Translations under genes and position numbers: made by a program
Part shown: positions 1-64,000 of the stretch, in pieces
Position numbering within the stretch: position 1 is the first letter of the stretch
Layout of the letters: every line of letters begins with the position of its first letter
Notes under the pieces: generated by a model
The model's input: the letters and a program-made list of their open reading frames with translations, nothing else
What the model was told of the DNA's origin: nothing
Database searches by the model: none
From: Pararoseomonas sp. SCSIO 73927
Lineage (GTDB): Bacteria > Pseudomonadota > Alphaproteobacteria > Acetobacterales > Acetobacteraceae
Length of the DNA: 64,000 nt
NCBI RefSeq assembly: GCF_037040815.1
Contig: NZ_CP146232.1
Coordinates: 3,283,501-3,347,500 of the forward strand
Direction: 5' to 3'

Positions 1-894
1 CGCGGTGATGGGGAGCATTCCCACGGCGGCGTCCCCCGCCAGGGCGAAGCGGGGCGCGGCGAAGCGGCGGGCGTAGGTCGCGGCCAGTGGGTAGCTGTGC
101 CGCGTGCCGGCCAGCCGGACCGGGCCGAGCCCGCGCCGGCGAAGGGCGCGCATCACCTCCGCCTCGAAGGCCGGCGGGGGCAGCTCCATCAGCCGGGCGA
201 TCTCCTCCGGCGCGCGGGTCAGCACGAGGGAGGAGGCGCCCCCGTTCAGCGGCAGCAGCGCGACGGTCTGGCCGTAGTCGAACCACTCCGTCGCGACATG
301 CCCGTGCGGCGCGGCGTGCTCCACCCGGCAGACGAGCATGGAGCGCCCGAAATCCCGGACCGAGGCGGTGATGCCCATCTGCTCCCGCGCCTGGGAGAAG
401 CGCGTATCGGCCGCCACGGCCAGCGGCGCCCGCAGGACCTCTCCGCCCCGCAGGCGCAGCTCGGCGGACGCGGCACCGGTCGCCACGCGCTCCACCGCGG
501 TGCCGGTGCGCAGGTCGATGGCCGGAACGGAACGCGCCACGCCGTGCAGGGCCCGCCGGATCAGGTGGTTTGAGACGAGAAAGCCCAGCGCCTCCGCCCC
601 GCCGGGGGCCCCGCCCGTGTCGAAGGTGAGCGCGAAGGGGTCGGTCCCGTTCAGGACCCGTGCCTGGCGCAGGGGCGAGACGGATTCGGCGGGGATCAGG
701 TCCCAGGCGCCGATCCTCTCCAGCAGGGCGCGGGAGTGGTGGGTGAGGGCGATCTCCCGCCCGTCGTAGGCCGGGTCCGCCAGCGCCGCCTCGGGCTGGC
801 GCTCTACCAGCACGGTGGAGAGCCCCTCCCGCGCCAGGAGCACCGCCAGGGCCAGCCCGACCGGACCCGCACCGATGATCGCCACGTCGTGCAA
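1..894 (-). CDS. UbiH/UbiF-type FAD monooxygenase, 3' end cut off by window edge
   Basis: Only the N-terminal 298 residues of a flavin-dependent aromatic hydroxylase are in the window. The protein opens with a Rossmann FAD motif, [20 protein letters not shown]. It also carries an [16 protein letters not shown] segment and ends near the second FAD motif ([14 protein letters not shown]), all typical of the UbiH/UbiF/COQ6 family of ubiquinone-ring hydroxylases. Family members are about 390-410 residues, so roughly 100 residues lie outside. I chose the TTG start at 894 because an AAGGAG Shine-Dalgarno lies 8 nt upstream; a GTG three codons in is weaker. The gene is divergent from glyQ. The hydroxylated ring position cannot be told from sequence; the GDAAVGM variant could mean a UbiM-like enzyme, which is a guess. 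Confidence 0.85.
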
Positions 895-912
895 TGGGGT
901 TGCTCCTTCACG

Positions 913-933
913 CCTGCCCGATCTCCGGGCAGG
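913..933. other. 8-bp perfect inverted repeat in divergent promoter region
   Basis: CCTGCCCG, 5-nt spacer ATCTC, CGGGCAGG. It lies about 20 nt upstream of the flavin monooxygenase start and 108 nt upstream of glyQ, so it could be a small operator or a 5' leader hairpin of the minus-strand gene. No T-run follows on either strand, so it does not look like a terminator. Confidence 0.4.
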
Positions 934-1002
934 TCCCGCAATTTGGGGCGGAGCCGCCCGGGGGCAATGCGGCAGCCCCGCGCGGCGGGCCGAGAGGCTT
1001 CC

Positions 1003-1032
1003 TTGCGGGCTTTCCGGGGCGGGCCGTATACC
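1003..1032 (+). promoter_or_regulatory. Candidate glyQ promoter giving a leaderless transcript
   Basis: TTGCGG (1003-1008), an 18-nt spacer, then TATACC (1027-1032). The -10 element ends 8 nt before the glyQ ATG at 1041, so transcription would begin at or next to the start codon. No Shine-Dalgarno precedes the ATG, which fits a leaderless mRNA. This rests on motif matching only. Confidence 0.35.
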
Positions 1033-1040
1033 GGCGCGCC

Positions 1041-1940
1041 ATGGCCGATCATACGCTGTCCAACCAGCCGCCCGTGGGGCAGACCACGCCCCTGCCGTTC
1101 CAGGACATGATCCTGGCGCTCCACGCCTTCTGGTCGAAGCAGGGCTGCGCCATCCTGCAGCCCTACGACCTGGAGATGGGGGCGGGCACCTTCCACCCCG
1201 CCACCACCCTGCGGGCCCTGGGGCCGAAGCCCTGGCGGGCGGCCTACGTGCAGCCGAGCCGCCGCCCCACGGATGGCCGCTACGGCAACAACCCGAACCG
1301 CCTGGGCGCCTACTACCAGTACCAGGTGATCCTGAAGCCGAGCCCGCCCGACCCGCAATCCCTCCTCATCGAGAGCTACCGGGCCATCGGCATCGACCCC
1401 ATGCTGCACGACATCCGCTTCGTGGAGGATGACTGGGAGAGCCCGACCCTCGGCGCCTGGGGGCTGGGCTGGGAGGTGTGGTGCGACGGGATGGAGGTGA
1501 CGCAGTTCACCTACTTCCAGCAGGTTGGCGGCATCCCCTGCGCCGTCCCTTCCTGCGAGCTGACCTACGGGCTGGAGCGCCTAGCCATGTACATCCAGGG
1601 CGTGGAGAACGTGTACGACCTGGCCTTCAACTCGGCCGGCCTGACCTATGGCGACGTGTTCCTGCGGAACGAGCGGGAGTTCTCCGCCTATTCCTTCGAG
1701 CGCGCCGATGTCCCCGTGCTGTTCCGCCATTTCGCGGAGGCGGAGGCCGAGTGCAACGCGCTCTGCGACGCGGAGCTGCCGCTGCCGGCCTACGACCAGT
1801 GCATCAAGGCCAGCCACACCTTCAACCTGCTCGACGCGCGCGGCGCGATCAGCGTGACGGAACGCGCCTCCTACATCGGCCGTGTCCGCGCGCTGGCGAA
1901 GCGGTGCTGCGAAGGTTGGCTCGCCGGGGAGACGGTGTGA
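1041..1940 (+). CDS. glyQ: Glycyl-tRNA synthetase alpha subunit
   Basis: Catalytic alpha chain of the bacterial alpha2beta2 glycyl-tRNA synthetase, which charges tRNA-Gly in the cytoplasm. The 299 residues match the family length of about 300. Conserved blocks include [20 protein letters not shown] near residue 30, the [12 protein letters not shown] block and [17 protein letters not shown], all diagnostic of GlyQ. The ATG at 1041 is chosen because homology begins just after it; the frame is open further upstream, but that extension is low-complexity. The stop codon shares one base with the glyS start, so the two subunits are translationally coupled. Confidence 0.97.
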
Positions 1941-4177
1941 TGCCCGAGCTCCTTCTCGAGATCCTCTCCGAGGAAATTCCCGCCCGCATGCAGGCCCGCG
2001 CCGCGGAGGACCTGGCGCGGCTGACCGCCGAGGCGCTGAAGCCCGCCGGGCTGGCGCTGGAGGGGGCGCGCACGCTGTATGGCCCGCGCCGCATTGCCCT
2101 GATCGCGGAGATGCCGGCGGCGACCCCCGCGACCGAGCGCGAGGAGAAGGGCCCCCGCCTGGGCGCGCCGGAGCAGGCGCTGGGGGGCTTCGCCCGCAAG
2201 TTCTCCCTGCCGGATGCGGCGGTGGCGGCGATGCGGGCGGCCACGGGCGCCTCCGACGCGCCGGTCTATGAGGGGGAGGGGCTCACGATCCTGGCCCGGC
2301 CGGAGAAGTCCGGCGCCTCCTTCCTGCTGCGCCTCGCCAACCCCGCCCGTTCCAGCGCGGAGGTGCTGGCCGAGGCCATCCCCGCCCTGATCCGCCGCTT
2401 TCCCTGGCCGAAGTCGATGCGCTGGGGCACCTCGGACCTGATCTGGGTGCGCCCGATGCAGCGCATCCTCTGCCTGCTGGACGGGAAGGTGGTTCCCTTC
2501 AGGCTGGGCGATGGCGCGGACGACGCGCACGGCCTGCACTCCGCCGACGTCACCGAGGGCCACCGCATCCAGTCGCCCGGCGCCTTCGCCGTGGCGTCCG
2601 CCGCCGAGTACGAGGCCGGGCTGCGCGAGCGCTCCGTGATCCCCGACGCCGCGGAGCGCGAGCGGATGATCGAGGAGGGCATCACGGCCCTTGCCGCCGC
2701 CGAGGGGCTTGAGGTGGTGCCGGACCGCGGCCTGCTGGCCGAGGTGGCGGGGCTGGTGGAGTGGCCCGTGCCGCTGCTGGGCCGGATCGACGACGCCTTC
2801 ATGGACCTGCCGCCCGAGCTGATGCGGACGACCATGCGGGTGAACCAGCGCTACTTCGCGTTGCGCAAGCCGAACGGCGAGGCCGCCGCCCGCTTCGCGC
2901 TGGTGGCCAACATCGACGCGACGGACGGCGGCGCGGCGATCGTGGGCGGGAACGAGCGCGTTCTGCGCGCCCGCCTCTCCGACGCGCGCTTCTTCTGGGA
3001 CCTGGACCGCAAGGGGAACCTGGAGGCCTTCCTGCCGAAGCTCGATTCCGTGGTGTTCCACGCCAAGCTCGGCACGCAGGGCGACCGCGTGCGGCGGCTG
3101 GAGCGGCTGGCACGTCACCTCGCGCCGATGGTGGGGTCGGAGTCGGACCTGGCCGGGCGCGCCGCGCGGCTGGCGAAGGCGGACCTCGCCTCCGGCATGG
3201 TGGGCGAATTCCCGGAGCTGCAGGGCGTGATGGGCCGCTACTACGCCCTGCACGCCGGCGAAGATTCCCGCGTGGCGGAGGCGGTGGGCGCGCATTACCG
3301 GCCTCTCGGCCCGGGCGACGCCGTTCCCTCCGAGCCCACCGCCATCGCCGTGGCGCTGGCGGACAAGCTGGACCAGCTCGCCGGCTTCTTCGCGGCGGAT
3401 GAGCGCCCGACCGGCTCCGGCGATCCCTACGCGCTGCGCCGCGCCGCCCTCGGCGTCATCCGCATCATCCGCGAGAACGGGCTGCGCCTGCCGCTGGCGG
3501 ACGCGCTGGCGGAGGCCTTCTTCGGCTATCCCATGGCCCAGGGCAGCACCGCGACGCCGGAGTTCGGCATGGCCGTGGCGGCGGAGCGGATGAACGCCGG
3601 CTGGAAGCCGCCCGCCGATCCGGCCCACCCGCCGATGGTGGCCGCCTTCGCCCAGGGGGTGATCGAGTTCCTGGCGGAGCGCCTGCGCGTGCAGATGCGG
3701 GCGGAGGGGCTGCGTCACGATCTCGTGGCCGCCGCCTTCGGCACCTCCGGCGACGACGACCTGAACCGGCTGCTGGCCCGCGCCGACGCGCTGCGCGACT
3801 TCCTCTCCACCGAGGCGGGGACGGACCTCGTGGCCGCCTATCGTCGCGCGGCCAACATCCTGCGGATCGAGGAGAAGAAGGACGGCCGCGCCTACGCGCC
3901 CGCCATCGATCCCGGGCTGCTGCGGGCACCGGAGGAGATGGCCCTGGCCGCCGCGCTGGAGGCGGCCCGCCCGGCGGTGGGCGCCGCCCTGTCGCGGGAG
4001 GATTTCGCGGGCGCCATGACGGCGCTGGCCCCCCTCCGCGCGCCCGTGGACGCCTTCTTCGACCGGGTCACCGTCAATGACCCGGATCGCTCGCAGCGCG
4101 CGAATCGGCTAGGCTTGCTGGCGCTGCTGCGCGCGGCCATGGACGAAGTGGCGGACATCGCCCGCATCGAAGGCTGA
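1940..4177 (+). CDS. glyS: Glycyl-tRNA synthetase beta subunit
   Basis: Beta chain (745 residues) of the tetrameric glycyl-tRNA synthetase, needed for tRNA binding and full activity. It begins PELLLEILSEEIPARMQ, the family's N-terminal signature, and carries FPWPKSMRW, LMRTTMRVNQRYF and the C-terminal DALR-type anticodon-binding region (YRRAANIL, ending NRLGLLALLR). It is slightly longer than E. coli GlyS, as is usual in alphaproteobacteria. The ATG overlaps the glyQ stop (TGATG). ppdK follows 11 nt downstream and is probably cotranscribed. Confidence 0.97.
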   Translation: MPELLLEILSEEIPARMQARAAEDLARLTAEALKPAGLALEGARTLYGPRRIALIAEMPAATPATEREEKGPRLGAPEQALGGFARKFSLPDAAVAAMRAATGASDAPVYEGEGLTILARPEKSGASFLLRLANPARSSAEVLAEAIPALIRRFPWPKSMRWGTSDLIWVRPMQRILCLLDGKVVPFRLGDGADDAHGLHSADVTEGHRIQSPGAFAVASAAEYEAGLRERSVIPDAAERERMIEEGITALAAAEGLEVVPDRGLLAEVAGLVEWPVPLLGRIDDAFMDLPPELMRTTMRVNQRYFALRKPNGEAAARFALVANIDATDGGAAIVGGNERVLRARLSDARFFWDLDRKGNLEAFLPKLDSVVFHAKLGTQGDRVRRLERLARHLAPMVGSESDLAGRAARLAKADLASGMVGEFPELQGVMGRYYALHAGEDSRVAEAVGAHYRPLGPGDAVPSEPTAIAVALADKLDQLAGFFAADERPTGSGDPYALRRAALGVIRIIRENGLRLPLADALAEAFFGYPMAQGSTATPEFGMAVAAERMNAGWKPPADPAHPPMVAAFAQGVIEFLAERLRVQMRAEGLRHDLVAAAFGTSGDDDLNRLLARADALRDFLSTEAGTDLVAAYRRAANILRIEEKKDGRAYAPAIDPGLLRAPEEMALAAALEAARPAVGAALSREDFAGAMTALAPLRAPVDAFFDRVTVNDPDRSQRANRLGLLALLRAAMDEVADIARIEG

Positions 4178-4188
4178 GGAATCAGGTC

Positions 4189-6867
<2,679 letters not shown>

Positions 6868-6874
6868 AGCCGCC

Positions 6875-6898
6875 GGCGCGGGGCCGCAACCCCGCGCC
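6875..6898 (+). terminator. GC-rich 9-bp hairpin after ppdK
   Basis: A perfect inverted repeat GGCGCGGGG / CCCCGCGCC with the 6-nt loop CCGCAA starts 7 nt after the ppdK stop. There is no U-tract after it, so it is either a weak terminator or an mRNA 3'-end protecting stem. Confidence 0.5.
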
Positions 6899-6940
6899 GA
6901 GGCCGCTCGTTCCCCTCTCCCCAGGGGTTTGGAGGCGGCG

Positions 6941-7423
6941 ATGCGCGCGACGGCGATGATGGTGGCCCTTGCCCTTGCGGCCTCTCCGGCGGCCTTGTCG
7001 GCGCAGACCTTGGGCCAGTCCGGCCCGATCAGCGGCGCCCCGGCCGGCGATTCCACCCCCGCGCCCGACCTGCCCACCTATGGCCGACAGTTGCAGGCCG
7101 TGCTGGAGAAGCTCCGCAGCGCCGCCGAGCGGCCGGATACGAGGAGCGCGACCGAGGGCGGGAGCAGCGAGCGCGTTGCCCGCCAGGAGGTGCTGCGCAC
7201 CATGCAGGAGGCGGTGGGCGTGGTGCGGACGGCGCCCGCCGATTACCGCAACCAGCCGGAGTACGAGGAGGCGGAGCGGCGGGTCCGCACCATCACCCAG
7301 CGCGTGCAGGGGCAGCACGAGCCCGCCGACCTCAACAAGCCCGCGCAGGACATTATCCACGCGATTGAGGCCCTGCAGGCGAAGGTTGCCGCGGCAGGGG
7401 CCGCCGGCTCCCCCCGCGGCTGA
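6941..7423 (+). CDS. Exported hypothetical protein, helical
   Basis: A 160-residue protein of unknown function. A typical Sec signal peptide (MRATAMMVALALAASPAALS, cleavage near AQT at residue 21) is followed by a Pro/Gly-rich linker and a charged, probably helical region (residues 45-150) with no cysteines and no recognised domain. A GGAGG Shine-Dalgarno 5 nt before the ATG supports this start. It sits 73 nt after ppdK behind a hairpin, so it is probably its own transcript or read through. A periplasmic location is inferred from the signal peptide alone. Confidence 0.75.
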   Translation: MRATAMMVALALAASPAALSAQTLGQSGPISGAPAGDSTPAPDLPTYGRQLQAVLEKLRSAAERPDTRSATEGGSSERVARQEVLRTMQEAVGVVRTAPADYRNQPEYEEAERRVRTITQRVQGQHEPADLNKPAQDIIHAIEALQAKVAAAGAAGSPRG

Positions 7424-7432
7424 GGCGCCGCC

Positions 7433-8263
7433 CTAGGGGGCGATCTCCATCAGCACGGGGACGTGGTCGCTCGCCTTCTCCCAGTCGCGCGCGTCCTTCA
7501 GCACCGCGTGCCGCCGCAGCCCGCCAGCCAGGTCCTGGCTGACCCAGATGTGGTCCAGCCGCCGGCCCCGGTCCGCGGCGCGCCAGTCCTTCGCGCGGTA
7601 GGACCACCACGTGTAGAGCTTCTGGTCCGCCGGAACGAAATGGCGCAGCGCGTCGTACCAGTCCCCGGCCGCGATCCAGCGGCCCATGGCCTCCACCTCC
7701 ACCGGCGTATGGGAAACGACGTCGACGAGCTGCTTGTGACTCCACACGTCGTGCTCCATCGGGGCGATGTTGAGATCGCCCACCAGCACGGAGCGGCGGG
7801 CGGGGCCGCGCGCGGCGGTCCAGGCCGTGACCTCCGCCAGGAAGTCCAGCTTGTGCGCGAACTTGGGATTGGCCTCCCGGTCCGGCACGTCGCCGCCGGC
7901 GGGCACGTAGAAGTTGTGCACCTCCAACGGCCCGCCCGGCAGGTCCACGGCGACGCCGAGGTGCCGGCAGTCGCCCTTGCCGCACCAGTCCTGCCAGTCC
8001 GGGATGCGGGTGAGGGGATGGCGGGAGAGGACGGCGACGCCGTTGTAGCCCTTCATCCCCGTGATGATGCGGTGGGCGAAGCCCAGCGCCTCCGCCGCCT
8101 CGTGCGGGAAGTGCTCGTCCGGGGTCTTCGTCTCCTGCAGGCACAGGATGTCCGGGTCGAGCTCCTCCACCAGCCGCCGCATCAGCGGCGCGCGCAGGCG
8201 GACGGAGTTGATGTTCCAGGTGGCCACGCGCAGGGGCGTGGCCACCGCGGCCGGTACGGTCAC
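7433..8263 (-). CDS. xth: Exodeoxyribonuclease III
   Basis: AP endonuclease and 3'-5' exonuclease of base-excision repair; 276 residues of the endonuclease/exonuclease/phosphatase fold. Visible catalytic residues: WNINSVR near the start, LQETK (Glu44, metal ligand), GDLNIAP (Asp163, Asn165) and C-terminal SDHVPV (His267). The length is usual for the ExoA/XthA family. The start lies 7 nt downstream of the preceding gene's stop on the same strand, so the two form a short operon. Confidence 0.95.
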   Translation of the reverse strand: MTVPAAVATPLRVATWNINSVRLRAPLMRRLVEELDPDILCLQETKTPDEHFPHEAAEALGFAHRIITGMKGYNGVAVLSRHPLTRIPDWQDWCGKGDCRHLGVAVDLPGGPLEVHNFYVPAGGDVPDREANPKFAHKLDFLAEVTAWTAARGPARRSVLVGDLNIAPMEHDVWSHKQLVDVVSHTPVEVEAMGRWIAAGDWYDALRHFVPADQKLYTWWSYRAKDWRAADRGRRLDHIWVSQDLAGGLRRHAVLKDARDWEKASDHVPVLMEIAP

Positions 8264-8270
8264 GGGGGGA

Positions 8271-8954
8271 TCAGGCGATCCGGGCGGTGACGGTGCCCAC
8301 GCCCTCGATCACGCCCTCCAGCAGGTCGCCGCGCTGCACCGCGGCGACGTTCTCCGGCGTACCGGTCATGATGAGGTCGCCCGGAGCCAGGCGCACGAGG
8401 CGGGAGAGGTTGGCGATCACCTCCGGCACGGACCAGATCAGCTTCGAGAGGTCGGAGGTCTGGCGAACCTGGCCGTTCACCTTCAGCTCGATCCGGCCCT
8501 TGCTCACGTCGACCCCGGCAACCGGCACCAGCTCGCCCATCGGGGCCGAGTGGTCGAAGCCCTTGCCCATGTCCCAGGGCCGGCCGCCCTTCTTCGCCTC
8601 GGCCTGCAGGTCGCGCCGCGTCATGTCCAGGCCGGCGCAGTAGCCCCACACGTGGTTCAGCGCGTCCGCCTCCGCGATGTCGCTGCCGCCGACGCCGATC
8701 GCCACCACCAGCTCCATCTCGTGGTGCAGGTCCTTCGTCATGCTGGGGTAGGGCATGTCGGCGCCGCCGGTCACCACCGCATCGGCCGGCTTGGTGAAGT
8801 AGAAGGGCGGCTCGCGGTCGGGGTCGCTGCCCATCTCGCGCGCGTGCTCGGCGTAGTTGCGGCCCACGCAGAAGATCCGGCGCACGGGGAATAGCCCGCC
8901 GCCGCGCACGGGCAGGGCGGCGACCGCGGGCGGGGCGATGACGTAGTCGGCCAT
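8271..8954 (-). CDS. Fumarylacetoacetate hydrolase family protein
   Basis: A 227-residue enzyme of the FAH fold, whose members hydrolyse or decarboxylate 2-oxo acids such as acylpyruvates. Metal ligands are visible at Glu79 and Glu81 (HHEMELV) and Asp110 (GYCAGLDMTRRD). CVGRNYAEHA and LIMTGTPENV are the standard family blocks. It is short, like acylpyruvase or YcgM-type members. The substrate is unknown. It precedes xth in a two-gene minus-strand operon. Confidence 0.9.
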   Translation of the reverse strand: MADYVIAPPAVAALPVRGGGLFPVRRIFCVGRNYAEHAREMGSDPDREPPFYFTKPADAVVTGGADMPYPSMTKDLHHEMELVVAIGVGGSDIAEADALNHVWGYCAGLDMTRRDLQAEAKKGGRPWDMGKGFDHSAPMGELVPVAGVDVSKGRIELKVNGQVRQTSDLSKLIWSVPEVIANLSRLVRLAPGDLIMTGTPENVAAVQRGDLLEGVIEGVGTVTARIA

Positions 8955-9393
8955 GGGACGATCCGATCCGGTTCTGGGGACGGCGCCAGGATATAAAGCC
9001 GCCCGCTCGGCGGGGATACCCCGGCGGGGCGTGCCCGCCCGGCCACCGTGGCGGAGAAGGTGCCGCGAGGATGCAACCAGCCCCGCCGCCCGCTGTTGGC
9101 AGCCCAGGCAAGCCCGGCGAGTGGGCTAGACGCGACGAGAGAGCCCCAGACCGAGCAAAGAAATGGCGCCCGGTGAGGGGGGTCACCGGGCGCCGGATAC
9201 GCTACTTCCGATCGGAGTTCTCTTTGGTCGGGTGAGCCGGCAGGGGATACCGGAGCACCACCGGCTTTGGGCCGGCGAAGGAACATTACCCATATCCACA
9301 GGAGGAATGCAAAGCGCGGAAGCGCCTCCACAATCACAGGACCGTGAGGGAGGGCAGGATTCCTGACGCGGGGAACGGCGTCGCCGCGGGGAG
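8955..9393. other. Gene-free stretch with several inverted repeats
   Basis: 439 nt without a convincing gene on either strand. It contains the strong hairpin at 9165-9194. Flanking that hairpin are two complementary arms (CCGAGCAAAGA at 9151-9161 and CTCTTTGGTCGG near 9216-9227). Further out are a CCGATCGG palindrome and repeated GCCGGC elements near 9240-9280. On the minus strand this could be a small structured RNA ending in the terminator, or simply the long 3' UTR of the amidotransferase gene. I see no 6S, SRP, RNase P or tmRNA signature. Confidence 0.4.
9156..9194 (-). terminator. Strong intrinsic terminator (minus strand)
   Basis: A perfect 12-bp stem, GGCGCCCGGTGA (9165-9176) with TCACCGGGCGCC (9183-9194), and a 6-nt loop. 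Read on the minus strand the stem is followed at once by ATTTCTTTG. It would end transcription from the amidotransferase gene or from a small RNA lying between that gene and here. On the plus strand no U-tract follows. Confidence 0.75.
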
Positions 9394-10200
9394 TTATTCC
9401 GCCGCTACGGCAGTGGCCATCGCCCCACTCCCTGCCCGGCGATGAGCGAAGGACTCCGCCGCCTCTCCGAAGCGCTCGAAGACTCGGCGGGAGAGGAGAT
9501 CCCGGTCCCAGTCATACTCGGGGTGCCACTGGACCCCTACGGCGAATCCGGGCGCCCCGTCGATGCTGGCAGCCTCGATCGTGCCGTCGGGGGCCCAGGC
9601 TTCCGGCCGCAACCGGGGCGCGGGGCGCGCGACCCCTTGATTGTGCAGCGAGTTCACGGGCACCGCCGCCGCATCATAGTCCAGCCCGGCCCAGAGCCGT
9701 GCCAACCCGCTGCCCGGTGCCACCCGCACGGAATGGGCCTTGCCCGTCCGCACCCGGACGATGGCCTGGTCGGACGGGGTGGAGTGGTCCATTCGGCCCT
9801 CCATGTCCTGGATCCGCTGGTCCAGCGACCCGCCCAGCGCAACGTTCAGCTCCTGGAAACCGCGGCAGATCGCCAGGAGCGGCACCCCGGCCGCCACGGC
9901 CGCGCGGATGAGGGGGAGGGTGGTGGCGTCCCGCGCTTCATCCTCCGGCGTGCCCTCCGCGTGTACCGGGCCGTCGTAGTAGACGGGGCAGACGTTAGAG
10001 CGGCTGCCCGTCAGCAGCAGCCCGTCCAGCCTGGAGAGAAGCTCCCGCGAGATGGCCTCGCCCGCCGCGGGCAGAAGAACGGGCATCCCGCCCACGGGGC
10101 CAAGGATGACCCGGACGTAGTGGTCGGACGCCGCGTGGTTCGGCATCCCGGTGGGACCGAAGGGCTTCACGCAGCAGGAAATGCCGATCAGGGGCCGCAT
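9394..10200 (-). CDS. Class I glutamine amidotransferase, gamma-glutamyl-GABA hydrolase (PuuD) family
   Basis: A 268-residue peptidase C26 family protein. The nucleophile is Cys112 in AICRGFQELNVALGG, and the other triad members are His226 and Glu228 in GVQWHPE. Family members cleave gamma-glutamyl bonds, as PuuD does on gamma-glutamyl-GABA in putrescine breakdown. No other puu genes are nearby, so the real substrate is open. I start at 10200 (MRPLIGIS) because homologues begin there; an in-frame ATG at 10236 would add 12 unlike residues. Confidence 0.88.
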   Translation of the reverse strand: MRPLIGISCCVKPFGPTGMPNHAASDHYVRVILGPVGGMPVLLPAAGEAISRELLSRLDGLLLTGSRSNVCPVYYDGPVHAEGTPEDEARDATTLPLIRAAVAAGVPLLAICRGFQELNVALGGSLDQRIQDMEGRMDHSTPSDQAIVRVRTGKAHSVRVAPGSGLARLWAGLDYDAAAVPVNSLHNQGVARPAPRLRPEAWAPDGTIEAASIDGAPGFAVGVQWHPEYDWDRDLLSRRVFERFGEAAESFAHRRAGSGAMATAVAAE

Positions 10201-10293
10201 GACCGATATGTTGCGGATGCACCGTGGCGGCTTCAAGGCGAAAGACTCGCCGAAATCGCGGGGCGGCCTCCCCGAAAAAGGGGGCTGGCGGCC

Positions 10294-10953
10294 CTAGTTG
10301 TTGTCCACCGGCCCCTGCATGAAGCGCGGGTCGTTGAAATCGAAGGTCGCGCGCTCCAGCCGGATGCCCGTCTCGATGCCCGAGAGCGTCACGCGGGTGG
10401 TGTGGCCCTGGCCGTCCACCACGAGCCACTGGCGCAGCTCCATGGGATTCTCGGCAAGGACCAGGGTGATCCGCCCCTCGGAGGGGTTGGCCGTGCGGAA
10501 GAGGGTGACGCGGAGGAACCCGGCCTCGCGCTGCAGCCCGCTCACCGTCACCTCGCCCGAGAGGGTGATGCGCTCCCGCAGAAGGATGCCGAGCGGGGTG
10601 GAGCCCACCGGGACGATGGAGGGCTGCCGCAGCTCCTTGTCGTAGTGCATGAACTGCCCGGCATTCGCGACGAGCAGCAGCGGCTCCGGCGCGTCGTAGT
10701 CGAAGCGCATCCGGCCGGGCCGCCAGATCAGCGCCGTGCCCTGGGCCGTGGCGCCGTTCTGGGCGATCTGGATGAAGCGGGCGCGCAGCGTGGTGATGCC
10801 GTTGAGATAGGCCTCCACCCGCTGGAGGTCGGGCCGGTCCCGGGCGGAGGGGGCGCTCTGCGCGAGGGCCGCGGGGGCCAGCGACACGGAGACGAGCGCC
10901 GGCGCGGCCAGCGGCAGGAGGGAGAGGGCGGGGAGGATCTGGCGGCGGCGCAT
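10294..10953 (-). CDS. lolA: Outer-membrane lipoprotein carrier protein LolA
   Basis: Periplasmic chaperone that takes lipoproteins from LolCDE to the outer membrane. The 219 residues begin with a basic, Ala-rich signal peptide (MRRRQILPALSLLPLA, cleavage near ALAQS at about residue 31). They continue with the LolA beta-barrel: TLRARFIQIAQNG, GRMRFDYDAP, DKELRQPS and VQ-type strands to the end. The upstream-extended frame (to 11004) is Pro/Arg-rich and lacks homology, so the start at 10953 is preferred. Confidence 0.9.
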   Translation of the reverse strand: MRRRQILPALSLLPLAAPALVSVSLAPAALAQSAPSARDRPDLQRVEAYLNGITTLRARFIQIAQNGATAQGTALIWRPGRMRFDYDAPEPLLLVANAGQFMHYDKELRQPSIVPVGSTPLGILLRERITLSGEVTVSGLQREAGFLRVTLFRTANPSEGRITLVLAENPMELRQWLVVDGQGHTTRVTLSGIETGIRLERATFDFNDPRFMQGPVDNN

Positions 10954-11074
10954 GGGCGGGAGATGGCGCGGCCGGCGCGGCGGGGGAAGGGGCGTGCGGC
11001 ACACCTCTGCGTCACCCCTGCATCCCCGCGCGCGTTAACCGCGCGGCAAGGGGCGCGGGCGTCCCCTGCGGGGC

Positions 11075-11767
11075 ATGGACGCTCTCACCGCCGATTCGGA
11101 TCGCTTCGTCGTTTCCCGCGCGCACCCCGGCGCGGCGCCGGGTGCTGGTGCCGATGCCGGATTCGGCAGGGTTCCCGGCCCGGTCGGAACGCTGGCCACG
11201 CCCCTGGCCCTGGTGCTCGTCCCCGTCCCGCCAGGCCATACCCGCGGGTTGGGAGCGGTGCTCGAATCGCTCGCGAGGTCGCGCGGCGCGGGCGACCTGC
11301 CCGCCGCGCCGGGTTCCCTCGCCGTGCTGATCCTGGCCGCGGAACCGGAGGCGCTGGCCGTGGCCGAGGGGTTGGCGCCGGGCTACCCCTTCCCCCTGCG
11401 CGTGGAGGACGGGCTGGGGGATACGGTTCTGGCGATGCGGCAGGCGGGTGCATGGGCCGTCACCCTCGGGGTGCCGGGCGCGCCGCTGCTCCTCACCACC
11501 CCCGGCCGCCCGGTGACGCCGCGCTGGGCCTATGCCCTGCTGGCGGCGCTGCGGGACGGCGCGGACCTCGTGACCCGCCGCGCCGGCTTCTGGGAGAGGC
11601 TGCTGGCCGGCGCCCGGCTGCCCGTCGCGCTCTCCGGCCGCGCCCAGGCGGCGATGGAAGGGTGGACCTCCGGCGGCCTGCGGGCGGGCGCCGGCGCGGC
11701 CTGGACGGAGCGCGGGTCCCCCTGGCGCAGCCCTGCTGCGGCCGGGCTGCGCGCCGTTCCCGGCTGA
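11075..11767 (+). CDS. Hypothetical protein, possible glycosyltransferase-like fold
   Basis: A 230-residue protein I do not firmly recognise. The middle (residues 42-170) reads like a nucleotide-diphospho-sugar transferase core: a hydrophobic first strand (ALVLVPVPPG), an RVEDGLGDTVLAMRQAG segment and PGRPVTPRWAYALLAALRDGADLV, which resembles the 'choose and enumerate' region of GT2 enzymes. A clear DxD motif is missing. The N-terminal 40 residues and the last 40 are Gly/Ala/Arg-rich. It lies upstream of the ArsR-family gene with a 73-nt gap. An overlapping minus-strand frame is low-complexity and rejected. Confidence 0.6.
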   Translation: MDALTADSDRFVVSRAHPGAAPGAGADAGFGRVPGPVGTLATPLALVLVPVPPGHTRGLGAVLESLARSRGAGDLPAAPGSLAVLILAAEPEALAVAEGLAPGYPFPLRVEDGLGDTVLAMRQAGAWAVTLGVPGAPLLLTTPGRPVTPRWAYALLAALRDGADLVTRRAGFWERLLAGARLPVALSGRAQAAMEGWTSGGLRAGAGAAWTERGSPWRSPAAAGLRAVPG

Positions 11768-11840
11768 GCCGGGCATCGCCCCGCCCTGGACAGACCCGCC
11801 CGCCGCCCCGAGACTCGCCCCGGGAAACGCGAGGTGGCAG

Positions 11841-12167
11841 GTGCGGGGCAGAATCGGCGAGGACCAGGTGGTGGAGCTGGCCGAGATGTTCCGGCTGATG
11901 AGCGACCCCACGCGGCTGAGCATCATCCTGGCCTGCCTGGACGCCCCGGCCTCGGTCGGCGAGATGGCGGAGCGGATCGGCATCTCCGGCAGCCTCGTCT
12001 CCCACCACCTGCGGTTGCTGCGGGCCGCCCGGCTGCTCCAGGCGGACCGGCGGGGGCGGCAGGTCTTCTACGCCGTGATGGACGAGCACATCCGCTCCAT
12101 GCTGACGGACATGGTGGACCACGTGGCCGAGGGCGAGGCGGAGGGCGAGGTCGCCTCCCCGAACTGA
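11841..12167 (+). CDS. ArsR/SmtB-family metal-responsive repressor with an alpha5 zinc site
   Basis: A 108-residue winged-helix regulator (DNA-reading helix about residues 48-62, SGSLVSHHLRLLRAA). The usual alpha3 Cys pair of arsenic or cadmium sensors is absent. The C-terminal helix instead carries Asp81, His83, His94 and Glu97 with the spacing D-x-H-x10-H-x2-E. That matches the alpha5 zinc site of SmtB and resembles CzrA, so Zn(II) or Co(II) sensing is predicted. The start is GTG, with GAGGTGG just upstream. No metal transporter lies nearby; the cox operon begins 151 nt downstream. Its target is unknown. Confidence 0.88.
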   Translation: MRGRIGEDQVVELAEMFRLMSDPTRLSIILACLDAPASVGEMAERIGISGSLVSHHLRLLRAARLLQADRRGRQVFYAVMDEHIRSMLTDMVDHVAEGEAEGEVASPN

Positions 12168-12318
12168 GGCTAGCCGCGTCCCGCAACCTTGTGTCACGGG
12201 GCGCCGCGTGATTAGTGTCCGGCTGCGTTCCGTACCGCGTTCAGCTTGGCGGGGGCGGGGCGGCCGCGCGCCATGGCGGGCGGGACGGCTGGGCGGAAAA
12301 CCGGATCAGGACAGCGGA

Positions 12319-14870
<2,552 letters not shown>

Positions 14871-14923
14871 AGCGCAGCTTTCCATTGCGATTTCAGGCTT
14901 CGGAAGGGTAGAAGACACCCGCC

Positions 14924-15880
14924 ATGAGTGACCTGATGAGGAGGGGGGCTGCGGCCCCCCTCGACGTTTCCGCCGACTGGTCGGAGCTGCGGGACTGGAT
15001 CTCGCTCCTCAAGCCCCGGGTGATGACGCTGGTTGTCTTCACCGGGCTGGTGGGGATGCTGGTCGCCCCCGGCAATATCCACCCCACCCTCGGGGCGGTG
15101 GCCATCCTCTGCATCGCCGTCGGGGCGGGCGCGGCCGGCTGCATCAATATGTGGTACGACCGGGACATCGACGCGGTGATGCGCCGCACCGCCCGCCGCC
15201 CCATCCCGGCCGGCCGGGTGGAGCCCGGGGCGGCCCTGGCCTTCGGCATCGTCCTCGCCGTGATGTCCGTGCTGCTGATGGGGTTGGCGACCAACGCGGC
15301 CGCCGGGGCCTGGCTGGCCGGATCCATCCTCTTCTACGTCCTCGTCTACACCATGTGGCTGAAGCGGCGGACGCCGCAGAACATCGTCATCGGTGGTGCC
15401 GCCGGCGCCTTCCCGCCGGTGATCGGTTGGGTGGCGGTCACGGGAGGGGTGGACGTGCTGCCGCTCCTCCTCTTCGCCATCGTCTTCGTCTGGACCCCGC
15501 CGCACTTCTGGTCGCTCAGCCTGTGGGCGCATGACGACTATCAGCGGGCCGGCGTGCCGATGCTGCCCGTCACCGCCGGGGCGCGGGAGACGCGGCGCCA
15601 GATCATGGCCTACACACTCCTCCTCGCCCCCCTCGGCCTCGCGCCGACCCTGCTGGGGCTGGCGGGCTGGGTCTACGGCGCCTACGCCCTGTCCCTCGGC
15701 GCCGGCTTCCTCCTCCACGCCTGGCGCGTGCTGGGCGAGCGACAGGATGCCGCCGGGGTGTCCCTGGAGGGCGACCGGGCTGCCCGCGGGGCGTTCCGCT
15801 TCTCCCTCATGCACCTGGCCGGGCTCTTCGCGGCCCTCGCCCTGGATCACTGGCTGCACCTGGCGGGAGTTCTCGGCTGA
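14924..15880 (+). CDS. ctaB: Protoheme IX farnesyltransferase (heme O synthase)
   Basis: UbiA-superfamily integral membrane prenyltransferase that adds a farnesyl group to heme B, the first step to heme A for the oxidase. 318 residues, about nine membrane helices. The two Asp-rich motifs are present: NMWYDRDIDAVMRRT near residue 75 and HDDYQRAGVPML near residue 205. LKPRVMTLVVFTGLVGM is the usual start of helix 1. The stop codon overlaps the following small gene by one base. Confidence 0.96.
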   Translation: MSDLMRRGAAAPLDVSADWSELRDWISLLKPRVMTLVVFTGLVGMLVAPGNIHPTLGAVAILCIAVGAGAAGCINMWYDRDIDAVMRRTARRPIPAGRVEPGAALAFGIVLAVMSVLLMGLATNAAAGAWLAGSILFYVLVYTMWLKRRTPQNIVIGGAAGAFPPVIGWVAVTGGVDVLPLLLFAIVFVWTPPHFWSLSLWAHDDYQRAGVPMLPVTAGARETRRQIMAYTLLLAPLGLAPTLLGLAGWVYGAYALSLGAGFLLHAWRVLGERQDAAGVSLEGDRAARGAFRFSLMHLAGLFAALALDHWLHLAGVLG

Positions 15881-16032
15881 TGGCTCCTGAACCCGCCCGC
15901 TTGTCGGATGAGGAGGTGGCCGCCCTCTATCGCCGCCGCCGCGGCCGCAACATCGGGATGCTGGTGGTGCTCGTCGCGCTGGTGGCGATCTTCTACGCGA
16001 TCACCATGGCCAAGCTGACCTCAGGGGGCTGA
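15880..16032 (+). CDS. CoxF-like small membrane protein
   Basis: A 50-residue ORF between ctaB and ctaG: MAPEPARLSDEEVAALYRRR, then a basic patch and one membrane helix (about residues 26-43) ending KLTSGG. Its ATG shares a base with the ctaB stop (TGATG) and it ends 4 nt before the ctaG start, so it is a tightly coupled operon member. Small single-span proteins at this position are known in alphaproteobacterial oxidase operons (CoxF or unnamed assembly proteins). The topology suggests a short cytoplasmic N-terminus. Function is probably assembly-related but unproven. Confidence 0.85.
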   Translation: MAPEPARLSDEEVAALYRRRRGRNIGMLVVLVALVAIFYAITMAKLTSGG

Positions 16033-16036
16033 GCCG

Positions 16037-16636
16037 GTGCAGGACCCCGTCGCCCGCCGGAACCGCCGCACCGGGATCGCCGTGCTCGGCGTGGTGGCCG
16101 GGATGGCCGGCCTCTCCTTCGCCGCCGTGCCGCTCTACGCCATCTTCTGCCAGGTCACCGGCTACAACGGCACGGTACAGACGGGCGGCCCGGCCGCACC
16201 CGGCGCGACGGACCGGCAGGTGACGGTCCGATTCGCCGCCACCACCCATCCCGGCCTGCCCTGGCGGTTCCAGGCCTCGCAGGGCTCCATGCCCGTCCAT
16301 CTCGGCGAGCAGGGCCTGGCCTTCTACCGCGCGGAGAACGGGACGGACCGGCCGGTGGAGGGGGTGGCCACCTACAACGTGACGCCGGAGGTGGTGGGCA
16401 AGTACTTCCACAAGACCGCCTGCTTCTGCTTCGACGCCCAGACCCTGCAGCCCGGCCAGTCCGTGGACATGCCCGTCTCCTTCTGGGTGGACCCCGCCAT
16501 CGCGCAGGACCCGAACACGCGGGACATCCGCACCATCACCCTCAGCTACACCTTCTTCCGGACGCTGGCGGATGCGGAGCGTACGGGCGCGCTCGCCAGC
16601 GCCGGGCCGCATGTCGGGCGCGCCACCACGCCCTGA
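16037..16636 (+). CDS. ctaG: Cytochrome c oxidase assembly protein CtaG (Cox11)
   Basis: Membrane-anchored copper chaperone that delivers copper to the CuB site of subunit I. 199 residues: one N-terminal helix (14-36), a conserved Cys38 just beyond it (LYAIFCQVTGYNG), and a periplasmic immunoglobulin-like domain with the copper-binding pair Cys129/Cys131 in TACFCFDAQ. The start is GTG, with AGGGGG 8 nt upstream lying inside the end of the preceding small gene. Confidence 0.96.
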   Translation: MQDPVARRNRRTGIAVLGVVAGMAGLSFAAVPLYAIFCQVTGYNGTVQTGGPAAPGATDRQVTVRFAATTHPGLPWRFQASQGSMPVHLGEQGLAFYRAENGTDRPVEGVATYNVTPEVVGKYFHKTACFCFDAQTLQPGQSVDMPVSFWVDPAIAQDPNTRDIRTITLSYTFFRTLADAERTGALASAGPHVGRATTP

Positions 16637-16762
16637 GGACGGGCAGCCCGCCGCGCTGTTCTGGGGGGCGAACCCTTGATCCCCATCCCCGTTTGCGGGA
16701 TTGATGCGGGAACGCGCCGGGGCACAGCTCCCCACAACGAGACCCAAGAACCAGGACGTGTT

Positions 16763-17632
16763 ATGGCGACCCTCGATACGACCACCGCCGATATCACGCT
16801 CGACCCGAACGAGCCGCCGGCGCCGCACAAGCACCCGTACCACCTCGTCGATCCGTCCCCCTGGCCGCTCGTCGCCTCCTTCTCCGGCGCGGCGCTGCTC
16901 TTCGGGATCGTCCTCTGGTCGCACTACAACATCCACTGGATGTTCGGCCTCGGCGTCCTCGGCACGCTGGCCTCCATGTTCTTCTGGTGGCGGGACGTGC
17001 TGCGCGAATCGAAGCAGCCGGGCGTCCACACGCCGATCGTGCGCATCGGCATGCGCTACGGCATGGCGCTGTTCATCGCCTCCGAGGTGATGTTCTTCGT
17101 CGCCTTCTTCTGGGCCTTCTTCCACTTCGCCCTCTACCCGGAGCACGTCTCCGGCGCGGCGGAGGCGATGTGGCCGCCCAAGGGCATCCACACCTTCGAC
17201 CCCTTCGGCCTGCCCTTCCTGAACACGATGATCCTGCTGCTCTCCGGCTGCACCGTCACCTGGGCGCACCACGCGCTGATCGAGGGTGACCGGAAGGGGA
17301 TGATCCAGGGTCTCGCCCTCACCGTCGGGCTCGGCCTGTTCTTCACCTTCCTGCAGGCCGTGGAGTACGCGGAGGCGCCCTTCGCCTTCTCCGGCGGCGG
17401 CATCTATCCCTCCACCTTCTTCCTCGCCACCGGCTTCCACGGCTTCCACGTGATCGTCGGCACGATTTTCCTGGCGGTCTGCCTTTTCCGCGCCTGGCGG
17501 GGCGACTTCACCCCGCGCCGGCACTTCGGCTTCGAGGCGGCGGCCTGGTACTGGCACTTCGTGGACGTGGTGTGGCTCTTCCTCTTCGTCTGCATCTACG
17601 TCTGGGGCGCCGGGCCCATCGCCGAGCACTAA
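16763..17632 (+). CDS. ctaE: Cytochrome c oxidase subunit III
   Basis: Third core subunit of the aa3 oxidase; 289 residues with seven predicted helices, helping stability and proton uptake. It opens KHPYHLVDPSPWPLV and has SEVMFFVAFFWAFFH (helix III with the conserved Glu) and ATGFHGFHVIVGTIFL, then ends AWYWHFVDVVWLFLF, all hallmarks of the subunit. I start at 16763 (MATLDTT); an in-frame extension to 16676 has no homology. A 126-nt gap separates it from ctaG. A hairpin follows at 17655. Confidence 0.96.
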   Translation: MATLDTTTADITLDPNEPPAPHKHPYHLVDPSPWPLVASFSGAALLFGIVLWSHYNIHWMFGLGVLGTLASMFFWWRDVLRESKQPGVHTPIVRIGMRYGMALFIASEVMFFVAFFWAFFHFALYPEHVSGAAEAMWPPKGIHTFDPFGLPFLNTMILLLSGCTVTWAHHALIEGDRKGMIQGLALTVGLGLFFTFLQAVEYAEAPFAFSGGGIYPSTFFLATGFHGFHVIVGTIFLAVCLFRAWRGDFTPRRHFGFEAAAWYWHFVDVVWLFLFVCIYVWGAGPIAEH

Positions 17633-17654
17633 GCCCCGGCCCCACGGATCACCG

Positions 17655-17700
17655 AACCCCGTCCGGATGGCCGAAAGTATTCGGCCGTCCGGGCGGGGTT
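17655..17700 (+). terminator. Long hairpin between ctaE and SURF1 gene
   Basis: AACCCCGTCCGGATGGCCGA pairs with TCGGCCGTCCGGGCGGGGTT with only three mismatches, closing on a 6-nt region around AAGTAT. It starts 22 nt after the ctaE stop and is followed by CGTCCTTG. It could partly terminate transcription, so the SURF1 gene would be made at a lower level than the subunits, or protect the ctaE mRNA end. Confidence 0.6.
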
Positions 17701-17719
17701 CGTCCTTGAAGGGTTCCGC

Positions 17720-18409
17720 ATGACGCCCCGCCGGCGCCGCATCCTCCCGGCCGTGCTGGCCTCCATCCCCGTGCTGGCGGTCCTGCTGGCGCTGGGCACC
17801 TGGCAGGTGCGGCGGCTGCACTGGAAGACGGAGCTGCTGGCCACCATCGCGGCGGCGGAAGCCGGGCCGCCAGTGCCTCTCACTGCCGCGCCGCAGCCCT
17901 TCACCAAGGTCTCCGTCACCGGGCGCTTCCGCCACGAACTGGAGGCGACGCTCGGCGTCCAGGTGCGCGGCACGGTCCTCGGGACGCAACTCGTCACCCC
18001 GCTGGAGGCGGAGGGGCTGCCCCCCATCCTCGTGGACCGCGGCTGGGCGCCGCTGGAGCGGGGCGGCGCCGCGATCGCGCGGCCGGAGGGGCCGGTGACG
18101 GTCACCGGCTACGTCTCCCCCCCGCACGGCCGGGACTTCTTCGCCGCCACGGACGACACGGCCGGGCGGCGCTTCTACACCGCCGATGCGCCGGCCATCG
18201 GCGCGGCGCTGGGCCTGCCCGGAACGATGCCGGACATGCTGGTGGCCCTGCGGGCGCCCGACACCCCGCGGGACGCCCTGCCGCAGCCCGCCGCGACCCT
18301 GCCGCGCCCGTCCAACTCCCATCTCGGCTACGTCATCACCTGGTACGGCCTCGCCGCCTCGCTGCTGGGCGTGCTGATCGCCTGGATCATCCGGAAGGAC
18401 GACGCGTGA
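17720..18409 (+). CDS. SURF1-family cytochrome oxidase assembly protein
   Basis: A 229-residue homologue of SURF1/Shy1, which helps insert heme A into subunit I. It has the expected two terminal membrane helices (about 9-26 and 203-222) flanking a periplasmic domain. Family motifs: LALGTWQVRRLHWK after helix 1, VSVTGRF, PILVDRGWAP and SHLGYVITWYGLAA before helix 2. It follows the oxidase operon behind a hairpin. Its stop overlaps the next gene's GTG start by 4 nt. Confidence 0.94.
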   Translation: MTPRRRRILPAVLASIPVLAVLLALGTWQVRRLHWKTELLATIAAAEAGPPVPLTAAPQPFTKVSVTGRFRHELEATLGVQVRGTVLGTQLVTPLEAEGLPPILVDRGWAPLERGGAAIARPEGPVTVTGYVSPPHGRDFFAATDDTAGRRFYTADAPAIGAALGLPGTMPDMLVALRAPDTPRDALPQPAATLPRPSNSHLGYVITWYGLAASLLGVLIAWIIRKDDA

Positions 18410-19890
18410 ACGCCTCCTATGCCCGCCTCAAGGACCGCTTCGCCCGCATCGCCACCCTCGGGGAGTGCTCGGCGATGCTGGGCTGGGACGCTTCCGCCAT
18501 GATGCCGCCCGGCGGCGGCGCGGCGCGGGGGGAGCAGCTGGCGGTGCTGGCCGGCCTTTCCCACGCCATGCTGGTCGCGCCGGAGGTGGCCGGGGAACTG
18601 GACGAGGCGGTGGCGGAGGGCGCGTGGGACGAGGCGAACCTCGCCCTGATGCGCCGCGCCCATCGCCGGGCCACCGCAATGCCCTCCGACCTCGTGGAAG
18701 CGGTGGCCCGCGCCAACTCCGCTTGCGAGAAGGTCTGGCGCGAGGCCCGGCCCCGATCGGACTTCGCCGCCGTGCGCCCCTGGCTGGAGGATGTCGTGCG
18801 GCTTCAGCGCGAGACCGCCGCCGCGCTGGCCTCCGCCACCGGCCTCTCGCCCTACGACGCGCTGATGGACGCCTACCAGCCCGGCATCGCCGCCGCCGAC
18901 GTGGAGCCGGTCTTCGCCGCCTACGAGGCCTTCCTGGCGGAGGCCCTGCCGCGGGCCGAGGCGATCCAGGCCGCCCGCCCCGCGCCGGTGCAACCCGAGG
19001 GCCCCTTCCCGACCGAGGTGCAGCGCGCCCTGGGCCGCCGCCTGTCGGAGCGCGCCGGGCTGGACTACGAGCACGCCCGGCTGGACGAGAGCGCACACCC
19101 CTTCTGCGGCGGCACGCCCACCGACGTGCGCCTGACCACCCGCTACACGCCGGACTCCTTCGGCCAGGCCCTGCTGGGCATCCTTCACGAGACCGGCCAC
19201 GCCCTGTACGAGCGCGGCCTGCCCGAGCCCTATGCCCGCCAGCCCGTGGGCGAGGCCGCCGGCATGGCGGCCCACGAATCGCAGAGCCTCATCGTCGAGA
19301 TGCAGGCGGCGCGCTCCGACGCCTTCCTCGCCTGGCTTGGGCCGGAGCTGCACGCGGCCTTCGGCGGCGACCCGGCAGCCTACTCGGGCGCCAATCTCGG
19401 CCGGCTGTGGCGCCGGGTGGAGCGCGGGTACATCCGCACCGAGGCGGACGAGATCACCTACCCCGCCCACGTCATCCTGCGCTTCCGGCTGGAGCGCGCG
19501 CTGATCGGCGGCGGCCTCACCGTGGCCGACCTGCCCGGCGCCTGGGCGGAAGGGCTGCAATCCCTGCTCGGCATCACCCCGCCCGACGACCGGCGGGGCT
19601 GCCTGCAGGACATCCACTGGTACGACGGGAATTTCGGCTACTTCCCATCCTACACCCTCGGCGCCATGGCGGCGGCGCAGCTCATGGGGGCCGCCCGCGC
19701 CGCGCTGCCGGGGCTGGACGCGGCGCTGGGTCAGGGAGATTTCGGACCGCTGCTGGGCTGGCTGCGCACCTCGGTCCACGGCAAGGGCTCGCTGCTCGGC
19801 TTCCAGGAGCTGATGACGGCCGCCACCGGGCGTCCGCTGGACCCCTCGGCCTTCATGGACCACCTTCGGGCGCGCTACCTCACGGCCTAG
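18406..19890 (+). CDS. M32-family metallocarboxypeptidase
   Basis: Zinc carboxypeptidase related to Thermus carboxypeptidase Taq; it removes C-terminal amino acids from peptides in the cytoplasm (no signal peptide). 494 residues, the usual family length. The zinc motif is HETGH (His261, Glu262, His265), with the third ligand in AAHESQSLIVE. DVRLTTRY and IRTEADEITYPAHVILRF are the remaining family signatures. The start is GTG, overlapping the SURF1 stop (GTGA), so the gene is an operon appendage with no obvious link to oxidase assembly. Confidence 0.94.
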   Translation: MNASYARLKDRFARIATLGECSAMLGWDASAMMPPGGGAARGEQLAVLAGLSHAMLVAPEVAGELDEAVAEGAWDEANLALMRRAHRRATAMPSDLVEAVARANSACEKVWREARPRSDFAAVRPWLEDVVRLQRETAAALASATGLSPYDALMDAYQPGIAAADVEPVFAAYEAFLAEALPRAEAIQAARPAPVQPEGPFPTEVQRALGRRLSERAGLDYEHARLDESAHPFCGGTPTDVRLTTRYTPDSFGQALLGILHETGHALYERGLPEPYARQPVGEAAGMAAHESQSLIVEMQAARSDAFLAWLGPELHAAFGGDPAAYSGANLGRLWRRVERGYIRTEADEITYPAHVILRFRLERALIGGGLTVADLPGAWAEGLQSLLGITPPDDRRGCLQDIHWYDGNFGYFPSYTLGAMAAAQLMGAARAALPGLDAALGQGDFGPLLGWLRTSVHGKGSLLGFQELMTAATGRPLDPSAFMDHLRARYLTA

Positions 19891-19945
19891 AGGAGATCGC
19901 TGGAGGGCGGCACCGCCAGAAAGCGGGAAGCTGCCCTGGCCGCGC

Positions 19946-20794
19946 TCAGCGCCGGTTCTCGAACACCACGAAGAAGGGCGGCCGCTCCAGCGGCGGCGGC
20001 AGGACGACGCCCTGCGCGTCGGTCGGGATGCGGCGGCGGAGCACCACGTCCATCACGTTGCCGCCGATGATGTCGATCGTGCCCCCGCCCGCCCGCACCA
20101 CGATGTCGCAGTGGGAGGGGCGTGAGCGCCCGCGCTCCGCCATCCGCGCCTCCCAGTTCGACAGGGGGCTGGCCGAGCGGTCGTAGCAGAGCAGGTCGCC
20201 CGGGCGCGGCGCGTGGTCGTGGACGTGGTGGGGGATGAAGGCGGCGCCCTGCGGGTCCGCCAGGAAGTTGTCGATCATCCCGTCCATGTAGAAGACGTGC
20301 GCCGAGGAGGGCCGGAAGTCGGAGCGAGCCACGCCGGCCGAGTTCATCGCGTAGCTGATGAAGGCCGCCGACCAGGCCGGGGTGTTGTAGGAGGAGATGG
20401 CGACGTTCGCCGGCACCACGTTGAAGGGCAGGCCGGAGACGGGGTCGAGCGAGGCGGAGGCGAGGCTCGGCACCGCGATCGTGTCGCGGAAATGCATGTG
20501 GGCGTTGATGATCCCCGGCCCGTCCGGCGTGGCGGACCAGTAGGACATCAGCTTGTCGAAGAGCTCGGGCGTGGCGTCCGGCGTGCGGTCCAGCGCCACG
20601 GGCCAGCCCTCGACGGCGATGCGCCCCCAGTCCCGCCACTCCCGCTCCGCCGCGGCGACGAGCTGCGCGGCCCCGGGCCCGGCCAGCTGGCGGGCCGGCG
20701 CATTGCGCGCCTCCGCGGGCTTGGGGTCGGATGGCGGTGTGGTGGCGCAGCCGGCCACGAGAAGGATCGGGAGGAGAAGGAGCAGCCGGCGCAT
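19946..20794 (-). CDS. DUF2272-family lipoprotein
   Basis: A 282-residue predicted lipoprotein with a clear lipobox (LLVAGC, Cys16). After about 30 linker residues comes a domain like DUF2272: NSPAWSAAFISYAMN-type text (here NTPAWSAAFISYAMNSAGV), HVFYMDGMI and PRPGDLLCYDRS. I believe this family belongs to the NlpC/P60-like papain fold, with the expected Cys and His in this region, but the activity is unproven. It lies downstream of lpxK on the same strand with a 132-nt gap, so an envelope role is plausible. Confidence 0.8.
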   Translation of the reverse strand: MRRLLLLLPILLVAGCATTPPSDPKPAEARNAPARQLAGPGAAQLVAAAEREWRDWGRIAVEGWPVALDRTPDATPELFDKLMSYWSATPDGPGIINAHMHFRDTIAVPSLASASLDPVSGLPFNVVPANVAISSYNTPAWSAAFISYAMNSAGVARSDFRPSSAHVFYMDGMIDNFLADPQGAAFIPHHVHDHAPRPGDLLCYDRSASPLSNWEARMAERGRSRPSHCDIVVRAGGGTIDIIGGNVMDVVLRRRIPTDAQGVVLPPPLERPPFFVVFENRR

Positions 20795-20926
20795 GGGCGC
20801 GTATCGCGCCGCAGCAAGGTTCGGTTTCGTACCGGACAGGCGGAATGTTCCCGGCGCTGCGATCGGCCTTGCGGTGATGCCCGCCCGCCACAGATGCGCG
20901 GCCCGGGAACGGGCGCGGCGCCCCGG

Positions 20927-21916
20927 TCAGGCCGGGACCGGCACGCGCCCGACCAGGGGTTCCAGCATCGCCTCCAGCATCGCCGGCTCCTCCCACTCCA
21001 GCCCCACCGTCACCACCGTCACCCGCGCGCGGAAGGCGGGGGGGATCCGGACGAAGTCCTTCTTCGTCGTCACGGGGATGGCGCGCAGCCGGTCCGCCTC
21101 CGCCAGCAGCTCGCGCATGTCGCCGGCATCGAAGGGGTAGTGGTCCGCGTAAGGGGCGCGGCCCGCGATGATGGCGCCGGACTCGGAGAGGGTGGCGAAG
21201 AACTTCCGAGGATTGGCGATGCCGCAGAAGGCGAAGACGGACTGCCCCATGAGCTGCTTCGCCTCCGGCCCCGGCACGTTGCGGGCGCGCAGCACAGGCA
21301 GGCCGGGCGGAAGCATGGCGAGAGCGCCGGCCTCGTCGGCCCCGATCAGCACGGCGGCCCCGGACCGGGCGGCGGCAGCGAGGACCGGCTCGCGCAGCGG
21401 CCCGGCGGGGATGACGCGGTTGTTGCCGAAGCCGTAGCTGCCATCGACCGTGAGGAAGGAGAGGTCCTTCTCCAGCGTCGGATTCTGCAGCCCGTCATCC
21501 ATGACGATGGCCTGCGCCCCGGCCTCCACCGCGGCGCGGGCGCCGGCGGCGCGGTCCGCGGCGATCCAGGTCGGGCGCTCGGCCGCCAGCAGCAGGGCCT
21601 CGTCGCCCACCGTCTCGCTGTCGTGGCGGCCGGGCTCCACCCGCGCGGGGCCCTTCAGCGTGCCGCCGTAGCCGCGGGTGAGGAAGTGCACGGCGATGCC
21701 GCGGTTCGCCAGGCGCCGCCCGAGGTCCAGTGCCAGGGTGGTCTTGCCCGCGCCGCCGGCGGTGGCGTTGCCGCAGCAGATCACCGGCACGGGCGCGCGC
21801 CAGCCAGGCTTCGCCACGCGCCGCGCCGTGGCGGCCGCGTAGAGCGCGGCGATGGGGGAGAGCAGGACTGGCGCGATTCCGCCGCCATCCCCGGTCCAGA
21901 AGTCGGGGGCACGCAT
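20927..21916 (-). CDS. lpxK: Tetraacyldisaccharide 4'-kinase
   Basis: Inner-membrane kinase that phosphorylates the lipid A disaccharide at the 4' position, giving lipid IVA. 329 residues. An N-terminal membrane-associated helix (LLSPIAALYAAATARR) is followed by the Walker A loop GNATAGGAGKTTL (residues 49-61), and by FLTRGYGG, DDGLQNPTL and ITTKKDFVR-like KKDFVRIPP. The start at 21916 (MRAPDFW) is the family start; an upstream in-frame ATG lies inside waaA. It follows waaA by 7 nt in the minus-strand operon. Confidence 0.95.
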   Translation of the reverse strand: MRAPDFWTGDGGGIAPVLLSPIAALYAAATARRVAKPGWRAPVPVICCGNATAGGAGKTTLALDLGRRLANRGIAVHFLTRGYGGTLKGPARVEPGRHDSETVGDEALLLAAERPTWIAADRAAGARAAVEAGAQAIVMDDGLQNPTLEKDLSFLTVDGSYGFGNNRVIPAGPLREPVLAAAARSGAAVLIGADEAGALAMLPPGLPVLRARNVPGPEAKQLMGQSVFAFCGIANPRKFFATLSESGAIIAGRAPYADHYPFDAGDMRELLAEADRLRAIPVTTKKDFVRIPPAFRARVTVVTVGLEWEEPAMLEAMLEPLVGRVPVPA

Positions 21917-21923
21917 GGTGCCG

Positions 21924-23279
21924 TCAGGCGTCCTTATATCCGTGTGCCGCCGCGTCACCGTCCCCTTCGGGGGCGGGGGCGGGCAGGAGGGTCCCGATCG
22001 CGGCGGCCATCCGTTCGGGCAGGGCCCCGGCATCCGCCGCGATCCGGGCAGCGGCCGTGGTCATGGACCGGGCCCGGTCCGCATCCGTTAGCACGCCCCC
22101 CGCCGCCTCGGCCAGCGCGGCGGCATCGGCCACCCGGAGCGCGGCACCCGCCTCCAGCATCCGGTCCGCGATGGCGGTGAAGTTGCCGGTGTGCGGGCCG
22201 AGCAGCACGGGGCAGCCCAGCCGCGCCGCCTCCAGCGGGTTCTGCCCGCCATGGGGCACGAGGGAGCCGCCGATCAGCGCCGCTCCGGCGACGCGGTAGA
22301 GCAGCCCGAGCTCCCCCAGCGTGTCCGCGAGGTAGATCGCCGTTTCCGGCCCCGGCAGAGCGCCGGCGGAGCGCAGCGCCGGGTCGAAGCCCTCCAGCTC
22401 CCGCGCCAGGGCCGGGCCGCGCTCGGGGTGGCGGGGGGCGATGATCGTCAGCAGGTCCGGAAGGTCTTGCCGCAGGCGCGCATGCGCCTCGGCCACCTGC
22501 GCCTCCTCCCCGGGATGGGTGCTGGCGGCCAGCAGCACGGGCCGGGCGCCGATGGCGGCGCGCAGCCTTTCCAGGGCGGGTTCCGGGGCGGGCAGGGGGC
22601 GGGCGGCGAACTTCAGGTTGCCCCAGGCGCGCGCCGTACGGGCGCCGAGGGCGCGCAGGCGCTCGGCATCGGCCTCGGTCTGGGCGATGGCGAGGTCGAA
22701 GGCCCCGAAGAGCCGCCGCGCGACCCCGGGCAGGCGCCCCCAGCCGCGCGCGGAGCGGTCGGAGATGCGGGCGTTGATGAGCGCCATCGGGATGCCCCTC
22801 GCCCGGGCGGCGAGGAGAAGGTTCGGCCAGATCTCGCTCTCGATGAACACCGCGGCGTCCGGGCGCCAGCCGTCCAGGAAGCGGGCGACGTGGGCGGGCA
22901 CGTCCAGCGGCGCGAAGCGGTGCTGCACGCGGCCGGCGAGCGCCCCGGGCAGGCGATCCGTCAGCAAGCGCGCGGCGGTGAGGGTGCCGGTAGTGACGAG
23001 GAAGCGCAGCGCCGGGCGGGCCTCGGCCAGGGCCTCGATCAGGGGCAGCGCGGACTGGCTCTCCCCCACGCTGGCGCCGTGCAGCCAGAGAAGAGGTCCG
23101 GGCGGGCGCTCCGCCCCCTCGCCGCACCGCTCCCGCAGGCGGGCGGGGTCCTCCTTGCCCCGGCGGGCGCGGCGGGCGAGCCAGAGGGGCAGCAGCGGTG
23201 CCGCCAGGGTCGTCGCCGCGCGCCAAGCCAGCAGCGGGAGGGCGCCGCGCCGGTCCGCTTCCTGAACCCCGCCTGTCAC
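21924..23279 (-). CDS. waaA: 3-deoxy-D-manno-octulosonic acid (Kdo) transferase
   Basis: Adds Kdo from CMP-Kdo to lipid IVA at the inner membrane, beginning the LPS core. 451 residues of the GT30 family. There is an N-terminal anchor (about 17-36), then WLHGASVGESQS with catalytic Glu73, SEIWPNLL, LINARISDRS and the C-terminal GGSLVPHGGQNPLEAA. The start is GTG, overlapping the stop of the acyltransferase gene by 4 nt (GTGA), so the three LPS genes are coupled. Confidence 0.96.
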   Translation of the reverse strand: MTGGVQEADRRGALPLLAWRAATTLAAPLLPLWLARRARRGKEDPARLRERCGEGAERPPGPLLWLHGASVGESQSALPLIEALAEARPALRFLVTTGTLTAARLLTDRLPGALAGRVQHRFAPLDVPAHVARFLDGWRPDAAVFIESEIWPNLLLAARARGIPMALINARISDRSARGWGRLPGVARRLFGAFDLAIAQTEADAERLRALGARTARAWGNLKFAARPLPAPEPALERLRAAIGARPVLLAASTHPGEEAQVAEAHARLRQDLPDLLTIIAPRHPERGPALARELEGFDPALRSAGALPGPETAIYLADTLGELGLLYRVAGAALIGGSLVPHGGQNPLEAARLGCPVLLGPHTGNFTAIADRMLEAGAALRVADAAALAEAAGGVLTDADRARSMTTAAARIAADAGALPERMAAAIGTLLPAPAPEGDGDAAAHGYKDA

Positions 23280-24127
23280 GCCGCGCTGTCCCCGGAGGCG
23301 TGGGGCGCATCATCCGGCGGGGTGGGCCTCTCGGCCGGGTGCCTCCCCGGGGCGGCAGGGGCCGGCACGGGAAAGCTTGGAGGCGCGCGCCGGGCGATGG
23401 CCCGCACCGCGGCCATTTCCGCCTCGCCCGTGCCCCCGGCGCGGCGCGCGGCCGCCCAGGCATCCACCGCCTCGCAGGCCTCGGTCAGCGCCGCCTCCAC
23501 CGCCGCGCGCCCGGCCTCGGCCGCGTGGGGCGGCACGGCGAACATGGGATGCAGCAGCATCAGCCCGCGGGAGAAGGGCAGGGGCACCACCATCCGGTCC
23601 CAGGAGCGCAGGCGGATGTGCCGGGTCGTGATCCCGGCATAGGGCAGCACCATGGCGCCCGAGACGGCGGCGAGCTGCCCCACCCCCGGTGCCGCAACCC
23701 GCCGCGGCCCGCGCGGCCCGTCCGGCGTGATGCACACCACGCCGCCGCCGCGCAGGATGCGCAGCATCGTCCGCAGCGCCTGGCTTCCCCCCTTCGACGT
23801 GGAGCCGTGGACCGTCTCCAGCTCGAAGCGCGCCACGACGTTGCCGATGAAGACCCCGTCCCGGTGGCGGGAGACGAGGACCTGCGGCCGCTTCGGGCGC
23901 AGCGCCGGGATCTGCCCGATGATGTCCAGCCAGGGGCGCGGGCCGAGGGCGATCCGCTCGTGCCAGAAGGAGAGGATGATGTTGCCGGGCTGCGCCCGGA
24001 GCGCCTCCAGGGCCGCGTCGCCGACGAGGGTCCAGCGCGTGGTCCGGTGGACGAGGGCGATGTAGAGCCCCAGCAGCCACGCCATGGCGGCGAGGAAGCG
24101 GGGGTGGCGCGTCAGCCGCTTGAGCAT
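23276..24127 (-). CDS. DUF374 lysophospholipid acyltransferase family protein
   Basis: A 283-residue membrane-associated protein with the DUF374 signature: SFWHERIALGP, VSRHRDGVFIGNVVARF, HGSTSKGGSQALRTM and ITPDGPRGPRR. This family is linked to lipid A or phospholipid acylation, replacing the HX4D of PlsC with variant residues. A single N-terminal helix (about 9-26) would anchor it. The last 50 residues are Pro/Ala-rich. It is the first of a coupled trio with waaA and lpxK, which supports a lipid A role. The acyl donor and position are unknown. Confidence 0.88.
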   Translation of the reverse strand: MLKRLTRHPRFLAAMAWLLGLYIALVHRTTRWTLVGDAALEALRAQPGNIILSFWHERIALGPRPWLDIIGQIPALRPKRPQVLVSRHRDGVFIGNVVARFELETVHGSTSKGGSQALRTMLRILRGGGVVCITPDGPRGPRRVAAPGVGQLAAVSGAMVLPYAGITTRHIRLRSWDRMVVPLPFSRGLMLLHPMFAVPPHAAEAGRAAVEAALTEACEAVDAWAAARRAGGTGEAEMAAVRAIARRAPPSFPVPAPAAPGRHPAERPTPPDDAPHASGDSAA

Positions 24128-24191
24128 GAAGGGGGGGCCATGGGTCGGCGCGGCCTAGCATGGGCCGGGGCCGGGGGCCAGATTCCGGCCC

Positions 24192-24620
24192 CTACAGAAG
24201 ACCCAGCTCCGCCAGGGCCTGCCGCATCTTTGGCGGCAGCTCCTCGATGCCCTCCACCCCCACTGCGCCCTCCGACAGGTCCTTCGGCGCGTCGGCGGCC
24301 TCCAGGTAGCGCCAGCCCTGGAAGGGCTTCATGGCGCGGGGATGCACCGGCACCAGCCCGGGCTGGAGGACGAGGGCCGTGGCCGCCGCGCCGTCCGCCC
24401 GCTTCACCGGCTCGATCGCCAGGATGCGCTGGCGCACCCGCAGCACCCCGGCCACCACCCAGTAGAGGGAGCCCCCGCCCTCCAGGATCTCGGCCGCGCG
24501 CTTCGGGGCCATGCGGGTGACGTGGCGCAGCCCTTCCGGCCCGCGGGCGCGCAGAACCTGCCCGCGCTCCATCGCCGCGACGTCCTTCGGCCCCACGGCC
24601 AGTTTGATGAGGTGCAGCAC
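24192..24620 (-). CDS. DUF1489 family protein
   Basis: A 142-residue cytoplasmic protein of a family almost confined to alphaproteobacteria; function unknown. The start is taken as GTG at 24620, giving MLHLIKLAVGPKD, which matches how homologues begin (an upstream ATG at 24656 adds 12 Arg/Gly residues). Typical blocks: HVTRMAPKRAAEILEGGGSL, YWVVAGVLRVRQRILAIEPV and PFQGWRYLEAADAPKDL. It sits 64 nt upstream of the LPS operon on the same strand and may be cotranscribed. Confidence 0.88.
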   Translation of the reverse strand: MLHLIKLAVGPKDVAAMERGQVLRARGPEGLRHVTRMAPKRAAEILEGGGSLYWVVAGVLRVRQRILAIEPVKRADGAAATALVLQPGLVPVHPRAMKPFQGWRYLEAADAPKDLSEGAVGVEGIEELPPKMRQALAELGLL

Positions 24621-24761
24621 GGCGCCCGATCTGCGCCCGCGCCCCCACGGGTGCAAGGGACCGGGCGCTAGGGATGTGGGGCGGGGCGAGGGGTTATCCG
24701 GCGGTTAGGGATTCGCACGGATGATCGGGGCACGGTCACAGCCGAGGAGCCCTTCCAGGCC

Positions 24762-27077
24762 ATGCGCGCCTTCCAGAACCTTTCCGTTGCCCGGAAGCTC
24801 GGCGCAGCCGCCGGGCTCACACTCTGCCTTCTCGGGGGCCTTGTCGGCCTCGTCTGGTCCGAGCTGCAGGACGTCTCGCAGCAGCAGGAGCGGCTGCGCG
24901 TGGCGGCGCGCGTGCAGGCCGTGATGGAGCAAGCGGCCGGCCGGGCCGCCCAGGCGCCGGTGCAGGAGGCGCAGCTGGGCAACGCCCAGGACCTGCCCGC
25001 TGCCCGGGCCGCCGCCGCGGAAGCTGGCACCGCCCTCGGCGCCGCGCGGAAGCTGGTGGAGGAGGCCGCGGCCGAGATCACCCTTCCCGCCGCGCGGGAG
25101 GCCGCGCTGGCCGCCCTGCCCGAGACGCGCCGCTACGAGGCCGCCATTGGCCACATGCTCGAGGCCCGCGCCCGCATGATCGAGGCGCGGGACGACCGGC
25201 TCTACCGCCTGACCGCCGAGTTCGACCAGGGGATGGAGGCGGTGCTCGGCGCCCTGGAGTTCGAGGTGCCCGACCGTTCCCAGGTGGACGAGGTGCGGGG
25301 CCGCGTGATGGCCTTCGGCAACGCGGTGAACGAGGCGCGGCTGGCGATCCAGCGCTTCCTCGTCACCGGGGAGGACGGGCAGGCCCGCCGCGTGCGGCGC
25401 GCGATCGCGCAGCAGCGCGTCCACCTGCGGGGCGTGCAGTCCTACGCCGTGACGGCGCGGCTGAAGGACGACGTGGCCCGGATCGGCACCGTGGCCGCCG
25501 GCCTGGCCGAGGGCTGCGAGACGATCCTCACCTCCCTGGCGGAGGTGGCGAAGGTCCAGGCCGAGGAGACCGGGCCCGCCGCCGCCGCGCTGCGCCAGAG
25601 GCTGGGCGAGGCCACGGGCCTGCTGCAGGAGGATGCCGCGGGGCGCAGCGCGGAGATGGCGTCCGGGCTGGGGAGCGTGGTGGGCTTCACCCTCTGGATC
25701 GGCGCCGCCGTGGCGCTGATCCAGCTCCTCTCCTCCTGGGCCGCCAGCCGGGCCATCGGCGGGCCGCTGCGCCGCGCGGCGGTGCGGGTGCGCGCCATCG
25801 CTTCCGGCGACACCAGCCCGGGCGGAGCCGACGAGACGCGGGACCGCGAGGGGCGCGACGAAACGGGCCGCATCGCCGCCGCGCTGGAGGAGCTGCGCGG
25901 CACGGTGGGCCGCGCCTTCGCCCAGGCCCAGATGATCGAGCAGATGCCGCTGGGCCTGATGGCCGCCGATCCCGCGCTGCGCGTGACCCACGCCAATGCG
26001 GAGATGGCCGAGGTGCTGTCCCGCCTGGGCGTGACGGAGCCGGTGGTCGGCCGCGCGCTGGAGGAGCTGCCGCTGGAGGGGATGGCCGGGCTGCGCGCCA
26101 CCCTGGCGGACCCCGCCGCCCTGCCGCACCGCGCCCGGCTGCGCGTGGGGGAGGAGATGGTGGACCTGCAGGCCAGCGCCATTACCGACGGCACGGGCGC
26201 CTATGCCGGCCCGATGCTGACCTGGCGCCTGGTGACGGAGGAGGCCCGCCTGGCCGACACCTTCGAGGCCGAGGTGGGCGGCGTGGTCGAGGCCTTGGCC
26301 GGGGAGGTGGAATCGCTCCGCCGCGCCGCCGGCGGCGTGCACGACACCGCCGGGCGGTCCGGCCGGGAGGCCGCGCAGGTGGCCGACGCCGCCGCCCGGG
26401 CGAGCGGCGAGGTGGGCGCCGTGGCCGCCGCGGCCGAGGAGATGGCCGCGAGCATCACCGAGATCACCCGCCGCGTGGCCGAGGCCGCCGAGGTGGCCGC
26501 CCAGGCCGTCTCCGAGGCCCGCGCCACGGATAGCACGGTGCGCGGGCTGGCCGAGGGCGCCGCGCGGATCGGCGATGTGGTCCGCCTGATCGGCGACATC
26601 GCCGGGCAGACAAACCTGCTGGCGCTGAACGCCACCATCGAGGCGGCCCGCGCCGGCGAGGCGGGGCGCGGCTTCGCCGTGGTGGCGAGCGAGGTGAAGA
26701 CCCTGGCCGCCCAGACCGCGAAGGCGACGGAGGAGATCTCCAGCCAGATCCAGCAGATGCAGGCGGCGACCACCGGGGCGGTGGAGGCGATCCGCGGCAT
26801 CGGGGAGACGGTGGAGCGCACCAGCGGCATCGCGACCGCCATCGCCGCCGCAGTGGAGGAGCAGGGCGCGACCACGCGGGAGATTGCCCGCAGCGCCGCC
26901 CAGGTGGCCGGGGGCACGGACACGGTGAACCAGGCCATCGCGGGCGTCCGCGCCGCGGCGGAGGAGACGGGGAGTGCTGCCGGCGGCATGCTCTCCGCCA
27001 CCGAGGCGCTGGCGGGGCAGACGGCCATCCTGCGGGAGAAGTCCTCGGGCTTCCTTCGGGCGGTGCGCGCCGCCTGA
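24762..27077 (+). CDS. Methyl-accepting chemotaxis protein with internal PAS domain
   Basis: A 771-residue chemoreceptor. Order: membrane helix 1 (about 13-31), a long helical periplasmic sensor region (35-300) without cysteines, helix 2 (306-328), a HAMP-like linker ([21 protein letters not shown]) and a PAS-like domain (about 388-490, beginning [19 protein letters not shown]). Last comes the signalling coiled coil with the hairpin tip [20 protein letters not shown] near residue 612. There is no C-terminal CheR/CheB pentapeptide. GAGGAG precedes the ATG. No che genes are nearby, so it is an orphan receptor; the ligand is unknown. Confidence 0.94.
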
Positions 27078-27167
27078 GGCGGAAGGCGGGTTGCAGGAGG
27101 GGGGCGCGCCACCCTATCTGCGGCCCGCCCTTCCCGGCCGGGATGCTGGCGGGGAGGGGTTTCGGGC

Positions 27168-28172
27168 ATGGCTCATCGGATCGCGGTCACCGGCGCCACC
27201 GGGCAGGTGGGGCGGGAGATCATCAAGACGCTCGCGGAGCGGGAATTCCCTGTGGCCTCCATGGCCGCCCTCGGTTCGGGGCGCTCGGTCGGCGGCTCGC
27301 TCTCCTTCGGGGAACGGGACGTGAAGGTGGAGGCGGTGGAGCGGCACGACTGGGCCGGGACCGACCTTCTCTTCCTGGCACCGGGCACGGTCGGGCCCGT
27401 GACCCTGGCTCGCAAGGCGGCGGCGGCCGGCTGCGCCGTGGTGGATGCCAGCGGCTTCGCCAACCCCGACGCGCCGGTGATGGTGCCTGAGGTGAACCCG
27501 GGCGTGCTGGCGGCCGATCCCCGGATCGTCGCCTCCCCTGTGGCGGGCGCCATTCTGCTGGCGATGGTGCTGCACCCCCTTCAATCCCTGGCCGGGCTGG
27601 TGCGGGTGTCCGTCACCTCCCTCCAGCCCGTCTCGGGGGCGGGGCGTGAGGCGATGGATGAGTTGTTCAGCCAGACCCGCGGCGTCTTCGTGAATGATCC
27701 CTCGGTGCCGGAGCAGTTCCCCAAGCCCATCGCCTTCAACCTCATCCCCCAGGTCGGCGCCTTCGGCGAGGGCGGGCTGACGGATGAGGAGGAGGCGATC
27801 GCGGAGGATGCCGGGCGCCTGCTGGGCGGCGTACCGGTGGCCGCCACCTGCGTTCGGGTGCCGGTCTTCATCGGGCAGTGCCTGACGATCCAGGCGACCT
27901 TCGACCGGCCGGTGGATGAGGCGGAGGCGCGGGAGGCGATCCGCGGCGCGCCCGGCCTGACCCTGCTCGATCGGCGGGACGATGGCGGTTACGTCACCCC
28001 GCTGGACACGGTGGGGGAGGACCCGATCTTTGTCTCCCGCATCCGGCCCGATGCGACGGTGCCCAATGGACTCGCCCTGTGGTGCGCGGGGGACAATCTG
28101 CGCAAGGGCGGCGCCCTGAACGCGGTTCAGATCGCTGAGGAGTTGTTGCGGCGCGGCGCCCTACGGGGTTGA
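27168..28172 (+). CDS. Aspartate-semialdehyde dehydrogenase paralogue lacking catalytic residues
   Basis: 334 residues, full length for Asd, with the N-terminal NADP motif ITVTGATGQVGREI-like (AVTGATGQVGREIIKTLAER) and the family blocks VPEVNPG, QPVSGAGREAMDELFSQTR and the C-terminal DNLRKGGALNAVQIAEELL. The active site is gone. Where active enzymes read NPNCS this reads SPVAG (Ala126 replaces the nucleophilic Cys). The conserved GH of the second active-site segment is GQ (Gln237), and the phosphate-binding Arg after the NSSxxR segment is lost (DASGFANPDAP). It resembles the USG-1 class of non-enzymatic Asd homologues. It is intact and lies 151 nt before sdhC. Real Asd must be elsewhere. Function unknown. 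Confidence 0.9.
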   Translation: MAHRIAVTGATGQVGREIIKTLAEREFPVASMAALGSGRSVGGSLSFGERDVKVEAVERHDWAGTDLLFLAPGTVGPVTLARKAAAAGCAVVDASGFANPDAPVMVPEVNPGVLAADPRIVASPVAGAILLAMVLHPLQSLAGLVRVSVTSLQPVSGAGREAMDELFSQTRGVFVNDPSVPEQFPKPIAFNLIPQVGAFGEGGLTDEEEAIAEDAGRLLGGVPVAATCVRVPVFIGQCLTIQATFDRPVDEAEAREAIRGAPGLTLLDRRDDGGYVTPLDTVGEDPIFVSRIRPDATVPNGLALWCAGDNLRKGGALNAVQIAEELLRRGALRG

Positions 28173-28243
28173 AGTTACAGGGGTATGGCAAGCCCCCCGG
28201 CATTCTACTTGCGACCCCTTCGCAACGCCTTGATTTCGTGAGA

Positions 28244-28271
28244 TTGACGCTTCGCGGTGCCGCACCATAAA
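28244..28271 (+). promoter_or_regulatory. Candidate sigma-70 promoter of sdhCDAB
   Basis: TTGACG (28244-28249), a 16-nt spacer, CATAAA (28266-28271). It is the best consensus match seen in the window and lies 54 nt before the sdhC ATG. The preceding 70 nt, AT-richer than average, separate it from the Asd-like gene, so sdh can be transcribed on its own. Confidence 0.55.
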
Positions 28272-28324
28272 AGCGGCCAGCCCCGCGCGGACGTGTCGCG
28301 CCCGGCAGCATTGCAGGACGCCGC

Positions 28325-28774
28325 ATGGCCCATAACCCCGACGCGCGCGAAGCCCTCATGATCGGCACCCGCACGGACGGCACCACCGTCCGCCGGCCGC
28401 TCTCCCCGCATCTGCAGGTCTACGACATGCTGCAGATGTCCAGCGCCACCTCCATCTCCCACCGCATCACCGGCAGCGCCTGGTCGGTGGGGCTGGTCTT
28501 CTTCGTGTGGTGGATCCTCGCCCTGGCGGCGGGGCCGGAATCCTACGCGCGGGCCCAGTGGTTCTTCGGCAGCTTCGTCGGCGTGATCGTGCTCCTCGGG
28601 CTCACTGCCACCGTCTGGTACCACACGCTGAACGGCGTGCGGCACCTCGTCTGGGATGCGGGCTACGGCTACGACATCCCGACCACCTACCGCACGGGCT
28701 GGGCCGTGATCATCGGCACCGGGGTGATGACGGTCCTGACCTGGATCGTCGGCATCATCGCCTGGGCTTCGTGA
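28325..28774 (+). CDS. sdhC: Succinate dehydrogenase cytochrome b556 subunit
   Basis: Membrane anchor of complex II, binding heme b and ubiquinone. 149 residues with three helices (about 58-77, 84-104, 122-146). RPLSPHLQVYDMLQMSSATS leads into SISHRITG, the SdhC signature. A His in WYHTLNGVRHLVWD is the expected heme ligand. It starts 13 nt before sdhD. Confidence 0.95.
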   Translation: MAHNPDAREALMIGTRTDGTTVRRPLSPHLQVYDMLQMSSATSISHRITGSAWSVGLVFFVWWILALAAGPESYARAQWFFGSFVGVIVLLGLTATVWYHTLNGVRHLVWDAGYGYDIPTTYRTGWAVIIGTGVMTVLTWIVGIIAWAS

Positions 28775-28787
28775 GAGGAGCGCGCCG

Positions 28788-29195
28788 ATGAGCGAGCACA
28801 TCCCGGCGGCGAACCGCCAGACCAGCATGCAGACCGGGCTCGGCCGCGTGCGCGGCTCGGGTTCCGCCCGGAACGGCACCCACCACTGGTGGATGCAGCG
28901 CGTCACCTCCGTCGCGCTGCTGCCGCTGACGCTCTGGTTCGTCTTCGGCATCGCGATCCACGCTGGCGCCCCCTGGGAGGTGATGGCGGAGTGGGTCGGG
29001 CGGCCCTTCAACGCCGTGCTGATGATCCTGCTGATCGGGATCACCTTCCACCACACGGAGGCCGGGCTGCAGGTGGTGATCGAGGACTACATCCGCCCCG
29101 AGCGCCGCGCGATGGTGGCGGGGCTGGTCATCAAGGGGATCTGCCTCGTCCTCGGCCTCCTCTCCGCGCTGGCCGTCGTCAGGCTGGCGGTCTGA
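28788..29195 (+). CDS. sdhD: Succinate dehydrogenase hydrophobic anchor subunit
   Basis: Second membrane anchor of complex II; 135 residues, three helices. [20 protein letters not shown] is the usual N-terminal segment of alphaproteobacterial Sdh[17 protein letters not shown] holds the conserved His and the quinone-site Asp-Tyr. A GAGAGGAG Shine-Dalgarno precedes the ATG. A 166-nt spacer with a hairpin separates it from sdhA. Confidence 0.95.
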
Positions 29196-29248
29196 TGCGC
29201 CCGGCGCGGCAAGACCTTCCGGGCCGCGCGGGGACCTCCCATATGTTC

Positions 29249-29270
29249 GCCGGGCGTTCGCGCGCCCGGC
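29249..29270 (+). other. Stem-loop between sdhD and sdhA
   Basis: GCCGGGCG pairs perfectly with CGCCCGGC around a TTCGCG loop, inside an unusually long 166-nt spacer in the sdh operon. No U-tract follows. It may set mRNA stability or differential expression of the membrane and catalytic subunits. Confidence 0.4.
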
Positions 29271-29361
29271 CGTCGCGCCTTCCCGGGCGCAAGTGCTTCA
29301 GCGCCCGCCAGGGTGCCACGACATGCGCCGCGACCGGCGCCAGGACGTACGAGAACCCGCA

Positions 29362-31188
29362 ATGAACGCCATCAGCCAGCCTCCGCGCCCCGGCCTCAAC
29401 GGCGGCGCCTATCGGATCGTGGACCACACCTATGACGTGGTGGTGGTGGGGGCCGGCGGCGCCGGCCTTCGCGCCACCTTCGGCATGGGCGCGGCGGGGC
29501 TGAAAACGGCCTGCATCACGAAGGTCTTCCCCACCCGCTCCCACACGGTCGCCGCCCAGGGCGGCGTCGGCGCCTCCCTCGGCAACATGGGCGAGGATGA
29601 CTGGCGCTGGCACATGTACGACACGGTGAAGGGCTCCGACTGGCTCGGGGACCAGGACGCCATCGAGTACATGTGCCGGGAGGCCGTGCCGGCGATTATC
29701 GAGCTGGAGCACTACGGCGTGCCCTTCTCCCGCACGGAGGACGGCAAGATCTACCAGCGGCCCTTCGGCGGTCACATGCAGAACTACGGCAAGACGCCGG
29801 CCATGCGCGCCTGCGCCGCGGCCGACCGCACGGGCCACGCGATCCTGCACACGCTCTACCAGCAGAGCCTGAAGCATAACTGCGAGTTCTTCGTCGAGTA
29901 CATCGCCCTCGACCTCATCATGGACGAGGACGGCGCCTGCCGCGGCGTGATGGCCTGGAACCTCGAGGACGGGTCCATCCACCGCTTCCGGGCCCAGACC
30001 ACGGTGATGGCGACCGGCGGCTACGGCCGCGCCTACTTCTCCTGCACCTCCGCCCACACCTGCACCGGCGATGGCGGCGGCATGGTGCTGCGCGCCGGCC
30101 TGCCCCTGCAGGACAACGAGTTCGTGCAGTTCCACCCCACGGGCATCTACGGCTCCGGCTGCCTCGTCACCGAGGGCGCGCGCGGCGAGGGCGGCTACCT
30201 GACGAACTCGGAGGGTGAGCGCTTCATGGAGCGCTACGCCCCGACAGCGAAGGACCTCGCCTCCCGCGACGTGGTGTCCCGCGCCATGTCGATGGAGATC
30301 CGCGAGGGCCGCGGCGTGGGCGAGCACAAGGACCACATCCACCTGCACCTGGAGCACCTGGGCGCGGAGCTGCTGCACGAGCGCCTGCCCGGCATCTCCG
30401 AGACGGCGAAGATCTTCGCCGGCGTGGACGTGACGAAGGAGCCGATCCCGATGCTCCCGACCGTCCACTACAATATGGGCGGCATCCCCACGAACATCCA
30501 CTGCGAGGTGCTGCGCCCCACCGCGACGGACCAGGACGCGACGGTCCCCGGCCTGATGGCGGTGGGCGAGGCGGCCTGCGTCTCGGTCCACGGCGCCAAC
30601 CGCCTCGGCACCAACTCGCTGCTCGACCTCGTCGTGTTCGGCCGCGCCGCCGCGCACCGCGCGAAGGAGACGATCCGCCCCGGCGCCGTGCAGGCGCCGC
30701 TGCCGGAGGGCGCGGGCGAGAACGCGCTCGCCCGGCTGGATCGCGTCCGCTACGCGAAGGGCGACACCTCGGTCTCCGAGCTGCGGGTGAACATGCAGCG
30801 CACCATGCAGAACCACGCCGCGGTGTTCCGCACCTCCGACCTCCTGAAGGAGGGCGTGGAGAAGATGGCGAAGGTGGCCGATGGTTACAGCGACATCCAC
30901 ATCAAGGACCGCAGCCTGATCTGGAACAGCGACCTCGTCGAGGCGATGGAGCTGGACAACCTCATCGGCAACGCCCTGACCACCGTGGTCGGCGCCGAGG
31001 CCCGGCACGAGTCCCGCGGCGCCCACGCGCACGAGGACTACCCCGACCGCGACGACCAGAACTGGATGAAGCACACGCTGGCCTGGGTGAACGACCAGTA
31101 CCGCGTGAAGCTCGACTACCGGGACGTGAAGATGCGGACCCTCACCAACGAGGTCCAGGTCTTCCCGCCCAAGGCACGCGTCTACTAG
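29362..31188 (+). CDS. sdhA: Succinate dehydrogenase flavoprotein subunit
   Basis: Catalytic subunit that oxidises succinate to fumarate with covalent FAD. 608 residues. FAD dinucleotide motif [17 protein letters not shown] (residues 26-42); the FAD-linking His61 lies in [14 protein letters not shown]; the active-site segment [20 protein letters not shown] carries the catalytic Arg region. The start at 29362 is chosen because homologues begin MNA-like; an in-frame extension upstream lies in the structured spacer. Confidence 0.97.
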
Positions 31189-31202
31189 GAAGCCCCGGAA
31201 CC

Positions 31203-31985
31203 ATGGCGACCTTCACCCTCCCGAAGAACAGCACGGTCCAGCCCGGCCAGACCTACAAGGCCGAGGCCGGGGCGAAGAACGTGCGCTCCTTCAAGATCTA
31301 CCGCTGGGACCCGGACACGGGCGAGAACCCGCGGATGGACACCTACGAGATCGATCTCGACAAGTGCGGCCCGATGGTTCTGGACGCGCTGATCAAGATC
31401 AAGAACGAGGTGGATACCAGCCTCACCTTCCGGCGCTCCTGCCGCGAGGGCATCTGCGGCTCCTGCTCGATGAACATCGACGGGCTGAACACCCTGGCTT
31501 GCCTCAAGCCGATCGAGGACGTGCAGGGCGACGTGCGGATCAACCCGCTGCCGCACATGCCCGTGGTGAAGGACCTGGTTCCGGACCTGAGCCAGCTCTA
31601 CGCGCAGCTCCGCTCGATCGAGCCCTGGCTGAAGGCCGACACGGCCGCCCCGCCGGACGAGGAGCGCCGCCAGTCCAAGGAGGAGCGCGCGAAGCTCGAC
31701 GGACTGTGGGAGTGCATCCTGTGCTTCTGCTGCTCCACGGCCTGCCCCTCCTATTGGTGGAACGGCGACCGCTATCTCGGCCCGGCCGTGCTGCTCCAGG
31801 CCTATCGCTGGATTGCCGACAGCCGCGACGAGTACCAGGGCGACCGCCTGGACCAGCTCCAGGACCCGTTCCGGCTCTATCGCTGCCACACGATCATGAA
31901 CTGCGCCCGGACCTGCCCGAAGGGGCTGAACCCGGCCGCGGCCATCGGCGAGATCAAGACCCTGCTGGTCGAGCGCGATCGCTGA
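31203..31985 (+). CDS. sdhB: Succinate dehydrogenase iron-sulfur subunit
   Basis: Carries electrons from FAD to quinone through three clusters. 260 residues. The [2Fe-2S] ligands are Cys80, Cys85, Cys88 and Cys100 ([12 protein letters not shown]). The [4Fe-4S] and [3Fe-4S] clusters use [12 protein letters not shown] and the later [17 protein letters not shown]. It follows sdhA by 14 nt, with GGAAGCCCCGGAACC before the ATG. The next gene begins 2 nt after its stop. Confidence 0.97.
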
Positions 31986-31986
31986 T

Positions 31987-33168
31987 CTGACCGCGATCGT
32001 CGTCGGCGCCGGCCCCGCGGGGCTGGCGGCGGCGGAACTCCTTTCGGAAGCGGGCATCGCGGTCACTGTTCTGGACCGTATGCCCAGCCCCGCGCGCAAG
32101 CTTCTCATGGCCGGGCGCGGCGGGCTGAACATCACCCATACCGAGCCGCTGGACGCCTTCCTGGCCCGCTACGGCGTGGTGCGGGAGAGGCTGGAACCGG
32201 CGATCCGCGACTTCCCGCCGGATGCGGTTCGCGCCTGGTGCGAGGGGTTGGGCCAGCCCACCTTCGCCGGCACCAGCGGCCGGGTTTTCCCCGATGCAAT
32301 GAAGGCCGCGCCGCTGCTGCGCGCGTGGCTCGCGCGGCTGGCGGGGCGGGGCGTCACGCTGCTGTCCCGCCACGAATGGGCGGGGTGGGACGAGTCCGGC
32401 GCGTTCCTGTTCAACCGCCCGGGCGAAGAGCCGCTGCGCCTGGTGCCGGACGCCGCGCTGCTCGCCATGGGCGGCGCGTCCTGGCCGCGGCTCGGCTCGG
32501 ATGGTGGCTGGGCGCCGATCCTGGCCGCGCGCGGCGTGGCGGTGGCGCCCTTCGCGCCGGCCAATTGCGGCATCCTGATCGACTGGTCCGCCCATCTGCG
32601 GGGCCGCTTCGCCGGCGCGCCGCTCAAGCGCATCGCCATCACCTTCGGCGGGCGCACCGTGCGGGGTGAGACGATGGTCACGGCGCACGGGCTGGAGGGG
32701 GGCGCGGTCTACGCGCTCTCCGCCGCGATCCGGGACGCCGTCGCCGCCCATGGCGAGGCGCGGATCACCCTCGACCTGCGCCCGGACCTTCCGGCGGACG
32801 AGGTGGCGCGCCGGATGGATGCCCCGCGCCGCGGCCAGTCCCTCTCCAACCACCTGCGCCGCCAGCTCTCCCTGGCACCCGCCGCCATCGCCCTGCTGCG
32901 GGAAGGGGAGGGCCCGCCGGAAGCGTCGGTGAAGGCGCTGAACCTCCGCGTCACCGGCGTGTCCGGGCTGGACCGCGCCATCTCCTCGGCCGGCGGCATC
33001 CGGTGGGAGGAGATCGGCGACGATTACGTGGTCCGCCGCATCCCCGGCCTCTTCGCGGCCGGGGAGATGCTGGACTGGGAGGCGCCGACGGGCGGCTACC
33101 TCCTCACGGCCTGTCTCGCCACCGGGCGAGCCGCTGCCCGGGGCATGCTGCGGGCGATGGGGCGCTAG
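31987..33168 (+). CDS. HI0933/BaiN-like FAD flavoprotein (TIGR03862 type), apparent CTG start
   Basis: A flavoprotein of the HI0933 family, 393 residues if begun at CTG 31987. The N-terminal Rossmann motif, TAIVVGAGPAGLAAAELLSE, lies entirely upstream of the first ATG (32080), so the ATG-started product would lack FAD binding. No ATG, GTG or TTG is in frame close before the motif, and CTG stands where homologues have their initiator Met. Other blocks: KLLMAGRGGLNITHTE, GGASWPRLGSDGGW, and the C-terminal LFAAGEMLDWEAPTGGYLL. The reaction is unknown. It is coupled to the sdhB stop. Confidence 0.85.
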   Translation: MTAIVVGAGPAGLAAAELLSEAGIAVTVLDRMPSPARKLLMAGRGGLNITHTEPLDAFLARYGVVRERLEPAIRDFPPDAVRAWCEGLGQPTFAGTSGRVFPDAMKAAPLLRAWLARLAGRGVTLLSRHEWAGWDESGAFLFNRPGEEPLRLVPDAALLAMGGASWPRLGSDGGWAPILAARGVAVAPFAPANCGILIDWSAHLRGRFAGAPLKRIAITFGGRTVRGETMVTAHGLEGGAVYALSAAIRDAVAAHGEARITLDLRPDLPADEVARRMDAPRRGQSLSNHLRRQLSLAPAAIALLREGEGPPEASVKALNLRVTGVSGLDRAISSAGGIRWEEIGDDYVVRRIPGLFAAGEMLDWEAPTGGYLLTACLATGRAAARGMLRAMGR

Positions 33169-34052
33169 GCGACGCCGTTCCCCTTCAGGAAATCGAGCAT
33201 CAGCCGCCACCCGGCCTTCGCCGGCTCCTCGCGGTAGCTCGGGCGGTAGTCGGCGTGGAAGCCGTGCGGTGCGCCCGGGTAGATCACCAGGGTGAAGCGC
33301 TTGCCGGCCTCCCGCATCCGGGTCTCCATCGTCCGCAGCCCCTCCACGGGGATGCCCGTATCGGCCTCGCCATAGAGGCCGAGGATGGGGCACTTAATGT
33401 CCGCCGCCATATCCAGCGGCACGCGCGGGGTGAGAGCGCTGGCCTGCCCGGCCACCGGCCCGTACCAGGCCACGCCCGCCTTCAGCCGCGGGTTCTGCGC
33501 GGCATAGGCCCAGACGTTACGCCCGCCCCGGCAGAAGCCGATGATCGCGAGCTTCTCGCCGTTGCCGCCGTCGGAAGCCGCCCAGGCGCAGGTGGCGTCC
33601 AGGTCGCGGAACAGCTCGTCATCCGGCTTGCGCATGGCGATGGCGGCGGCCGCCTGGACGTTCTCCGCGCTCTTCGGGTCGCCCTGGCGCACGTAGTAGT
33701 CCGGCGCCACGGCGAGGTAGCCCTCCGCCGCCAAGCGGCGGCAGACGTCCTTGATGTACTCATGCAGCCCGAAGATCTCCTGGCACACGACCACGACCGG
33801 CCAGGCGCTCCCGCGGGCCGGGCGGGCGCGGTAGCCGGGGATGTCGCGGTCCCCTGCCGGGATCATGACGTCCCCCGCCACCAGCCCGTCGGCCGGGGTG
33901 GTCACGATCGTCTGCGCCATCACCGGTCCGGCGGCGAGGGTGTAGCCCGCCACGGCACCGGAGGAGCCGAGGAAGCCGCGCCGGCCCAGGCGCTCGAGGA
34001 GGGGAGGGGAGATCATCTCCCCGGCGGGCGGGGTCTCGGGCAGCCGGTCCAT
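33165..34052 (-). CDS. Dienelactone hydrolase family protein with Tat signal
   Basis: A 295-residue alpha/beta hydrolase of the DLH family. The N-terminus has a twin-arginine signal, RRGFLGSSGAVAGYTLA (residues 24-40), so it is probably exported folded. The catalytic triad is visible: Cys174 (GFCRGG), Asp231 (GEADTGIP) and His263 (APHGFH). Family members open lactones or cleave esters; the substrate is unknown. Its stop codon overlaps the stop of the facing flavoprotein gene by 4 nt. The 181-nt spacer to the next gene is a divergent promoter region. Confidence 0.9.
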   Translation of the reverse strand: MDRLPETPPAGEMISPPLLERLGRRGFLGSSGAVAGYTLAAGPVMAQTIVTTPADGLVAGDVMIPAGDRDIPGYRARPARGSAWPVVVVCQEIFGLHEYIKDVCRRLAAEGYLAVAPDYYVRQGDPKSAENVQAAAAIAMRKPDDELFRDLDATCAWAASDGGNGEKLAIIGFCRGGRNVWAYAAQNPRLKAGVAWYGPVAGQASALTPRVPLDMAADIKCPILGLYGEADTGIPVEGLRTMETRMREAGKRFTLVIYPGAPHGFHADYRPSYREEPAKAGWRLMLDFLKGNGVA

Positions 34053-34233
34053 GGGTCGTTTCCTCTCGGGATGGCGGCAGCTTACACGCGGCGCCCCCTC
34101 CGGCGCGCTGCCTTCAAGGAAGCTTCATCCCCGGCCCGGACGAACGGTCGCGACGCCCCGGCGTTATCGCGCAACGGCCCTGCCCGGTCCGTCCAGCCGG
34201 GACACCCGGGCCAGAACGTCCGAGGAGACTCCC

Positions 34234-35418
34234 ATGCCCTCCAACGCCTCTGCCGGCGGACGCCGCGCCGCCCTGCTCGGCGCCGCCGCCAGCCTCGCCG
34301 CGCTGCGGACCGCCGCTGCCGAAGCCCAAACCTCCCAACCCCAAACCTCCCGACCCCTGGCGGCCGCCCCGCAGCAGGCCGCCGCGCCCGGCGCCGGGCT
34401 GGAGCGCGTGGCGGCTTTCGAGGCGCAGGTCACCGGCGTCGCCGTCTCGAAGGACGGCCGCATGTTCGTCTGCTTCCCGCGCTGGGAGAAGGACGTGGAG
34501 ATCTCGGTCGCCGAGGTCGGGCGCGACGGCTCCCTCAAGCCCTATCCGGACGCGGAGTGGAACGCCTACCGCAACGCCGCCCCGCGCGACCTGGCGAACC
34601 ACTTCATCTGCGTGCAGAGCGTGACGGTGGACCCGCAGGGCTTCCTGTGGATCCTCGACCCGGCCGCGCCGGGGAACGAGTTCAACATGCCCGGTGGCGT
34701 GAAGATGCTGAAGGTGGACCTCGGCAGCAACAAGGTGGTCCAGACCGTCGCCTTCGACAGCGCCTCGGCCCCGCAGGGCTCCTACCTGAATGACGTGCGC
34801 GTGACGCCGGACGGGCGCTGGGCCTTCATCACGGATAGCGGCCAGCGCGGCGCCATCGTGGTGGTGGACCTCTCCACCGGTCGCGCGCGCCGCGTGCTGG
34901 ACGGCGCCGGCCCGACGCAGCCGGAGCCGGACGTGATTGTGAAGGCGGGCGGGGGGGAGCTGCGCCGCACGGATGGCCGCCCCACCCTCTTCGCCGCGGA
35001 CGGCATCGCCCTCGATGCGGAGGGCCGGTACCTCTACTGGCAGGCGCTGACGGGGCGCACCCTCTACCGCCTCCCTGTCGCCTCCCTCACCGACGAGAGC
35101 ATCCCTCCCACGCGCCTCGCCTCCGCCGTGGAGAAGGTCGGCACCACCTGCGTGGCCGACGGCTACTGGATGGACCGTGCCGGCAACCTCTACGTCACCA
35201 GCCCGGAGGACGACTCCCTCAAGGTGCGCAGGCCGGACGGGCGGATGGACGTGCTGGTGCAGGACAGGCGCCTGCGCTGGCCGGACAGCCTGGCCGAGGG
35301 ACCGGACGGGGCGATCTACGTCACCTCCTCCCAGATCCAGGACATGGCCCGCTACCATGAGAGGGGCGCCACCCCGCAGCAGGCCTACGCGCTGTGGCGC
35401 GTGCAGCCCGCGCGCTGA
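34234..35418 (+). CDS. Major royal jelly/yellow-family secreted protein
   Basis: A 394-residue exported beta-propeller protein of the MRJP/yellow family, related to SMP-30-like lactonases. An Arg-Arg-containing signal (GGRRAALLGAAASLAALRTA) suggests Tat or Sec export. Family text includes GRMFVCFPRWEKD, WILDPAAPG, YLNDVRVTPDGRWAFITDSG, ADGIALDAEGRYLYWQAL and the closing WPDSLAEGPDGAIYVTSS. GAGGAG lies 6 nt before the ATG. The esterase gene follows after 19 nt, so the two secreted proteins form an operon. Bacterial function unknown; a ligand-binding or lactone role is inferred. Confidence 0.9.
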   Translation: MPSNASAGGRRAALLGAAASLAALRTAAAEAQTSQPQTSRPLAAAPQQAAAPGAGLERVAAFEAQVTGVAVSKDGRMFVCFPRWEKDVEISVAEVGRDGSLKPYPDAEWNAYRNAAPRDLANHFICVQSVTVDPQGFLWILDPAAPGNEFNMPGGVKMLKVDLGSNKVVQTVAFDSASAPQGSYLNDVRVTPDGRWAFITDSGQRGAIVVVDLSTGRARRVLDGAGPTQPEPDVIVKAGGGELRRTDGRPTLFAADGIALDAEGRYLYWQALTGRTLYRLPVASLTDESIPPTRLASAVEKVGTTCVADGYWMDRAGNLYVTSPEDDSLKVRRPDGRMDVLVQDRRLRWPDSLAEGPDGAIYVTSSQIQDMARYHERGATPQQAYALWRVQPAR

Positions 35419-35437
35419 AGCAGGGAATGACACGGCC

Positions 35438-36856
35438 ATGAAGCCCGCCGCGACCCTCGCCGCCCTGCTGCTCGCCCCCGCCGCCGCGCTGGCGCAGGGC
35501 ACCAGCCCCGCCCCGGCGCCGCAGCCGCCGGTCGCCGCCCAGCAGCCCCCGAGCCTCGGGGAGCGCCTCGGCGACGCCACCCGCGCCATCGCCGGCAACC
35601 CCGCCGCCAACGCGAACCGGGACATGCTGCGCGTGCTCGCCGCCCTCAACGAGCTGAAGCCGAGACCGATCGAGGAGCTCTCGCCGGAGGAGGCGCGCCG
35701 CCAGCCGGGCGCCGCCGATGCGGTGCAGGAACTGCTGCGCCGGAACAACCAGCCCCCCGCGCCCAGCCGGGGCGTGGCGGCGCGCGACATCACCCTGCCC
35801 GGGCCGGGCGGGGCGCTGCCGGCGCGGGTCTACACGCCGGACGGCCCCGTGGCGGGCGGTGCGGGCGTGGCGCGGCCGGTGATCGTATACTTCCACGGCG
35901 GAGGCTTCGTGATCGCCGACCTCAACACCTACGATGCGACGCCGCGCGCCCTGTCCCACCTCACCGGCGCGATCGCCGTGGCGGTGCGCTACCGTCAGGC
36001 GCCGGAGAACCGCTTCCCCGCGGCGCATGACGACGCCTTCGCGGCCTATCGCTGGGTCGTGGCGAACGCCGCCAGCCTCGGCGGCGATCCCCGCCGCGTG
36101 GCGGTGGTGGGGGAGAGCGCGGGCGGCAACCTGGCGGCCAACACCGCCATCGCCGCGCGCGACGCGGGGGTGCAGGCTCCCGTGGCACAGGTCCTGGTCT
36201 ATCCCATGGCCGGCGTGGACATGAACCGCGAGTCCTACCGCGAGAGCGCGAACGCCCAGCCCCTGAACCGGGCGATGATGGGCTGGTTCATGGGCCACTA
36301 CCTCCGGAACGATGCCGACCGGCAGGATCCGCGGGTGGACCTGATCGGCCGCGCCAACCTGGCGGGCCTGCCGCCCGCCACCATCGTCACCGCCGGCATC
36401 GACCCGCTGCGGAGCGACGGGCAGGCCCTGGGGGACAAGCTGCAGGAGGCGGGGGTGCCCGTCGCCTCCCGCAACTACCCGGGGGTGACGCACGAGTTCT
36501 TCGGCATGGGGCCGGTGGTGCACGCCGCGGCCGACGCGCAGGCCTATGTCGCCGCCCGGCTCGGCACCGCCTTCGGCACCGTCAGCCCGGAGCTGCCCCC
36601 CGCCGGCCCGGCGCGCCGGCTCGGGCTCGCCGCGCGGATCGAGGAGCACATGGAGGTCGTCGGCAGCGATGGCGGCCCTGTCGGCACCGTGGACTACCTT
36701 GATGGCGGCCGCCTGATGCTGACGAAGAGCGATCCGGCCTCAGGCGGGAAGCACCACGCGCTGGGGCTGGAGGCCGTGGCGGCGGTGGAGGGGCGCCGGG
36801 TGCTGCTCTCCATGCCCGCGGAGCAGGCCCGCCGGGAGTGGCGCGAGGTGAACTGA
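35438..36856 (+). CDS. Secreted HSL-family esterase fused to a DUF2171 domain
   Basis: 472 residues: signal peptide (1-20), a linker and helical region (30-110), a hormone-sensitive-lipase-type alpha/beta hydrolase, then an extra C-terminal domain. Catalytic features: oxyanion motif YFHGGGFVIAD (about 151-161), nucleophile Ser227 in GESAGGN, Asp322 in TAGIDPL, His352 in THEFFGMG. Residues about 400-465 (IEEHMEVVGSDGGPVGTVDY) match the PRC-barrel-like DUF2171, normally a separate small protein. It probably hydrolyses short-chain esters in the periplasm. It is cotranscribed with the MRJP-like gene. Confidence 0.9.
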   Translation: MKPAATLAALLLAPAAALAQGTSPAPAPQPPVAAQQPPSLGERLGDATRAIAGNPAANANRDMLRVLAALNELKPRPIEELSPEEARRQPGAADAVQELLRRNNQPPAPSRGVAARDITLPGPGGALPARVYTPDGPVAGGAGVARPVIVYFHGGGFVIADLNTYDATPRALSHLTGAIAVAVRYRQAPENRFPAAHDDAFAAYRWVVANAASLGGDPRRVAVVGESAGGNLAANTAIAARDAGVQAPVAQVLVYPMAGVDMNRESYRESANAQPLNRAMMGWFMGHYLRNDADRQDPRVDLIGRANLAGLPPATIVTAGIDPLRSDGQALGDKLQEAGVPVASRNYPGVTHEFFGMGPVVHAAADAQAYVAARLGTAFGTVSPELPPAGPARRLGLAARIEEHMEVVGSDGGPVGTVDYLDGGRLMLTKSDPASGGKHHALGLEAVAAVEGRRVLLSMPAEQARREWREVN

Positions 36857-36899
36857 CCGCGGGCGCGGGTGGAGCGGCCCGGCCGGCGGGGGACCTCGC

Positions 36900-37562
36900 T
36901 CAGTCCTCCACCCAGCGGCGCAGCAGGTTTCCCTGCACCTTCGAGAGGAGCAGCATCTCGGGCGTCTGCCCCAGCCTCTCCTTGAGCAGGTGCCGCGCGT
37001 TCTCCAGGTCGAACAGGATCTCCCGCGCGCCCGGGTCGCGTACGAGGCTGCGGACCCAGGTCACGGCCGCCAGCCGCTCCCCGCGCGTGACCGGCGCCAC
37101 CCGGTGCAGGGCGCCCGTCGGGTACAGCACGCCGCACCCCGCGGGCAGCTTCACCTCCTGCTCGCCGGCGCTGGATTCAATGACCAGCTCGCCGCCGTCG
37201 TAGCTTCCGGGATCGGACAGGAACACGGTGAGCGAGAGGTCGGTCCGCATCCCGCCCATCAGCGCGTCGTCCATGTGCGTCCCGTACTCCATGCCCGGCA
37301 CGTAGCGCGAGAAGATCGGCGGCCGGATGGTGTGCGGCCGGGCCGCGGCGGCGAAAAGGCGGTTCCGCCGCAGCGCCTCGCTCACCCGCTCACCCATCTC
37401 CGCGCCGTCCGCATCGTCGCGCCCGACCTGCTCGTTGTGCTTGACGAGCCGCGCGTCGCGCCCGGCGGTCGCGCGGCCATCGGCGAACCGGGCCCCGTCC
37501 AGCCAGCGCCGCAACTCCGCCACGAGCGCCGCGTCTAGGAGGTCTGACATGAACAGTACCAT
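36900..37562 (-). CDS. PKHD-type Fe(II)/2-oxoglutarate dioxygenase (PiuC family)
   Basis: A 220-residue 2OG-Fe(II) oxygenase like PiuC/YbiX. Iron ligands: His96 and Asp98 in EYGTHMDDAL and His153 in TGALHRVAPV; Arg160 or Arg163 should bind 2-oxoglutarate. LSLTVFLSDPGSYDGGELV is the family block. PiuC genes usually sit beside TonB siderophore receptors; none is here. The start at 37562 gives MVLFMSDLLD, matching the family N-terminus; a Met four codons in is an alternative. It diverges from the repeat-protein gene, with only 12 nt between start codons. Confidence 0.92.
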   Translation of the reverse strand: MVLFMSDLLDAALVAELRRWLDGARFADGRATAGRDARLVKHNEQVGRDDADGAEMGERVSEALRRNRLFAAAARPHTIRPPIFSRYVPGMEYGTHMDDALMGGMRTDLSLTVFLSDPGSYDGGELVIESSAGEQEVKLPAGCGVLYPTGALHRVAPVTRGERLAAVTWVRSLVRDPGAREILFDLENARHLLKERLGQTPEMLLLSKVQGNLLRRWVED

Positions 37563-37574
37563 CGGGGGATCTCC

Positions 37575-37922
37575 GTGACGCGCGTAAAGCTCTGGGCCGG
37601 CCTCGGCCTGCTCTCCCTGATGCCGGCAGAGGCTCTTGCGGCCAACCCCGTTCCCCGCCCCGAGGCCTCTGCGGCCGCCGGCCCGGTCAGGCCGGCGCAG
37701 CTCTTCGGTCCCATCGGTGAGCGCGAGCGCGGCGAGGGCGAGCGCGGCTACCGCCGCGAAGGGGAGGGAGAGGGTGAAGGCGAGGGCAGGTATCGTCGCG
37801 GTGAGGGCGAAGGGGAGGGCGAGGGGGAGCGCGACCGGCGACGCCCGCTCTTCGGCCAGGGTGAGCGCGGCGAAGGCGAGGGTGAAGGGGAGAACGAGGG
37901 TGAGGGCGAAGGCCGCCGTTAG
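37575..37922 (+). CDS. Small exported Gly/Glu-repeat protein
   Basis: A 115-residue unrecognised protein. A signal peptide (MTRVKLWAGLGLLSLMPAEA, cleavage near ALAANP at residue 23) is followed by a short Pro/Ala linker with QLFGPIGERERGEG. The rest (residues 48-115) is dominated by Gly-Glu dipeptides (runs like GEGEGEGEG) broken by basic patches (GYRRE, GRYRRG, ERDRRRPLFG). The motif LFG occurs twice, before and within the repeats. It starts with GTG 5 nt after GGGGGAT. The DNA is itself a degenerate hexamer repeat (GAGGGC/GAAGGG). It would be a very acidic, disordered periplasmic or secreted protein, perhaps cation-binding; that is a guess. Confidence 0.65.
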   Translation: MTRVKLWAGLGLLSLMPAEALAANPVPRPEASAAAGPVRPAQLFGPIGERERGEGERGYRREGEGEGEGEGRYRRGEGEGEGEGERDRRRPLFGQGERGEGEGEGENEGEGEGRR

Positions 37923-37940
37923 GCGGCGCGGGTCGCCGGC

Positions 37941-38411
37941 CTAGATCACGAAGTTCAGCGGCTCCGAGGCCGGCGGGTTCAGCCCGGCGGCCGCGGAGCG
38001 GCGCAGGAGATCCTCCAGGGTCAGCCCCTCCAGCCTCTCGCGCAGCGCCTCGTCCAGCTCCGCCCAGAGGGGGGTGACGACAAGGGCGTGGAGAGGGCCG
38101 GAGAGGTCGCTGCCCGCCTCCGCCCCGTCCACCACCGCCGCCACGGCCTCGGAGAGCCGGATGTCGCGCGGGCGCCGGGCTAGGCGGTAGCCGCCGCGCG
38201 GGCCGCGCACCCCTTCCAGCAGGCCGGCGCGGGACAGGGCCTGGAAGACCGGCTCGATCCCCCGGCGCGCGGCGCCCAGGCGGTCCGCGACCTCCGCGCC
38301 GCCGGCGACGGGCCCGTTGCCCCCGCGCCCGGCATGGAAGGCGACGTCCAGCAGGACGGAGACCGCCGTGAGGGCGCGGTCCTGGCGTAGAAGTCGGAGA
38401 TTCGGCTGCAT
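37941..38411 (-). CDS. Rrf2-family transcriptional regulator without cysteines
   Basis: A 156-residue winged-helix regulator of the Rrf2 family. ALTAVSVLLDVAFHAG begins the domain, and the helix-turn-helix and wing are followed by LLEGVRGPRGGYRLARRPRDIRLSEAV, the family signature. IscR- and NsrR-type members bind Fe-S clusters through three cysteines; this protein has none at all, so it must sense something else or be an apo-type regulator like CymR. It lies 9 nt downstream of the DapA-family gene and probably regulates that operon, perhaps through the palindrome at 39330. Confidence 0.88.
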   Translation of the reverse strand: MQPNLRLLRQDRALTAVSVLLDVAFHAGRGGNGPVAGGAEVADRLGAARRGIEPVFQALSRAGLLEGVRGPRGGYRLARRPRDIRLSEAVAAVVDGAEAGSDLSGPLHALVVTPLWAELDEALRERLEGLTLEDLLRRSAAAGLNPPASEPLNFVI

Positions 38412-38420
38412 CGGCCCTAT

Positions 38421-39314
38421 CTACGCATCGTCCGCGTGAATTTCCAGATCGGCCAGGGCTGCCGCCACCTCCTCGCGGCCCGCCGCGGAGAGGGCGGGCT
38501 GCGGGGGCAGGGGGACGCCGACGGGAAAGCCCTGGATCTCCAGCGCGCCCTTGATGCAGGCCGCGAGGGCGTGGCGCGCGAAGAGCTCGTTCAGGCGCCA
38601 GAGCCGGCGCTGCAGCTCCATGGCGGTCGCCCAGTCGCCCGCGCGGCAGAGTTCGTAGAGGCGCACGCTCTGGCGGGGGATGGCGCAGGCGGGCCCGGCC
38701 ACCCAGCCCACGCCGCCGATCAGCATGACCGCCGCCGGGATATGGGCGGAGGCCGCGAAGACCCGCATCCGCCCCTCCGTCCGGTCCATGATGGAGAGCA
38801 GCCGGCCGGTGTTGGTGGAGGCGTCCTTCACGTAGCCGATGCGCGGGTGGCGCGAGAGGGTGGCGAGGGCGGGCAGGGAGAGGTCGGAACGTTGGAACTG
38901 CGGGTTGGTGTAGAGCACCACCGGAAGCTCCGTCGCGTCCGCCACGGCGGTGAAGTAGTCCACCACCCCCGCCTCCGGCACGGGGAAATAGGCTTCCAGG
39001 ATGGCGAGCACGCCGTCCGCGCCCAGTGCGGCCGCCTCCTTCGTCTGGCGCACCGCCTCGGCCGTGGTGTTTGCGGCGATCCCCGCCACCACGGGCACGC
39101 GGCCGGCCGCGGCCTCCACCACCACCTCGATGATGCGGCGGCGCTGCTCCGCGTTCAGGTAGGCGAACTCCCCCGTGCTGCCGAGTGGAGTGAGGCCGTG
39201 CACGCCGGCGGCGATCAGGTGCTCGCAGAGCCGGGCCAGCACCTCGTCCAGCACCCGCCCGTCCGGGCCGATGGGGGAGACGAGGTAAGGGAAGACGCCG
39301 TGAAGGTCCTGCAT
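38421..39314 (-). CDS. DapA/NanA-family aldolase (class I, Schiff base)
   Basis: A 297-residue TIM-barrel lyase of the dihydrodipicolinate synthase/N-acetylneuraminate lyase family. Active-site features: GSTGEF (residues 45-50), Tyr135 in VVLYTNP, and the Schiff-base Lys163 in GYVKDASTN. Many such paralogues handle sugar acids or 2-oxo acids rather than making lysine, and the operon with an Rrf2 regulator suggests a specialised substrate. The start at 39314 ([14 protein letters not shown]) is the family start; an in-frame upstream extension to 39431 is Arg/Pro-rich. Confidence 0.9.
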
Positions 39315-39329
39315 GGCGCGAGCTAAGGC

Positions 39330-39348
39330 GACAGGTTCGCCACCTGTC
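39330..39348. promoter_or_regulatory. Palindromic operator candidate
   Basis: A perfect inverted repeat GACAGGT-TCGCC-ACCTGTC lies 15 nt upstream of the DapA-family start and about 100 nt upstream of the divergent PPOX gene. Its position and symmetry suit a dimeric repressor. The Rrf2 protein encoded in the same operon is the obvious candidate, but that is inferred. Confidence 0.5.
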
Positions 39349-39451
39349 CAGGCCCCGGCGCAACGCCGGCGCGGGGATGCGCCGAGGGCCTGCACGGCGC
39401 GCTTGCGGGCCGGGCACGGCGGGCGCAGCACGGGGGCGAAAGGAATCCGCC

Positions 39452-40069
39452 ATGACCCATCGCATCGACACCGTCGAGGCCCTCGAGGCCCTCTACGGCG
39501 TGCCGAACGACGCCTCCACGGTGAAGGAGGTGCCCGGGATCACGCCGGAGTACCGCGCGATGATCGAGGCCTCGCCCTTTCTCGCCCTGGCCACCGTCGG
39601 GCCGGAGGGGCTGGATTGCTCCCCGCGCGGCGACCGGACGGGGGAGCTGGTGCGGATCGCGGATGAGCGGACGCTGTTGCTGCCCGACCGCCGCGGCAAC
39701 AATCGCATCGATTCCCTGCGCAACATCGTGCGGGACCCGCGCGTGGCGCTGATGTTCCTCATCCCCGGCCACGGCAACGCGCTGCGGGTGAACGGGCGCG
39801 CCCACCTCTCGGCCAACCCGGCGCTGCTGGAAAGCTTCGGGGTAGAGGGCAAGGCGCCGCGCAGCGTGGCAGTGGTGAGAGTGGAGAGCGTCTACTTCCA
39901 GTGCGCCCGGGCGGTGATCCGCGCCGGGCTCTGGGACCCGGAGGCGCGAGTGGCACCGGGGCGCCTGCCCACGCCGGGCCGGATCCTGGCCGCGCTGAGC
40001 GAGGGGCAGGTTGGGGGCGAGCCCTACGATGCCGGCTGGGCGGCGCGGGCGAAGGAGACGATGTGGTAG
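39452..40069 (+). CDS. PPOX-type FMN-binding flavoprotein (MSMEG_1061 family)
   Basis: A 205-residue split-barrel flavoprotein of the pyridoxamine 5'-phosphate oxidase superfamily. [22 protein letters not shown] and [19 protein letters not shown] with [21 protein letters not shown] are the blocks of the MSMEG_1061-like subfamily. It probably binds FMN or F420-like cofactors and acts on an unknown substrate. AAAGGA sits 8 nt before the ATG; an upstream in-frame extension is Arg-rich and rejected. Confidence 0.9.
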
Positions 40070-40082
40070 GGGCCTGAACCCC

Positions 40083-41165
40083 CTACTTCTCCTTCTCGGC
40101 CTTTTCCGGCTTCTCGCCCTTGTCGGCGGTCTTGAGGTGGTCGAGCAGCTTCTGCGTGGCCACCGCCTTGTCCGTGCGGTCCATGGCGGCGACCTCGGCC
40201 GCCAGCCGATCCAGCGCCAGCTCGTAGATCTGGCGCTCGGAGAAGGATTGGTCGGGCTGGCCGGCGTTGCGGTGCAGGTCGCGCACCACTTCCGCGATCG
40301 CGATCGGGTCGCCGGAGTTGATCTTCTGCTCGTACTCCTGGGCGCGGCGGGACCACATCGTGCGCTTGATGCGCGCGCGGCCCTTCAGCGTGTCCATCGC
40401 CTCGCCCATCACCTTGTCGGAGGCGAGCTTGCGGAGGCCCGAGGAGGCCGCCTTGGCCATCGGGACCTTCAGGGTCATGCGGTTCTCCTCGAAGGTGACG
40501 ACGATCACCTTGAGGGTAAGGCCCGCCACGGGCACCTCCTCGATCCCCTGCACCTGGCCGACGCCGTGGGTGGGATAGACGACGTGGTCGCCCGCCTTGA
40601 AGTCCTTCCCGGCATTGCCGAGGGGCTTGGGCGGCGGGGCCGGGCGGATGGGGGCCTGGATGACGGGCTCGGACGGGGTGGTGCTGGTCATGCTCGGTGC
40701 GGGCGCCGGGGGCTCCGCGGCGCCCGTGGGGGCGGCGGGGCGAGCGGTGGCGCGGGAGGGTGGCGGGGAGGTCTCGGCCGGCTCCGCGGGCGCGGTCCGG
40801 GGCGCAGGCTCGACCTTGGCGGGGTTGCTGGCGCGGGCAGCGGCGGCTTTCGGGGCGGTTGCCTTGGCGGATGCCGCAGGAAGGGGCTTCGCCGCCGCCG
40901 CCGCGGGGAGTGGCCTGGCCGCCGGTGCCGCGGCATCGGCCTTCGCAGCGGGCAAGGGCTTCGCAGCGGACAAGAGCTTCGCAGCGGGCAGGGCCTTCGC
41001 CACCGGCTTCGGCTCGGCCTGCGGCGCCTCGCTCTTGCGGGCGGTGGCCATGGGCTTGGCCTTGGCGGCGGGCTTCGGCGCGGCGGGCTTGCCGGCGCCC
41101 GCCTCGGGGGCCTTGCCCGCCCCCTTGCTGTCGGACGCCTTGCCTCCGGCGGGTGCCTTCATCAT
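40083..41165 (-). CDS. carD: CarD-family transcriptional regulator with long Ala/Pro/Lys N-terminal extension
   Basis: About 360 residues. The C-terminal 170 are a complete CarD/CdnL: FKAGDHVVYPTHGVGQVQGI (RNA-polymerase-interacting Tudor-like part), then the helical DNA-binding part with MWSRRAQEYEQKINSGDPIA and SERQIYELALDRLAAEVA. CarD binds RNA polymerase beta and stabilises open complexes. The first ~180 residues are low-complexity Ala, Pro, Lys (repeats such as AKPLPAA), which normal alphaproteobacterial CarD (about 170 residues) lacks. GGAGAG lies just before two adjacent ATGs (41165, 41162); either may be used. A short Glu/Lys tail ends the protein. Confidence 0.9.
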   Translation of the reverse strand: MMKAPAGGKASDSKGAGKAPEAGAGKPAAPKPAAKAKPMATARKSEAPQAEPKPVAKALPAAKLLSAAKPLPAAKADAAAPAARPLPAAAAAKPLPAASAKATAPKAAAARASNPAKVEPAPRTAPAEPAETSPPPSRATARPAAPTGAAEPPAPAPSMTSTTPSEPVIQAPIRPAPPPKPLGNAGKDFKAGDHVVYPTHGVGQVQGIEEVPVAGLTLKVIVVTFEENRMTLKVPMAKAASSGLRKLASDKVMGEAMDTLKGRARIKRTMWSRRAQEYEQKINSGDPIAIAEVVRDLHRNAGQPDQSFSERQIYELALDRLAAEVAAMDRTDKAVATQKLLDHLKTADKGEKPEKAEKEK

Positions 41166-41404
41166 GCTCTCCGCGATCCTAGTGGCGCCGCCGGTGCCGG
41201 GGCTGCCGGTGCCGGGAGCGCCGGCCACCCGGGGCTGCCCTGGCCCCGCAGGCGCCGTTGCTGCCTTGCGGCACGACAGGCCCGCGCCGGTCCGGCGCGG
41301 GGCGCTCGCGTTCCAGGCGGCACCCTATCACAGGATGTCGATTCCGTCACGCCGCCGTGTCCACGTGAAGGCAACGCGGCGCGCGGCCCCCGGTTGAGGC
41401 GCCT

Positions 41405-41737
41405 TCAGGCCTCGCCGGGAGCGGGGTCGAACAGCGCCTTCTTGTCGGGCTTGCCGTCCCACTCCTTCGCGTCGGCCGGCGGCTCGCCCTTGCGGGACAT
41501 GTTCGGCCACTGGGCAGCGTAGGTGCGGTTCAGCTCGGCCCAGTCCGTGGCGCGCTCGTCGCTGTCGGGGAAGATGGCTTCGGCAGGGCATTCGGGCTCG
41601 CAAACGCCGCAGTCGATGCACTCGTCGGGGTGGATCACCAGCATGTTGGCGCCGACGTAGAAGCAGTCCACCGGACACACCTCGACGCAGTCCATGTACT
41701 TGCAGCGAATGCAGTTCTCGGTGACGACGTAGGTCAC
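41405..41737 (-). CDS. fdxA: Seven-iron ferredoxin FdxA
   Basis: A 110-residue 7Fe/8Fe ferredoxin that shuttles low-potential electrons. The first cluster uses Cys9, Cys17 and Cys21 ([19 protein letters not shown]). The second uses Cys25, Cys40, Cys43 and Cys46 ([14 protein letters not shown]), with Cys50 binding the first. The GTG at 41737 is preferred because AAGGGA lies 7 nt upstream and homologues begin MTYVVTEN; a GTG two codons earlier is only 1 nt from that Shine-Dalgarno. fdxA-carD adjacency is conserved in alphaproteobacteria. Confidence 0.95.
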
Positions 41738-41875
41738 AAGCACGTCCCTTCACGGCCCGCGGGGCGGAGCAGAATTCCCGTGCGCCGCAGATGGACCGTT
41801 GCGGCGCGGCATGCAAGCGAGGCTTTCGTCGGGGCAGCGGTGCGCCGGGCCGGGTGGCCGGAACTCGGACGGGCA

Positions 41876-43831
41876 TCAGGCCGGGCATTCCCCCGGCCCG
41901 GCCGCGCGCAGGGCCATGCGGCGCAGCAGGAAGGCGCCGCCCGAGAAGGAGAGCTCGACCACGCCGGGCGCCTGGGTCAGGCAGAGATGGCCCTCCGCTT
42001 CTCCGGAAGCGGGCAGCGCCCAGGTCGCCGCCGGGCGGCCGCCAGCCGAGACGGTGATGCGCGCCGGCCCATCCCCTGCCGCGCGCAGGCCGAAGGCGAG
42101 CCGGTGCGGCCCCGGGCCGGACCCTGGGACGAGGCGCAGCACCAGCCGGGCGCCGTCCGCCGCCCGCGTTCCCTCCGGCCCGGCCGGGTCCCACCCCGGG
42201 GCGGCGGGCAGCGGGCGGGCGACGAGGTGGACCCAACCCGGGCCGGAAGCGGTGAAGTCCACCGCCTCTCCCTCCGCCAGATCGGGCGCGGCAAGGCGGC
42301 GGGGCGGCGCCAGGGCAGCGACGCAGGCGATGGCGGGGGTGCCGGCGGCGCCCGGGGCTCGCTCGCAGGGGCCGGTCGGCACCACGCCGTAGGCGGCCAG
42401 GGTGGCGCGGGTGGACTCCTCCATCGGCAGGTCCGGGCCGAGGGTGAGGAGCCGTCCGCCCGGCGGGGCGCGCAGCCCGGCCTCGATCCTCGCCCGCAGC
42501 GGCCCGCCCGTCGCCAGCCCGGTGTCGGTCATCGCGAGGAGGCGGGACTCCCGCGGCAGCACCGGCCCCCAGATCCCCATGGGATGCGCGGTGACGAGGA
42601 CGGCGGCGGGGGCTCCGAGGGATAGGGGCGGCACGAGGGGCCGCGCCTCCCCCCAGGGCCGGTGGCCCCAGTCCGGGGCACGGGTGGCCGCGAGGAGAAG
42701 GGCGGCCACGGCCAGCGCCGCGGGCAGGGACAGGCGCATGGGAGGGGCGGCGGCGGCCAGAATCACCAGCAGCATCCCCGCCAGCAGATCCGGCACGATG
42801 GCGTAGCGGTGGATGGCGAAGCCGAGCAGCCAGACGGCGGCGCCGACCACCAGGAACAGCATGGCCCGCTGCCGCGCCTCCTCCTCCCGCGCGCGATGGG
42901 GCCGAATGAGGGTGGCGGCGAGCGCCAGGAGCGCGACCGGCAGGGCCAGGAGGAGGCGCGGATCGGCGGAGGGGAACTCCGCCGTGGGATGCGCGCCCGT
43001 CGCAATCCACCAGGGGTAGAGCAAGGCCTGCCCGAGCCCCTGCGGCACGAAGCGGAGGTCGGCGAAGGAGTCCGGGTTGGCGGAGGGCGAGCGGAACAGC
43101 CCGTTCATCGCGGGAAAGACGGGGTTGCCCAGCGTCGCCCAGAGATAGGCCGCCCAGGCGCCGCCGGTGAGCAGCAGGCCGGCGGCCCCGCCGGCGGCGA
43201 CACGCCAGACCGCGGCGAGGGTGGGGGCGAAGCCGCGCCACGGCAGCAGGGCCGCCGCGGCCAGGGCCGGGATGAAGACAGCGTTGGTCAGCTTCAGCCC
43301 CACCGTTCCCCCGACCAGCACCCCGGAGAGGAGGAAGAGCCGCCGGTCTCCCTCCCATCCCCGGATCAGGGCGAGGAGGCCGAGCAGCACCGGCGCGGCC
43401 AGGGCCAGGTCGGCGAAGCTCGTCCCGATCTCCGAGATGGCCATGGCGCCCGTCGCGCCCGCCAGCACCGCCACCGCGCGGACAGTGCCGTCCCGCGCGC
43501 CCAGTGCCCCGGCCAGCATCCAGGCGGCGGCGACGGTCAGCGCCTGGATCGCCGCCACCGCCACGGCGACGGCCGGCGGGGGCAGGAGCTGTCGCAGCCC
43601 GTACAGGGGAAGGTAGGGCAGGGGATTGAAGTAGCCCTGGATGCCCGCCGGGCCGACATCCAACCCCAGCCGCCCGTGCAGCAGGGCGTAGGGGCCGTAA
43701 TCGTGGTAGTTCTGCAGGTCCCAGTTCGTGTCCTCGCCCGCCCACAATGCCCAGGCGGCGAAGACGAGAAAGCCGATGGCCCATGCGCCGGCGGCGCCGC
43801 GCCAGACACGGCCGGCGGGGGCCGGGCTCAA
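41876..43831 (-). CDS. GT-C-like multi-span membrane protein (glycosyltransferase 87-like)
   Basis: About 651 residues. A first membrane helix leads to an acidic luminal loop, AGEDTNWDLQNYHDYGPYAL, then GYFNPLPYLPLYGL and about ten more helices up to residue 430; the remaining 220 residues form a soluble C-terminal domain. This layout is that of polyprenyl-phosphate-sugar-dependent GT-C transferases, with the early Asp as candidate catalytic residue. The donor and acceptor are unknown. TTG at 43831 is chosen because it overlaps the stop of the S4 gene (TTGA); the frame is open to 43909 and the start is uncertain. Confidence 0.78.
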   Translation of the reverse strand: MSPAPAGRVWRGAAGAWAIGFLVFAAWALWAGEDTNWDLQNYHDYGPYALLHGRLGLDVGPAGIQGYFNPLPYLPLYGLRQLLPPPAVAVAVAAIQALTVAAAWMLAGALGARDGTVRAVAVLAGATGAMAISEIGTSFADLALAAPVLLGLLALIRGWEGDRRLFLLSGVLVGGTVGLKLTNAVFIPALAAAALLPWRGFAPTLAAVWRVAAGGAAGLLLTGGAWAAYLWATLGNPVFPAMNGLFRSPSANPDSFADLRFVPQGLGQALLYPWWIATGAHPTAEFPSADPRLLLALPVALLALAATLIRPHRAREEEARQRAMLFLVVGAAVWLLGFAIHRYAIVPDLLAGMLLVILAAAAPPMRLSLPAALAVAALLLAATRAPDWGHRPWGEARPLVPPLSLGAPAAVLVTAHPMGIWGPVLPRESRLLAMTDTGLATGGPLRARIEAGLRAPPGGRLLTLGPDLPMEESTRATLAAYGVVPTGPCERAPGAAGTPAIACVAALAPPRRLAAPDLAEGEAVDFTASGPGWVHLVARPLPAAPGWDPAGPEGTRAADGARLVLRLVPGSGPGPHRLAFGLRAAGDGPARITVSAGGRPAATWALPASGEAEGHLCLTQAPGVVELSFSGGAFLLRRMALRAAGPGECPA

Positions 43832-44121
43832 CCCGGGGCGATCTCTTCGTAAAGGGCGCGGGCCTCGGCGGGCGGGCCGCGGCGCCCGGCCAGGGCCTGC
43901 ACGCGCCACACCTTCACCACGCCGCGCTCCGGCCCGCCGAGCGCGAGGGTGAGCACGTCACCCGGCCGCAGCCGGGCGTGGGGCTTGTCCACGGGCTGGC
44001 GGTTCAGTCGGACGGAGCCGGCCTCCACCAGCGCTGCGCAGGCGGAGCGGGTCTTGGAGAGGCGGGCGCACCAGAGCCACTTGTCCAGGCGCTGCCAGTC
44101 CCGGTCTTCCGCTTCCGCCAT
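43828..44121 (-). CDS. S4-domain RNA-binding protein (Hsp15-like)
   Basis: A 97-residue protein consisting of little more than one S4 RNA-binding domain: RLDKWLWCARLSKTRSACAAL, then GSVRLNRQPVDKPHARLRPGD. It resembles Hsp15 (HslR), which rescues stalled 50S-nascent-chain complexes. It follows the SUV3-like helicase by 10 nt in the same operon, a pairing conserved in alphaproteobacteria, which supports an RNA or ribosome quality role. Confidence 0.92.
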   Translation of the reverse strand: MAEAEDRDWQRLDKWLWCARLSKTRSACAALVEAGSVRLNRQPVDKPHARLRPGDVLTLALGGPERGVVKVWRVQALAGRRGPPAEARALYEEIAPG

Positions 44122-44131
44122 GCGCGCCGGG

Positions 44132-47100
44132 TCAGCTCTTCCCGAGCTTCAGCTTCGCGAGCACGGCGAAGGGGCTGTCGGGGTCCGGGCCCTTGCCGCG
44201 CGCGGGCTCGAAGACGGGCCGCGGGGTGGCCGGGCCGTCATCGCGCCGGTCGCGGCGCGGGCCGTTGCCGTAGCCGCCGCCAGGGCGGCCTTCCGGGCGG
44301 CCTTCCGGGCGCCCGTTGCGGGGCGGGCCGCGATCCTCGCCGGGGGCGCGGCTGCCGCGGTCGCCGCGATACTCGCCCCGATGCTCACCCCGAGGCTCAC
44401 CACGGTTCCCGCCGCGGTCGCCGCCACGATGGCCGTCCCGCTGGCCGCCGCGATCGTCGCGCCGCGGGCCGCGCTGCGGACGGGCCTCGCGCGCCTCCGT
44501 CGCGGTTCCGGTCTCGGCGGTCGCGTCCCCGGCGGCCACTCCTTCAATGGCCGCCCCGTCGGCGGGCGCTGCGTCGGCCCCTTCGGCAGCCCCCTCGGCG
44601 GGCTTCGCATCGGCCTGCGCGCCGGCCGGACCTCCGCGCTGCCCCTGGCGGTTGCGGTCGCCGCGGCGACCCTCGCCGCCGCGGCCGCCGCGGTTGTGGT
44701 GGTGCTCCTCCCGCCGGGCGGCGACGAGCTGCGGCGCGGGCGGGCCGAAGACGTCCTCGGCGAGCGGCTCTGGCGTCACCAGCCGGAAGCCGAGCGCGGT
44801 CAGCACCGCCGGCAGCGTATCGGCCTTGGCGCCCAGGCGGCTGGCCACGTCCACGGGCAGGGCGGCGGCGGCGCGGCGGGTCAGGTGGCCCAGCTCGCCG
44901 GCGATGCGCTCCGCCACGTCCAGACGCACCAGCATCGGCCCGGCCTGCACCCAGCCCATGGTGGCGCCGAAGCCGCGCGGCCAGTCCCGCGGGGGCGTGA
45001 TGGAGACGAGGCCGCCGCCGGGAAGCTCCGGCACCGCCTGGTTCGCCTTCAGCGCCCAGAGCTGGGCCCGCAGCGCCATGGGGCGGGGCTTCAGCATCTC
45101 CGGGATGTAGAGGGCGAAGCGGCCGGCGCGCACGCCGATGGCCTTCAGCTTCGCGCGGATCTCCGGGGTGATTTCCCTCTCGGTGCCGCCGGGCAGCAGG
45201 CCCAGGAACTCGCGCAGGCGGAAGAGGTGGCCGCGCAGCTCCGCGTCCTCCTCGGCCTTCTTCTCGGCCTCGATCAGGGGCGCGAAGTCGCGGGCGACCA
45301 GGGCCTCGAACCAGGCCGCGAGCTTGGCGCGGATGCGCTCGCGCTCGGCCCCGTCCACGAACTCGGAATCGATCGGCTCGATCACCGGCTTCTCGGCCGT
45401 GGTGCCGGGCTTCAGCTTCGCCACCTCGGCGGCCTCGTCCGCGCCTTCCGGCTTCCAGGCGATGCGCTGAAATTTCGTGAGGCTCAGGGCGTCGTCCGGC
45501 GCCGTCTCCAGCGCGGCGACGCGGCGGGGCATCTCCTCGCGCAACGCCCGGCGGGCGGCGCGGAGCATGACCTTGCGCTCCTCCTCGTCCTCCGCGTCGG
45601 CGGCGGTCTCGAAGAGGAAGCCCTTCACCGAGCCGACGACGTGTCCCTCGACCGTGACCTCACCGTTCCGCGCGACCGCCGAGAGGAGGTTCTCCTCCCC
45701 CTCGTCGAGCTTGCGGATCAGGTGGGCCGCGCGGCGGTCCACGAAGCGGGCGGTGAGGCGTTCGTGCAGCGCGTCGGAGACGTGGTCTTCGGCAGCGCGG
45801 GCGGCCTCCTGCATGGCGGTGGCATCCTTCAGCCAGTCGGAGCGGGCGGCGACATACGTCCAGGTGCGGATCCCCGCAAGCCGGGCCATGAGTGTATCGA
45901 GGTCGCCCTCGGTGTTGTCGAGGTACCGGATCTGGGAGGCGACCCAGTCCGCCGGCAGATTGCCATCCTCCACGAGATGCCGAAAGACACGGGCGCAGAA
46001 ACGAGTGTGTGACTCGTCCGAGAGCTTGCGGAAATCCGGGATCTGGCAGGCCTCCCACAGCAGCCGCACCCGCGCGCGGCCCCGCGCCAGCCCCCGGATC
46101 TCGGCGTCGCGGGAGAGGTGCTCCAGCGTAATGTGGTCCGTCGCGTCGTTGCCCCGCGCCAGGCCCGGGCGGGGCGGGGGGAGGGAGAGGCCGGTCAGCA
46201 GCGCGTCCAGGCTGGAGAGATCCAGGTCGCTGTTCCGCCATGCCAACTGCGTCAGCGGCTCGAAATGGTGGTTCTCGATCTTGTGGACCATGTCCTCCGG
46301 CAGGGGCGGGCAGTCCGCTGTCACGCCGAAGGTGCCGTCCCGCATGCCGCGGCCCGCGCGGCCGCCGATCTGCGCCGCCTCCTGCGCCGTCAGCTGGCGG
46401 GGGCGGTGGCCGTCGAACTTCTGGATGGAGGCGAAGGCGACATGGTCCACGTTCATGTTCAGCCCCATCCCGATGGCGTCCGTCGCCACCAGGAAGTCCA
46501 CCTCCCGGTTCTGGTACATTTCCACCTGCGCGTTGCGCGTGCGGGGGGAGAGGCGGCCCATCACCACCGCGCAGCCGCCGCGCCGGCGCCGGATGGCCTC
46601 CGCGATCGCGTAGACCTCGCCGGCCGAGAAGGCGACGACGGCGGAGCGGGAGGGCAGGCGGGTGAGCTTGGCCGGGCCGGCATAGGTGAGCTGGGAGAGG
46701 CGGGGGCGGCTCTCCACCTCCGCCTGCGGAACCAAGCGCTGGAGAAGGGGGCGGACTGTCTCCGCCCCCAGGAACATGGTTTCCACCATGCCGCGGGCGT
46801 GCAGCAGCCGGTCGGTGAAGACATGGCCGCGATCCGCATCGGCGCAGAGCTGGATCTCGTCCACCGCCACGAACTCCACCCGGCGGTCCAGCGGCATCGC
46901 CTCCACCGTGCAGGCGAACCACTTGGCGTCCGGGGGCAGGATCTTCTCCTCCCCGGTGATGAGGGCGACGTGCTTCGCCCCCTTCACGGCGACCATCCGG
47001 TCGTAGTTCTCCCGCGCCAGCAAGCGCAGCGGGAAGCCGATGATGCCGCTGGAATGGGCCAGCATGCGGGTGATGGCCAGATGGGTCTTGCCGGTGTTGG

Positions 47101-47161
47101 TCGGGCCGAGGACGGCCTTCACCCGGGATGCGAACATCTGGCGGTCTGAGAAGGAGCTCAT
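44132..47161 (-). CDS. SUV3-like RNA helicase with RGG-rich C-terminal tail
   Basis: About 1009 residues, superfamily 2. Walker A GPTNTGKTH (residues 19-27), Walker B DEIQ (101-104), and motif VI AAQIGGRAGRGM. The DEIQ box and overall order match the mitochondrial degradosome helicase SUV3, an ancestral alphaproteobacterial family. After the helicase core comes a ~350-residue helical region, then a low-complexity tail (about 840-985) rich in Arg-Gly, Asp and Glu repeats (GGQRDGHRGGDRGGNRGE), ending SPFAVLAKLKLGKS. The tail is probably disordered and RNA-binding. The start at 47161 begins MSSFSDRQMF; homology starts a few residues later. Confidence 0.93.
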   Translation of the reverse strand: MSSFSDRQMFASRVKAVLGPTNTGKTHLAITRMLAHSSGIIGFPLRLLARENYDRMVAVKGAKHVALITGEEKILPPDAKWFACTVEAMPLDRRVEFVAVDEIQLCADADRGHVFTDRLLHARGMVETMFLGAETVRPLLQRLVPQAEVESRPRLSQLTYAGPAKLTRLPSRSAVVAFSAGEVYAIAEAIRRRRGGCAVVMGRLSPRTRNAQVEMYQNREVDFLVATDAIGMGLNMNVDHVAFASIQKFDGHRPRQLTAQEAAQIGGRAGRGMRDGTFGVTADCPPLPEDMVHKIENHHFEPLTQLAWRNSDLDLSSLDALLTGLSLPPPRPGLARGNDATDHITLEHLSRDAEIRGLARGRARVRLLWEACQIPDFRKLSDESHTRFCARVFRHLVEDGNLPADWVASQIRYLDNTEGDLDTLMARLAGIRTWTYVAARSDWLKDATAMQEAARAAEDHVSDALHERLTARFVDRRAAHLIRKLDEGEENLLSAVARNGEVTVEGHVVGSVKGFLFETAADAEDEEERKVMLRAARRALREEMPRRVAALETAPDDALSLTKFQRIAWKPEGADEAAEVAKLKPGTTAEKPVIEPIDSEFVDGAERERIRAKLAAWFEALVARDFAPLIEAEKKAEEDAELRGHLFRLREFLGLLPGGTEREITPEIRAKLKAIGVRAGRFALYIPEMLKPRPMALRAQLWALKANQAVPELPGGGLVSITPPRDWPRGFGATMGWVQAGPMLVRLDVAERIAGELGHLTRRAAAALPVDVASRLGAKADTLPAVLTALGFRLVTPEPLAEDVFGPPAPQLVAARREEHHHNRGGRGGEGRRGDRNRQGQRGGPAGAQADAKPAEGAAEGADAAPADGAAIEGVAAGDATAETGTATEAREARPQRGPRRDDRGGQRDGHRGGDRGGNRGEPRGEHRGEYRGDRGSRAPGEDRGPPRNGRPEGRPEGRPGGGYGNGPRRDRRDDGPATPRPVFEPARGKGPDPDSPFAVLAKLKLGKS

Positions 47162-47295
47162 CTGCGGGGAGGTGTGGGGGGCCGAACCCGGGTTGGCAAG
47201 CACATACGCTGAACATGGGGGCTGAACATGGCTCGCCGGGCATCGGAGGCGGCGCCCTTGGCAAGCCCTCGCCCGTCCGGGATTCTGACGCCCAG

Positions 47296-48459
47296 ATGAG
47301 TTCCGCCCCGACCTTCCTGGGCCGCTTCGCCTTCCTCCTCGCCGCCAGCTTCCTCGGCGTGGGGGTGACGATGCCGTTCCTGCCGCCCTTCCTCGCCGCG
47401 AAAGGACTGGGGCCGGAGGCGGTGGCGCAGCTCCTTTTCGCCGCCTCCCTGGTCCGCTTCCTCGTCAGCCCCGCGCTGGGCCGGCTGGCGGACCGGCTGG
47501 GGGACGGGCGGCGGGTGATGATCCCCTGCGCGCTCCTCGCCGCGCTGGCGGCGCCCCTCCTCCTGCCGGCGCAGGGCTTCGTGGCGCTGCTGGCCGTGCA
47601 GATCGTCATGGCGGCCGCCGTGGCGCCCCTCGGCCCGATCGGGGAGGCGATGACCCTGGCCGCCACCCGGCGGGCCGGGGCGGAGTTCGGGCCGGTGCGG
47701 GCGGCGGGCTCGGTCGCCTTCATCCTCGGCTCCGTCGGGGCGGGAAGCCTGGCGGCGTGGAAGGGGTACGAAGCGGTGCCCTGGCTGCTGGCGGGGTGCT
47801 ACGCCACTGCGGTGCTGGCCGCCCTCGCCCTGCCGCGGCCGGAGAGGGGCGCCCCGCAGGCCGTCCCGGTCGGGCGGGGCGGGCTGCGCGGCGCCTTCGC
47901 CCTGCACCTGCTGCGGCGGCCGGGGTTCGGGCGGCTGGTGCTCCTCTCCGCGCTGATCCAGGGCAGCCACGCGGCCTATTACGGCTTCTCCTCCATCCAC
48001 TGGGCCCAAGCCGGGCACTCGGCGGAGACGATCGGGCTGCTCTGGGGCATCGGGGTGGCGGCGGAGGTGCTGCTCTTCCTGCTGGCGCGGCCGCTGCTCG
48101 GGCGCCTCTCCCCGCGCGCGCTGATGCTGCTGGCGGCCGGGGCGGGGGTGGTGCGCTGGGCGGCGCTGGCGGCCACCACCGCCCTGCCGCTGCTGGTGCC
48201 GCTGCAGCTCCTGCACGCGCTGACCTTCGGGGTGCAGTACATGGGCGCGATGCGGTGGCTCTCTTCCAACCCGCCGCCCGGGGAGGCCCTGGCGGCGCAG
48301 GCGCTGCACGCGGCGCTCGGCACCACGGGGGCGCAGGCGCTGTGCCTGCTGATGGCGGGATGGCTCTACGCCCAGGCCGGCGCCGGCGCCTTCCTGGCCA
48401 TGTCCGCGCTCTGCGCCCTGGCCGTGCCCGTCGCCCTTGCGTGGAGGGCCGGGCGGTAA
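47296..48459 (+). CDS. MFS transporter, 3-phenylpropionate permease-like
   Basis: A 387-residue major facilitator with twelve predicted helices, resembling the HcaT/MFS_1-like subfamily (proton symport of small aromatic or sugar acids). The first helix carries FLGVGVTMPFLPPFLAAKGL; the loop 2-3 motif is GRLADRLGDGRR; later text HAAYYGFSSIHWAQAGHSAE and LLHALTFGVQYMGAM is typical of the group. The substrate is unknown. It diverges from the helicase gene 134 nt away. The start at 47296 is where homology begins. Confidence 0.88.
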   Translation: MSSAPTFLGRFAFLLAASFLGVGVTMPFLPPFLAAKGLGPEAVAQLLFAASLVRFLVSPALGRLADRLGDGRRVMIPCALLAALAAPLLLPAQGFVALLAVQIVMAAAVAPLGPIGEAMTLAATRRAGAEFGPVRAAGSVAFILGSVGAGSLAAWKGYEAVPWLLAGCYATAVLAALALPRPERGAPQAVPVGRGGLRGAFALHLLRRPGFGRLVLLSALIQGSHAAYYGFSSIHWAQAGHSAETIGLLWGIGVAAEVLLFLLARPLLGRLSPRALMLLAAGAGVVRWAALAATTALPLLVPLQLLHALTFGVQYMGAMRWLSSNPPPGEALAAQALHAALGTTGAQALCLLMAGWLYAQAGAGAFLAMSALCALAVPVALAWRAGR

Positions 48460-48500
48460 TCATCCGCCCCGGCCCGTCCGGCCGCGCGGCAGCAGCCTGG

Positions 48501-49262
48501 CTAACGCCAGGCCTCGCCGTCCCAGTGGTGCACCGTCCAGCGGGCGCGGCCGTTCTCCACCACCACGCGGTTGTAGGAGTTGGCCTCCCCGCGCAGCCGG
48601 GTGGAGATGGCGGATCCGGCCTGGAGCACCGTCAGCCGGTCCCCCTCCTCCGCCGTGATCCTGTGGATGTTGTGGAAGCCCACATGCAGGTGGCCGGAGA
48701 GGACGAGGCGCACGCCGCCCTGCGCGAGGTCGCGCAGCGCGCGCTCCCCCCGCTGCACCACGGGCGTGCCCGGCTGGTCCGGCGGGGCCAGGAAGGGATG
48801 GTGCGCGACCACGATGCGGAAGGGCCCTTCCGGCAGGCGGCGCAGGCGGCGCAGCAGGCGCAGCAGCCCGGCGCGGGGGACCTTCCCGTTCTCCCACTGC
48901 AGGTGCAGCCCGCCGCGGGAGACGGTGTTGAGGCCGATCACCTGGATCTCCTCGTCCTCGAACATCGGCTCCGTGTCCGGAGCGATGAAGCTCTCCCAGC
49001 GGCCGAAGGGGGAGAGGAAGCGCTCCCACGGATAGTAGGCGGTGATGTCGTGGTTCCCGGGAACCGCTACCCAGGGCACCTGTAGCCCGTCCAGGAAGGC
49101 GCGGGCGGCGCGGTACTCCCGCCGCCGCGCCCGCATCGTGAGGTCGCCCGAGACGGCGACGAGGTGCGCGGGATCGGCGTTGAGGCGCGCCAGCAGGGCG
49201 TCCGCCGCCCGCCCGTCCACCCGGCAGAAGTGCAGGTCGGAGATGTGGTCGATGATCCGCAT
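48501..49262 (-). CDS. Calcineurin-like metallophosphoesterase
   Basis: A 253-residue cytoplasmic phosphoesterase. All five metal-site motifs are visible in order: DLH (residues 9-11), GDLT, GNHDITAY, HHPF and GHLHVG. This is the 3',5'-cyclic-nucleotide/CpdA-like branch of the superfamily, but the substrate is not decided by sequence. It starts 10 nt after the stop of the lipid kinase gene, and such pairs occur in several alphaproteobacteria, so it may act on a phospholipid-derived phosphate. Confidence 0.92.
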   Translation of the reverse strand: MRIIDHISDLHFCRVDGRAADALLARLNADPAHLVAVSGDLTMRARRREYRAARAFLDGLQVPWVAVPGNHDITAYYPWERFLSPFGRWESFIAPDTEPMFEDEEIQVIGLNTVSRGGLHLQWENGKVPRAGLLRLLRRLRRLPEGPFRIVVAHHPFLAPPDQPGTPVVQRGERALRDLAQGGVRLVLSGHLHVGFHNIHRITAEEGDRLTVLQAGSAISTRLRGEANSYNRVVVENGRARWTVHHWDGEAWR

Positions 49263-49272
49263 GCCCGCCCGC

Positions 49273-50175
49273 TCACGCCGCGCGCAGGGAGAGGACGTGG
49301 AGGGCGCGCGGGCGCAGCGCGTATTGCAGCGGGGTGCGGAGGACCGACCCCTCCCCGTCGTTCATTACCAGCAGGCGCCGCCGGCGGGAATGGATGGCGA
49401 AGGCGGGGCTGGTGAGGATGTGGATATCGCTGCGGCGCTTCCACATGCCGAGCGCCATGGCGATCATCATCTTCGCCGTCCAGCCGATCGAGAAGTTCTT
49501 GCTGACGTAGAGGTAGAGCGTGCCGCTATCGAGGCGGGAGCGATGAAACATCAGCCCCGTCCCCTCCTCGTAGCCGTTGTTCACGATGGACATGGCGCGG
49601 GTCCAGAGGCGCCAGGGCTTCTGCCACCCCGGGGCGTTCACCATCAGCCGCATCGGGCGCTGCCGCAGCAGGGCGCGCAGCACCGCCAGGGCCGCGCGCA
49701 GCACGGCGTAGAGCCCGCCCTTGCGCCGGAAGCGCTGGCGCGTGCGGCCGATGGTGTTGGGGATGCCAATCACGGACTGGCAGAGGAAGACCTGGCCGTT
49801 CACCTCGCCCACGTCGATCGGGCGCGTCTCGGCGCGGGCCAGGGCCTCGGCGGCCGCCAGCGGGTCGAGCGGGATGGCGAGGTCGCGGGCGAGAAGATTC
49901 AGCGTGCCGAGCGGAAGCACGCCCAGCACGCGGTCCGTGCCGGCCAGCCGGGCCGCCGCGCCGCGGATGGTGCCATCCCCGCCTCCGACGAGCACGATGG
50001 GGGCATCGGTGGCGATCGCCACCTCCAGCCGGGCGGCGATGTCGTCGCCGTGCCCGTGGATGACGGTCAGGTCGAAGCCGACCCGGCGCAGGGCGGCCTC
50101 GATCAGGGCGGGCAGGTCCGGCCGCCCGGCCAGGGTTCCGGCCCGCTCGTTCATCACCAAGACGGCCCGCCTCAT
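49273..50175 (-). CDS. Diacylglycerol kinase-family lipid kinase
   Basis: A 300-residue soluble lipid kinase of the DAGK/YegS/BmrU family that phosphorylates diacylglycerol or a related lipid at the membrane face. The nucleotide-binding loop [14 protein letters not shown] begins at residue 64, and LGVLPLGTLNLLARDLAIP follows as the substrate-binding block. There are no membrane spans. First gene of a two-gene minus-strand operon with the phosphoesterase. Confidence 0.93.
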   Translation of the reverse strand: MRRAVLVMNERAGTLAGRPDLPALIEAALRRVGFDLTVIHGHGDDIAARLEVAIATDAPIVLVGGGDGTIRGAAARLAGTDRVLGVLPLGTLNLLARDLAIPLDPLAAAEALARAETRPIDVGEVNGQVFLCQSVIGIPNTIGRTRQRFRRKGGLYAVLRAALAVLRALLRQRPMRLMVNAPGWQKPWRLWTRAMSIVNNGYEEGTGLMFHRSRLDSGTLYLYVSKNFSIGWTAKMMIAMALGMWKRRSDIHILTSPAFAIHSRRRRLLVMNDGEGSVLRTPLQYALRPRALHVLSLRAA

Positions 50176-50275
50176 GCGTCGCCGATCATGCGTACCCGAA
50201 CCCCTCTGCCGGCGGGCGAACGCGGCGCCCGCTGCGGGGTTGCGCCGCCGGGCCGGCAGGGACGCCGCGGGCGCG

Positions 50276-50305
50276 AAAAGGGCGCGGACCTTTCGGCCCG
50301 CGCCC
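50276..50305 (-). terminator. Intrinsic terminator of acnA
   Basis: On the minus strand, GGGCGCGG pairs with CCGCGCCC (8 bp plus an inner GCC/GGT closing pair around GAAA), followed immediately by TTTT. It lies 25 nt after the aconitase stop and separates it from the lipid-kinase operon. Confidence 0.85.
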
Positions 50306-50330
50306 CTTCATGTCCGTTCTGCGCGGCGGA

Positions 50331-53036
<2,706 letters not shown>

Positions 53037-53058
53037 GCGTCGCAATTCCCCGCGCGTG

Positions 53059-53081
53059 CTTGAAATTCAAGGGCGCTTGAA
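53059..53081. promoter_or_regulatory. Operator-like palindrome between acnA and ccmA
   Basis: CTTGAAATTCAAG is a perfect odd palindrome (53059-53071), followed after GGCG by another half-site, CTTGAA (53075 region). It lies 23-45 nt upstream of the acnA start and 50-70 nt before ccmA. Two and a half symmetrical sites in so short a divergent region suggest a dimeric regulator. I cannot match it to a known iron or redox box. Confidence 0.5.
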
Positions 53082-53130
53082 GCATGGCGTGGGGGTTCCG
53101 GTCCAGGGGCCGGAACCTTTCGCGGGGGGT

Positions 53131-53730
53131 ATGGCTGGCTTGCTGGCGGCAATGGATCTTGCCGCGCGGCGCGGCGGAAGGGTGGTTTTCGCCGGGCTCT
53201 CCTTCTCCGCGGCGCCGGGCGATGCGCTGCTGCTGCTGGGGCCGAACGGGGCGGGCAAGTCCACCCTGCTGCGGGCCCTGGCCGGGCTGCTGCGGCCGGC
53301 GGAGGGTCAGGTGACCTGGGAAGGGGAGAACGTGGCCTCGGACCCGGCAGCCCACGGCGCCCGCACCCGCTATCTGGGCCATCAGGACGCGATCAAGCCG
53401 GCCGTGACGCCGATGGAGGACCTGCGCTTCTGGTCCCGGCTGCGCGGCGGCGATCCGGAGGCGGCGCTGGCGGCGGTGGGCCTGTCCCCCCTCGCGGCGC
53501 TGCCCTGCCGCACCCTCTCGGCCGGGCAGAGGCGGCGCCTGGCCCTGGCGCGGTTGACGCTGGGCGACGCCCCCCTCTGGCTGCTGGACGAGCCGACGCT
53601 GGGCCTGGACGCAGCCTCGGTGGAACGGCTGGGCGGGCTGCTGGCGGCGCACCGGGCCCGGGGCGGGATCGTGCTGGCCGCCACCCACCTGCCATTGCCC
53701 CTGCCGGGCGCGCGGGAGCTGCGGCTGTGA
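53131..53730 (+). CDS. ccmA: Heme exporter ATP-binding protein CcmA
   Basis: ATPase of the CcmABCD complex in cytochrome c maturation, releasing heme-loaded CcmE. 199 residues, the usual length. Walker [12 protein letters not shown] (37-47), Q-loop region, ABC signature [15 protein letters not shown] and Walker [14 protein letters not shown] start at 53131 after a GGGGGG run; the frame is open upstream but only into the acnA promoter region. It overlaps ccmB by 4 nt. Confidence 0.9.
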
Positions 53731-54389
53731 TCCCGATGGCGGGTCACGTCTTCCTCCGGGAGTTGCGCCTGGCCCTGCGCCACCCGGCGGAGGCGCTGGC
53801 GGCGGTGCTGTTCTTCGTCATCGTCTGCGCGCTCTTCCCCTTCGGCGTCGGGCCCTCCCCGGAGGCCCTGGCGCGGCTGGCGCCGGGCGCCCTTGTCACC
53901 GCCGCGCTGCTGGCGGCGCTGCTGCCGCTGGACCGACTCTTCGCGGGAGAGGCGGAGGACGGCTCGCTGGACCTGCTCCTCACCTCCGGCCTGCCGCCGG
54001 CTCTCCTGGCCCTCGCCAAGGCGGCGGCGCACTGGGCCGTCACGGGCCTGCCGCTCCTGCTCGCCGCGCCGGTCGCCTCGGCGCTGCTGGCCCTGCCGGT
54101 GGAGGGCTGGGGCGTGGCGGTCCTGGCGCTGGGGCTCGCCTCGGCGGTGCTCTCGCTGCTCGGCACGCTCGGGGCGGCGCTGACTCTCGGCGCGCGGCGC
54201 GGCGGCGTGCTTCTTCCCCTGCTGGTGCTGCCCCTGGCCGTGCCCGTGGTCATCTTCGCCGCCGGCGCGATCGAGGCCGGGGCGGGGGGCGGCGAACCCC
54301 GCCCCTTTCTGCTCCTGCTGGCCGCTTTCCTGGCCGCCGCCCTGCCGCTCGCGCCCCTCGCCACCGGGGCCGCGCTGCGGGAGGGTTGA
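53727..54389 (+). CDS. ccmB: Heme exporter membrane protein CcmB
   Basis: Membrane subunit of the CcmABCD transporter-like complex. 220 residues, six predicted helices. [22 protein letters not shown] is the family start; [20 protein letters not shown] and [14 protein letters not shown] [14 protein letters not shown] are conserved. The start is GTG overlapping the ccmA stop (GTGA); an ATG at 53736 is an alternative. ccmC and ccmD do not follow here, so the maturation set is split. Confidence 0.9.
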
Positions 54390-54421
54390 ATCCCCGCCGG
54401 TTTTAGTGCGTTGTCAAAGCC

Positions 54422-54835
54422 ATGGCCTTCAAGGGTAAGCCGCCCGGCTCGGGCTCCGGCGAGATGTCGCGGCGCACGGTCGCGCTGCGTCCCGCGATCG
54501 CGCTGCCGCCGAAGCAGCGGGACGAGGCGCGGCGCCTGCGCCGCCTGGGCCATGAGCCCGCGCGAATCGCGGAGGCGATCGGCGCGCCGCTGGAGGAGGT
54601 GGAGAAGGCCCTCGTCCAGATGCGGATGCCGCGGCCGGAAACGACCCGGGGCACCCTCAACGTGACGCTGGCCGCCCACGCGCTGATGATGAAGGAGCGC
54701 AAGGGGACGGAGCCGCTCTGGCAGACGATGGACCGGCTGCTGGACGAGCTGCTGCGCCACCGGGCCGCCGAGGCGGCACGCCTCAGGCGCCGCCATGGCG
54801 AGAACGGGGAACTGCCCCTCTTCCCGGAGACCTGA
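54422..54835 (+). CDS. Hypothetical protein with a possible helix-turn-helix
   Basis: A 137-residue basic protein of unknown function with no signal or membrane segment. Residues 32-66 (RDEARRLRRLGHEPARIAEA and on) read like a helix-turn-helix with the ARIAEAIGAPLEEVEKAL pattern seen in small DNA-binding proteins. The rest is helical and ends in an Arg-rich stretch and ELPLFPET. It follows ccmB by 32 nt and may be cotranscribed. I do not recognise a family. Confidence 0.7.
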   Translation: MAFKGKPPGSGSGEMSRRTVALRPAIALPPKQRDEARRLRRLGHEPARIAEAIGAPLEEVEKALVQMRMPRPETTRGTLNVTLAAHALMMKERKGTEPLWQTMDRLLDELLRHRAAEAARLRRRHGENGELPLFPET

Positions 54836-54866
54836 CGCGGCCCTCTCGCGCGGGCAGAATGGGGCC

Positions 54867-56081
54867 ATGCCGCCCCGCCGCCGTGCCGTCCTCGCCGTGC
54901 CCGCGCTCCTGGCCCTGCTGCCGGGCGCCGCCCTCTCCCAGGCTGGAACCGGGAACCGGCGCGGCCCGCCCGCCGCCAGCCCGCCGCCGCTCGGCCCCCG
55001 GCCGGAGCGGCGCCGTCTGGTCGGCCCCTTCCGGCCGGCGCCCGCCTCCTCCGGCACGAATGCCGCCTGCGAGGCGGTGGGGCGCCCGGTGCGGAACCTG
55101 GAGGGCTTCGGCTACTTCCTCGACCCCGCCTTCTCCCGCCCCGATCCCAGCCGTTTCGCGATGGACGAGGCGGCGGCGAAGCCACTGCGGGACTGGCTGG
55201 CCGTGGTGCAGCGCGCCCTGGCCGCACACCGGGCGGGGACGGCCGGCGCCGCGGCCTGCGCGATGGAGGCCATGGACAGCTGGGCGCGGAACGACGCCCT
55301 GCTCGGCGCCTTCAATCTGCAGGCGGGCTATCACCGGATCCAAGTCCTGGCGGGGGCCTCGCTCTCCTTCCTCGCGTTGCGGGGGGCGCCGGGGCTGGTG
55401 CCGGCGCGGGTGGACCGGGTGGCGCGCTGGCTGGCAGCCGTCGCGAACGAGGCGCGGCCCCGCTACGACCGCCGCTCCGAGGCGCTGATCAGCGACACCC
55501 GCAACCACCAGGCCGCCTGGGCCGGTCTGGCCGCCGCCGCCTCTGGGGTGGCGGCGGGGGATACGGCGCTGCTGGACTGGGGGCTGGGGAAGATGCGGGC
55601 CCAGCTTGCCGGGGTGGATGAGCGCGGCGCCCTGCCGCAGGAGATACGGCGCGCCGGGTTGGCCCTGCACGGCCATCTGCGCGCCCTGGCGGCGGTGGCA
55701 GCGCTGGAGCGGCTGGGCGCCGCTAACGGGGCCCGGCTGACGGAGGCGGAGGGCGCCGCCTATCGCCGTCTGCGGGATTTCTGCCTGGTGCACGCGCGGG
55801 AGCCGGCGCGGATGCGCGCGCTGGCGGGGGTGGAGCAGTCCGACCCCTGGCTCGGCGACGCCCCGCCGCTCTCCCGCGCCGCGGGGCTGGAGATCGCGGC
55901 CGCCGCCATGCCGGACCCGGAGACGGAGGCCGCCCTGGCCCCGTTCCGGCCCCTGTCCGATCCGTGGCTGGGGGGCGAGGTGACGGGGTGGTGGCTCCCC
56001 GTCGCGCCGATCGCTGCTCCGCCCGCTACTCAGCCGTCTGGGGGCGGCCCAGAAGGCTCTCCATCGCCCCCCGCACGGTAA
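54867..56081 (+). CDS. Alginate-lyase (PL5)-family exported protein
   Basis: 404 residues with an Arg-rich signal peptide (MPPRRRAVLAVPALLALLPG, cleavage near ALS-QA). The mature part looks like the alpha/alpha-barrel alginate lyase family: FDPAFSRPDPSRF-like DPAFSRPDPSRFAMDE near the start, ISDTRNHQAAWAGLAAAAS where PL5 enzymes have NNH-W, and ALPQEIRRAGLALHGHLRAL where they have the catalytic His/Tyr block. Whether it is an active lyase or a related glycan-degrading or structural protein cannot be decided. No alginate genes are nearby. Its last 19 codons overlap gpsA on the other strand. Confidence 0.75.
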   Translation: MPPRRRAVLAVPALLALLPGAALSQAGTGNRRGPPAASPPPLGPRPERRRLVGPFRPAPASSGTNAACEAVGRPVRNLEGFGYFLDPAFSRPDPSRFAMDEAAAKPLRDWLAVVQRALAAHRAGTAGAAACAMEAMDSWARNDALLGAFNLQAGYHRIQVLAGASLSFLALRGAPGLVPARVDRVARWLAAVANEARPRYDRRSEALISDTRNHQAAWAGLAAAASGVAAGDTALLDWGLGKMRAQLAGVDERGALPQEIRRAGLALHGHLRALAAVAALERLGAANGARLTEAEGAAYRRLRDFCLVHAREPARMRALAGVEQSDPWLGDAPPLSRAAGLEIAAAAMPDPETEAALAPFRPLSDPWLGGEVTGWWLPVAPIAAPPATQPSGGGPEGSPSPPAR

Positions 56082-57024
56082 GCCGGCCTTCCAGCACCCC
56101 GGCTACGGCGGCACAGATCGGCAGGTCCACCCCGGCTGCGGCAGCGCGGGCGAGGAGGGCAGGGGCGGTGGCCGCGCCCTCCGTCACGGAGGTGCGGCCC
56201 GCCAGGACATCCTCCGCGCGTTCCCCGCGGCCGAGGGCGAGGCCGAGGGAGAAATTGCGGCTGGCGGCGCCGGAGCAGGTCAGCATCAGGTCCCCCAGCC
56301 CCGCGAGTCCCGCCACCGTGTCCGCCCGCCCGCCCAGTGCCACGGCCAGGCGCGCGATCTCGGCCAGCGCCCGGGTGACGAGGGCGGCGCGGGCGTTCTC
56401 CCCCAGCCCGGCACCGATCGCGGCGCCGGCGGCGATGGCCGCCACGTTCTTCGCCGCCCCCGCCACCTGCACCCCCAGCGGGTCCGACCCCGCGTAGAGT
56501 CGGAAGCCCGGCGTGCCCAGCCGGGCCATGGCGGCGGCGCGCAGCCCGGCATCGGCGCTGGCGACCACGGCGGCGGCGGGCAGCCCGCCCGCCACCTCGT
56601 GCGCGAAGTTCGGGCCGGAGAGGACGGCGGCGGGCAGGCCGGGGCGGGCCTCGGCCAGGATCTCGAGCGGAAAGCGCAGGGTCGCCACCTCCACCCCCTT
56701 GGCGACGACGACAAGGGGCGGCAGGCGCGGCAGGTCCTCCAGCACGGCGCCGAGGTGCTGGGTGGGCACGGCCAGCACGGCCAGCGCGGCGCCGGACAGC
56801 GCCTCCCCCGCATCGGCCGTCACGGCCAGGCCGGGGGGCAGGGGAGTGTCGGGCAGGTGGCGGGCATTGGTCCGCAGGGCCCGCATGGCCAGGGCCCGCG
56901 CCGGGTCCCGCGCCCAGAGGGAGACCTCCCCGCCCGCCCGGCACGCCTGGATCGCCAGCGCCGTGCCCCAGGCGCCGGCGCCGATCACGGCGAGCTTCCC
57001 GGCCGGCTGCGCATCCCCGCTCAT
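56026..57024 (-). CDS. gpsA: Glycerol-3-phosphate dehydrogenase [NAD(P)+]
   Basis: Reduces dihydroxyacetone phosphate to sn-glycerol 3-phosphate for phospholipid synthesis. 332 residues. The nucleotide motif LAVIGAGAWGTALAIQ lies at 11-26, with VLSGPNFAHEVAGGLP, AGAAKNVAAIAAGAA (catalytic Lys) and GLGDLMLTCSGAASRN. The start at 57024 overlaps the rlmJ stop by 4 nt. It converges with the alginate-lyase-like gene, overlapping it by 56 nt. Confidence 0.96.
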   Translation of the reverse strand: MSGDAQPAGKLAVIGAGAWGTALAIQACRAGGEVSLWARDPARALAMRALRTNARHLPDTPLPPGLAVTADAGEALSGAALAVLAVPTQHLGAVLEDLPRLPPLVVVAKGVEVATLRFPLEILAEARPGLPAAVLSGPNFAHEVAGGLPAAAVVASADAGLRAAAMARLGTPGFRLYAGSDPLGVQVAGAAKNVAAIAAGAAIGAGLGENARAALVTRALAEIARLAVALGGRADTVAGLAGLGDLMLTCSGAASRNFSLGLALGRGERAEDVLAGRTSVTEGAATAPALLARAAAAGVDLPICAAVAGVLEGRLTVRGAMESLLGRPQTAE

Positions 57025-57845
57025 TCCGGCACGATCTCCGTCACGGTCCAGCCCTGCCCGGGCTCGCTGGTCCTGAAAGCCGCGCCCAGGGCGGCGAGGA
57101 TGGCGCGGGCGGTGTCCGCGAAGCCGAAGGGCGGGTTGAGGACGACGAGGCCGCTGCCGTTCAGCCGGGTGGGGTCCGTCGGCTCCCGCAGCCACAGCTC
57201 CAGGGCCAGCACGTCCCGCAGGCCGGATTCCCGCAGCGCATCGTGGAAGGCGCGAACAGGGGCGCGGTGCTTCACCGGGTACCAGGCGGCCTGCACCGCC
57301 GGGCGGAAGCGGCGCGCGACGCTCCCCATCCCCGCCACCAGCCGCTCGTACTCGCCCTCCCGCTCAAAGGGCGGGTCCATCAGCACGAGGCCCCGGCGCT
57401 CGGGGAAGGGGGTGAGGGCGGCCAGGGCCTCGTAGGCGTCCCGGCGGTGGACGGAGACCTGCGGGTCGCCCCGGTAGGCGGCGCGAAGGGTCTCGGCGTC
57501 CTCCGGGTGCAGCTCGCAGAGGGCGAGATGGTCATCCTCCCGCATCATGGCCCGGATCAGGGCCGGGCTGCCGGGATAGGTGCCGCGCGGGAAGGATCGC
57601 ACCACCTCCAGCCAGGGCAGCAGGGGACCTTCCGCCACGCCTTCCAGCAGCCCGATCCCATCGCGCCACTCCCCGGTGCGGCGGGCCTCCTCGGATTGCA
57701 GGTCGTAGAGGCCGATGCCGGCATGGGTGTCCAGCACGCGGAAGGGCGCGGGCTTGCGGGCCAGCGCCGCCACCAGGGCGTGGAGCAGGGCGTGCTTCAT
57801 GCAGTCCGCGAAGTTCGCGGCGTGGAAGGCGTGCCTGTAGTTCAT
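57021..57845 (-). CDS. rlmJ: 23S rRNA (adenine2030-N6)-methyltransferase
   Basis: S-adenosylmethionine-dependent methyltransferase that modifies A2030 of 23S rRNA. 274 residues, RlmJ length. It begins MNYRHAFHAANFADCMKHA, the family signature, and has the catalytic DPPFE motif (VLMDPPFER) plus VRSFPRGTYPGSPALI. It sits between tsaD and gpsA, both on the same strand, with 29 nt from tsaD and a 4-nt overlap with gpsA. Confidence 0.95.
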   Translation of the reverse strand: MNYRHAFHAANFADCMKHALLHALVAALARKPAPFRVLDTHAGIGLYDLQSEEARRTGEWRDGIGLLEGVAEGPLLPWLEVVRSFPRGTYPGSPALIRAMMREDDHLALCELHPEDAETLRAAYRGDPQVSVHRRDAYEALAALTPFPERRGLVLMDPPFEREGEYERLVAGMGSVARRFRPAVQAAWYPVKHRAPVRAFHDALRESGLRDVLALELWLREPTDPTRLNGSGLVVLNPPFGFADTARAILAALGAAFRTSEPGQGWTVTEIVPE

Positions 57846-57874
57846 GCGCGGGGGTTCATCGGTGTTCGTTCATC

Positions 57875-58909
57875 TCAGGCGGTCAGCTCGTCCAGCGGCC
57901 AGCGCGGGCGGGGGGCGTGGTCCCAGGGGTCGGTCAGGCCCGCGCGCAGCCGCTCGATCCCCGCCCAGGCGACCATGACGGCGTTGTCGGTGCAGAGGCG
58001 GATGGGCGGGGCGACCAGGGGCAGCCCGGCCGTCTCCGCCACCCGCGCCAGGGCGGTGCGGAGGCCGGTATTGGCCGCGACGCCGCCGGAGACGACGAGG
58101 GCCGTCGAGCCGGGCGCCATGGCGAGGGCGTGGCGGGCGCGGTCCGCCACCACCGCGGCGACGGAGGCCTGGAACGCGGCGGCGATGTCCGCCCTGTCGC
58201 CCCCCTTGGCCACGGCCTGGGCCACGGCGGTCTTCAGGCCGGAGAAGGAGAAGTCGCAGCCCGCCCGGCCCATCAGGGGGCGGGGCAGGGGGATGCGGGT
58301 GGGATCGCCCTCGCCGGCCAGCCGCTCCAGGTGCGGGCCGCCGGGCCAGGGCAGGCCGAGCAGCTTCGCGGCCTTGTCGAAGGCCTCGCCCACCGCGTCG
58401 TCCAGGGTGGTGCCCAGCCGGCGGTAGCGGCCCAGCCCCTCCACCGCCACGCACTGGCAGTGGCCTCCGGAGAGAAGGAGCAGGAGGTAGGGGAAGCGCG
58501 CCCCCTCCGGCAGCAGGCCGGGGAGGCGCGGCGTCAGGGCATGGGCCTCCAGGTGGTTCACCGCCACGAAGGGCAGGCGGTGGGCCATGGCGAGGCCCTT
58601 GCCGTAGCCGGCGCCGACGATCAGCCCGCCGATCAGTCCCGGCCCGGAAGTGGCCGCCACCCCGCCCAGGTCGCCCGGCGCCACGGCGGCGCGGCCCAGC
58701 ACCTCCGCCACCAGGTCCGGCAGGCGGGCCAGGTGGGCGCGCGCGGCCAGCTCCGGCACCACGCCGCCGTAGCGGGCGTGGTCCTCGGTCTGGCTGAACA
58801 CCGTCTCGGCCAGGATGGTGCCGTCCGGCGCCAGCACGGCGGCGGCCGTCTCGTCGCAGCTGCTCTCTATTCCCAGGATGGGTCCGGGGACGGGACCGTT
58901 GAGGTCCAT
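57875..58909 (-). CDS. tsaD: tRNA threonylcarbamoyladenosine synthase subunit TsaD
   Basis: Transfers the threonylcarbamoyl group to A37 of ANN-decoding tRNAs. 344 residues. The metal-binding His119 and His123 lie in AVNHLEAHAL; ILGIESSCDETAAAVL opens the protein, and GYGKGLAMAHRLPF and DFSFSGLKTAV are family blocks. The ATG at 58909 is the family start; a very long in-frame extension upstream runs antisense through hemC and is spurious. tsaD and hemC diverge with 48 nt between starts, a conserved alphaproteobacterial arrangement. Confidence 0.96.
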   Translation of the reverse strand: MDLNGPVPGPILGIESSCDETAAAVLAPDGTILAETVFSQTEDHARYGGVVPELAARAHLARLPDLVAEVLGRAAVAPGDLGGVAATSGPGLIGGLIVGAGYGKGLAMAHRLPFVAVNHLEAHALTPRLPGLLPEGARFPYLLLLLSGGHCQCVAVEGLGRYRRLGTTLDDAVGEAFDKAAKLLGLPWPGGPHLERLAGEGDPTRIPLPRPLMGRAGCDFSFSGLKTAVAQAVAKGGDRADIAAAFQASVAAVVADRARHALAMAPGSTALVVSGGVAANTGLRTALARVAETAGLPLVAPPIRLCTDNAVMVAWAGIERLRAGLTDPWDHAPRPRWPLDELTA

Positions 58910-58957
58910 TCCGTCACATGCCTTCCACGTTTCGCGGCGCGGTTCTAAGACGCCGCC

Positions 58958-59971
58958 ATGTCGTCTGCCCACCCTGCCCAGGCCCCGACGGGTACCTCGC
59001 GAGTGCGTCCGCATCCGCAGATGCGGAGCCTGCCGCTGCGCGTCGGCACGCGCGGCTCGCCGTTGGCGGTGTGGCAGACGCGCTGCTTCCTGGACATGGT
59101 GCTGCGCTTCTGCCCGGTGCTGCGCAACGCCGGCGCCTTCGAGGAGCACGTCATCCAGACCTCGGGCGACGCCATCCAGGACCGGCGCCTGGCGGATGTG
59201 GGCGGCAAGGGCCTCTTCGCCAAGGAGATCCACGAGGCGCTGCTGGACCGGCGGATCGACTTCGCGGTCCACAGCCTGAAGGACCTGGAAACGGAGATGC
59301 CCCCGGAGGTGGTGCTGGCCTGCACCCTGAAGCGGGAGGACAGCCGGGACGTGCTGATTCCCGGCCCGGGCATGGCGGCCCTGGACCCGGCGGACCCGAT
59401 CGGCAGCATCCCCGCCGGCGCCCGGCTGGGGACGGCCAGCCTGCGGCGGCAGGCGCAGATCCTGCACTCCCGCCCGGACCTGGCCGTTGGGATGATCCGC
59501 GGCAACGTGCAGACGCGGCTTCGCAAGCTGGCGGAGGGGGAGGCGGACGCCACCCTGCTGGCGCTGGCCGGGCTGCGCCGCATGGACCTCTCTCCGCCGG
59601 GCATGGTGATCCTGGACCCCGAGGCGATGGTGCCGGCCGCCGGCCAGGGCATCATCGGCGTGACGGTGCGGGAGGAGGACACGGAGTTGCACGAGCTGCT
59701 CGGCGGGATCGAGGACCGGGAGGCGCGCGCCGTCTCCCGCGCGGAGCGGGCGCTGCTCGCCTCGCTCGACGGCTCCTGCCGCACGCCGATCGGCGGCCAT
59801 GCTCGGCTGCTGCCGGACGGGCGCCTGCACCTGACGGGGCTGGTGGCGCGGCCCGACGGCTCCTTCCTGCTGAAGCGGGGCCTGCACGGCGCGGTGGCGG
59901 ATGCGGAGGCGATCGGGGCCGAGCTCGGCGACAGCCTGCGCGCCGACAGCCCGGCCGACATCTTCGGCTGA
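58958..59971 (+). CDS. hemC: Hydroxymethylbilane synthase (porphobilinogen deaminase)
   Basis: Polymerises four porphobilinogens to the linear tetrapyrrole. 337 residues; the dipyrromethane cofactor binds Cys274 (LDGSCRTPIGG). Other signatures: LRVGTRGSPLAVWQT, DFAVHSLKDLETEMP and RGNVQTRLRKL. The first ~22 residues are an unusual Pro/His-rich leader before the conserved domain; an internal Met22 could be the true start. First gene of the heme operon hemC-hemD-mic60-hemY. Confidence 0.95.
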   Translation: MSSAHPAQAPTGTSRVRPHPQMRSLPLRVGTRGSPLAVWQTRCFLDMVLRFCPVLRNAGAFEEHVIQTSGDAIQDRRLADVGGKGLFAKEIHEALLDRRIDFAVHSLKDLETEMPPEVVLACTLKREDSRDVLIPGPGMAALDPADPIGSIPAGARLGTASLRRQAQILHSRPDLAVGMIRGNVQTRLRKLAEGEADATLLALAGLRRMDLSPPGMVILDPEAMVPAAGQGIIGVTVREEDTELHELLGGIEDREARAVSRAERALLASLDGSCRTPIGGHARLLPDGRLHLTGLVARPDGSFLLKRGLHGAVADAEAIGAELGDSLRADSPADIFG

Positions 59972-60006
59972 TCCGCTTGGCCGAGCCGGGCAGCAATGCC
60001 GCCCGG

Positions 60007-60747
60007 GTGCCCGAAACCCTGGCCTGCCTCATCACCCGGCCGGAGCCCGGCGCCGCCGCGACCGCGGCCAGGGTCGCTGCGCTGGGATGGCGGCCGGTGC
60101 TGGCGCCGGCCCTGATCCTGTCCCCCCTGTCCATCGAGCCGGTGCCGGGCGCCCGGGCGGCGCTGTTGCCGAGCGCGGCCGCCATTCCCGCCCTGGCCGC
60201 GGCTGTCCCATCCGGACTGCCCGTGCTGGCGGTGGGGGAGGGAACAGCCGCCGCGGCGCGGGCGGCGGGGTTCGCTTCCGTGGAGGCGGCCGGGGGCGAT
60301 GCCGCCTCGCTCGCCGCCCTCGCCTCGGCGCGGCTGGACCCGCGCGCGGGGCCGCTGCTGCTGGCGGCCGGGCGGGGTTACGGGGAGGAGCTCGCCTCAG
60401 ACCTCCGCGCGCGCGGATTCGCCGTGATCCTGCGGGAGGCCTACGCGGCGGCCGAGGCGACCGAACTGCCGCCGGAGGTTCGCGATGCTCTCCGGGCCGG
60501 GCGGGTAGGGGCTGCCCTGTTCCTCTCCCCGCGCAGCGCCCGCGCCGCGGTCGCCCTGCTGGAGGCGGCCGGGCTCGGCGCCGCAGCAACCGGCATTCGC
60601 GCCCTGGCGTTGAGCGCCCGCGTGGCCCAGGTTCTCACGGACCAGGCCCTTACAAAACTTACATGGAAAGGGCTGGACGTGGCGCCGCGACCGGATCAGG
60701 ACGCCCTGCTGGACCTGCTCGGTCCCGCTCCCTCGCCGGCCTCCTAG
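60007..60747 (+). CDS. hemD: Uroporphyrinogen-III synthase
   Basis: Cyclises hydroxymethylbilane with inversion of ring D. HemD sequences are poorly conserved, but the start ACLITRPEPGAAATAARVAAL, the central [18 protein letters not shown], the GPLLLAAGRGYGEEL hinge and FLSPRSARAAVALL are characteristic, and the position after hemC is decisive. 246 residues from GTG 60007; a TTG at 59977, 5 nt after the hemC stop, is an alternative start. No clear Shine-Dalgarno helps choose. Confidence 0.9.
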   Translation: MPETLACLITRPEPGAAATAARVAALGWRPVLAPALILSPLSIEPVPGARAALLPSAAAIPALAAAVPSGLPVLAVGEGTAAAARAAGFASVEAAGGDAASLAALASARLDPRAGPLLLAAGRGYGEELASDLRARGFAVILREAYAAAEATELPPEVRDALRAGRVGAALFLSPRSARAAVALLEAAGLGAAATGIRALALSARVAQVLTDQALTKLTWKGLDVAPRPDQDALLDLLGPAPSPAS

Positions 60748-60775
60748 CCCGACCAGAAGGATAGACCCTCATCCC

Positions 60776-62428
60776 ATGAGCGACACGCCGAAGCCTCCCC
60801 GGGAAGCTCCAATGGGCGGCGCCCGCGCCAAGGTCAGCCCCGCCGGTCCCGGCGTGAAGGGTGGAAAGGCGGGAGGCGCCGCCAATCCTGTCGAACCCGT
60901 CCCCTCCGCCGCCGAGCTGGCGGAAGGGAGCGCACCGGTCGCCGGCACCGGCGCGACGCCTGCGGCCGGGCAGGCCGCGGCCGGAACCGCCCCTGGGCCG
61001 GTGCCCCCCACGCAGGGCGCGGTGCCCGAACCGTCCGGCACCGATTCCCGGTCCGCGGACGCCGGCACCAGGGAGACGGCGGCGGCCCGAACCGCGCCGG
61101 CCGCCGCCCCCGTGACGCCTCCGGCCCCGCCGCCGCCCGCGGCGCTGAACACCCCCGCCCGCCGCTTCGAGCCGGCCATCCTCCCCATCGCCGCCGCCGT
61201 CGTCGTGCTCGGCGGCGCGGTGGCCTACCTCGTCTCCAGCCCGCGGGACCGGCAGCCGGCGCCGGCCGCCGTGCAGCAGGCCGATGCGGCCCGCGCCGCC
61301 TCCGTCGAGACCCGGATCGCCGCGCTGGAGGCCCGGCCCTCGGCCCAGGGGCTGGCCGAGCGCGCCGCCAACGCCGAGCGCCGCCTGGACGCCGCCGAGG
61401 CCGCCGCGCGCGAACTGGCGACGAAGCCCGTGGTGGATCCCGAGGCGCGCAGCGGCGTGGCCGGGCTGAACACCGCGCTGGAGGCCGCCCGCAACGCCGT
61501 GACCGAGGCGCGCAACGCTGCCGCCGAGGCGCAGAGGCGGCAGGAGGAGCGCCTGGGCGCGCTGGAGGCACGGATGGCCGAGGAGAGCCGCCGCGCCGAG
61601 GCCCGGATCGCGCAGGCGGAGGGGACGCTCGCGAATCGCCTGACCGGCGCGGAGCAGGCCCTGGCCGCGCGGGTGACGGCGGCGGAGCAGGCCTTCGGCC
61701 CGCGCCTGGCCGCGCTGGACCAGGCGCTGAACCAGCGCGTGGAAGCGGCCGGGCAGGCGATGACCGGCCGCGTGGACGCGGCGGCCCGGTCCATGGATGA
61801 GCGCCTTTCCCGCGCGGAGGCGGCGCTGAACGAGCGCATCGCCGCGCAGGAGGCCGGGCTGGCCGGGCGGGTTCAGGGGTTCGAGCAGCGGTTGGGCCAG
61901 GCCGAGGCCGCGGAGCGCCGACTGGGCGCGCTGGCCGCGCGCGGGCAGATCCAGACGGCGCTGGAGGCCGGACGGCCTCTCGGGCAGGCGCTCTCCGGCC
62001 TTTCTGGCGAGCCGCCGGTGGCCCTGGCCCGCTACCGGCAGGCGGCCCCGCCGACGGAGTCCGCGCTGCGCCTCTCCTTCGAGGATGCAGCCCGCGCGGC
62101 ACGGCTGGCGGCCGAGCCGCAGGGCGGGACGGTGACCGAATCGGCGCTGGCCCGGCTCCAGGGGCTGGTGACGGTGCGGCGCGGCGAGCAGGTGGTGGTC
62201 GGGGACGCCGTTTCCGGCGAGCTGGAGCAGGCGCGGCGCTCGCTGGACGCCGGGGACCTGCCCGGTGCGGTGGCGCGGCTGGAAAGGCTGCCCCCGCCCT
62301 CCCGGAACGCCATGGCGGGCTGGATCGGGCAGGCGCGCGACCTCGTCGAGGCCCGGGCGGCCCTGCGCGACCTTGGCACCCCGGGCGCCTCCGGCACCGG
62401 CACCGGCACCGGCGCGGGGAGCAACTGA
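60776..62428 (+). CDS. Alphaproteobacterial Mic60/mitofilin-like protein
   Basis: A 550-residue membrane protein: a Pro/Ala-rich disordered N-terminus (1-125), one membrane helix (134-153), a long periplasmic coiled coil (about 165-400) and a C-terminal mitofilin-like domain (about 400-530). The order and operon position between hemD and hemY identify it as the bacterial homologue of mitochondrial Mic60, implicated in shaping inner or intracytoplasmic membranes. It has no cysteines, and its tail ends in a TGTGTGAGS run. The stop shares a base with the hemY start. Confidence 0.88.
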   Translation: MSDTPKPPREAPMGGARAKVSPAGPGVKGGKAGGAANPVEPVPSAAELAEGSAPVAGTGATPAAGQAAAGTAPGPVPPTQGAVPEPSGTDSRSADAGTRETAAARTAPAAAPVTPPAPPPPAALNTPARRFEPAILPIAAAVVVLGGAVAYLVSSPRDRQPAPAAVQQADAARAASVETRIAALEARPSAQGLAERAANAERRLDAAEAAARELATKPVVDPEARSGVAGLNTALEAARNAVTEARNAAAEAQRRQEERLGALEARMAEESRRAEARIAQAEGTLANRLTGAEQALAARVTAAEQAFGPRLAALDQALNQRVEAAGQAMTGRVDAAARSMDERLSRAEAALNERIAAQEAGLAGRVQGFEQRLGQAEAAERRLGALAARGQIQTALEAGRPLGQALSGLSGEPPVALARYRQAAPPTESALRLSFEDAARAARLAAEPQGGTVTESALARLQGLVTVRRGEQVVVGDAVSGELEQARRSLDAGDLPGAVARLERLPPPSRNAMAGWIGQARDLVEARAALRDLGTPGASGTGTGTGAGSN

Positions 62429-63720
62429 TGCTCCGCGCGATCTGGCTTCTCTTCCTCCTCGCGCTCGGGGTCTGGGCGGCGCTCTTCCTCCGCGAGACCG
62501 GCGGGAACGTGGAGATCACCGTCGGCAACACCTTCATCGGCGTGCCCGTCTGGCTCGGGCTGCTGGGGTTGGTGGTGCTGTTCCTGGTGCTGCACGGCCT
62601 TCTCTCGGGCTGGAAGTCCCTGCGGGGCTGGCCCGCCCGCCTGCGCGCGCGGCGCGAGGCGCGGCACCGGCGCGACGGCGACGCCGCCGTGACCCGCGCC
62701 CTGGTGGCGCTGGCCGCCGGCACGCCGGACCAGGCGCGGCTGGAGATCCGCCGCGCCCGTGGCCTTCTGGGCGACACGCCGCACACCCTGCTGCTGACCG
62801 CCGAGGCCGAGCGCATGGCCGGGCGCAACGACGCCGCGAACGAGGCCTTCCGCCTGCTATCCCAGCGGGAGGATGGCAAGTTCCTTGGCTTGCGCGGGCT
62901 GCTGCGGGACGCCATGCAGCGCGAGGACTGGCCCGCCGCCCAGCGCCTGGCGCGGGAGGCCGAGGCCGCCCAGCCCGGCGCGGCCTGGGTGAAGGAGGAG
63001 CGCGCGGCGCTGGCCCTGCGCACGCGGGACTGGCGGGAGGCGCTGGCGCTCTCGCCCTCCGACCAGCTGACAGGGCACCGGCGCGCGGCGCTGGCGCTGT
63101 CGGCCGCCCTGCAGGAGCCTGAGCCGGCGCTGGCCGCCTCCCTGGAGAAGCAGGCGCTCTCGGCTGATCCGGGCTTCGCGCCGGCCGCCCTGGCGGTGGC
63201 ACGGCGGCAGGCGGGGGAGGGCAGCCCGCGCCGGGCCAAGACCACTCTGCAGGCCGCCTGGAAGGCGGCGCCGCACCCCGACATCGCCGAGGCCTATCTT
63301 TCGGACGAGGTCGATGCGCTGGCGCGGGTGAAGGGCGCCGAGACGCTGACCCAGGAGAACCGGGGACATCCGGAGAGCCGCCTCGTCCTCGGCCGCGCGG
63401 CCCTGGCCGCCGGGCTGACGGGGCGGGCCAGGGCGGAACTGGAGGCGCTGGTGAACTCCGGCACGGCGGACCGCCGCGCCTTCCTGGCGATGGTGGACAT
63501 GGACGCGGTGGAGCTGGGCGAAAGCGCGGCCGGGCGCGCCGCCGAGGCGAAGTGGCTGCGCGCCGCCGCGGCCGCGCCACCCGAGCCGCGCTGGCAGTGC
63601 CTGAACTGCGGGACGGTGCACGCCCGGTGGGAACCTCTCTGCGAGGCGTGCGGCACGCCCGGCCGGATCGAGTGGACGGGCGGGGTGGCGAGCAAGGGCG
63701 GCGCGGTCGCCACCACCTGA
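62428..63720 (+). CDS. HemY-like membrane protein with C-terminal zinc ribbon
   Basis: A 430-residue protein of the HemY N-terminal-domain family, found with heme synthesis genes in alpha- and gammaproteobacteria but without known enzymatic activity (not the HemY oxidase of Bacillus). Two N-terminal helices (about 3-20 and 40-60) precede a tetratricopeptide-like helical region. The end carries a zinc-ribbon-like pair, Cys391/Cys394 (WQCLNCG) and Cys405/Cys408 (CEACG). It overlaps the mic60-like stop by one base and closes the heme operon. Confidence 0.92.
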   Translation: MLRAIWLLFLLALGVWAALFLRETGGNVEITVGNTFIGVPVWLGLLGLVVLFLVLHGLLSGWKSLRGWPARLRARREARHRRDGDAAVTRALVALAAGTPDQARLEIRRARGLLGDTPHTLLLTAEAERMAGRNDAANEAFRLLSQREDGKFLGLRGLLRDAMQREDWPAAQRLAREAEAAQPGAAWVKEERAALALRTRDWREALALSPSDQLTGHRRAALALSAALQEPEPALAASLEKQALSADPGFAPAALAVARRQAGEGSPRRAKTTLQAAWKAAPHPDIAEAYLSDEVDALARVKGAETLTQENRGHPESRLVLGRAALAAGLTGRARAELEALVNSGTADRRAFLAMVDMDAVELGESAAGRAAEAKWLRAAAAAPPEPRWQCLNCGTVHARWEPLCEACGTPGRIEWTGGVASKGGAVATT

Positions 63721-63726
63721 TACGTG

Positions 63727-63759
63727 CCTTACCCGCGCGGGGTTTTCGCGCGGGTGAGG
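63727..63759 (+). terminator. Hairpin after hemY operon
   Basis: ACCCGCGC (63731-63738) pairs with GCGCGGGT (63748-63755), the loop contains GGGGTTTTC, and the stem can extend by CCT/AGG beyond a mismatch. It begins 7 nt after the hemY stop. The U-tract after it is weak (TTGCCCC), and the tRNA promoter begins right behind. Confidence 0.6.
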
Positions 63760-63788
63760 TTGCCCCGGGGCGCGGCTGCCGCTAGAAG
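63760..63788 (+). promoter_or_regulatory. Candidate promoter of tRNA-Thr
   Basis: TTGCCC, 17-nt spacer, TAGAAG. It ends 45 nt before the mature tRNA, a sensible leader length. The GC-rich spacer and a -10 ending AAG are what alphaproteobacterial stable-RNA promoters often look like. Confidence 0.45.
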
Positions 63789-63833
63789 GCGCGGCACCGC
63801 AGCGGGCCGGAGAAGATCGGCGCGCCTGGATGG

Positions 63834-63908
63834 GCCGGGTTAGCACAGCGGTAGTGCAATCGATTCGTAATCGATAGGTCGCGAGTTCGATTCTCGCACC
63901 CGGCACCA
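63834..63908 (+). tRNA. tRNA-Thr, anticodon CGU
   Basis: A complete cloverleaf with encoded CCA. The acceptor stem GCCGGGT pairs with ACCCGGC; the anticodon stem ATCGA/TCGAT closes the 7-nt loop TTCGTAA with anticodon CGT, reading ACG codons; the T-arm is CGCGAGTTCGATTCTCGC-like. It stands alone after the heme operon. Antisense reading of this region produces a spurious 'GARIELATYRLR'-type ORF, a known annotation artefact. Confidence 0.95.
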
Positions 63909-64000
63909 CCTCTCTCGCTCCGAAGCAGTTGCCGACACTTTCCTGTCGAGCACGAGTGTCCCAGGTCTGTGCGGACTGCTTGGCATGCTCGGGCTTCATG
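63909..64000. other. Region 3' of tRNA-Thr, no gene seen
   Basis: 92 nt to the window edge. It holds a separated inverted repeat GACACT ... AGTGTC (about 63934-63960) but no start codon with homology. tRNA 3' ends are common attachment sites for integrative elements; nothing here shows that one is present. Confidence 0.3.

Follow-up and report, generated by a model that had tools for sequence, protein, structure and literature searches.

The window, a stretch of 64 000 nucleotides of Pararoseomonas sp. SCSIO 73927, carries at positions 27168..28172 of the forward strand an open reading frame with an ATG start, a TGA stop and no internal stop codons. Its product, a protein of 334 amino acids, contains both Pfam domains of aspartate-semialdehyde dehydrogenase (Asd, an enzyme on the route to lysine and threonine), PF01118 and PF02774; we describe it as a pseudo-Asd, that is, the resident Asd of this locus without its catalytic residues. 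On the same strand the gene is preceded by a gene for a methyl-accepting chemotaxis protein (mcp, 24762..27077, Pfam PF00015) and followed by sdhCDAB (28325..31985, reading frames named by eye). Synteny identifies mcp as the upstream neighbour in the ancestral gene order and sdhCDAB as neighbours inherited together with the locus.

Residues were assigned by alignment of the window protein to working alphaproteobacterial Asds. SPVA stands at the position of the NPNC motif: the nucleophilic Cys is replaced by Ala126 (codon 27543..27545, forward strand, as are all codons given here) and the Asn before it by Val125 (27540..27542). A deletion of two residues at Phe97-Ala98 (27456..27461) has taken out the phosphate-binding Arg, Ala210 (27795..27797) replaces the phosphate-binding Lys, and Gln237 (27876..27878) stands for the active-site His, the base. 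The alignment thus agrees with a preliminary description, made from the letters of the window, of an intact Asd homologue with Cys changed to Ala126, His to Gln237 and Arg lost. The further statement there that the whole active site is replaced holds for Cys, His, Arg and Lys and goes too far for the rest: the substrate-binding Glu207 (27786..27788), the carboxylate-binding Arg230 (27855..27857), Gln153 and the SGAG loop are all kept. Kept as well is Arg39 (27282..27284), which we take to be the Arg that binds the 2′-phosphate of NADP. We matched the window positions to Haemophilus influenzae numbering and assigned the residue roles ourselves; by this matching Glu207 presumably corresponds to E243 and Arg230 to R270. 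Crystal structures of mutants of the H. influenzae enzyme, according to the titles of the structure entries, cover R103, C136, E243, K246, R270 and H277.

The window protein passes the equivalog cut-off of NF011456 (329.4 bits against 223) and misses the cut-offs of TIGR01296 (asd_B; 289.9 against 324.2), NF005957 (202.4 against 273) and NF004224 (251.6 against 284). An AlphaFold2 model, computed from an alignment full of working Asds, has a pLDDT of 88 and TM scores of 0.89-0.92 to the best Asd structures; the Asd fold is thus predicted to be retained.

The genus of the window is represented in our collection by 15 genomes. Using 'dead' for a resident Asd that has lost the nucleophilic Cys, we found that 11 of the 15 carry a dead resident, 77-100% identical to the window protein and with an open frame, while the residents of the other four are intact and 54-55% identical to it. 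Across the 11 dead proteins Cys has become Ala in eight and Ser in three, Arg is deleted in all, Lys is Ala in all, and His is Gln in 10, with one protein retaining His. The Ala and Gln substitutions looked for as a trait of a clade are therefore such a trait, and as the loss is shared with open frames by 11 of 11 species it is attributable neither to chance nor to sequencing error. The dead members are filed as Roseomonas rosea, pecuniae, aerilata, nepalensis, harenae and populi, with two Roseomonas strains, Pararoseomonas baculiformis and Pararoseomonas indoligenes also in the clade; the genus Pararoseomonas was proposed in PMC8414978.

Selection was estimated with our own pairwise GY94 script, which is approximate at 75% GC. 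The dN/dS values in the dead clade of the window (0.037-0.066, nine pairs) lie inside the range of working residents (0.014-0.068 over 22 pairs, with subsets of three, four and 15 pairs giving 0.039-0.044, 0.014-0.068 and 0.027-0.062); pairs involving the dead protein L063 were excluded from that range. Other dead lineages, described below, gave 0.017-0.156 (18 pairs, in some of which dS was saturated), and in each of them ω = 1 was rejected, with 2ΔlnL of 85-279. Judged from its sequence, then, the window gene is a pseudoenzyme that has lost its catalytic residues and is under strong purifying selection.

The preliminary description had proposed looking in the genome for a second asd with an intact NPNCS motif, and one was found: a gene at G000:C1:525631-526614, whose product is 36% identical to the window protein and belongs to the same superfamily but, in contrast to it, has an intact active site. 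A PF02774 search of the window genome found no third Asd. The closest solved sequence is the Asd of Thermus thermophilus (2yv3, 394 bits), and we call this Thermus-like second Asd the T-type. Its dN/dS is 0.042-0.096 (six pairs). At six of 10 T-type loci (L352, L354, L361, L364, L367 and L370) we observed genes similar to those for class I lysyl-tRNA synthetase and lysylphosphatidylglycerol synthase beside the asd gene (at 6998-8005 in L352); the neighbours were named by Pfam at L354 alone and by homology at the other loci. Homologues of these two neighbours were not found at the T-type loci of G242, G355, G337 and G466, and this neighbourhood, present at six of 10 loci only, explains little. 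In the three genomes of genus g60 with a dead copy (L355/L356, G242) the T-type gene lies ∼12 kb from the dead resident.

To see how far the loss extends we drew on a collection of 299 Acetobacteraceae genomes, 11 of them without any Asd match. The survey comprised 172 genomes: 82 of the 84 with two matches, seven further members of the window's genus and 83 of the 204 with one match; two two-match and 121 one-match genomes lie outside it. The Cys is kept in 142 of the residents and missing in 30, which fall into six genera: g1 (11 of 15), g111 (6 of 6), g31 (5 of 6), g118 (3 of 6), g60 (3 of 6) and g44 (2 of 3). Plastoroseomonas arctica and Neoroseomonas lacus (L063, outside the 172) are examples of dead residents beyond the genus of the window. 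The replacement of Cys varies (Ala in 11, Ser in eight, Pro in seven, Gly in three, Asp in one), and His, where lost, becomes Gln, Glu, Asp, Leu, Asn or Thr depending on the lineage.

Each of the 30 dead residents has a T-type Asd in its genome, which shares 71-100% identity with the T-type of the window genome. Among the 49 genomes with this background 30 residents are dead and 19 intact, against none dead and 40 intact where the second Asd is of another kind (∼50% identical to the T-type, a few being just fragments); Fisher's test of T-type against other second Asd among two-match genomes gives P = 6e-11, a value computed on tips that are not independent. None of the 83 one-match Acetobacteraceae genomes has a dead resident. 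Because the genomes are related, tests of this kind count more independent cases than there are.

Beyond this family, a search of 115 genomes spread evenly over the class found T-type Asds, at 65-70% identity, in three further families, and dead residents in T-type genomes of all three. One of these, f51 (hereafter the second family), makes up all 69 genomes of its order; at the 61 loci fetched, with eight one-Asd genomes left out, the resident was dead in 24 of 43 T-type genomes and in none of the 18 non-T-type genomes. Both T-type genomes from outside Acetobacteraceae and the second family have dead residents. A resident match was present in all 95 T-type genomes seen, and in the two families it is intact in 38 of 92. 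The aligned part of the gene contains no stop codon in any of the 30 dead residents of Acetobacteraceae or the 24 of the second family. In L289 (G339), a dead resident of a further T-type genome, the frame is broken near the 3′-end in a draft assembly, so that dead residents may in some cases decay. The clearest case of a genome with no resident match is the 98% complete G088 (L133) of Acetobacteraceae, whose sole Asd is of the M-type. The repeated occurrence of the same loss beside a T-type Asd suggests, at the level of sequence, a second job of the protein; from G088, which seems to have lost the resident, such a role would not be universal.

The surroundings of the gene were compared with 22 other alphaproteobacterial asd loci, fetched with flanks of up to 5 kb that were often cut short by contig ends. 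We observed sdhC downstream of asd in nine of them and mcp upstream in six. In intact members of the window's own genus sdhC lies 0.7 kb (G003) and 0.9 kb (G013) from asd, the G013 locus also carrying mcp, and all three kinds of gene occur together in G315, where Asd is intact, and in G180 and G044, where it is dead. The distance between asd and sdh reaches 4.7 kb in relatives; in the window clade the intervening genes are gone and asd directly precedes sdhC. In two relatives the separating genes (membrane transport, by eye) included nothing relevant, and in the stretches fetched from G242, G337 and G057, all with dead residents, neither mcp nor sdh was present. Since working Asds of several related genera share the mcp/sdhCDAB surroundings, the gene owes its position to an ancestor with catalytic activity. 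We have therefore dropped the functional link to sdh that had been proposed from the window: the gene order predates the loss and is also seen with working Asd. As far as sequence comparison goes, synteny supports orthology of the window gene to the resident Asds, and the locus offers no hint about function.

The number of losses depends on the tree. In the Acetobacteraceae tree with catalytic sites masked, the dead label requires five changes, and in the free tree the dead sets with long branches, from g1, g60, g111 and in part g118, fall together. Trees that keep dead and intact members of a genus together have higher likelihoods (+24 lnL for g1, +12 for g60 and +39 for g118; p-AU 0.74, 0.61 and 0.85). 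We set aside a single ancient dead clade, a grouping that is not needed given the higher scores of the genus-wise trees of g1, g60 and g118, though it is not proven wrong. On our own reading the data fit six independent losses (free tree) to 10 (by genus), a number that is not firm. In the tree of the second family the dead label requires seven changes, three of them forced by well-supported branches.

Four proteins of the second family (L305, L316, L321 and L324) appear to be at an early stage: NPNCS has become NPNGA while Arg, Lys, His, Glu and Gln are intact, and close relatives hold intact copies. The shared NPNGA may reflect a single event spread by recombination, or convergence. The reverse case, a resident that keeps Cys and lacks Arg, Lys, His, Glu or Gln, was not seen except in the draft frame L131; among the 142 intact residents the departures are L131 itself (an odd draft frame with a gap at Arg) and L018 (first Asn of NPNC changed to Val), and two are partial. 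The simplest reading of the four early-stage genes and the absence of reverse cases is that the nucleophile was probably lost first, an order that would resemble silencing rather than random decay.

We then considered what the dead proteins have in common. There are 141 positions conserved in at least 98% of the 142 intact residents, and 40 of these are unchanged in every member of ten dead lineages; equal sites and independent lineages would give 6.3, and unequal constraint among sites, as in any folded protein, accounts for part of the surplus. These core sites are distributed in the window protein over the catalytic/dimer domain (26), the Rossmann part (eight) and the C-terminal helix (six). 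Losses are most frequent at the nucleophile and adjacent sites, N95, S72, K211, K215, R100 and H243 (numbering of the reference L013). Among dead proteins of the second family, eight that played no part in defining the core retain 36-40 of its 40 sites, and the strongly diverged dead protein L290 retains 27. Arg230 is present in all 30 dead Acetobacteraceae proteins. For NADP(H) sensing, a role suggested in the preliminary description, the sites give a mixed picture: Arg39 is likewise present in all 30, while Gly12 of the Rossmann motif is altered in 11 of them; position 39 is variable in the second family, working enzymes included. Within the window clade the dead proteins L009 (G011), L011 (G001) and L010 (G009) have also lost a glycine of GxxGxxG, and NADP binding may accordingly differ among its members.

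The nearest known parallel is USG-1 of gammaproteobacteria, a likeness already pointed out in the preliminary description, and we find the comparison apt. Usg of Escherichia coli (b2319) and its Pseudomonas aeruginosa homologue (2hjs) share with the window protein an Asd fold that is without the Cys and otherwise kept. E. coli Usg retains 27 of the 40 core sites and five of the 24 sites of the lost type, of which the intact T-type Asd retains 16; by this count the sites missing from Usg are largely those missing from the dead residents. There are clear differences as well. The window protein derives from the alphaproteobacterial Asd at its own locus, unlike Usg, which in E. coli adjoins pdxB and truA rather than mcp and sdhCDAB; E. 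coli Usg scores 683 bits against NF005957, whose cut-off the window protein does not reach; and Usg keeps His and has Arg at the Lys position, where the window protein has Gln237 and Ala210. Gammaproteobacterial USG-1 presumably stands beside an Asd of a type different from the T-type. The resident Asds of Roseomonas, Neoroseomonas and relatives (asd_B, TIGR01296) share with the window protein the fold and, where it is visible, the locus; the intact ones are at most 56% identical to it and keep the Cys, His, Arg, Lys and Asn that it lacks. Asd II of Vibrio cholerae (2qz9, 2r00) differs from it in having NPNC intact. In the part of PMC6358828 that concerns usg the gene is annotated as a putative Asd, with no function given there, and literature searches restricted to open-licence PMC papers returned no paper on dead resident Asds.

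We consider it highly probable that the window gene is a selected, non-catalytic pseudoenzyme left behind by displacement. The resident Asd, inherited vertically, would have handed its catalytic job to the T-type enzyme, which would now carry the flux; it would then have been silenced, probably at the nucleophile first and at the other catalytic residues afterwards, and purifying selection would keep it as a non-catalytic protein that is presumably still made. What remains would be a second, non-catalytic function of a folded and probably dimeric Asd. The idea of selection for another role, advanced earlier from the window, is in this respect well supported by the open frame, the predicted fold, the low dN/dS, the second intact Asd and the clade-wide substitutions. 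Speaking against this picture are the broken frame of L289, the strong divergence of L290, the apparent loss of the resident from G088 and the 38 of 92 T-type genomes in the two families whose resident has stayed intact.

As to what that function is, we prefer, tentatively and at a little short of an even chance, a moonlighting or regulatory function already present in the working ancestor. We lean slightly this way given the many T-type genomes with both enzymes intact and the different Asd type that, as we take it, accompanies USG-1; the latter would also make a partner specific to the T-type unnecessary. Such a partner is a possibility we regard as doubtful: the pseudo-Asd would form mixed oligomers with the T-type Asd, in a structural or regulatory capacity, and the T-type enzyme would depend on it. 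The restriction of dead residents in our surveys to T-type genomes favours this role, as do the presence of a resident gene in every T-type genome seen, the location of most core residues in the catalytic/dimer domain and the lack of a resident match in G088, where an M-type Asd is alone; on the other hand, T-type and resident are only ∼36% identical, and the core sites would equally fit plain folding and homodimerization. A more general form of either idea seems to us rather unlikely: the T-type, through a partner role or a hidden second job of the resident, would impose a fixed fate in which the resident is silenced nucleophile-first and held as an obligate pseudo-subunit, and in gammaproteobacteria this rule would have led to USG-1.

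Other readings carry less weight. That the protein has become an enzyme of another kind, acting on a related substrate, is improbable; Glu207, Arg230, Gln153 and Arg39 do remain, Arg230 without exception in the dead Acetobacteraceae proteins, but it is Gln in the dead proteins L290 and L295 and in E. coli Usg, and the replacements of Cys and His, varying by lineage, form no common new catalytic set. That the gene is redundant and decaying slowly, its deletion yet to come, we judge more improbable still: the broken frame of L289 and the lineage-specific losses, as expected under drift, have to be set against dN/dS in the dead clade like that of working Asds, the rejection of ω = 1 in the other dead lineages and the absence of stops from the aligned part of all 54 dead genes in the two families. 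Least credible of all is an Asd still at work by an unusual mechanism, for although the protein passes the NF011456 cut-off and its substrate site is partly kept, it has lost the nucleophile, the base and the two phosphate ligands, and the genome encodes an intact Asd.

The NF011456 equivalog cut-off was passed by all five dead residents that were run (the window protein, L046, L052, L063 and L068). Automatic annotation is thus likely to name such proteins working Asds, by which metabolic models would be misled. With the displacement of the resident by the T-type enzyme as the preferred reading, one odd gene becomes a natural experiment repeated several times, in which a housekeeping enzyme would have been displaced and its catalysis lost again and again while the protein was kept. 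The repetition reveals which residues are kept, and the function of proteins of the USG-1 type becomes testable in free-living bacteria.
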